Part shown: in pieces, positions 1 through 64,000 of the stretch | How the letters are laid out: each line of letters begins with the position of its first letter | Position numbering within the stretch: the first letter of the stretch is position 1 | The notes under the pieces: generated by a model | What the model was told of the DNA's origin: nothing | Databases searched by the model: none | The model's input: the letters and a program-made list of their open reading frames with translations, nothing else | Translations under genes and position numbers: made by a program | NCBI RefSeq assembly: GCF_011397635.1 | Contig: NC_064772.1 | Location: forward strand, 12,601,035 to 12,665,034 | Origin: Epinephelus fuscoguttatus | Lineage: Eukaryota > Chordata > Actinopteri > Perciformes > Serranidae | Reading direction: 5' to 3' | Length of the DNA: 64,000 nt

Positions 1-230
1 ATCACAATGTGCGTAACTGTGACCATTTCACAACATGAACCACTTGTTTGGAACTGTGATCATTAGTACATGCACCTGACTCTGGTACTTTCCAGCAGTC
101 ATATATGTCGTTTTTAGAGCCATTGGGAAACAACTTACTCTTATGTTAAGGTATGAGGATGTGTTGTTTCAGAGCAACATTATATTTCTGGCCACCTGAT
201 GAATGAGAGCCCAGTATTTGCACTCTTTAC

Positions 231-267
231 AATCAACCAACCGACCAACCGACCGACCAACTGACTG

Positions 268-315
<48 letters not shown>
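231..315. repeat. Tetranucleotide microsatellite (AATC)n
   Basis: A degenerate ACCA/ACCG/ACTG run (231-270) passes into pure AATC units (271-315). The left part looks like an older, mutated part of the same array. Confidence 0.9.
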
Positions 316-317
<2 letters not shown>

Positions 318-3300
318 TATTGTTACATGGAATTATATATGGTACAACTCCAGTGAAATGTGATTCCATCAGCACTTTAACTTTTGCACTGTAATTTAGT
401 CCTTTTATTGTGTCTTCATACATCCTTGGCTGCTGCTTCACAATCACCCATGTTTCCGGATGGTTCTGGTAATCCATAGTTTCTGGCTGTGGAGTGATTT
501 AAATGCCATAACAAGACCAACAAGACGGCAGCATGATCGCTCCTCTCAAACAGGGGCAGCGCAACATTGCAGCCACCTCTGAACGGTGTACAACAGTGAT
601 CCACAGTAGGACCTTGACAGCACCTCATGTTCCTGTCATCTCACCATAGTCCCCTGCTCTGTCAGATCGGCATATAGAAAAAGAGCACCCTGGCTAGATG
701 GCGCTGTCCAGGATTTAGCCAAGTATTAGTGAATCAAAGGATATTACAGTTCCTGATATCCCAACCGATGTGGTGCAGAGGTTGTTCAGATGCTTGTTCA
801 GCTGGTGCCAATCCGTCTCCATCTTTCCTCGATGTTTACTCATGTTTACATCTGAAAACATCTACCTGGCTAGCTAGCAGTTAGCTAGCTGGAAGTTGGC
901 AGAGTTTTAGAGACTGGTGAGTTGATTTCCTCATCCCACTGAATGACCTGCAGCCACACACCACCACCATCCAAAGCCAACCACAAAAAAGCACCATCAA
1001 GACTTGCAAAACAGACTTAAGAGCCTAATTTAGCCTAAATACAGCACAAATTTAGTAGAGCTGACAGAGAGGCAACTGGAATCATCCGAGCCTTTATCTT
1101 TTATCTGTTAGCTCTGTTTTGGTCTCCACCAACTCCTGAGGGAAATACTAGGCTCTTTAGCTGCTAAAGGCTCCACTATGTCCACCAGCTAGTCTCTATC
1201 TCTGCCTGTCTGCCATTTGGTGCTGAGCAGGTAGTGTCCAGCTGCCGGCTGCATGTGAAAATTATGCTATTAGAGCAGAGAGTACACCAAAACAGGGAGT
1301 AATTTATAGGCTGGACTTCTAAACAAAGAGCTGAAACTTGCTATAAAGCTCTAGAACAACGAGGCCAGCTGCAAAATAAGCTGATTAAAAATATCAGTTA
1401 CAGCCACTTAAAATTACATTTATGTACTGCATCATAAACATTATTAACACTTTAAAGGGGATGTATTGTACTTTTCCTAATTTTCTGTCATATATATGTT
1501 ACGATAACAGATGTTAAAATTTAACATGACCAAAGTTTCAAGAAATTAGGTAAATGTATGTAAAAGTGATCTCAGTCAGGTTTCAGACCATCATCAGACC
1601 ATTCTTAAGACTCTGTTTCCAACATTTTTACTTCTTTGGAACAAGATTACATCAGCTCAGAATAGATTTCTTCATGTGGTCACCACATTTCTTTATAGGG
1701 TCAGCTGCTCCAGACACGCTACTCCAAGTGTTTACATTACACTGCTACATGTAGCTACATGCTAATGTCAGGGAACATGATCTTGGTTTCATGATGTTGA
1801 TTTCAACATGTGCTTCGAGAAACTCAAAAGTATATTCATAATAAACCCAAAAATGAGCACAGTAGGTCCTCTTAAAACATCTGAATGGCTCATTTGAGCA
1901 TACCAACAGAGTTTCATGCCCCTCCAAGGCACAAGTACTGTTTTTCCACTGTTTCTGTGTCCAGGATTTTTTGGACAGGCCTAAAGTCATGGTGCACTGG
2001 AGCCATCCTTTACATAATCCTTCTTCTACCTTATACAGGAAATACTGTGTTAGTACAAATGTTGACTTAGAGTGCAATGCAACAGTATCGATTGTTTCAC
2101 CTTGTGTGTGAGTGGCAAGTTTGCTACGTCCCACAAGCTCTCTTAGCTCTTTCAGTTTAATAAATACATGAATAAACATCTGTTAAATGCCACAGTCGCA
2201 AGATATATAGCCACCACTAATGTACCTTTTAGCCTTTAGACCATATCAGCTATTCGGCCTGCTGACATTTACTGTGCTTTATGCTAACATGAGCTGCTGT
2301 TAGAGGCTGTCGCCACCAGAGACTGCTGATAACCCGAGACAACCCACTCTGGATTCATTTCCTGCATCTGTGTCACATGGGTTTCGTCACTGCCCCACCC
2401 CTTTAGGAGACTATCGGTGGCCCAGAGTCTCATAATTCCAACGGGAAAAGTGAACGTGAGTACAAATTATGACCGCTTCCTTCGCCCCCACAGTCGCTGA
2501 AATAAACACTGAACCCATTTTTCACAGGCCCTGACCCTTTGACACTGAAATGGCATTTTTTCAGATGAATAAATCAGAAGAAAATTAACTTTGTTTGAAA
2601 CATGTCTTTGTTTTTGCAACACACTCTCGTGACATCATGCAACAAGTGACATAACCTTTCGCTCAGCTGGTATCAGACGTTAAAAGAGATAAAATAAAGA
2701 ACAAACATTAATTATTACATTATTGTACTGTATTTAGTGCTGCACTGTTTTGAACCTGATTCCGTCCATCCACACGACGTTTACAACACTTCCAAAGGAG
2801 GTGGGGGGATGCGGGGGAGAGACAACCACGCCTACTTGGGAGAATGGAAGTGTCTACCATTTCGTGCCATTGGCATGGCTTGCAATGCATTATCTTTTGC
2901 TATAGAGTATCTTTGTAGCCCTTTAGTGGCTCTCTAGTTCTCTGGTTCAGAGGATGTGTGCTATGCATTCACAGACTGTGTGTGCTACTGGCTCAGATAC
3001 TAACAAGAGTCTGTCACTTCGCAGCAACTCAATCTTGGTTTCAGCTTCTTTAAAGCATAGTGCTCACTTTTTCAGAATTTTGAAATCTAGTATTATATAC
3101 TTGACGATTTTTAATCAGTGGAATTGGGCTGGGTGGTTACACATTTTGAATGAATGAATGAATGAACTTTAATTTAACAATGAAGTGCAGTCTGATCCAA
3201 AGGAAGTGGGCAGCTGAGGGTGAAGCCTCCTGGTCTTGCGCATAAAATCTGGATCAGAAAATCGGTTGTCACAGGTAAAATACACCATTAAAGGGTTGGT

Positions 3301-3858
3301 CCACCTTATTCCACCTGTGGGAATTTAACCTCCATTAAAAATTTGCCTTACAAAAGACAGTAAAATCTTTTTATAAAAAAAGTACTGAGGTACCAGCAAA
3401 AAAAGGAAGTCAGAGAAAAGAGTTTTTTTTAACGTGTAACCTTTTCACTGACTAAACTCCAAAAAACCTACTGTTTCCATGATCTTTTTAATCTTACTTC
3501 CCTTTTAAACATTTACAGAATCACTGCACTGTTTAACTCATAAGGGGAATTCATGAGAACTCTCTCTTGAACGAACATGTTTCTTCTTTGCTGCAGTACG
3601 ACACTGTAGTGTTTCCCGTATTGGTGAATAAAGCTGTTCCTGGTCACACTAATGAATTCTTATACATATTAATGTTTACCAGTGGGATGTTAAGCTAACA
3701 CATTGTAGTAATTTGAGTCAGTGGGATCATATAATGAAAGTATGATTAGAACATTATTCAATTTAATCAAATCATTAAAGATTCATTGCCCTATATTAGT
3801 GTGTATGAGTGTGTGTACAATGCAATAAAGACAAGCCTGTGTGTTTGTCTGTGTGTAT

Positions 3859-3860
<2 letters not shown>

Positions 3861-3896
<36 letters not shown>
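3861..3896. repeat. GT dinucleotide microsatellite
   Basis: Eighteen uninterrupted GT units, preceded by an imperfect GT-rich run from about 3840. Confidence 0.95.
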
Positions 3897-3899
<3 letters not shown>

Positions 3900-4675
3900 A
3901 AAGTAGAACCAATTTCCCTTTCAAGCTTTTTACACACATATACACACATTACATAAGAGTGCAGTGCACACACGCAGTTTAGTTATGACAAAGGAAAAAG
4001 ATACAAGCACTGAGGATAAAATCAGATCTTTTGATTTGATTCACTGCAGCGTCATCTCCCCTGTAGGTGGATGTATGCACAGCCAGTATAGAGGCTGTGA
4101 AGCAGTAACCAAAGTGAAGACGACTACAGTTTCCTTTCCCGATAGAGACCTCTGCTGGTGACAAGTGCTGCTCATGTTGGTCATATGGGGAGAAATAGCA
4201 CTTCAAAATCTGTGACACATTGGAAGCCACTGCAGAGACCTGAGAACTAATATCTTTTAGTATTTGTTTTATTTTTTATTTTTTTTATTTATTTTTTTAT
4301 TGTTACCTGTGAGTTTTCTGGGATGAGGAAAAAAATCAGCTGTAAATAAAAGCACTGACATTTTTTTTCTAAGTAATGGCTGGACATTAATCATTTAATT
4401 ATTGCTATGTTTTGCTTCTTTATTTTTTTAGCCACTTGTCTCAATAACTGTTGGATAGATCGCCATGAAAGCTGGTACCAATATTCCCCTGACCTAAACC
4501 AGGTGCAGGTCAAAATTTTGATTTGTTGTTTATCTGTAATATAATTGACTCTAATTCACAAAATAATTTTCTCAGCTGTAATTTGTGTTTAATCCTAGTT
4601 GTTAGTATGCAAATCCAGTAAACATGGTTAACGGGGTAATCATCATACTTAGCATGCTATAGCTAGCAGTTTACC

Positions 4676-4910
4676 TCAAAGCAAAGCAGCAACCTCCAGG
4701 GCTGAGAGAGGAACTCAAGGTAGAAGTGCCAAAAACTGCAGTTCTGCTAATGGCCACTTGAGGCTGGTTCCAAAAGCGAGTCAATCTCCACAGACCCCTG
4801 TTAAAATGGCCAACTTTACAGCAGAAATAAACACATTTACAGCCTGGCACAAAAAAAATGGTTTTGGCTTCCACAGCTAATTTTGACATTCATGTCAACT
4901 GTATGAGGAA
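4676..4910. repeat. Dispersed repeat shared with the TLR 3' flank
   Basis: This block and 16185-16530 share an ordered series of matching segments: one around AACCTCCAGGGCTGA, one around CAAAAACTGCAGTTC, one around CAGCAGAAATAAACA, and a final one around GACATTCATG. The family is unassigned. The copy at 16185-16530 carries an extra internal insertion at about 16300-16430. Confidence 0.7.
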
Positions 4911-7900
4911 GGGATTTTTATATAACTCTAACTAGAAATGATGCATATTTAAAGGTGGGGCTGCTTGGGTGACAGGTTGTCTGTGGGGCGTTGCTACAGG
5001 CTAATAGCCAGATCCACTTTTCTCTCCTCCACAGCTCAACCATCTCATCCAAATATGGTCACTTCTGGTGGCATCTGCTAAAATGCTGAACTCAAGGTGA
5101 GTCTACAGTGGGTGATGCCACAGTAGCTACATCCATTATTTTATACAGTCCATGCTCAAAGCACAGCCTAAGCCCCTAGGAATAGTGTTAGAGTGGCCAA
5201 ACCCTAAAACTAAAACTTCTGTGTCCATCATGTGAGGCTGTTGGGCCAAAAAGACCTTTTACAATAAATCTACATTCTGAAAGAAACATCAGTGGTCATA
5301 ACCCCCAGAAAATGAGTCTTTTCATGATCAGAACTTTTTATCCCCATTCTAGTTCAAAGAGTGCTAAACCCAAATTTAGCTGGCTTGGTCAGCAGAAGTG
5401 TCTGGTGCGCTTGCTCTATGGGCCAGTAAATCTGAAGATCTGGGTAAATTTATACACTGGCATGACTGTAGACTCCAAAAACTGAGAATGGGGTTAACAT
5501 TTTAAGCTGCTGTACCTCCAAAACTACAGCACAAAAGCATTGTCACTTTAAGCAACCAAAACTACTTTGAACAGTTGTTCAGCATTTTGGTAATTACGCT
5601 TATTTGCTTTTTTTTCCTGTGAGTTGGACAACAAGACTAATACCACTCACGTGTTTGTATTCTAAATATGACGCTACAGCTAGGAGCTGGTGAGTTTAGA
5701 ACAAAGACGAAAAGCTGGGGTAATCAGCCAGTCTGGCTCTGTCCAAAGGTAACAAAATCCAACTTCCAGCACCTCCAAAGCTCACAAATTGATATGGTAT
5801 ATCTAATTTGTTCAATCTGTACAAAAACCAAAGTGTAAAAACGTAAATGTTTCATCTACTTAACTTTTCAAATATATCCCATTTGTTTAATCCTTAAAGA
5901 AACCCTAAGTGTAGATGAGAAGATTACAGCTAGCAGCTGGTTAGCGTTAGCTTAGCGAAAGAAAAAAAGAAAAAAAAAAGGAAGAGGGAGCCAAATGCAG
6001 AAATGACAACCTCCTCACCTCCCACTCAACGATATCTATACAGGACATACAGTGCATACAGTTAAGTGAAAGAATTCTGTAATCAGTTCCTTTCTGTGGG
6101 GTGCTTGTATTGCTGTGTTTACAGTCACTGTTCAAAGAGATGGTCTTAACAAACTGTGGATGGGGAAGTGAAAAGGGGATAAGAGGCTACAGGCCTCCTG
6201 TACTTCCAGTCATAAAACATAATGTTCTCACACTGAGGTGACAGAGTCTCTTAATAAATTACAATTTATTTCTTCATAAACCTCTGGCTTGTCTTCTTCT
6301 CTGCATACAAAATGACCACTTATAACAACACATGTTAAGTGCTGCACATTATTCATAGATACTAAAATCATTAGATACATATTAGATATTTACATTAATA
6401 TGCAACCAAAATCACAGAGCAAAGAGAACGTAATGAGGATATCTAAAAAAAAAAAAAAAAAAAAAAGATTCCAGCTAAACCAAAAAATTCTCTAATTGTG
6501 TAATGGATTGCGTAATAGTGTGTTTTCCAAGCACCAAAAAAGCAGAATTACCTTCTTTTTTTTTGCATCAAGTCATTGTTGCGTGACATCAATCAGTCAT
6601 GCAGAGAGTGACACCACTATTGTTTTTGAATGAGTGAATTTTTGGACATATTACATCAGGGTAGACTCTTTTTAGTTACTGCACTAACAGACCATAATAC
6701 TGTATACTATCTACATTTTAAAGTAACAAAAAATTACTACACAAAGACTTGATGGGCTATGTGCTCAAATTTCTAGCTTTTAAAACCCTTTCAAGCTGTT
6801 GAAGTAAAAAAGAGTCCATGGAGTCCAAACACTGGTGGTGGTGGTGGCTGCTGACTGCTGAGGCTGATGAATCCGTAAAGACTAGGTGGTGATGGGGAGG
6901 TGGAGGGTGTGCATGACAGCAGCAAGAAAGAGCTATGGCAGAGAAAGAACCATATTTAAAATGAGGAGCAGTAACGTGATAGGCTGACAGAGAAGGTGTG
7001 TCGCTGTGCTGTTATTTGATTGTGAACCAGCTGAAAACAGCTGATGACTCCATTGACAGACCCAGACAAAGACACCTAGACACAGTGAGTGAGCATATGT
7101 GCAAGGAGTGAATGGCAGGGTGAGAAAGAAGCTTAAAGCCTGAGCATGAAAAACATTGTCTTCCTGAATGAACTTCAGTTTTAGATTACAATTATTGATA
7201 GAGTACATGTAATTTTCATGTTGCAGCTGATAAAGATGGAGCTAATTTTAAATTACTTGATATGCTGCTGTGTAGCATAACAATATATCATATTAGGTTA
7301 GATAACATAAAGTAACATAAAATATAAATCAGGTAAAGTACAAGTACCTTAAAAATGTACTTAAATACAGTACTTGAGTAAATGTACTTACTGCATTTTG
7401 GATGCAAATATTGTACTTTTCACTCCACTGCATTCAATTCACCGCTTTAGTTACTTCACAGATTCAGAATATTGATACAAAATATAATCAACTAATAATG
7501 TATTATAACAGATTATACATATAACAAGATATCGATCAGTAATATTAGTCAGAATAATATATATTATTCTGAAATGCTACATTTAGCTACTTAATGAGTA
7601 CTTTTTTCACTTCATATTGATACTTAACTTTTTCAACTTTTACTTGTACTTTTGAAAGCAGGTCTTGCAGCAGAGTTTGTTTTACATCATGTTTCAACTC
7701 AAAAGCTAGCAAAGCAGTGCATGCCATTTCCCAACTGAACATGTCTATGGAGGGGATCATGCACTTGGTTGTGTGTGGGTGCATATGTGTATCTGTCTGT
7801 CTGCAGCAGATCATGCATACTATTGGACCCATCAGCCTATTAGGTTTTGTGCACATTTATGACTGTATGCCGATTCACAGCTTTTGAACAACCTATTTTA

Positions 7901-8659
7901 TTGACTGCTCTGTTTTATATTGTCATCAATCTCAGGATCCATCAGCTATTGGTCTGAATTCAATAAGCCTATAGGCGTAATGGCCAATATTTCGGAAGTT
8001 CTGATGTAGCCAGTCAATTTCTGGGCCAAGGCTTCCTCTTCCAAGCACCAGTCATTTCAGCTGCATATTAATGCAGATTTAAAAAAAGCTAATATAAAAC
8101 TAAATTGCCATCGGACTCAAGCTGGCGGTATTTTGGCCAGTGTGCTTCGCCTCTCCAAACGGACTGTATACCTGTCACTCAGACCTGATTTATCAATACT
8201 GTTCAGAGTACAAATTCAAACCAGAGCACTTCTGACACCAAACCCTTTCCCATTGCCTACAGATTCAGCATTCATATGCAGATATCTGTTTACAAAGATT
8301 ATGCCATGACTGCTGACTCCTCACTCCTCCCAGCGGGTACGGACCACAAGTGATCAACAACTGCTTCAGTTTGGAATCTTGTTTCCCTTCATTCCACGAC
8401 TGTCATGTATACACACGCTGTACAGCCTGCCCTGCACTCCCCATTCCCCGCCCACATTCCCTCAGACACACCTGGCAGAGATCTCTACTGAGTGCACTTT
8501 TCTAGTTATTATCAACGACTCAAGCTCACACATAGTCCCCCTCTATACCTGTTTACTAATGCATCATGTTTCAGTGTCATGTTGTTTTAATGTATTAGAG
8601 CAGTGAAATGTCTCAACAGTCTTTACTTCCTCCGGCTGATAAAGATAACTATATCTACC

Positions 8660-9120
8660 ATCAATCAGACAAGAGGAAGTGTTGGTTTTCTGTTGGACCC
8701 TTTCAAACTATATTTGCATTTATCATTAGTTGAAAGGAAGTGAGTTTGACCACAACACCCTGTGTGACACACAAAAAAAAGAAGTTAAAGAGTGAATAGA
8801 TAGCAGTATACTGTATTTGCATAAATGGCATTAACATTAAAATCTTAGCCCTATTAAAGGTCTTTAAATGTTCTTTCAGGAATGTATTAATGTTTGTGTT
8901 TGTAAAACATAAAGGCTATGTTACCATAAGCTACACAGTGGATGAAGGTGACCTCAGTATCTTGAAAAAACTAAATGAGATAAACAAGAAATAACAGCAA
9001 GTCCTGCCCTTTACTTTCACTTCCTCACTCACTGTATTAGAAGGAGGACAGAGCTTCCAGGCAGAGGAAAGAGACGAACATGCTTCTCATGTACATGAGA
9101 CTGACACTGTATATTACATG
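8660..9120 (+). promoter_or_regulatory. Candidate TLR promoter and 5' exon
   Basis: Several ETS/PU.1-type cores lie here: AAGAGGAAGTG at 8671-8681 and GAAAGGAAGTG at 8732-8742. At 9015-9024 the minus strand reads GGAAGTGAAA, which fits the ETS-IRF composite element GGAANNGAAA. A strong donor, ATG|GTAAGAG, follows at 9120/9121. An acceptor, GATTTTCAG, ends at 10329, so a leader exon ending at 9120 could join the main TLR exon at 10330. An ATG at 9080 would read in frame across this splice and add about 50 residues before the favoured start at 10433. The motifs are seen. Promoter function and the exon are inferred, and the transcription start is not visible. Confidence 0.45.
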
Positions 9121-9316
9121 GTAAGAGATGTCATTTACACTCTTTTGATCTGGGAGAAACATCTTAATCGAACAAGGGAAGATAATTAAGTCTGTCAGTG
9201 ATCAGTGATTAATCAGCACTTCTTCTTGTGACACAGTGAGTATCAAAAATTATTATTTCTTGACCATTTAAGGTTAAATAAATTGAGGTCAAATGTTCAG
9301 ATGACATGCAACTTAA

Positions 9317-10234
9317 AGCTCCAGTGTGTAAGATTCAGGAGGATTTAGTGGAATCTAGTGGTGAGGATTACAGATTGCAACCAGCTCAAACTGGTTAGAA
9401 TTCCTTTAGCATTCATTGTGCAGGAGGTTTTTAATGGTAACCAAATTGTCTGCAGAGGTCTTTTTCTCTCAGTACAGACAGACCGGGTGATTTAAACTGG
9501 TAAACACACTGAATAAAGAAGTTTCACATTACAAACCACTGTTGCAGATTGGCCCTCAGTGCCTGCTATGTCAGCTCAATTTTTCTCTTTCATAACCTTT
9601 TGTGTGCTCACCTTTTTCTGATCCAGATGTTCAGAATGATCTTACTGTGAGCCACATTATCCACGGAGCTCCCTGCTAGCTAGAAACACTGAACAAGGCA
9701 GATTCTTTGTGCAAACCAGTGTTTCTCTGACACTGTTTGGCACGTCACAGATGGCCGTTAGCCTAGGACCTGCTAAAGTGTGCTCACCTTTTTTTGGTCT
9801 GATAACTTAACATTTGGACATACAGGAAGTTTTTGCGAGAGCCAAATTATCCACAGAGGCATCTTCTTCTCCAGAAAAGATGGACCGGATTATTTAAACC
9901 GGTAAAAACACTGAATAAAGCAGTTTCATGTTAAAAAAAAAAAAAAAAAAAAAAAGAATCTGTGTTTTTCCGATGCTGTCTGCCACTGAGGGGTTACTAG
10001 CAATGGTGGCCAATGCGAAAAATGAAAATGGCTTGATCTAGAGCCAGTGTTTGGCTTGACCATTTTGAGCTACACATGGCGGTGCAACATGGCGATCTAC
10101 AGTATGTAGACGAAGACCCAATTCCTATCTAAATATAAACGCCTCATTCAAAGGAAACAAAAACACAACAATTCTTATTTTCAGGTGATATTTCATTTCT
10201 TGTAATATATCCCCTAAATCCTACACATGGACCT
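9317..10234. mobile_element. Non-autonomous TTAA-type inverted-repeat element
   Basis: The left end (TTAA then AGCTCCAGTGTGTA at 9313) is the approximate reverse complement of the right end (CCTACACATGGACCTTTCAA, to 10239). The interior contains about three imperfect direct copies of a 170-190 bp unit, with recurring phrases such as CACTGAATAAAG at about 9510 and 9910, and an A-run at 9933-9955. There is no coding capacity. The right flank reads TTCA instead of TTAA. The element ends about 90 bp before the putative TLR acceptor, so it sits inside the first intron or promoter region. Related ends occur at 16702-17283 and 46023-47184. Confidence 0.7.
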
Positions 10235-10432
10235 TTCAATGTGATGTTCATGTATGATAGTGTTTTAATTGAGTATTTTTTATTTGTTAGTGTCCCTGAT
10301 GGTCTTTGTTTATTTTATTTGATTTTCAGGATCACCTTCTGCAGTTTCATTAACCAGGTGGACTATACGTTGAGGAAGTTCAGTTCCATTTTGTTTGGAC
10401 ATCTCTTGTTCTTTTGTAACAAAGATTTTAAA

Positions 10433-13400
10433 ATGGGTCCCGGCTTGAAAGAGGAACAAACAAAAAGAGGATCAAAATGTTTTAAACTAACTTTTGTTTT
10501 TTTCTTGCTGAATATCAGCAGTTTTTTTGTTCCAGTCACAGGGTATGTACTGAGGTCTTGCCATATCAGTCACAGAACTGCCATATGTTCCAAGAAGAGA
10601 CTCACTGCTGTCCCTCAAGATATTCCCTCAACAGTGAAAGGTTTGGACTTGTATGGAAACAAAATTTCAAAAATCCAAGTATCAGATTTCAAAAAGCTGT
10701 CAAATTTGACAGAGTTAAATCTGAAATGGAATATAATCTCAGAGATAGATACAGGCTCCTTTACCAATCTGAATTCCCTCAAGAAGTTAAATCTAAATGA
10801 TAACAAACTTACTGGACTTGGAGACAATGTTTTTGATGGTTTGGGCAGCCTAACACATCTCAGAATGAACAGAAATCAGATCAAAACAGTGGCATCCACC
10901 TCTTTTAAGTCCTTGACGAACTTGATGGTTTTGGACATCTCCGTCAACAAACTGTACCGCATAACAAATGTTCATACTATATTACAGCACCTGCCAAATC
11001 TACTGGAGCTGTCAGTCGCAAACAACAACTTAACCTCTTTTCAGTCGTGGGAACTGACAAACAGCTCACTAAAACTTGCCCACCTTGATTTGTCTCAAAA
11101 TCCCATTGGAGACTTTAGGATCACTGCAGATGTTTTTCCTAATCTCACCTGGTTAAACACTGGGGGCTCTTCTAAGAGGCATCACATGAAATGGGACGTT
11201 CGTAACAAGACTTTTCTTCGTAGAGTGTCTACTTTTGATATTAGTGGGCTTCAAATACCTTCAGAAGACATGAAAACAATACTATGGACCTTCAACTCCT
11301 CACTGACGACAGTGAAGATGAATGATATGAAACGCACACACCTGAGAGCCTTAATTAACATCTCCTGCAGCATCCCAACAGTGTCCTCACTTCAACTCAG
11401 AAGTAACAACCTCTTTTTTGTGAGTTCAAATTTGTTACTGTTGTGTTTTAAGGTAACAGAGTTAGATTTAGCAGATAACTCAATGAAAAATATCAAAGAC
11501 GATGCCTTCAAATATCTTCAAGATATAACGGTCTTGGCTCTGAATCACAACAGGCTTTCATCTGTTCCAGCTGCCATAAGGAATCTACCAACTCTTGAAG
11601 AGCTAGATCTCAGCAAAAATAATATCACCACACTTGGGTGTCACGATTTCGCCAATCTGACAAAGCTCAGACAGCTCAGCCTTCATCAGAATTCAATCTC
11701 AGCTCTACAGGGGTGTGTTTTCAAGGATTTAATACACTTGGAAGTTTTAAAGCTACAGAATAACAGCATTTCTAAACTGAATGATGCTTTCATAAAATAC
11801 TTGCCAAATCTGAGACAACTGCGTCTGAATTCAAATAAACTCACAGCAATTAAACGTGGGGAATTTAGGGGCTTGCGGTCCCTCCAGAACTTGTCATTAC
11901 ATGAAAATCAGATAACAGTACTTGAAAATGGGTGTTTTACTGGACTGACAAATCTTATGGATATCCAGCTGCACAAGAATGATATTAAAAGACATAAAGA
12001 TTACAAAGATGGTTTCAGAGATCTGATAAATTTAAAACGATTGGATTTGAGTAACAATAACATTAAATACGATGAGAGCTCAGCTTTGCCTGATCCACCA
12101 TTTTCTCATCTGTTCAATTTGGAGACACTGGCTTTTACTGGAAATCACCGCAGAGGGAAGTCCCAGCTACCTTGCAACTTCCTGCAAGGCTTGACTAATC
12201 TTTTAGATTTCACTGGCAGGAATCTTCAGCTTATATCCTTGCACAAAGACACATTTAATCACACGCCAAAACTGCAAAACCTTGATATAAGCTCAAATGA
12301 ACTTATGGATCTTTCTTCAGAATTGTTTTACCCAATTAGAGATCTCAAAAGCCTCTATATATCTAGAATAAATCTTGGGTCTCTAGACTTCTTTAAAGAT
12401 GCCAGCCTAACTAAGCTGGAGTTCCTGCAGGCAAGAAAGAATCAGTTTTCAGTTTTCAGTGAGGAAGCACTGGAGTCCATGCCAGCTCTGGCTTACTTGG
12501 ATCTTCAAGGCAATAGTTTCACCTGTGACTGTGATAACGCCTGGTTCCTCAAGTGGACAGAAAACAACCAGCAAACACAAGTTTTTGATGCCTACAGCTT
12601 TGTGTGCAACTATCCTCCACACCTTAAAGGTATGAAACTGTTGAAGCTCGATGTCCGGTCCTGCACAGTGGACACTGAATTCATCTGCTTTATCTCCACC
12701 ACATGTATGATCCTCCTGTTTATGGTGGCATCCTTCACCTACCATTTCCTGAGGTGGTACTTGGCCTATGCCTACTACATCTTCTTGGCTTTTCTCTTTG
12801 ACACAAAGCATAAAAACAAGCAAGCTCCAAATCAGTATGATGCCTTCATCTCCTACAACACCCACGATGAGCCATGGGTCATCAGACAGCTGTTGCCAAA
12901 ACTGGAAGGGGAGCAAGGCTGGAGATTGTGTCTGCACCATCGAGACTTCGAGCCAGGTAAGACCACCCTTTACAACTGGCATTAAACACATTTTTAGCCA
13001 TGCTAGTGCAATAGCTTTTGGGACGGCAATATCAGTCTGTCCAGAATCAGTGGCAGTGTTTGGGTTCTGGGAGCAGAGGCACAAAGCAACATTGACAAGG
13101 CTGGTATATGCACTGACAGGTATGATTGGGAAATGACACACAGGTGAACAGGAGGATGTGGGAGTCAGGTAACCAGGAGGAAGGAAAGTCAAAGGGGAAC
13201 TGGTGGACAAATAGAGAGCACCAAGCTTAATAAAACTTCGTAGAGATCCAGGGACCTTGGAGAGGTGGGGATGTGGCTGGACAGAGGGACAGGAAGGCAG
13301 AATGGTCAGAAATAAACACAAATGATGTCACTGTGACCAGGCCCCCAGGAAGTGGGCCCGACTTTGAAGCCATTTAGATGTAGTGACCAAACAGTACAAC

Positions 13401-16110
13401 ATCTGAGTCTGTAATATGATGCCATTAGGTTCAAAAAACATTTTCACATGACCAACATTGGGAAAGAACATTGGGGCGGCTGTGGCTCAGAGGTAGAGCG
13501 TCGTCCACCAATCGGAAGATTAGTGGTTCAATCCCTGGCTCCTCCAGTTTGCATGTCAAGATACAGAGCCCCAAATTGCTTCCAATGATGCTTCCATCGC
13601 TGTGAGAGTGAATTAAAAACTGAGTAGCAGGTGGCACCTTGTACGATAGCCTTGGCCACCAGTGTATGAATATGTGTGTGTGAAGAAAGGCGCTATACAA
13701 ATGCAGGTCCATTTACCAATGAGGCATCTGTAAATCAGTAAATCAGTATAATTTATTTTGAAAGTCTAGAGGAGCTGCACATTTAACCCTATTCTCGTTA
13801 TCGGAGGGCTAAACAGCAAGTTAACTGCTCAGCCAGCGGAGTCTTAAGTGCACACTCTGTAGAATTAACAATGTGGAAGATCCGGGCAATTTTATACACA
13901 GGAAGCTGAACGTTTTTGGCTTCATGTTCCACTGAGCAACTTTCATAGGAATGAACGGGGCCTCCTTTGGCTCTTTATACAACCGTGATTGTGACAGAAG
14001 TATCTCAGCAACTATTAGCTGATAGTTGTTGATCTTTTTGATTTGATGCACACATTCATGGCACCCCTAATGATGAAATCTACTAACTTTGATGTTCCCT
14101 ACATTTTCAGAAGGTCAAAGTTTTACTTTTTCCAAATACCTGCAAAATAATATTTCCATCAGTCTCAGATGCACAAAGCAACACTGTGCCTCACAGCCTT
14201 TAGCATGGCTGTAGACACTGGGTCTTGTTTATCTATGCAGCTGCAAGTTCCATATTTTCTATTGTGAATGCAGAGCATGTTGAACACATTTGACAGATCA
14301 AAATCTACATTACGTCATGAATGCAGCCTTTTTTGATGATGGTGGTGATGGCATTGAATGTTTTATACACATAGCAGGAAACATTTTGTGTGTTATGGCC
14401 AATATTTCTAACTTCAAATATCTGCAGTGCATTATGGGCTTTGAGTCCAGTGTCAGGGAAAAAGGGGGGAATATTTGCTTTCCCCTTGTGTCCATCTATT
14501 TTCAGTGTGTACACTTGACATGTTGAGCTGTAATCTGGCAGTCAGTGTGCTAAATTGTATATTACTTAAATACTGTATGGCTTAAGCCAGTTGTTTGTAC
14601 TTTCTCTTATACTCCAGAGGATGTCGCCATTGTACTTTTTATACTGCACCATCAGAAGAACAAATGAGGAGAACACACATTTTGTTTACTATCCATTTTC
14701 TCAGTCCTTTTTATTTTTCTCTCGCTCAGGTAAACCCATCATAGACAACATTACAAATGCCATCTATGGAAGCAGGAAGACCATCTGTGTGATCAGTCAC
14801 AGATACCTTGAGAGTGAGTGGTGCTCCAGAGAGATCCAGGTGGCCAGGTAATGTGTCTTAGTATTTCTGTATGAACCTAGTTTGAATGATTAATCCATCA
14901 CTGGCTATGCTTATTCTGTATATTAATGGGGTCTCTATAGTTATGAAATCTGTGTGTTTAATCTGTTTAGTCTTTGAATTCAAGCCATTGGAAAAAAAGT
15001 AGGAAAAGGTCTAGTTTATCCCATAGTTGTTTCTAACACTGGGAAAGGAAATGATGTTTGTGTTGAGTACTGCTCTTTTTTGTTTTCAACGTTCCCCTAA
15101 AAAACAAGGAAAAGTAAGGCTGAGTCTCCAAATAACAGTAGCACAAATTTCAACTGAAAAAAAAATGCTAAAGGAAATGCAAATTGTTGTGTGTTTCCAT
15201 TCACCAGTGCCATATGAATTTATTAGGATGGAGGTTCATTAAGATAAACAGTTGGTGGCGCCAATTCTCCAGTGATTATAGCATAAACGGGGGAAAGGGC
15301 ACAACAATATGATTTGATTAACGGAACATAACAAACCTCAAACAATGAAAAACTGGAAAAATAGATGGAAATTTGTTTTTTATTTTGTTTTTTCAAGATT
15401 TTTTTTTTGATGCGCCAACTTTTACACCTCAGACAGACCTTTTTTTGAAGTTATATTTCAGGGTTTTTTTTGTTTGTTTGTTTTTGTTTTTCAATCTCCA
15501 GCTTTTCTCTGTTTTTTTTTCTGTAAGGTTTTTGTAAGTTTAAACCATGCTGTCATCATGAAAACTGCCATAATGTTAAATCTAAGACAAGTCTGAAACT
15601 TAAGGGAACTTAAGGTAGAAGCAGAAATAATTTCACATAGGTTTTTAAAAAATAATGTCTTTGCTTCAAATTTCTCTGAAATCTATCTGTCATTGTCAAT
15701 AAACTACCTTAAAAGCAATTTGAACACATCACATTGGGATCTAGGGACCCAGAAACCTATGTCATTATTTTTCCATGATTTATTTTGACATTTTTGAGAC
15801 ATTTAGTTGATAAGAAAAAAGACATGCTGAATGGTGCTGTCCTCTCCTCTGTCTTTTTCCTTTGTTCAGCTTCCGCCTGTTTGATGAGCAGAAGGACGTG
15901 CTCATCCTGGTGTTTCTGGAGGACATTCCCACCACTCAACTGTCTCCTTACTACCGCATGAGGAAGCTTCTGAAGAGGCAGACCTATTTGAGCTGGTCTC
16001 GAGCCTCAGAGCACCCTGAACTATTCTGGGAGAGACTCCGCCAAGCTCTGAAGACTAGAGAGGATCTCGGGGAGGACGAATTCAACCTGATTGTGACGGA
16101 CAGACCGTGA
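10433..16110 (+). CDS. tlr22-like: Toll-like receptor, TLR22/TLR13-like (TLR11 family)
   Basis: Type I membrane receptor that senses microbial ligands and signals through a cytoplasmic TIR domain. Coding exons are 10433-12956, 14730-14847 and 15870-16110; phases match (G|GT, AG|C) and give 960 residues, normal for the family. In order: a signal-peptide-like hydrophobic segment (about residues 17-36), an N-terminal cysteine cap, a long series of leucine-rich repeats with LxxLxLxxN cores, a C-terminal cysteine cap (CDC at about residue 698), a transmembrane segment (about 751-777), and a TIR domain from residue 802. The TIR shows box 1 (YDAFISYN), the BB loop (RDFEPGKPI), a YLESEWC segment and box 3 (FW), all intact. 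I start at 10433 because the signal peptide follows; the frame is open upstream to 10241. TLR22, TLR23 and TLR13 are hard to separate by eye, so the symbol is provisional. The next gene converges on it. AATAAA hexamers at about 16385 and 18046 are possible poly(A) signals. Confidence 0.93.
12957..14729 (+). other. TLR intron within the TIR domain, with SINE
   Basis: This 1.77-kb intron (GTAAGA...CGCTCAG) interrupts the TIR coding region just after the BB-loop proline. If it is retained, translation meets TAA at 12983-12985 after nine extra codons, giving a receptor without most of its TIR domain. It contains a tRNA-like SINE at 13473-13718. The open frame on the opposite strand at 12449-13321 is a shadow of the TLR exon and intron. 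Confidence 0.85.
13473..13718 (+). mobile_element. tRNA-derived SINE
   Basis: The head reads like a tRNA with RNA polymerase III promoter boxes: A box TGGCTCAGAGGTAGAG and B box GTGGTTCAATCC, spaced as in tRNA genes. A tRNA-unrelated body follows, ending near GCTATACAAATGCAG. It lies in the first TIR-domain intron of the TLR, in the same direction as the gene. Confidence 0.8.
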
Positions 16111-16184
16111 TGGAAAGGGAAATACAACCTTCTGTGAAAGGTTCAGTCCCAGTGTGGTCCATTGGTTTGAGGTTTCTCAAGCGA

Positions 16185-16530
16185 CAACCTCCAGGGCTGA
16201 AAAATGAAGCCAACATGGAAGTGTCAAAAACTGCAGTTCCTTGAGTGTCCACTTGGGGCTGGCTACAGAGGTGACTTAATCTTCATCTACCCTCATGTTT
16301 AATTATACGATACAATACGATTTGATATGATATACTTTATTGTCCCATAGGGAAATTTGTCTTGGATTCATATGTGCTGCATACAATAAAAACACAGATA
16401 AAAAGTACCAACCAGTACCAGTAGAATTGCCCAAATTTACAGCAGAAATAAACATGTTTACAGGCTGGTTTGGGTCTCTATAGCTAATTTCAACATTCAT
16501 GACAACTGTACAGGGGGCAAATTTTAATAT
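16185..16530. repeat. Dispersed repeat in TLR 3' region, internally interrupted
   Basis: It matches 4676-4910 in several ordered blocks. Its two halves are separated by about 130 bp (16300-16430) beginning near a run of GATACAATACGATTTGATA and containing a TTTATTGTCCCATAGGG phrase typical of fish retroelement 3' tails. It starts about 75 bp after the TLR stop codon, so it probably forms part of the 3' untranslated region. Confidence 0.6.
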
Positions 16531-16701
16531 AACTCACCTTTTCACATTTTATGAAGGCTTAAAGTTCTCCATATTATAGAGCGTTAACAAGTGCATTTTA
16601 GCAACATCACCATCTTATATTATATTATAAATATTTTTCCTCCTGCACAAACATTCTGCAGGGGTGTGAAAGCATTCATATGAACCCACGAAACCAGTTA
16701 A

Positions 16702-17283
16702 AGGCGCTGTATGTAAGAATGTGGCCAAAACGGTTACTGCACTCAAATTCAAAATACTGCCGCGAGTCGTGTCCGCCCCCCCTCTCCTACAGATTCGAGC
16801 TTGCTGGACAGCGGCACGCTGGAGACTGATTTGTTTGCCCACGGGTGGCTGCCGTGGCAGGGCCATGTCGCCGCGTCCTTGATCTTCGGTTTTCCAGCAG
16901 ACCATTCGAGCAAGTCCGGCTTCTCTGCTGCTAACACTGCTGCTGGGATACAGCTGAGGAGAAGCCGGCTGCTAATGCTATGTACCGGGACACTGCTAAT
17001 GCTGCTTGCCGTGTTGCTGTAGCTCAGTCTTAACTGTAACTGATGCTGAGACTCTACTGACTGCGTGACGGGTAGACGGCGGTGGGTGGCGCAACAGGCC
17101 AAAACACAAATTCAAAACATAAACATGATTTGCGGACCGTAATTTTTTTTTTAAAATGCGAATATTCTGGCTGTACTGTTGTCGGTGAGATCAGTATGTT
17201 ATATGAACATTATTCCTTAGTCTCTGTGACATATTAGGAGGATTTTACGACTATTTGCTTTAGATTTCTTACATATAGCTCCT
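16702..17283. mobile_element. Non-autonomous TTAA-type inverted-repeat element
   Basis: Left end TTAA|AGGCGCTGTATGTAAGAA (TTAA at 16698-16701) mirrors right end TTCTTACATATAGCTCCT|TTAA (TTAA at 17284-17287). This gives about 18-bp inverted repeats with three mismatches and an exact four-base TTAA duplication. The 582-bp interior is GC-rich and non-coding. A TTAA target is the hallmark of the piggyBac superfamily, but I see no transposase to confirm this. Confidence 0.78.
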
Positions 17284-17554
17284 TTAATGGGTCTTTGTTA
17301 ATTTCCATGAGGATTTTTGTGACGAAAATCATGCTTTAAGTACGAGTGAAATACGTGAAGCATAGTGAGCATGTGAGCTGTGCTTTTGACAGACGTGGCA
17401 GAGAACTGATAATGATAGATAATAAATGGGCGATGGATTATATCAATGGATAAATAATTGAACAGAGCTAGATGCCTAAAAATGATGTATGTAAAAAAAA
17501 CCCCAAAAGGACTGACAACAGATTGGTCCAATCAAAAAATACTTTAAACAAGTA

Positions 17555-17760
17555 GGGGTGTCGGTGGCTCAGTGGTAGAGCAGGCGCCCCATGTACAAGG
17601 CTGTTGCTGCAGCGGCCCGGGTTCGACTCCAGCCTGTGGCCCTTTGCTGCATGTCTGTCTCTCTGTCTCTCTCTCTCTCTCTCCCCCCCTTTCACCTTTG
17701 TCTGTCCTATCAATTAAGGGCTTAAAAATGCCCAAAAAATATCTTTAAAAAAAAAAAAAT
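17555..17760 (+). mobile_element. tRNA-derived SINE with clear target-site duplication
   Basis: The tRNA-like head has A box TGGCTCAGTGGTAGAGC and B box GGGTTCGACTCC. A CT-rich middle and a tail reading TGCCCAAAAAATATC plus poly(A) follow. It is flanked by a 14-bp duplication, ACTTTAAACAAGTA (17541-17554) and ACTTCAAACAAGTA (17761-17774), one mismatch apart. A second copy of the family lies inverted at 24157-24346. Confidence 0.9.
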
Positions 17761-18149
17761 ACTTCAAACAAGTAAAACATCTGTGTATGGGTCCCTCTGC
17801 TTGTCGGTTTGATAAAAATCATAGATTACTTTCGGATTCATTTTTCACTAGTACTACACAAACTAATACTGCCTATATTTTAACCTGCCACATTTTAACA
17901 TCTGAACAGTATCACTTGACTCTTATGGACAGAATTCCTGTTTATAATTGTGGTAAAGCTCACAGCAGGAGTATAGAAAACATGTTTCCACAATGTCGTG
18001 ATAACTTATACTGTATATACAATATGCACTTTTTTGGTATTTAGGAATAAAGTAACTGGAAACCAGTTAATAATGTCACTTGATAACCCATCTATAAGAC
18101 TGTGTAGTACTTATATTTTGAAACATTGATTATGTGTCAATGTTATATA

Positions 18150-18158
<9 letters not shown>

Positions 18159-18189
<31 letters not shown>
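18159..18189. repeat. TA dinucleotide microsatellite
   Basis: Uninterrupted alternating T and A following a short GT run at 18151-18158, between the convergent TLR and CCL20-like genes. Confidence 0.9.
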
Positions 18190-18195
<6 letters not shown>

Positions 18196-18648
18196 GGGTC
18201 TTGGTCTTTGCTCAGCTGCTAAACCTAATTATAAACTGTATAGCTTATTATAGTTATAGTTTCTGAATCTGTCAAGTTAAATTTTGATAAGATGTGTATT
18301 GAATGATGCAAAATACATTTAGAATATTGTTGATTTGATGTCTTGTAGCTTCAATGAAGAGCTGGTGCAAGGTTAAACATTACTTTTATTAAACAGTCAG
18401 ACTGTGGGGAATAAGATGATTTTAACAACCACACAACTATTTATAGTGGAATACGTGTATGTCAGGGGGCTTCATTGTTTCATTTGACATGATCTCTTAA
18501 TCTGCTACTGCAAATTATTTTACATTTCAACTTTTAACTCTCATTTTTAACTTTTACCTTGTTTTTTTTACCTTCTACCACTGAGAGGGGATGCACTGGA
18601 ATTTTGTTGTACATTTGTGCAATGACAATAATGTATTCTATTCTAAAC

Positions 18649-18654
18649 TTTATT
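18649..18654 (-). terminator. Candidate poly(A) signal for the CCL20-like gene
   Basis: AATAAA on the minus strand, about 715 bases past the stop codon of the CCL20-like chemokine. Another AATAAA on the same strand lies near 18385. Neither is confirmed as the used site. Confidence 0.35.
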
Positions 18655-19368
18655 ACATTTTTCATTATCAGTCTGTTAACATTCTCTTCCTTTGGGGCAA
18701 AACATTGTGACAAAAGCCCAATGTCAATGTCCAATATCCTGTCTTCATAAAGTTATCATAATTATATTGCATCTACTGCATTTTCACCTGAACATTTGGG
18801 TGCATCATGAATGCAGACTCTGACCTTTGTGGCAAGATATGATGTAGTAATGTGTGACATTACTTGTACTATGTATAAATGTGTATAGAATGAAATGCTC
18901 TAGTATTCATTTCAAGTGTTTTTAATGTCATAAGTGAAAGAGTTGTGTTGAAGTCATGACTTGACCAGTGCGATATGGTGAATGAGGTGAAGCCAATATT
19001 GACAGACACGTGTGATTAAATATCTCTTTTAATAAATTCTTTAACAAGATAAATTAAGATTCCACTTCTTTTGACAACACATTGTTTCATACTCCATGTC
19101 TCTGCCTTCAAAATGTCAGCACAAACTTTACAAAAAATATAAATGTACTTCTTAAAAACCATGTTTTCATTATTTCCAGTGGGTGCTCTGTAGCTACAGC
19201 ATACGGGTGACTATGTATCAAAAATACTACGCTTCTCTGTTTATAAAACAGAACAAATAATAAGATATAATTTAAGAAAAATCACATGATAGTCCCTATC
19301 AGGGTTCTTGTGCAGGAATGCATAACAATTAGAGTCATATGTTGCAGATATGAACTGCTGTTTAGAGC

Positions 19369-20949
19369 TTATGCTGATGATGTGGTGTTGCCTGGAGTTC
19401 TGTTTGCGAGGATCTCGCTGTTCTTCTTTCTCCTTTCACTACAAAGAAAAATGAAAACCCAACATTAATTTGGTCCAGTATTTAGATTTATACTACCAGA
19501 TGAATACAATGTGCAGAAAAAGTGACACTAAACATGCTAGAGATATACAAGTATACTCACTCAATGCACTTCATCCCTCTCTGAGTCCAGCTGCTTGAAG
19601 GATCGGCGCACAAAAACTTCCCTGGGAGGTGGAATCTGTGGAAAAACAGGAAACAGTTAAGAAATGATCAAACATGCAATGCATGAATACACATCATTAC
19701 ACGTGAGATGCACTCTCCCTCCCTGTGGATTTTTTTCCACCTTGTGTATTAACCCTAAGTGTCTTCTAGTACATATTAACAACAGTAACTGAGTGACCCC
19801 TGTCCAAATTAGCTGCTCTCACAAAGTCCCAAAGCGCCTCCTGACTGATTTTGGGTCACACTTTAACTGGCAGGGAACACACAAGCAAGGTGTTGTGCAA
19901 TATTGACACAAGCTAACCTACTCATGCTTTGTTAAGTCGTATCTAGTGTCTGCTTTCTAACATATCAGAACTTATTTGCTTTCTCTCCAGTCAAAGCAGA
20001 TTTTTGTCCTAATTCAAACACTAAATATCTTTACAAACACACTGTGTCTCTGTTCACTGTATAAAGAATGGATAAGAAAGCAGAACAACACACAAGATGT
20101 CACATTAAATAAGATTTAAGATATAAAATCCTACTTTACTGTTGAATTTTATGCTTTTACCTCTGAATTTGACATAATTTCTATATTTTTTCAGCCACCT
20201 AAAACTTCCTAACCACATCTTTTTCAGGTGTATTTATTGGGTAATTTAGTTGTAAGTGATAGAGTAATATTTTGGGTTTGTTAACTGTTATCGGACAAAA
20301 CAAGACATTTCATCCCATCACCTTGTGGTCTTGGATAATGTGATGGGCATTTTTCAATGTTTAATTTGAGAAAATAGTCAACAGAATAATAGATAATGAC
20401 AAAAAAATAATTGCAGCACTTGTAGACAGATAAAAGATCAGATTGTTGACTCACATAACAGCGTTGATGTCGCAGGAGTTGTAGATGTTCTGGATGGTGT
20501 AGCCAAGCAGATGATGGCATTTTATCCGACGACTGACGTACCTCATGCAGCAGCTCGCTATGAAGACACACATAATAAAAATACAGCATGAACAGCCGTT
20601 TCATTTTAGTTCAAAACATTTTGATAAGATAGTTTTTTAATACTATGAGTTTAGTTTACTGATTTAATCCTGAACCATACAATACTAATTCAATTTACTG
20701 AGAGTTTGTTAAAGCTTTAGAATGTGCAGATACTTCATATAAAGCAAAACATAAAACCAAATATAGAACTTTGCCTTCTCTTAACCTTTCTTAAATGTAT
20801 CTACTTTTGGCAGGAATGACAGAAAGGATACGGCACGTGTGTTATCAGTCACAGCTGAAGGACTCACCAGACTGTGTGCTGTCGATAAAAGTGCTGAGGA
20901 TGATGAGGGAGCACAGGGCTGCCAGGAGACACACTTTGCCGCTTGTCAT
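19369..20949 (-). CDS. ccl20-like: CC chemokine, CCL20-like
   Basis: Secreted chemoattractant of the CC family; CCL20 proteins recruit CCR6-bearing lymphocytes and dendritic cells. I assembled four coding exons on the minus strand: 20868-20949, 20455-20557, 19561-19635 and 19369-19438. All junctions are GT-AG and the phases match, giving 109 residues. Exon 1 encodes a signal peptide (LLAALCSLIILSTF) ending STQSG. Exon 2 carries the adjacent cysteines (ASCCMRY) and the block CDINAV, close to the GCDINAI of CCL20. Exon 3 carries FHLPGKFLCADP, with the fourth cysteine, and the tryptophan of SSSWTQ. Exon 4 adds a basic tail (DERRKKN) ending TTSSA. The extra cysteine in IKCHH is unusual. If the last intron is retained, the frame reads GAG TGA at once, giving an 87-residue form. 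The family is clear; the exact orthologue is less sure. Confidence 0.88.
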
Positions 20950-21063
20950 GGTGTCTTAAAGTTGGAGTGCAGGCTCTGCCGCTCTGTGTGTTGCTGTAGT
21001 AGCTTAAGTGGTGTAAAGCGCCTGAAGCGATTCAGTGAGAGTGTGATAGAGAGTGCCTGCACT

Positions 21064-21100
21064 CCTTTCTTAAGTAGGCCGTCGCTGGGATTTCCCCCGT
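21064..21100 (-). promoter_or_regulatory. CCL20-like promoter: kappa-B site and TATA-like box
   Basis: On the minus strand the perfect NF-kappa-B motif GGGAAATCCC occupies 21087-21096. A TATA-like TACTTAAGAAA sits about 15 bases downstream (21066-21076), roughly 120 bases before the ATG at 20949. This arrangement predicts a start site near 21040 and an inducible promoter. Mammalian CCL20 is also driven by a proximal kappa-B site. The motif is seen; its use is inferred. Confidence 0.7.
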
Positions 21101-21419
21101 TTGGCAGGCTTGTAATGACAAGTGTGATTGTTAGCAATGTGGCAGTGAGCCAGGAAGTAAGAGTACACCTGCCATACCTGCCGGGCCTAACCTCCACGTG
21201 GAAATGTGTGTGTTAGATAATTTACATATACAGCGTGTGCACACAAAAAATTACCGGTTATAAGTACACAACCACTTTCCTCAGTTTAGTTTCAGTACCA
21301 GAAGAGATGACAAATCTCAGATAATTAAACAAAAATGACAATAAACAATAAATAAAAAGATCTATGGACACCACAGCAGTGCAACAGGCATGTTGCAATG
21401 AACTCATGAAGAGTTCTGC

Positions 21420-22260
21420 CTGTGCTGCGTTCAAGGACTCGCAAAAACCTCGGAATTTTGAGAGGGCACATCTCTGGTATACAAGGAGTAAAGTTAGCGG
21501 TCACCCTCCCCAGTCCCTGTGTAAGCTACCAAGTCCTAGACTTTGAGCCGGTTGAGCAACAGAGTAATGATATATTAAATTTACAAAAATTATGAATGCC
21601 TTTTAAAATGTGCCTTCATTTTATTTGTTTCTTGGTGGTTGTTGCGTCTCCATCTGTTATTTTAGACCTATACATTTCGCAAACTGCAGTTTGTTTCTTT
21701 TTTAGTTTTTTGTTGACCATTGATCGGTTTTTAACGCCAAGACAGTTATCTTTGGTATCATTGTTTCCAACTGGCGCTGAGTAACATGATGTAAGTCCTT
21801 CGTAGTTCTCCCCTGCAACTTGACTGGATGCTGTCGGACTGGTTCAAGCTAAGTGAATCTATGAGTCAGGAGTGGACCTGCTGGGTGTGAATAGTGTTAA
21901 CATTAGCTGATTGAGGAAATGACAGGAAATGTACTGGTTTGTGGCACTTTTAAAATAACATACTTTTTAATATTTGGGCTTTTTTGATTTTGTCAAGTGG
22001 AGTCTAAAGTCATCACATTTGTGGCTCAAGTCCTAGTCATATGACTTCAGTCCACACCTCTGTGATTAAGATAAATATAAATTAAATAATCTGCCTCTTC
22101 TAAATGATAAAAATCACTAAGGCAGCACAAGCAATAGATCATATAAACTCAACAGCGGCTACAAGCCACAAACACACAGATAAAAATACTTATGTACAAG
22201 TAAAATTACAGACTCTTAAAATGACTCAAGTACAAGACTTTGTTACAGTAACCGGAGCTT
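21420..22260. other. Intergenic repeat-like DNA, no gene
   Basis: The phrase beginning TGTGCTGCGTTCAAGGACTC resembles an abundant dispersed fish repeat. The short frame at 21596-21784 starts with a hydrophobic run like a signal peptide, but no companion exon or splice-phase partner is visible, so I do not call a gene. Confidence 0.4.
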
Positions 22261-22283
22261 AAAGTACAGTAAATTTTGGACTT

Positions 22284-22746
22284 GAGGCCCTGACACACCA
22301 AGCTGATGGTTGGCCATTGACCAAAGTCGGGCCGCCAGTGAGCGTCTGTCGGCCTAGTATGTGTGGTGTGTCCTGCACCGTCAGCACTTTGGCGTCGGCG
22401 GTGGCGGCTTTTCGGCCGATTGAGCATGTTGAATTGGCGGCGGAGCTCGTCGATGAGAGAGATCACTCTGATTGGCTGTTAAGGTTTTATTTCCTCGCCC
22501 CTGTAGCGAGTGAATCTGCCTGTTGTGAAATCGGGGCTAACCGGTGCTTACTCCTCAGGCTCCACTTCACTCCGCTCTTTCTCACACGCAGGCGCAGAGC
22601 ATACGTGCCACTTGGCCATCGGATGTAGTCCGTGTTGTGTGTTCAAATGCAACTGACAAAGGCCGACATAGGCGACGTAGAAGACGCAACAGTTGGCTTT
22701 CGTCGCCGCTAGTTCTTTGATGTCGGTTTGGTGTGTCCGCACCTTA
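22284..22746. mobile_element. MITE-like inverted-repeat element
   Basis: Left end CTGACACACCAAGCTGAT (from about 22290) is mirrored by ATGTCGGTTTGGTGTGTCCG (to 22740), giving imperfect inverted ends around GACACACCAA. The interior is GC-rich and contains a stretch near 22420-22480 that is closely matched, inverted, at about 48835-48930. The open frames inside (for example 22693-22947) look like chance frames. Confidence 0.7.
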
Positions 22747-22759
22747 ATACTATTGTTTG

Positions 22760-24140
22760 CTCCATGTCGGCTGGATTGGGTAGCAAGGATCTGTGTTTTA
22801 GTGGCCAAAATGTTAATTAATGCAGCTTTAAAATTTTGTATCGCATGTTTTCTATGGATGTTTTCTAAGCAAGAATTTAAATATGATATAAATGAGAAAA
22901 TGTTGCCTATTTTCACTTTGGTCAATGACAACTTTCACATTAAGTAATTCAAACATGTGTTGCTGTGTGCACACAGATTAAGCAGTCATGAAGTTAAGCT
23001 CTCACAGCAGGAGCACATTTTTTCCTCTTTTACTTCCTGTTAGAAGTTATTCGATAACTGACTCCTCTACAGCAACACGAAAGGAATTTTATCACTGTGT
23101 GTGTGGGTGAGTGTGTGTGGGGGTTAGTTGCTGTGTGTATGTTCATTCCGGGACAGAAAAGAAACGAAATTGATATCTAAGGGTCAGATAACCTAAGTGT
23201 GACTGCAGTGATGACGCCTAGAGTAACAACATTTTGCAAATCAAGGGAGTGTGGGACTGTAAAAGTTACCTTGACACACATGAATGGTATGAGAGGTGAT
23301 AAGAGTGTTTAGAAAGTGAGTAAGAGTGACTAGTTTGCGACAGTGGAGTGGAGTGCGGAAAGACAAACAGAGGCCTTTTGTTTCGTAGAAAGTCCCTTGG
23401 ATCCCTCATCAGATGGAGCCGCTGCATTTATTTTTGTTGGCTGACATGAAGATGATTTTGCTCCTATTGTAGTGCGTGTGAAGTTAAGCTGGCTTTTTAA
23501 ATTGAAAATCTACTTCCTGAATGACGTGTCTTCTCTGGAAACATAGCTGGTGCCTATAAAACAATCAACTATCACCCTGCGGTAAGAGTGGTATTTAGAG
23601 TGACAGATCTAAAGTGGTTGCCATTGATCACTGACTATTGGTATGTTGCTGCTGTGTGGCCCTAAATTATTTGTAATCCTTTTCATCCATAAGTTGCAGT
23701 CTGGTATATTTTGCCCATAACGTTTAGTAGATTCATAAATATTGCGAGTGGAAAGTGAGTCTCAGCAGTCAACATTGGTTTCTATTGACCATGATTGCCC
23801 CCTGACCTTAACCACGGGGTTATTATTGTAACCACCAAAAGCACGCCCAACAACGTCTCTCCAACCGCAGCCAACCCCTGATGACGCCATTCTCCCCCTG
23901 AAACATGCCTGTGTGTTGTGAGACTCTACTCACCTCTGTCTGTGCAAGAGACCAAAGAGAAAAGCATTTTTCAAAGTCTCTGTGTGTTCAGCTCTCAGTA
24001 CTTGCGTAGCTTCCACCTGAATCTCTGTCATTTGGAGTTTGGTTTCTCTCCTACATCCTGTTTTTACTTTAGATATCTGCTTTATTTAACTGTTTCCTGT
24101 TCACTTTCAGCTGTACAGAACTCTGTTAAGTTACTGCTGA
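22760..24140. other. Intergenic, nothing identified
   Basis: I see no exon, RNA gene or clear repeat boundary. A short GT-rich patch lies at 23096-23140. Confidence 0.4.
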
Positions 24141-24156
24141 TGACATAAGTGTACTT

Positions 24157-24346
24157 TTTTTTTTTTTAAAGATATTTTTTGGGCATTTTTAAGCCTTTAA
24201 TTGATAGGACAGCAAGTGTGAAGGGGGGAGAGAGAGAGAGGGAATGACATGCAGCAAAGGGCCACAGGCTGGAGTCGAACCAGGGCCGCTGCAGCAACAG
24301 CCTTGTACATGGGGCGCCTGCTTTACCACTGAGCCACCGACGCCCC
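24157..24346 (-). mobile_element. tRNA-derived SINE, second copy, inverted
   Basis: Reverse-orientation member of the family at 17555-17760, with the same A and B boxes and the same poly(A)-preceding tail. It is flanked by a 15-bp duplication: GACATAAGTGTACTT at 24142-24156 and GACACAAGTGTACTT at 24347-24361. The open frames here are shadows of the SINE. Confidence 0.9.
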
Positions 24347-25214
24347 GACACAAGTGTACTTGGGTATGGAACAACATCGCTAATGTGAAAGCTGAGTGGC
24401 AGGTGAGGAGACAGCGGGGTAATCATTCTCGGGCATGGCACAAATTAATCATACCTGATAAAAAAAAAAAAAAAAAATCACCTTTAACCAAACCTTAATC
24501 AGCACAGTCTGCATTTGTTCTGTATGTGACCTGTTAAGTTAATGATTTGCAGGTCACAAGACAACCAATTATATCCAGCAACTTTTTTAGACACCTGGAT
24601 TACTTAAAACAACTTAAAAAGTTGCTTGTCGTCTTTGAGTATCTCGAAAAGCTCTATGAATCAAAATGATCAAACTTAATGTAATTACTACTTTGACACT
24701 GGTCTTAACCATATGTTAAATTGTAGAAGTGCATTAAGTGAACGCAGTAGAAAAAAAGATTATCTGTAACTTAGGTGTAGAAAAAAATGTCCACTTTTCA
24801 GCCAAATTAGGCCAAAATTTAAAACTACTGACATGCAAATCCTTGAATTTATACTTATCAAGGCTGGATTACCATCAGGCAAAGGGGCTCCAGGTGAAGT
24901 GTGTGGAAATTTAGCCAAGTTGCCAGAAGAAAATGTTGGCTTTGTATGTTTCTGCAAACCACACATGTATATTTAATACATGTATCAACATTTGTAAGTA
25001 ACCAAATATATAAGGTGGCTGTCAGTGGTAGATGGAGATGATGGTGGATGGTGTGTCACGTTGGCGAGATGCTTTGCAAGCTGCAGACCACTGTTTGTGA
25101 CTAAAGAAAAGAAAAGAAAAGTTGTGATTTAGCGAGTCATTTCTGTGTTCAGAACAGGTTTTTAGGCACCAAACATGGGTGTTTTGTAGCGACCTGTTTT
25201 TCCAGCGGCTATTT

Positions 25215-26170
25215 AGTAACAAAAAGTGAGACATCGCTACTTTCCCCCTGGGATAGTGACCTGAAAAGCATTTGTGGATTTAGTAAGACATCTCTACTTC
25301 TACTGCCAGGATTGTGGCTACTCAGACAGGGTATTTTAAGATGAAACATGTCATTTTTTCCTAACCATTTTACTATATATTGATGAAAACTCTGTCTGTG
25401 GGTGTCTCTGTTCCACGTGTTTCTCCTCACTGACTTGGTCAATCCATGTGAAATTTGGCACAGTGGTAGAGGGTCATGGGAGGATGCGAATGAAGCAATA
25501 TTAATCAATTGGCCAAAGGGGGGCGCTATAGCAACCGATTGAAATTGCAAACTTTGAATGGGCATATCTCATGCCCCGTATGTCGCAGAGACATGAAACT
25601 TTGCACGGAGATGCCTCTCCTCATGAGGAACACATTTGCCTCAAGAACCCATAACTTGCGGTTTTATAGATTTTCCGCCATTTTGATTTTTTTGAAAAAC
25701 ACTGAAAATCGATCTCTTCCTAGGAAGTTTGACCGATCTGCATAAAACTTGGTGAACATAATCTAGGGACCAATATCTAAAGTTCCCTCTTGGCAAAAGT
25801 TGGAAAACTTACTAAAACTGAGCTTCTATAAGGCAATGAATATTGCGGAGGGCGTGGCTCATCACATAAAGGTGTATAACATCTCAAGCGTTTCACCGAT
25901 CACCACGCAACTTTGTAGGCATATGACCACACATAATCTGAGGGAACCCCTCCATTATTGACCCCATCAAACAAAATGGGGGTGCTAGAGAGCTAATTTC
26001 TTATCTAGGCCGAACCGCCATTTCGATTTTTACTAAACTTGGTAGATATGTAGAACAGGACGCCTCAAGGTGTCCCACATTTTTCTACTCACTGACGTTG
26101 TCAGTCTATGTGAAACTGCACATAGGCATTGAGGATTGGCATAGGTAGAAGGTGACTAAGCTACCAATGG
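25215..26170 (+). mobile_element. Helitron-like repeat, copy 1 (internally deleted)
   Basis: This block matches 50722-51905 in inverted orientation over nearly its whole length, with scattered substitutions. It includes the phrase ACTATATATTGATGAAAACT followed by CTGTCTGTG, similar to 5' ends of fish Helitrons. It lacks about 200 bp present in copy 2 (between GCCTCAAGGTG and TCCCACATTT, near 26065-26075). The reading frame at 25509-25745 recurs in copy 2 but is interrupted upstream and has no recognised domain, so it is treated as repeat sequence. The Helitron assignment is tentative; no helicase or 3' hairpin end is visible. Confidence 0.65.
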
Positions 26171-26174
26171 GTAT

Positions 26175-27240
26175 GGACTAGTAAGTATAACCATAACATT
26201 ATTGAGATGTGAAGTTTTAACATAGCTACATAATATGTAAATTTAACATATATGTGATTTGCAAAAATGTTTAACACCAACATTTTTTTCTGGTGACTAG
26301 GTTGGAAAAAAATAGATTAGTGTAAGTTGCTTGACCACACATTTGTTCGCTAACACTGTTAGCACCACAAAAACCATTCATAAACTTAAATGGCACAGCA
26401 TTTTCGTTGTTATCAAGTCTTGAGGCCTTTATAATTTCCATTTATTGTGTTTGTAAGGTGGATTTTACAAAATAACTTAACTTTGATGTTTAGTAAAGAC
26501 CAAATTGTTGCAAATTGCTATGTGCCTAAGCACAATTAAAATACCGTCCATGTCATTCCAGGGTGGATGTTTTTACATTGTTGAAATACTACATGTGATA
26601 GCACACAATGATTTTACTGCACGGAGATGGGCTTTGATACAGTTAACGATAAAACAACTTTATTGATGAGGGAGGAGGAGATAGCAGTAGGAGTCACATC
26701 CTCACAGTTCACTCTGAGGCATCATTAGCATTACTCATGCTTGATTTACAGTTTAACAGTGCTTATAATACAGTTTATGAGTTTATGAGATCAGGAAGTC
26801 ACTACTTGAAATGTGCCAAAACTATCACCAAGTTTTAGTTAGTTAGTTTTGATACCACTTCCAAAACAATACTGAGGAATATAAACTTGTTTTTTGTAGT
26901 TTAATTTTCAATTCAAAGCAGAGTAAAAAAGGAAGTTAACATTCCAAATGTCACATTTTGATACTTGGTACTACTGACACATTTTGGACAGTATCACAAA
27001 GTGACCAGGTCGCCATCGACCCCTGGTATCTGTGCTATAATCCTATAAACCTTGACATGATATTGATTTTCTGATATGTTCAAAGAGTGCATGATTTAGC
27101 ACTGCACTACAATATTGTTTGACTCATGATGGACAATTAAAAAAAAAAAGGATCAAATCAATGCAGAAGAACCAGAGATATCGTCATTATTATTCAACAC
27201 ATTCCACTTCCTTGTCAAAACCCCATTACCGAAAATTCAA
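26175..27240. other. Intergenic, nothing identified
   Basis: AT-rich DNA without convincing exons. No repeat boundary was recognised other than the end of the Helitron-like block. Confidence 0.4.
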
Positions 27241-27248
27241 TTACAATG

Positions 27249-27351
27249 TATGTAACAGGCAGAACTTGACACGATGTCCTACTGTAGAACATCAACAACC
27301 AACGCACCCAGGGTACCTTGCACTTCTTATCTAGACGTGGAAAGTCCATGA
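27249..27351. repeat. Left copy of a 100-bp inverted repeat pair
   Basis: The segment from TAACAGGCAGAACTTGACAC to GTGGAAAGTCCATGAC is the imperfect reverse complement of 30660-30757. The pair is 3.3 kb apart. Confidence 0.75.
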
Positions 27352-27429
27352 CAAAATGCCAATATGTGACGAGGTCGGAGTGAGAATGTGTTGTTTAGTC
27401 CTGTGTTGTTTCTGACCTCTGTGCCACCT

Positions 27430-27785
27430 GACCTATGAGAACTATGGTGTGGTTAGCACTGTCGCCTCACAGCAAGAGGGTTCCTGGTTCAATCTCTCCT
27501 CGGTGTGGAGTTTGCATTATCTCCCCGTGTCATCGTGGATTTTCTCTGGGTACTCCAGCTTCCTCCCACAGTCCAAAGACATGCAGGTTAACTGGTGACT
27601 CTAAATTGTCCGTAGGTGTGAATGTGAACATGAATAATCGTCTGTCTCTATGTGTCAGCCCTGTGATAGTCTGGCGACCTGTCCAGAGTGTGCCCTGCCT
27701 CTCGCCCAATGTCAGCCGGGATAGGCTCCAGCCCCCCCGCAATCCTGAAGAGGATAAGTGGTTACGAAAATGGATGGATGGATGA
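27430..27785 (+). mobile_element. SINE family copy, 5'-truncated
   Basis: It matches the SINE at 55853-56211: GGTTAGCACTGTCGCCTCAC near the start, GTCCAAAGACATGCAG in the middle, and GGATAGGCTCCAGCC near the end, finishing in a GGAT tetranucleotide run. The first bases of the tRNA-like head are missing. The open frame through it is not a gene. Confidence 0.85.
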
Positions 27786-29814
27786 TTATTATGGGATTTG
27801 AGGTTTTTGGTCAGGCAGCAGATCTTTTGTCAGCGGGTCGGGTTGGGTCTGGGGACTAAATGGTCATATGTGCAGCTGGTGAGGAGGGTGCAGTATTGTA
27901 GGTTGGCGCTCCGGTTGGGGAGGGGGGTCTTGAAAATCAGACCCGCTCAGGACTCTGACTTACACTACTTAGCATGTGTGGACAGGAGCAACTCTGTTGG
28001 GATAAGGAACTGAAATAACTTTAAAGATTTCAGTAATTTAGAATTTTACAGTCAAATCTGCCCTCCAAACAAATGCATGTTTATTCTCCTTATGTAAATA
28101 TATGCTTACAAAAAAATGACCTTCTACCTATCAATAGACCTTGTATGGTACAAGTTTGTTTACCCAAACATAAAAGGTTGAGGCTTAAGTGTCCAACCAT
28201 GGTCCATACATATTGACTCTTTGGGATTCTTGGACATGATCATTAATTATTATTTAGTGTGCATATTATTATTAACCACATATGGAGGTATGAATGACAG
28301 CACTGCTACTCTTTCAGTGGGCCTAAATATAGATTTGTGTGCACCAAACTGTGTATTTTCTATGTAATTTCAGTAGAAAAATCACCAGTTAATAATTAAC
28401 ACCTTATAGAAAAATTAACCGCCCATACATAAGGCATTTGATGATATATTAATGTTATCTTTTACTCCTGCAACAACAGACGCTATTGGTGTGAATAAGA
28501 ATTAAAACATGTGTCACCTCCAGAGAACATTCCGACCTGGTGTTCTCATGTGAACTCTTCTTGCATAAGGTTACTAAGAGTTTGAAATCTATTTTTATAC
28601 CACTGTCGTGGTGGAGCTAAAAATAGCAAGCATGCTTAAAATAGTAACAGATTATAGAAGTTGGACTGTCCAGGAATTTGACCCTGTGATTACAATGCTG
28701 AGGTGTGGCTGCCACTTCCTTGTTTCCATAATAGGCTAGAATTGATTACAGTGTTATAGTGCGACAGGTGTAAAACATGACCTCAGCTCACCTCATGGGT
28801 CCAAAGTAAATGAGCTTTTGATGTAATTTTTTAGGTTAACATGCACTTTTATGGGCTGAAGAAATAAACAACTTCCTTAAAATGTGTCCATTGTGTCCAC
28901 TTCTAACATGATCACACTTTGTAGACTCAAAGTTTTCATTCAGCAGCGGCTGTAACCTTATCTTTTGTTGTGATGTATAATCGCAGTGAATGTTATCAGC
29001 TCAGGAAGTTTGCACATTGAGTGTGACATTACATTTGTACTATATTGTACCTGTGCTGCAGGTCATATTACACATAGGAGTGCATGTAAATAAGAACATT
29101 TAAGCTTTAATTTGCCTTAAAAAATAAGTAGAGTGAGTCATTAAAGCGGTACCAATTAATATTCTTATATTAACCATGGATAAACTCTGTAATGTGAAAG
29201 AAATGGTTTGAAAATTCTCACACAACTCTGCATTTATCCTCAGACATATGGAGCTTTCTAAGCACTTCTAGCTAATTTTCCTATTTTAAGATACCAATAT
29301 CAATATCAGCTAGTTCTGCTAACCCCTGCTTAGAGCCTTTGACTTCTAGCGTGACTATTACTATATGTCTAACCTGCTAAGTCAGTATTAATTTAGGTGA
29401 AAATAACAGGTTTATTTAAAGGTTTGTAAAAAAAAAAAAAAATAAATAGTGCACTGAAACAAATCAGTCATACTGTAAAAGAAAAGGAGAAAAAACAGCA
29501 ATATAATGTATTTTTTAAACAAGTTAACAATGTGAAAAACAGTTCATACAGTATTTTTCATTAACAGTACAAAACCGTAAATTTTGGTCACAGTAAAAAA
29601 ATAATAATTTTACGGTAACATAACAGGGTTTTTTTACAGGACATTATCTAACAGTGATTTGCCACTCTGCCTATTTCTTATGTGACAGCTGCACATTGTA
29701 CAGCTCTTAAACTCTGATGCAGCAGATTGAAATGTTATACTAAGAACTGTATTTCCACACTGACACTGTCCCATTATAAAGGAGACATGGAATTTACTTT
29801 AGTTTTAGCTAAAT

Positions 29815-30275
29815 CAAAGTGAAATGACTGAATGTTACCTATGATGAATACCAACAGACCAGTCAATTTCAAAATGTGTTCTATTAGCTGAAACATACCA
29901 GAAGTGTAAAATGGACTTCAGCAAATCAGGACCAAACATAAAATAACATAATCTAAAGTGATAACATTATGGTATGGTTTGAAGGAATTATACCGATTCA
30001 ATCTAAGGTTACACAGCTACGTGACTGTACTGTACATCACACCATGCTGGAAAAACTTACTTTGATCCTGATCACATATTTGCATGGCTGAATTAAGGTC
30101 AGCTAACAGTTATTTGCAAGTGATAAAATGTAGTCTGCTGTGTAATCTTAGTCTGGGTTTTTCCTTCTCTTTTTCTTGTTTGTTTTGTTTTTTGCAAATA
30201 ATCATTGTGATTGCATAAAAATGAAATTCAATCACACAGATCCTGTGAAGGAAATATAACCTGCTTCATTCACAC
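29815..30275. repeat. Local duplication, intact copy
   Basis: This block is collinear with three separated pieces farther right: 30941-31000, 31915-32033 and 33893-34165. Shared landmarks include GGTATGGTTTGAAGGAATTATACC and AAGGAAATATAACCTGCTTCATTC. The third piece directly precedes the CCL28-like chemokine, so this may be a duplicated upstream region without its gene; no chemokine exon was found after this copy. Confidence 0.75.
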
Positions 30276-30325
30276 ACATACTCACTCTGACCTTGTCACA
30301 CATTGACGTTTGGTCGGGTCCATGT

Positions 30326-30644
30326 CATTGGTTCGACAGCCCATTGGTTCGACATCCCATGAGTCTGACTGTCCGCGGTGCTGAACGGCTCGCGGCGGGC
30401 GTATGGTGCGCCGCGGGGCCGCTTGAGGCGGAGCAGGCTCACGGCTTATGTGTTTGTCACTTTCTTTTTCATTTTAACCCACACCATGATCTTTTCCTGA
30501 CCCTAGGCAAGTGGTTTTTGTGCCTAAACCTAACCAGACCTTAACCACAGGGCGTCATGATGATTTCGGAACAGACTTCGGAACAGTGAGTTTAATATGG
30601 TCGGAACAATGGGATGTCGAACCAATGGGCTGTCGAACCAATGG
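30326..30644. mobile_element. MITE with 35-bp inverted repeats
   Basis: Left end 30326-30360 and right end 30609-30644 are near-perfect reverse complements. Each end holds two internal copies of the ATTGGTTCGACA/T motif. The interior includes a GC-rich block and the phrase GTGCCTAAACCTAACCAGACC. There is no coding capacity. Confidence 0.8.
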
Positions 30645-30659
30645 GCAGTTCCTGTTTGG

Positions 30660-30757
30660 TCATGGACTTTCCACATCCAGATATGATATGAAAGGTATCC
30701 TGGGTGTGTTGGTTGTTGATGTTCTGGGACACCGTGTCAAGTTCTGCCTGTTACATG
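30660..30757. repeat. Right copy of a 100-bp inverted repeat pair
   Basis: Reverse complement of 27249-27351, beginning CATGGACTTTCCAC. It directly abuts the MITE at 30326-30644. Confidence 0.75.
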
Positions 30758-33329
30758 CATGGTCTTTTCTCAAAATACACTTCCATTTTCACAGGAAATT
30801 TACCATTTCTCTTTCCTCTCTTCAAAATTAACACACTACGTTGGTACAACACAGCGAATTGCTGTCTTTTTTTCCCCCAACAACAACTCCGGCTTGACGT
30901 TATAATCTTGTGTTGTGTGACGGAGATGTGTGTTTTCATCAGAGTGAAATGAATTTTATTGATTGAATGTTATCTGTGATATATACCAACCAATCTGGAA
31001 ATCCATCAGTGAAAAAAAAAAAAAAAAAAAGGATTTTTCTTTCTTCCTTTACCTCTGGAGGCACTGCCCATAGTTTTTCGACGAACGGAAGTGCAGGGGC
31101 CTCGGGGATCGCTCAGACCCTTCACTTCCGGCGGTGCCCCCAGGGAATCGCCTTGTTGTTTACAAATACTTCCAGGTAGAAAACCAGCAGAGTTTAGCTA
31201 GAATGTATATATATATATATATCACATTTTTCATGTCACTATATCACCGTTTAGACTAATCTGATGTTTGTAAAGTCTATAAACACAATGATTGAACAAA
31301 CATTACTATTTCTGTGTACACGTTTTGTAATTAATAACATGGTTATCGTAGATTAGCTGGGCGAACCGCTAGCTGTTAGCCACGTTAGCGGTGTCTGCAG
31401 TAACTCAGTAACTCAGTAAATGGTCTGTGAAAAAAATATTTTTTCCAGTGGATATCTTAGTTACAACATGATTGAGCTAGCAAAGCAGTTTTGTGTTGCT
31501 ATGTGTGCTATTTATTCAGTTTTGGGAAATCGCGATGTCTAGAAAGCATCAGTGGCTGCAGCTGACAGGGACAGCTAACACTAGCAGCAAAGCTAACATC
31601 AGGACGTCATCTGTTAAAAGCCTCCCGTTGTCGGATACAACATGAAATTACTCCAGTTAGCTCAATCATGTTGGAACTGCTGTAACTGTTGTAAAAAATA
31701 TTTTTTTCACGTTGACGAGGCGGCGTTTTGGGTGGAGCCGTCGCCATGGACGTGGAGCTTGCTGTTTCTGTAGGTACACATTTCCTGAGGACACCTGCAC
31801 GTCTCGGCCCCGCCCCCTCCATTGTGATTGGCCAAAGCACAGCTTCGTTCAAACTCAAAGCCCCCCGTAGTCGTCTTTCACACAGGGCTGCCGACAGATT
31901 CCACAATGTAAATGTAATTGTGTTCTAGCAGCTGTAACATACCAGCAGCATAAAACTGACCTCAGCAAGTCAGGAGCAAACATAAAAACACAATCTAAAG
32001 TGGTAATGTTATGGTATGGTTTGAAGGAATTATACCACATTTCATATGTATGTAGGCTAAATGTCATAGTGATTAATACAATGTATCCTTGTACAACGGT
32101 AATTATGGTGTCTAACAAATTAATGTTAAGGCCCACAGATTAGGGTTAGGCAAGTAAAAGTACCTGGGTTAGGTTAAAAAATAAATATGGTGATGATGTA
32201 CCTTAAACTAACTCTAGGTTCACTTGTTTTTACACAGTCCAGAACACCTGTTTCCTGGGGGAAAGTCCTGTATTGTTTGACCCATCCACCACCACAACCT
32301 GACTTCTTATACAGACTTTCGGTCTATATGCTACTTACATCTTCACTTCCGTCAGCCTATTGGTCACATAATCGCAGCCTTTTTAGTAGCCATTTCTATT
32401 AAGTAAATTATCAATATAACAAATACAAATTAAACTTTGGGTAGTCTACCAGAATAATATAATCAATTGCTTTTTCAGTCCTCTAGATACATTTTGCTGC
32501 TGGAAAAATGGCTGAAGTGAGAAGAACAGACTGAAAGCCTTATCTTATTAGCCAGAACAGATAAAATTTACAGTTGAAAAAAGGTAAGAAATTGCAATAT
32601 ATTGCAATGTATTTTATTGCAATACTCATCATATTGCACCATATTTAAAATCCCAATAATATTGTATCGTGGATCCTCTGGTGATTCCCACCCCTAGCTT
32701 ATACACAAATTGCTGGCCCATTTTTGTATATGGACAAATAGTGCATGAGAACAGGCTGATCAATAATATAGTGAACTATTATTGTAGACTACCTGCGTTA
32801 ATGAAGGCTACTAGAGTCAGCATGGACAAATGGACCAGAGAGCATGAAAACATATTCAGTAGTTTAGTAAGAGCAAATAAAACAATATAATTCTTATTCA
32901 GATTTTAAGCATTATTGATACAGTGTGAGTTCCCCTGGGAAAAACAACAACATGATGCACAGTCTGCACTACTGTTATTCAAGGCTTCATTTGGTGGCAT
33001 AATTAATGTAATGTTAACGTTACATCTCTTGCATTTATGACGTATCACTTCATCTAACAATTGCTCATACAGGCCATTGACAATTAGAGTGATACTATTT
33101 CCAAAGGAATTGATTATTGAAAGGTACATTTTAGTCAATTTCCAGCCAGAACTGTGAAAAAATTCTAGTCCCGGCCAGGTTAGCCGTGCAGCATAAGTTA
33201 CCATGGTGATCTACCCAGATTAAAAGAAAGCCGCTTTCGTACCTTCATACCTCACTAGCCCACCAATCTTGCTACACCCCTGTGGCAGTACTCCAAACTG
33301 CTTCTGTGGTAGTTCCCACTACAGTGTCT

Positions 33330-33645
33330 GTAGGACTGGAGGAGCAGCAGTAGGTCAGCCCATAGGGACCTAGCTTGGGAACTGGAGGGTTGCCAGTTCA
33401 AGTCCCTGTACAGACCAAGCATAGAGCTGGTGGGGTGCCAGTTTGCCTCGTGGGCACCGCTAAGATGCCCTTGAGCAAGGTACCAAACCTCCAACTGCTT
33501 GGGGCACCCATCCAAGGCAACCCCCTCGCTCATTTCTCTCCATTTAATTGTATAGGTCCTGTTTGTGCATGGGTGTGTATTTCAGGCAGTGTATATGACA
33601 ACAAAAAATATTAAGTTTCCCCTCAGGGATTAATAAAGTATGTCC
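33330..33645 (+). mobile_element. tRNA-related SINE with retroelement-type tail
   Basis: The head holds a B-box-like GGTTGCCAGTTCAAGTCCC. The middle has the phrase GATGCCCTTGAGCAAGGTAC, which I recall from common fish SINEs. The tail ends in CCCCTCAGGGATTAATAAAG, typical of elements mobilised by an L2/Rex-type LINE. Confidence 0.75.
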
Positions 33646-33669
33646 TCTTCTGCGTACACTTTGCTGAAA

Positions 33670-33670
<1 letters not shown>

Positions 33671-33723
<53 letters not shown>
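33671..33723. repeat. CA dinucleotide microsatellite
   Basis: Twenty-six uninterrupted CA units directly following the SINE, about 680 bp upstream of the CCL28-like start codon. Confidence 0.95.
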
Positions 33724-33728
<5 letters not shown>

Positions 33729-34402
33729 AGGAACACTAGCCCTACCATCGTGGCTGGTAACAAAACAAGTCACTTTATGGCTTATAAATCAAAGCTCTTT
33801 AAGATAGCATGAAGGAAGTACAAACTTATTTTGATCTCCATACCTACCACCGTTTATGACCAGATAAAGAAAAGCTTTGACGTAGGAGCTCCAATCTAAG
33901 GTTACATGGCTACATGACTGTAAATCACACCAGCTGCCAAGGCTGGAAAATATTGACTTTGATCCTGATCCTATGTTTGCATGGCCGAATTAAGGTCAAT
34001 TTAAGGTTAATGACAAGTAATAAAATGCAGTCTGGCGTGCAATGTTTGTCTAGGTTTTTCTTTTTTTGTGTTGTTTTTTGGCAATTTGAAATAATCACTG
34101 TGACTGCATAAAATTAAATTCAATCACATGGATCATGTAAAGGAAATATAACCTGCTTCATTCACACACAAACACAAAGAAGTCAACATTTCAGATGCAG
34201 GCGAATTTACGGAAAGCACCCGCCATGTAACCGAATACACACTTCTTCACAAAAAAAGCTCCATTTGGAACCTCCCTCCGAGATCTCTATTCCCGGCAGC
34301 AAATCTCATGGGTAGCCCATCCCAAACAATACACAGCCACTTCACCTTCACACCTGTTCCTGTACTCCTTCAGCAGTTCCTCAACTTCTTGTCTCTGGTG
34401 AA

Positions 34403-37400
34403 ATGAAGCTGCTTTCCATTCTTGCACTGGCTCTTCTTTGGGTGGCTGTTCAGGCAGCAGGTTAGTCATTGTTTGCAGAACAACTGAGATTACAATCACT
34501 GAAGAATGTTCACAGATAAAATGTTTGCATATCCATATGTATGGTTCTGCAAATTAAAATACAAATTCTTATCCTGATTTACTGCATGTACTTGCTGTCT
34601 TTATGTTGGAGTGAATGCCTTGCCAAACTGCATGCTAAATTTGAGCAGTGTTTGTTGTCTTGCGTACGCAGAGGGTAAAAAACTTTAAAAGCACAAGTTT
34701 AAAATGACCATGATGATGATATCTCCAGGAAGGTTAATAGGGTTGTTGATCACTATAAATTAACAAAAACTTTCTCAGTTGTTTAAGCAAAATTGCATGA
34801 TTGGCTCAATGGCCATTTGCTTGCGATATAAAATAGGTGACTGACAGCTCTCTGCATCATCACATGTGTTTAAAGCTGCACTAATCAAAATGTTCACATA
34901 GGTAAAAATGACTTTGTGTTGTTAAAGGGATTGCTCATGGTGAGAAAGACATACTTATCACCAGACTCTACAGTTCCCCTCAGTGCTACAGAGTGTTTTT
35001 AGCATCTTTCAGCTTATTGTTTTGGTTTTCTGGACTGCAACTTGATTTCTAATCAGAATTACAACATAGCGCATTAGCTAATGTTAGCTTTGATAGCAAA
35101 ACAAACTGGAACAAACCGTTTAAGTGTCATCCTCCTTTGTAAAATTGGCATAGTAATTAACCACAAAGCTGACCATCCCACCTTCAGCAATCCTGTCAGA
35201 TCATCCATCGCCTGAGTGAGAGCGTATGGGTCGGCTAGCCTGGTCCCGTCGGTACACGTTTACAGTTTCAAGTGACACTCACAGTCTAACCCTAACCCTA
35301 ACCCTCTCACAGAACTATGTTTTATTTATAAACCAGAGCAAGTTTTAGATTGGGAGTTGGAATTGTACATCATGAGTCACTCGACATTAAAGAATTGCAT
35401 GTTTTAAAATGACTTATTTATATTTTATGATTTTTATGAACTTTTGTGATTTCCCTTTAATTGTTTTTATTGTTCTATGTACTTTTATTGAGTTGTCATT
35501 CAGCAGTTTTGCATGCATTTATTTATTTATATATTTTAAAAGCACTTATTAATCTTCTTCTTTTATGTCGGTTTTCTTAATCCAACCCTAACACTTATTT
35601 TCATTTATTTTATACAAATTTTATCTCGCTCCTTTTATTTACAGCTACCCTAAGATGTAAATTTGGAGACCCTGGGAAGCTGGAGGACTTTGTTTAAGAC
35701 CTACTTCCCACTGCCAAACTGCCCTGGGCCCAATCTACTTTGCATTTTTTTAATAAAATTTAACAGGGCTTTTAAGGATCTATTTGGTTTTAAACACAAA
35801 AATTATTTTAAGTATCTTATGGATATATATAGCCCCCGAGAGCCCGTGCCCCCGGAGGGCTCTCTTTAGAGCACTGCACTTTTACCCTAACCTAACCCTC
35901 TCCCAGAGTGAGTGACATGACATGCTGCATTTGTAAATTCAGTCAGATGCCCTACACTAAAACGAGAGCCCTGTTGGTCTAAGAAATGAAGCATTATATG
36001 TCTATGTAAATTAATGAATGGTTAAGTGAATTGCACACCGCTTGCTGCTCTGCCACTCCAAGAGTGGATAACCGAACAGTACATTCATTCCAGTGTGCTC
36101 CGGCACTCGGAATGAGTTTTTCTGAACTCACCACTCGCATCATCGTCCTCCATTGTCTGCATTAGCTTGCTAGCTAGCGCTAGCTAATGTCTGTGGAGAA
36201 TTGTTTTGACTCCAGCTAAGCCACGCCGACCCAAAAATGTCATACTGTTTACTAACAGTAAAAATATCTGTTGTTTCTCAAATACTGCTACATTGTGAAC
36301 AACAAATCAAACAAACAGGAGGAGAGCTAGTTAACATTAGTGGTTAGCTGTTAGCAGTTAGCAACTGGTGGCCAGAACTAACTGCTGATATAGGCTGCAT
36401 GGAGTTGCACTAAGCATTCAAGCTCTTTTCTGTAAAACTCGGCATTGACCAAATGTAAATTACAACGTTTTCATGACGTAATCTTGTAAAATGTAGTTTT
36501 AAATAGGCTTTTGAACTTTTTTTTTTAGTCATGCGAAGGAAAGTTGTTGTTTTTTAAAGGTTTAAATTAACTTGTGCTCATGCAAAGGTAGTGTAATGAA
36601 GGACTGAATGACTTCATGACAGTTATTTTTTATAATGAAGAATTCTTTGTTTCCATGGCAGAGAAGGGGGAATAATTAACGACAAAAACAAAATAAACAA
36701 TAACAAAAAAACCATTGGTATTGTTATTTATTGATATTAAATTGTTATTTAATATCAGTATCGACCCAGTATTTCAGAATGACTGCAGTCCTACACAGTA
36801 TGTCACACTCATGGTTCATAGTATATTCTCATCATCATCATGCTCATCGGCCCAACACAATTTGTATTCGCTGAATTCTTACTGGATGTTGTTTGAGGCT
36901 TGGATCTTCTTGGGAAAACTGAGCACACAAAATATGACTTTAATAAAAGTTGTTTAAGGTCTCACAGTATTTAATATCACAAAACCCCACAAAAGTTGCA
37001 TGAGCCAACAACCCTCAAGATGTTATCTGCAGTATTAAAAGTGGGCTGCCAAAAACTTGTTTGATTGGAATATCAGATGACTCTACTGCCTGTGTGCACA
37101 TGCTTGTGTTTGTGCAGGGCGTCATGGTTGCTGTACGGCTTTCTCCAAAGTCCATGCTGTGAACCACATCATAAAAAGAGGAGGGGCGGTGCAGTGCCGG
37201 CGGCAGGGCATCACCGAAGGGTGCACCATCAATGCTGTGTAATATTACATTTCCTGCTGTGTCTTTTCTCTCTTTGTATCTGTGATATTAAATGAGAGTC
37301 CTTGAACCTGTGGCTATGTTTTTCCCCCATGTCCTCCCTCCATGTGCTTCCTTTTCAGGATGGCCAACTTCCTAGTTTAAATGTTTTAAATTTCCCATCA

Positions 37401-37594
37401 TCACCTCCTCCCAATTTTACCAGACTTTCTCACAGTGATCTTTCCCAGATTCCAAAGTGATATGTCTAAGGCTGGCTCACTTCCAACTTTTTGTTGTCTC
37501 TGTGTCTCTACCAAGTGTACTGCAGTGGAAACGTCGCCACGTGTGTGTGGACTCAACACCTCACAAGATGCGGAAACTTCTTGCAACTTTGTGA
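34403..37594 (+). CDS. CC chemokine, CCL27/CCL28-like
   Basis: Small secreted chemokine that I assembled from three short exons: 34403-34460, 37118-37238 and 37516-37594. Junctions are G|GTTAGT...TGTGCAG|GG and GT|GTAATA...ACCAAG|T. The phases (1, then 2) are the standard CC-chemokine pattern and match the CCL20-like gene at 19369-20949. The product is 85 residues. Exon 1 is a signal peptide (MKLLSILALALLWVAVQAA). Exon 2 has the adjacent cysteines (GRHGCCTAFSK) and then VQCRRQGITEGCTINA. Exon 3 has VLQWKRRHVCVD and ends LLATL before TGA at 37592. The extra cysteine before the third canonical one, and KRRHVC, resemble CCL28 (CRIQ...GDC, KRRRIC). A cysteine-proline is absent after the fourth cysteine (VDST). 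The long basic tail of mammalian CCL28 is missing. The second donor is weak. It could be a decayed copy, but the frame is intact. Confidence 0.75.
35284..35310. repeat. Short interstitial telomere-like repeat
   Basis: Three tandem CCCTAA units followed by CTCTCACAG. A related CCCTAACCTAACCCTCTCCCAGAG occurs at about 35883-35906. Both lie in the long first intron of the CCL28-like gene. Confidence 0.6.
35660..35880. repeat. Probable retroelement or transposon tail with GC hairpin
   Basis: The segment ends in GAGAGCCC...GGGCTCTC, an 8-bp perfect stem with an 11-base loop (35840-35866). AT-rich sequence precedes it and CTTTAGAGC follows. A 3' terminal hairpin would fit a Helitron-type end, but no CTAG terminus is clear. 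Confidence 0.3.
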
Positions 37595-37599
37595 TAACA

Positions 37600-39330
37600 T
37601 ACACATGGGCACAAACACACAAACACATACACAGCTGATTAACAATCAAAAAATGTATAGCAACAAATACTTTCTGCAGCTCTTAAACTGTCTCAGCTTT
37701 CCATTTCAGAAGTACCAACCCACAACCTTCCCACTGTTAAAAATACTCACAGTCAATGTGACACAGTGGCCAGACAGCTTCATGGCGTCAAAAGGCCTCT
37801 ATTTGGAGTGGCTGGGTACCCATCCCGCCGGGGGTTACTGCTCACTGTTATGAATGTTAGCTTTGTGATTACGTTAGCTGCTGAGCAAAAGGCTATCGCC
37901 ATGCAAACGATCTCTTACCCGGTGTGTGTGTGCTGTTCTACTGGCTTAGCTGCTAAGAGGCTGTTGCTGCGCAGTGGCTTGTTCTTCTTGGGGGTCATGT
38001 ATGTTACTGTGTCTCTGGCTTAGCTCCTATCAAGAGACAATGGCTTAGCAATGGCCTGATCTTCAAATCAGCTCCCTCTGCGGACATACATCCAGCATCT
38101 CAGAGCAGATAACACTGCTCATTTTTTCCCCCAGATTTTGTCACCTTGTTTTATATACCTATAATTACGTATATAGCCATATATACCCATAGCAATTTTT
38201 TAGATCATTTAAATTTGGCTGGGTGGTTAATAACACATTTTTCTACAGAAGGTTTCCTAACTACAGAAAGCTTGTTAAGTAAAAACTCAAAACAGTTTAT
38301 GAATTTATGAAACATAGCCACAGTCTTGAGGTGTGGTTACCTGTGCAGATGTAATACCGCACAAGCAAATGCCAAGATATTCCAAATGGAAACAAGCTCA
38401 CCAAAACAAAGCATATCTTAACTGTCTATTGTTTCTACTTTTAAACTGACACACACCTTTATCCCTTAAGCAACACAAAAAATTACGAAACCATGAACTT
38501 CACAATATGCTGCCAAAACGTGCCAAGTAATGCAGGCCTACTGGTTTTGTGTTCCTATCCAGCAGCAACAGAAAAACCCACAAGGGAAAGAGCAACAGAC
38601 ACCTATGCAGGAGGAAGACCAAAATCTGAACATCCCGACCACAACTGCAGACAACCAGTCTGTCGTGTTTGTCTTCTGTTACTACAAACTGAAGAGTCAT
38701 TCCCTTTCTGAAACTGTGTCTCGGTGTCTGTCAAGAAACATGCTACAAAAGATATCTGCTACTAATGCAAGAAAGACAGAGTTGCTCGTAAGCCGACCAC
38801 CACAGACACAAAGATTATAGAAGCAGATTGAGAGAGAGCCAACCCTTTGTCTCTCGCAAACTCAGATCAAACTCCGATCAAATGGGCTGTATTACCTATT
38901 TCTTACATAAATGTCTTTATAAACATATTTTAGTGCAGTGTTTGGCTGTAAAACAAGACTTTGTGAACAGGAAGTGAACACCATTGTATTGTATTGTAAA
39001 AATGGAGGATGAAAATACTGAGATCAAACGGTAAAACTTAGCAGTGCTGATCAACTACGAACCAAGACTCTGTTACTGCATGTTAGCTAAAATAGGTTTT
39101 GGAAACTGTTTCCTATGTCAAAACAAACAAACTCGCATTACATCATCCACCAGCAAGAGTGCTTATTGACAGAGCATTCTGGTTGTTTTAGGTTTCCATT
39201 TTTAGGTTTTAGTTACCTCTGAGCAAAAGTGAATGTCACGGCCCTTTTTTTTTTTCCTTCTTCTTCTTCTTTTTTTTTTTTTTTTTTTACTGGTCATGTA
39301 GCAACAATTTCAAAATTATTTGCATCTACT
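37600..39330. other. Intergenic, no gene recognised
   Basis: Between the CCL28-like stop codon and the minisatellite I find no exon with matching splice phase. The frames at 38493-38820 lie in ordinary AT-rich sequence without domain features. Confidence 0.4.
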
Positions 39331-39334
39331 ATGC

Positions 39335-39472
39335 CACCAAGGCCCTATGTTCCCATTGTACTAAGTTCCCAAGGTTCTTTGTTCCCAAGGCCCTATGTTC
39401 CCAGGCTCCATGTTCCAAGGGTCCTAAGTTCCCAAGGTTCTTTGTCCCCACAGTCTTTGTTACCAAGTTACA
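39335..39472 (-). repeat. 16-bp minisatellite, short opposed arm
   Basis: About eight degenerate units of the type TTCCCAAGGCCCTATG, the reverse complement of the repeat at 39770-40443. The two arms are separated by about 300 bp of AT-rich DNA. Confidence 0.85.
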
Positions 39473-39769
39473 AACATTAACCCTCTGACTGCGTTTGGGT
39501 CAATTATGATGCGTTTTTAGTTGAAATATTTTGTAAATAAAATAACCTGACCCTTAATCTCTTTCCTAATCTTAACCTGTTTGGAAATAGCAAAAGTCAG
39601 CTTCTATAGATTTCCTAACCCAAAAATATAATCATTATTTTTCTTCTTCTTATTTTTTTTTTTATCTTTTACTTTTCTTCTTTTCTCTTTTAATTAGTTA
39701 ATTAGTTGGTTGACTCATTGTCATAATTTGAAATTTAGGGCTTAAGTATATTTGGGAGTTGTTTTCAAA

Positions 39770-40443
39770 TAGGACCTTGGGAACATGGGACCCTGAAAAG
39801 ATAGGACCAAGGGAAAATCAGACCTTGAGAACACTGGGACTTAGGACCCTGGGAGCATGGGACCCTGGGAACATAGCATCCTGGGAACAACGTAGGCCCC
39901 TGGGAACATAAAACCTTGGGAACATAGGACATTGGGACCCTGGCAACATAGCACCTTGAGAGCATAGGACCCTGGCAACATAGCACCTTGAGAGCATAGA
40001 ACCTTGGGAACATAGGCCCCTGGGAACATAAAACCTTGGAAACATAGGACATTGGGAATATAGGACTCGAGGAACATAGGACCCTTGGAGCAAAGGACCC
40101 TGGGAACATAGCACCCTGGCAGCATAGGTCCCTACCAACATAGGACCCTGAGAGCATTGGTCCCTAGCAACATAAGGCCCTGGAAACATAGGACCTTAGG
40201 AACATAAGACCTAGGGAACATAGGACCCTGGCAACATCGCACCCTGAGAGCATAGGACATTGGGAACATAGGACCCTGGGAGCATAGGACCTTGGGAACA
40301 TAGGACCCTGGGATTATTGGACCTGAGGAACATATGACCCTGGGAGCGTAGGACCCTGGGAACATGAGACCCTGGGAGCATAGGACCCTGAGAACATAAG
40401 ATCCTGGGAACACAGAACCTTTGAACCACAGGACTGTGGGAGG
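39770..40443 (+). repeat. 16-bp minisatellite, long arm
   Basis: About 42 tandem units with consensus CATAGGACCCTGGGAA and unit-to-unit variation. Because 16 is not a multiple of 3, all frames cycle through the same 16-residue pattern every three units. This produces several long overlapping open frames on the minus strand (for example 39765-40157) that are artefacts, not proteins. Confidence 0.92.
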
Positions 40444-42187
40444 AATGTGCCAACACAGCTGACTCCCTCAATTATAATCACATGTCTAACTCTGTCCTCA
40501 TTGTTTATTTTAACTCCTCTGTTTATGAGCTGAAAGAATGCAGTAATTTATTCTGCTGTCGTCATCGAGGTGAACATTGGCACTGTAACAATCAAAGTCA
40601 CTTCAATCATTAACTGCAATCAATCCGTTGTGTCTGGATGTAAGTATATACTGCAAGGACTCCTGACGTACAAACCTAATTACATGCAGATGTGGTAACA
40701 AAGAAAACTCAACAGCATTGTCATAAGACATTAATTTAAACACAATAATTAAAATTGATTTTAATAATTACATGTATTGGGAACTTTTGTAGAAGGCGAC
40801 TAATGCCTTTGACGTGAGGATGACAATCAAAGGCATCCTGTTTTTGACCAGTAATTACAGTCTAGAGTAAGAATTGAATGGGATAGTTTCCATATTGTTT
40901 ATATGTTCTGCAATCATGCATGCCCATGACAAAGGCCTGGTGATGTTGAAATACACTCTGCTAACTGCAGAGAGCAGCAAGTTAAAGGTGGTAATGTGCA
41001 GCAAAATGCAGCAAAATGTGTGAACAAAATAAGAAAATTGCAAGTAGATGTAGATGAAATAGACTGTGCAAATGCTTTAAAGACAGGAAACATTTGATTT
41101 GTTTGTTTAGCCTTATGAATAGCTCAACATTAGTTCAAACAAAGTTATAGGTTATCAAATAGTAAAAAGACAGACTATTTGTAGACTGTTTCTTGCTACT
41201 GGCTAAGATTAGGCTTATCTACAACATAAGTCCTGTAAAATGAAAACATGTCATTTTTACACATCAGTTTGAGAACATATTAAACAAATGTGTGTTTATT
41301 TGTGAGTTTTAGAGGTTCAGTTACCCTTGGACAGAGCCAATCAAGCTGTTTACCTCTGCTTATGTTAAGCTAAGCTAGCAGGCTGCTAGCTAGATAAGAT
41401 ATACCTTTGAGTTATGTGTTTCAAATCTGTGTTTTATTCCTGTTTAATTGCAACATATAAATGTAAGAACAGTTTACATTTCTGTAAAGTATTTGTAGGC
41501 CTTTTTCTTAAAAGTAAAATGTTATCATTTCAGTATTGTCTCCTTGAATGTTGTTTTATGTATTGTTTATCTCGTTTCCTCAGTGTTGCTAGTTTAGGGG
41601 ATTTCAACTTGGTTTTACTGACTACGCACTTCCAGTAGAGCAACCATGCATACAAAAACACGGAAAAACAATTCTTGGAAAGTTCAGCCAAGTGAACATA
41701 AAAAATGCAAACAGAAAATGGAGGTTCTTTCCAGGCTCATAATATTGACGCTTATGAAGTTATGAATGAGTATTTAAAGCTTAACGAAAGAAAAGCATGG
41801 TGTTCACTATAGCAGATGCATTCACTTAATTTCCTCAAATAAAATTTCAAAGCTTGGAAATGTATTTTCCATACAAGAAGACATTTAAAAACAGTCAAAT
41901 GGAAACTGTCCTCTACTGAACAGAAAAAAACAAAAGCTCTGGCATATTTTATTTCCGCTTTCCTTGTTCCTTTGGTATGAATAAGTAGCCTAAACCTGTT
42001 GGGTTGGAAAAGAGAGCTACACCATGATTTCACTTAACTGCTCTGTATTAATCTCTGCTGTGCTTTGTCAGCTATGCTAGCGCCCAAGTTTCCGGGTGGA
42101 GCATTAAAGCCACAGGATTACAGTTTGCACAAAATGTTAAGTTTGTAGAAACCTTTAAGAACAACAGCTTTGCAGTTTCACCTGATA

Positions 42188-42218
42188 ATGATGATGATGA
42201 TGATGATGATGATGATGG
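42188..42218. repeat. GAT trinucleotide microsatellite
   Basis: About ten ATG/GAT units in a row. Confidence 0.9.
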
Positions 42219-42794
42219 TTTAATGATGAAATCCAATGACCTGTAATAAGGGTTCATTGAGGGTCACAAACTGGTGAAGCATGAAACTCTAAGACTGGAA
42301 TTAAAGTGCCAAAACATATTCTGTGTTTTATACAGAGAAGAACATAACACACAAGTCTCTACTGATTGATGATGTAGTAATGATTTTATTGATTTTATAG
42401 CCATGTTAGAAGCATGAATATATGGAAGACATGTATGTTGGTTGGTCCATACACCACTTTGACCCAGACTGAATTTGCTTAACAATTTTCAAATGGATCC
42501 CCATGACATTTGGTAGAGACATTTGTGGTGTCCAGAGGATGAATCCTAATGACTTTGATTATCCAGGGACTTTTCCTCTTGCACCACCATGGGCGTGACA
42601 ATTTCAGCTTTTGGTGAAATGTCTAGGCAATTACTGGATGCAAGGCATAGGTTTCATTTCTCCATGGGGGACACATATATGAAAAAAGGGTTTGGGGGTT
42701 CATCTGCCAGAGAAATAAAAGTTCTCTGTTTCTTTCATGTTTTATTTGGGCAGACATGTTTTAAATATTGAGGGGGGCATGTGCCTTACGTCTA

Positions 42795-43362
42795 ACCTGG
42801 AAATCCAGGTGACCCGCACCTAGCAAATTTGAATTTGCTCTGCATGGGGATCTGGCCTCGACAAGCAGAGCCTGCTGAATCGCCAGTTGGGCCAATCAGA
42901 TCAGTCTATCTGACAGAGGTGGGCTCTGGGCGGGCGTAACATGATGAAGACAGCACTGCGCCGTAGGAGTCGAAAAGTTAACAGCCAAGATGGCAGCTGC
43001 TGAAGGACCGTTTCCATTCAGTTTAGCTTTGGAAGAAACGCTAACTACACTTAACTTTTTCTTTGAGAGAGGAATAGAAGACTGCCCTAGAAGCCTTTGC
43101 TTTCAGGAAGAACGTTTTTGCCGGTTTGCCGACAGGATACGGCAAAAGCATAATATATCAGTTAGCCTCACTGGTCGGCAAACCAATGGGGCTTACTGCA
43201 GTGAATACGTCACCTTGTTTTTTGCTCTGGTTGGCCATCGTGCTATCCAATTGCGTGCGGCGGCATTTGAAATGCCTCAGTTATTGCTGCCCCTTGGAAG
43301 GGTGTATCGGTGAGGGCCAGACTCAAAATCTTTCTAGATTTGAGTCTGGATTTCCAGGCTAC
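42795..43362 (+). mobile_element. Inverted-repeat element carrying a helicase gene fragment
   Basis: The ends read CCTGGAAATCCAG (left, from about 42797) and TGGATTTCCAGG (right, to about 43358). Inside, the frame from 43081 reads FRKNVFAGLPTGYGKS, then IIYQLASLVGKPMGL. This looks like the Walker A (motif I) region of a RecQ-type DEAD-box helicase. A TAG stop lies directly upstream at 43075-43077, and no helicase motifs follow, so it is a captured, non-functional fragment. The 107-codon frame starting at 42990 reads the helicase segment out of phase. Confidence 0.6.
43081..43215 (+). pseudogene. RecQ-like helicase fragment (Walker A region)
   Basis: About 40 codons with GLPTGYGKSIIYQLASL, matching the nucleotide-binding motif I pattern of RecQ helicases (PTGxGKSxxYQLP). 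There is a stop just upstream and no downstream DEAH box or motif III. It is a passenger inside the repeat at 42795-43362 and has no expected function. Confidence 0.55.
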
Positions 43363-43579
43363 CTTATGTCCCCTCCCCCAAGTTCTAGACAAATGATTGG
43401 ATTGTCTGCTAATTAATTTGGTGATCCCCTTACTTTTTATAGAATAAAATATCTTTGATGTTAGATTCAGCCTGCAATTTTCATGATGATAATATGATAA
43501 ATAAACCAAAAAATATATATAATTGAGCTAAAACAGCAATAAATATGGTTAAATAGCAATAAAGTTGAAAAGCACAAAA

Positions 43580-43930
43580 AGGTTTGAGTGAAATGTCTCC
43601 AAAACTACTGAATCAATTGTCTTTGAAATTTGGTACACCCATTCATGTCCACCAGCCCTCAGGATAAATTATAATAATTTTGGTGACCTCCTAACTTTTC
43701 ATCTAGCGTTATCATCGGGTCAAAGTTTGTCCAATGCTTTGGTTTAGGACCTAATATCTGCAAAACTAATGACATTCCCATCTGCCTCAGCTGTACTTTG
43801 TGTTTAGCCAATGTTAGCATTCTGAAACTCTAAACTACGATGGTTATTATGGTAAAGTATAGCTCTCCATTAGCATGTTAGCATTGTTTATCTGAACATG
43901 TTAGAATGACATCAGATTATAAGTAATGAT
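43580..43930. repeat. Abundant dispersed fish repeat
   Basis: It contains the phrases AAATTTGGTACACCCATTCATG, TTTAGCCAATGTTAGCAT and AGCATGTTAGCATTG, which I recall from a very common repeat in percomorph genomes. Related shorter pieces lie at about 42486-42640 and 4440-4680. Confidence 0.55.
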
Positions 43931-46022
43931 GTGCCTAAATAGAGCCTCACAGAGCTGCTAGCTTGGCTGTAGATTCTTGTATTTTCGGTGCACTGACCTA
44001 TTAAAAAAACAAAACAGTAGCTAGCAAAAAGTACCTTCAAAAGGTACTGTCCCTTGGCAGATAAATAAAATACCACAGTTTTATTGGAAAGGGCTCTTTA
44101 AAGGCCAATGGTTACAGACTAAGTTAACAGGTATCACTGGAATCATTTGGCTAAACAAGTAGATCAAACACAAGATTACAGTATTCAAATTCAATGAGTC
44201 AGGAGAGGAAATGAAAGGTACGTAGAAGGCAAACAGGTTTCGGGCAGGACTAACGAATAAATACATTCAGGCACATTTTGCAATATAGACTTCCAGCAAT
44301 ATACAAATGTCTCACAGTGTCTGCAGTGGCGTGCTCTATCAAAATCAGTCTGATGTTGCTACAGCTAATTTCTAGATAAAAATCACCATCTTGATTTCTC
44401 ATTTTGGGGTTTTGTTAGATTTCAAATGAAAAACCAGTCTTGGCTTTCAGATTATGAAACTCTCATAGCCAAATTTAGATGATAACTACAATTTTGAAGC
44501 TTATATAGGACGATGACAAGCTAGCAGCAAACACTTGTAAACTGCACTGTGGTCCTACTCAACACCACTCCTTCTGTGTCTCCCTGAAATTATGAATGCA
44601 AGGCTTACAGTAACAAGTCAGTGGGACAGTAGGTTTTCATCTGATGTCAAATAAACAAAGTTTTGGCTTCTTATATAGTAATATTAATATACAGCATGCG
44701 CCCAAAGTCCCAAGGTCAATGGGCTCTGTCACGTATCTTAGATGCCACAGTGCTGCAAACTTTGAAGGCCCTTTCCTCAAAATTATGGCTTGATGACAGT
44801 CATGTAATGTGACGATATTTTGCTTAATCTTTAGAGTCCAAAAACAACGATATCATTAGAAAGCAAAGAATCCCCTCTTTCCAGTAATGTCTTAATTAAA
44901 ACCACATAAAAATGTTGAGCGATAAAGCAGGTAGGTGTCTCCTCAATATCACTGGGAGACTATTTGAAGGCCTCTGCATCATCCTGAATACTATTTTAGA
45001 AGGCCAAAAAGTGAAAAAGATAAATGGCAGTAACTATGTTGGCACATATTGGGAATATGCTGCAGGTTTATGTCACAGCATGAAAAATTATCTCAGAAGG
45101 TGACAAAGTTGTCAATTGATTTGATATGCTTTTATCTGACTAGAGTGGAAAACAAATCAAAATGGGCATGAACTTAATTATTTCCAGATTTATTGCAGTT
45201 GTAAAGCAATCAATGAAACAGACAGGCACATACATAACAGATGGAATAATAAACATTCAAGTACAGGTATGCAGAGAGGAGGAAACACTTCATTAAGAAT
45301 ATAAGGGAAATTTTGATATTATGCAGACAAATGTGAAGGCAGTGATGTGGTGGCAGTCATGCGTTTGCAAGTTTAAATAAATTATCTAAATGTGGCTGCA
45401 TTATTTTTTTCAACTTTGCCTATAACAGAGATCTGCTGCCATAAATGGAAAAATAGATAGCGTGCGCATTAGCTTGTGTATTCTACCTTTGCAAAGTTTC
45501 GGAATAATTTTCCAGGGAATTATGAAAGCAAAGAACCTAAAGCAGGAACAGTCTGAGGCATCTTTGTTGTTTTATAATGAGTTGGCTGAAAAACAAGGGG
45601 ACTGACAAATAGTCTAAAGCAGGGGTCTTCAACGTTTTTCAGGCTAAGGACCCCTTGGCCCAAAGACAGACATATATTTTCAAAAAAAGAGTTGCACTTG
45701 AGATAGCTCTGAATATCTTTCGGGTCTTCTCTTGTTTGCCTAGCTGCTAACTAAGCAGTTTTAGCATTGCTAGGTGCGTTAATCTCACCATCCGCACTTT
45801 CAGTGGTGGTTTCCACAGTGTGTCAGAGTCTGTTAAAAAGTTATGAAACAATCCATTGTGGCACACAAGAATGTCTGTACACTTGACGTAGTAATAAAGC
45901 TAACTAGCTAATATGCAAAAATAATTACAGGTGTCGCACAGTGATGTAGCGTTAGCTAACTCACATGATCACATAACAATTGATGGGTAACAAACGTAAT
46001 CAAAAATGTTGTGTACTGTTAA

Positions 46023-47184
46023 AGGGCCAGTGTGTAAAATGGGTTGAAAACAGTGACATCAGTGGTCAAATTCTAGATTGCAGGGCTCACTCGCTCACCC
46101 CTCCCGTCGGGTAAATGACGGTGGCCCCGTAGGGACAAAAAGCCTTGCGCAGACATGAGTTTTTCAGGAGTAGGTCTATCTAGCGACGAGGTGAATATTT
46201 ATTTAGAAATCTAAACCATGTTACGATATTGTAATGAATCCCTCACGAGCAGGAGACCAGAGGAGCGTTTGGGAAAAAGGCCAGTTTGTTTGAGCACTCC
46301 AGAAACTCCGGTAACACTCCGTCCCAAACTCTGACTCTTCTGGCGTAACAGACACACTTCATACACACATACTCGTTTACAATACCAAGCGGGCACCCCC
46401 TCCCCTCTCTGCTCCACCAATCTCCAGCCCGCACACTGACTGACAGCGTAGCCTGTAAACAGAGCTCAGCTGTTTATTTAGCCTAGCAATATCTCCGGAC
46501 TATAGTAGCTACAATGGACGACTTTGAACGCGATTTTGAAGAGTTTCTTGTAGCGGACACAGACCCAGAGCCATACCTGTTTGAGCCGGAGCATACAGAT
46601 GAGGAACTCCATGTGTTTGATGCTGAGCGGGCGAGAAGAGAGGCTGAATGCACAGAATGGGATTTGGTTCTACTGCTACCATCGCTGGGGAGATATATCA
46701 GGAGGAAAAGCGCCGCAGAGAGTGCATCACAAGGAGTGAAGTTGCGTCTTCTTTTCCTCGCAGATGACGGATCAGGTTCATTCTCTCCTGTTGCATGATA
46801 AGTGTGGTCCATTCACAAACTTTATAACTAAAAAAAACTTTCACTACTCTCTATCGACGAACTACTAACACTCTCTGCTGTTTCCTCCTCCTTCTTCCTT
46901 CCTTCCGCTGTCTTCGTTGGTTCATTTATACACACAAAACGCGTTCTCTGGCTGGCTGGATTGTCCGCTCGGTCTGCCGTACATACATGGCGGCGCAAGA
47001 TGGCGACCTCTCTAAAGCAAGGCCCTTGCTATATATATATAAAAGCATAATTATAAGGCTACGAAAACCAAACGAATTTTATTTTATAGCGATTATACAC
47101 TTGTATAAACATATTAATGGGTAGAATATTCAGATTCAGATTCAGATTGACAATAAACCATGCCAAATATTACACACTGGCCCT
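46023..47184. mobile_element. TTAA-type inverted-repeat element nested in the hAT element
   Basis: Exact ends: TTAA|AGGGCCAGTGTGTAA on the left (TTAA 46019-46022) and TTACACACTGGCCCT|TTAA on the right (TTAA 47185-47188). The inverted repeats match perfectly over 15 bases and TTAA is duplicated. The perfect ends suggest recent insertion into the older hAT copy. It carries one open frame (46514-46798). Confidence 0.85.
46514..46798 (+). CDS. Transposon-borne 94-codon ORF, unknown function
   Basis: An intact frame starting MDDFERDFEEFLVADTD with an acidic N-terminus and the motif PYLFEPEHTDEEL. I recall PYxFEP-type acidic starts from small ORFs of repeated fish transposon-related proteins, often annotated as P2X7-like, but that is memory, not a search. 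The usual downstream cysteine-rich part is not visible. No catalytic motif is present. It lies wholly within the TTAA element at 46023-47184, so it is best viewed as element sequence. Confidence 0.35.
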   Translation: MDDFERDFEEFLVADTDPEPYLFEPEHTDEELHVFDAERARREAECTEWDLVLLLPSLGRYIRRKSAAESASQGVKLRLLFLADDGSGSFSPVA

Positions 47185-48171
47185 TTAACTAATTTTATGA
47201 ATTTATGGTTTTATGAATAGGCTGATTTATCTTGGCTAATAATATGTTAGATTCACGTTAATGTGAATTTTCTGACACATTTTACTTACTAAAACTTTAA
47301 TTAATTAATTCATTAATTCATTAATTAATTAGATTATTTAGAGGCCATTTGGTGGCCCCCCTATAGTAACTCTGAGGACGCCCTAGGGGCCACGGACCCC
47401 CTGTTGAAGACCCAGGGGCTAAAGGTTTTGGCTGAATAACATTTGTACTCCTTTACAGAGAACAGGGACGGTGCTTGGATTCATTTGCAAAGCGTTTACG
47501 TAAACTTGTCAGTCCACTGCAGCATAATTCGGCTGTTTGTTTGTCTACACAGTATGAAGAATGATAGAGTGCTTCTGACTGACGCAGGAACAAGAGGAGG
47601 AAAAGCAATGTACGTACGTGATCATGAGTTCAGCAATCATGTGACGGGTATGACAGGAGCAATATAACCACATTTTGTCAAAGTTATGTTGTTGTATTGA
47701 GAATTTGAATGAAAACCACTGGACAGATGATGCTACAGGGGCAGTCTGAAAACTCTTTATGGACATTTTGATTCTCTGTGGAGAATCAGACTCCCAACGC
47801 CAAGTCTACAGACAGGTGACGGTCTCATACTAAAATGATTTGGAGTGGAATATCACTTTAAACTGCCGGATTTTTCTTTCAAAATTCTTGAGCACTTAAA
47901 CACATCTTGGCACAGATATACATTCAAATGTGCGTATATACAGTTGTGCCTGCGCTAAAGCGCTTTGGTCTGGTCCAGTCTGACACTGCGTGGAGACAAA
48001 CAGTCAATCAAAGATTCAATACACACGACGCAGAGACTACAACATGAAAAGGCACTGTGGAGAAGAGAGAAAGAGAGAAAGGCGACATCGCCATGCAGGG
48101 CTAGTAGTGTGCAGATGTGTGCGTGTTTTCTGCCAAACAGAGTCCTCCAGAGTTGTAGTCAGCGTATCTCA

Positions 48172-63999
<15,828 letters not shown>

Positions 64000-64000
64000 A

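Follow-up and report, generated by a model that had tools for sequence, protein, structure and literature searches.

A putative four-exon CC chemokine gene of CCL28 type in the tlr22 region of Epinephelus fuscoguttatus

Two chemokine genes in the tlr22 region

The window, as we call the whole stretch of 64,000 nucleotides analysed (positions below are those of the window), contains two CC chemokine genes on opposite strands. A CCL20-like gene lies on the minus strand with four coding exons (20949-20868, 20557-20455, 19635-19561 and 19438-19369), and the gene studied here lies on the plus strand, where a three-exon chemokine had been described at 34403-34460, 37118-37238 and 37516-37594. A TLR gene with an LRR exon and a split TIR domain was found at 10241-16107 (plus strand) and assigned to tlr22 by its neighbours, and a MAP3K15-like kinase gene was recognised by eye on the minus strand from about 49600 to 64000 and on into the right flank to about 81 kb, with the kinase domain confirmed for one exon. 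When 70 kb on each side were inspected by eye (open frames of at least 120 codons), CNKSR2-like exons were seen on one side and the MAP3K15-like gene on the other, and Pfam confirmed one SAM domain and one kinase domain among the flanking exons. A tlr22 region with such neighbours is described in passages of PMC6403153 for mudskipper, croaker and puffers. Judged from its gene content, the window is the teleost tlr22 region.

Two further features were seen. A 16-base minisatellite of about 37 copies occupies 39834-40412 and is read through by extended open frames of the minus strand; that several of its frames are open would follow from a unit length not divisible by three. Two similar helicase-like frames, one at 43078-43413 and the other in the right flank (98981-99373, window-relative), read AFAFRKNVFAGLPTGYGKSIIYQL and SFLCKKDVFVVLPTGYGKSLIYQL and are possibly a mobile element.

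The three exons on the plus strand were spliceable and reproduced the expected translation of 85 residues, without frameshift or premature stop in any of them. Exon 1 (34403-34460, 58 nt) holds the ATG and the signal peptide MKLLSILALALLWVAVQAA and ends in phase 1 at the donor CAG/GTTAGT. Donors were scored with a simple splice-site matrix and ranked against all GT sites of the window, and this one was strong, being matched by just 0.6% of the sites. Exon 2 (37118-37238) runs from GRHGCC through the extra cysteine (VQC) to EGCTINA and ends in phase 2. Its donor, TGT/GTAATA, had been read correctly but is weak, as 45% of window GT sites score as well. Exon 3 begins at 37516 and reads VLQWKRRHVCVDSTPHKMRKLLAT, and is followed by G + TGA (37591-37594), the end of the protein in the preliminary description. 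The junctions 34460/37118 and 37238/37516 are therefore in phases 1 and 2, respectively, and the product shows a hydrophobic leader, CC at residues 24-25, VQC at 46, EGC at 55 and HVC at 70. Thus, the hallmarks of CC chemokines are all present: adjacent C1 and C2, conserved C3 and C4, the hydrophobic leader and the two intron phases. As previously stated, the same phases are found in the CCL20-like gene, and exon 2 of the latter extends one codon further past the third cysteine.

Alternative splice pairs between exons 2 and 3 (donors 37225-37299; usable acceptors 37516 and 37526) were rejected, as they produced 9-10 residues between cysteines three and four, an un-chemokine-like open frame or an immediate stop; 37238 with 37516 was the sole pair tried that gave the usual 14 residues. 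A loose three-exon search returned 13 chains in 15 simulated 64-kb sequences, and therefore chance could account for an exon skeleton of this kind taken by itself.

A proposed third donor and fourth exon

The gene had also been reported to end without an antimicrobial-type basic tail, which was not confirmed, since an in-phase GT lies at the stop itself and a candidate exon, strongly basic and with a cysteine, follows downstream. The in-frame TGA (37592-37594) sits inside a phase-2 donor position, TT/GTGATA (37591). Any phase-2 donor starting with GTGA or GTAA, if translated, yields one more codon and then a stop, and this would account for the stop of the three-exon model. In the four-exon model, exon 3 would span 37516-37590 (75 nt, phase 2 at both ends) and finish at the proposed donor TTT/GTGATA, 14.7 codons past the fourth cysteine, with G + TGA as the start of intron 3. 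Exon 3 of the CCL20-like gene is likewise 75 nt long with phase 2 at both ends; it stops 15.7 codons after its fourth cysteine, and its phase-2 donor lies one codon further on than the one proposed here. The third donor is weak, 48% of GT sites scoring as high, and neither it nor donor 2 has a G at +5. The weakness of donor 2 is shared by both models, as the three-exon version needs this donor too. Weak donors at both places could reflect tissue-limited splicing, a weak gene or early decay.

The region downstream, as far as position 46000, was searched for in-phase acceptors with a pyrimidine tract, of which one stood out. The proposed exon 4 with its stop lies at 38563-38629 on the plus strand, in the right phase and behind a predicted intron of 972 bases. 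Its translation, (S)NRKTHKGKSNRHLCRRKTKI, also written (F)SNRKTHKGKSNRHLCRRKTKI, has a net charge of +9 and includes one cysteine, which would be the sixth. The acceptor is a tandem CAGCAG (CCTATCCAGCAG), so that the exon could start at 38563 or 38566, giving 106 or 105 residues in total. A motif scan placed the first AATAAA or ATTAAA after the gene at 39536-39541 (plus strand), with none between 37595 and 39535. Exon 4 was not taken to derive from a repeat, as its DNA matched only itself in the genome.

The threshold used to assess this exon (net charge 8 and density 0.35) was set after the exon had been seen. It was passed solely by the two tandem acceptors of exon 4 among 2,032 acceptor-by-phase combinations on both strands, and by no exon in 20 simulated sequences, one strand each. 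When overlapping 1-kb stretches elsewhere in the window were assayed in 1,479 stretch-by-phase trials, no trial had such an exon at this threshold. With net charge 6 and density 0.25, 16 trials had one, which in 4 of them included a cysteine; with net charge 5 and density 0.2, there were 74 such trials, 48 of them with a cysteine in the exon. Thus, at the looser thresholds a basic in-phase exon within 1 kb turned up in 0.3% to 5% of the trials.

A phase-2 donor right before the in-frame stop was found at 5 of 13 exon-3 loci of other chemokines in the genome (GTAAGT at three, GTAAGA and GTAACG at one each), and was lacking at the other 8. One of these 8 does have a phase-2 GTAACC, but this is off-consensus and much further away, at 26.7 codons. 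In the five loci the donor lies 16.7-17.7 codons past the fourth cysteine, 2-3 codons further than in the present gene. Classified on exon 2, the five comprise one CC gene (C15:30.948 Mb), three CXC genes and one unassigned locus, and five further loci with a CC exon 2 have no phase-2 donor at the end of exon 3. From these assignments, this plan for the end of exon 3 is common among the chemokines of this genome, but among CC genes it was seen just in the CCL20-like gene and one other; the CXC exon plan is less telling as support for the fourth exon. Five other chemokine exons share the donor-as-stop form, and predictions of other small chemokines can be truncated wherever a phase-2 GTAA or GTGA donor is mistaken for a stop. 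In the four-exon model, with a phase-2 end of exon 3, the gene would fit the plan of its CCL20-like neighbour; four exons are also given for human CCL20 (PMC8806797), and the coding exons of zebrafish chemokines, tabulated under neutral names, number 3, 4 or 5 (PMC2416438). Judged from the sequence features above, the gene end given in the preliminary description is probably wrong, a fourth exon having been missed.

Likeness to CCL28 and descent of the gene

The chemokine sequence itself is beyond chance. The Pfam IL8 model (PF00048) scored 24.8 bits with three exons and 24.0 bits with four, above its cut-off of 21.3; among solved chains at E <= 10, five distinct sequences matched, with CCL28 first (E 0.0059) and CCL20 as the other four; and the CCL28 score was reached by none of 400 shuffles, either with all letters shuffled or with the cysteines held in place. 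In the cysteines-held control, CCL28 had no lead over CCL20 and CCL27. NCBIfam returned nothing for either chemokine of the window. The protein was not most similar to CCL20; its raw score was 48 with its own CCL20-like neighbour versus 79 with human CCL28; the CCL20-like gene matched CCL20 at 1e-11 and CCL28 at 0.0032.

The claim that the extra cysteine is placed like that of CCL28 held, as its spacing to the third cysteine was equal in the structure-sequence alignment, and this fifth cysteine fell at the C30 register of CCL28 in both the three- and the four-exon alignments. The third disulfide of CCL28 is C30-C80 (PMC10339762, in part), and through it the basic tail is anchored at its base to strand 1 (PMC12556802, in part). 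In the four-exon model, the extra cysteine would thus gain its CCL28 partner. With that exon added, the alignment covers residues 23-103 of 106 and reaches residue 83 of the human CCL28 structure 6cws, past the sixth cysteine, with LCRRK beside VCHRK, so that all six cysteines are in the register of CCL28, the sixth provided that exon 4 is spliced in. The bit score barely shifted (from 20.1 to 20.3), and thus what the tail adds is agreement in register rather than a more significant match. Apart from being the best match among solved structures, human CCL28 resembles the fish protein in the CCT start of the core, the extra cysteine nine positions before the third, the KRR-x-x-CV block and, with exon 4, a post-helix cysteine followed by basic residues. 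In contrast, the tail after the sixth cysteine has about 28 residues in human CCL28 and 6 in the fish protein, the N-loop of the latter is three residues longer, and the recognisable chromosomal neighbours differ.

The resemblance to CCL20 and the CCL20-like gene lies in the four exons (four-exon model), the phases, the GC-x-INA motif and, for the CCL20-like gene, proximity on the chromosome, whereas the raw score is lower and the extra cysteines of the neighbour are elsewhere. These form a pair, one separated from the CC motif by nine residues and the other from the fourth cysteine by 13, a spacing reminiscent of CCL15 and CCL23. Both are six-cysteine CC chemokines with a third disulfide, the cysteines of which lie in the N-loop and the helix; it is the CCL20-like neighbour, unlike the present gene, that resembles them in this spacing. 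Two six-cysteine chemokines with different third-bridge geometry may thus stand side by side.

Descent was analysed in a tree of 11 sequences and 65 columns that included CCL20, CCL25, CCL27 and CCL28. In the best tree the fish gene joined human CCL28 and CCL27 (support 76/83), but no branch was strongly supported, and the branch of the fish gene was the longest of the 11 (5.93). None of five other groupings was rejected at 0.05, with p-AU values of 0.447 for CCL28 alone, 0.339 for human CCL20, 0.233 for the CCL20-like neighbour, 0.22 for both CCL20 rows and 0.088 for the two CCL25 rows. Of the CCL27/CCL28 affinity first proposed, the match to CCL28 among solved structures stood, but the grouping in the tree was weak. 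In frog and human, the neighbours given in passages of PMC8811506 are IL11RA for CCL27 and C5orf28 for CCL28, other than those recognised here. Given these neighbours and the weak tree, that the gene works like CCL28 is better supported than that it is CCL28.

The reading that we favour, and hold to be probable from the sequence, is that of a single-copy, four-exon fish CC chemokine gene of CCL28 type, encoding six cysteines and a basic tail in 105-106 residues. It was weighed against a gene of three exons that ends at 37594 and yields a tailless protein of 85 residues with an unpaired fifth cysteine, the basic frame at 38563 being chance or a relic. Exon 3 indeed reaches a stop without further splicing, the third donor is weak, and most of the other exon-3 loci (8/13) lack a phase-2 donor at that place; but a secreted protein would keep a partnerless cysteine, no AATAAA or ATTAAA occurs for 1.9 kb past the stop, and the chance of a cysteine-bearing in-phase exon of charge +9 within 1 kb is 0.3-5%, according to how loosely the threshold is set. 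Three exons are therefore unlikely. A decaying pseudogene, its frame still open and its donors already lost, appears very unlikely: the absence of stops and frameshifts, the strong donor of exon 1 and the six cysteines in the register of CCL28 all speak against it, despite the very long branch and donors 2 and 3, where ATA replaces the final AGT and the scores are no better than those of ordinary GT sites.

A different matter, compatible with three or four exons as it concerns descent, is whether the gene could have arisen as a tandem duplicate of the CCL20-like neighbour, evolving fast and acquiring its CCL28-like cysteines and tail independently. The two genes are about 13 kb apart, with equal phases and, in the four-exon model, a 75-nt exon 3; both have extra cysteines, at different places; GCTINAV resembles GCDINAI of CCL20; the CCL20 groupings were among those not rejected; and the recognisable neighbours are not those of frog or human CCL27 or CCL28. 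However, CCL28 is the best match, with the neighbour well below it in raw score, and the best tree places the gene with CCL27 and CCL28. On this balance we find such an origin doubtful. Distinctly unlikely is the full form of this idea, a convergent CCL28 in which six cysteines, the third disulfide and the basic tail arose from a CCL20-type gene in a gene pair of the tlr22 - map3k15 - cnksr2 block; if true, it would supply the CCL28 that surveys found missing in teleosts. Among the genes that have not been identified in teleosts, a survey of frog chemokines (PMC8811506) names ccl28, with reference to Nomiyama 2013, while part of PMC9241943 cites GenBank records that name croaker and fugu proteins CCL28.

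The predicted protein and the rest of the genome

In the favoured four-exon reading, exon 1 would supply the signal peptide, exons 2 and 3 the CC core with the fifth cysteine at the place of C30 of CCL28, and exon 4, the splicing of which we infer, a tail that is short and strongly basic and carries the sixth cysteine, counterpart of C80. The predicted third disulfide would tie the base of the tail to the first strand. The mature protein would be secreted and strongly cationic, its computed charge at pH 7.4 rising from about +10 with three exons to about +19 with four. Such a protein may bind glycosaminoglycans on mucosal or skin surfaces and attract leukocytes via a receptor of CCR10 or CCR6 type, and direct action on bacterial membranes is probable. 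According to section 8 of PMC3568907, CCR10 is one gene in each of four surveyed teleosts.

Teleost CCL27/28 proteins are known, and research on them deals with mucosal chemoattraction and with the antibacterial peptides that they yield. The group treated in PMC9241943 (trout CK11, croaker and fugu CCL28, zebrafish and turbot CCL27b) likewise comprises small cationic CC chemokines, a likeness by description, as the sequences are not printed in that text. Parts of the same paper report C-terminal segments with a net charge above 5, seven synthetic tail peptides that inhibited bacteria (MIC table), a croaker peptide that killed them, and membrane permeation by tail peptides of other fish CCL27/28. 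The word "cysteine" is absent from its main text, so a sixth-cysteine tail is not discussed there; and the portions of the literature on fish CCL27/28 covered here held no printed fish CCL28 sequence or exon-number table. The present gene is a new member or near relative of this group, with a clearer CCL28 signature than first perceived. A model that ends one exon early loses both the presumed antibacterial part of the protein and the partner of one of its cysteines.

Regarding copy number, no close paralogue was found in the genome: three of nine matches were the gene itself, and the other six had E values of at least 0.11. A genome scan with PF00048 listed 58 exon matches, the gene's own exons not among them, and thus absence from this list means little. 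Human CCL28 as a query for a fish CCL27 elsewhere gave no match and also missed the gene itself, being therefore uninformative, and human CCL27 gave two weak matches (E 1.5 and 2.7); visual inspection to 1.5 kb from the better match showed no convincing CC exon. At C23:28180204-28207085, near-identical tandem chemokine exons were observed, and a repeated PEVEPTTRGSY stretch lies ahead of two of them, a pattern that suggests a recent local expansion.
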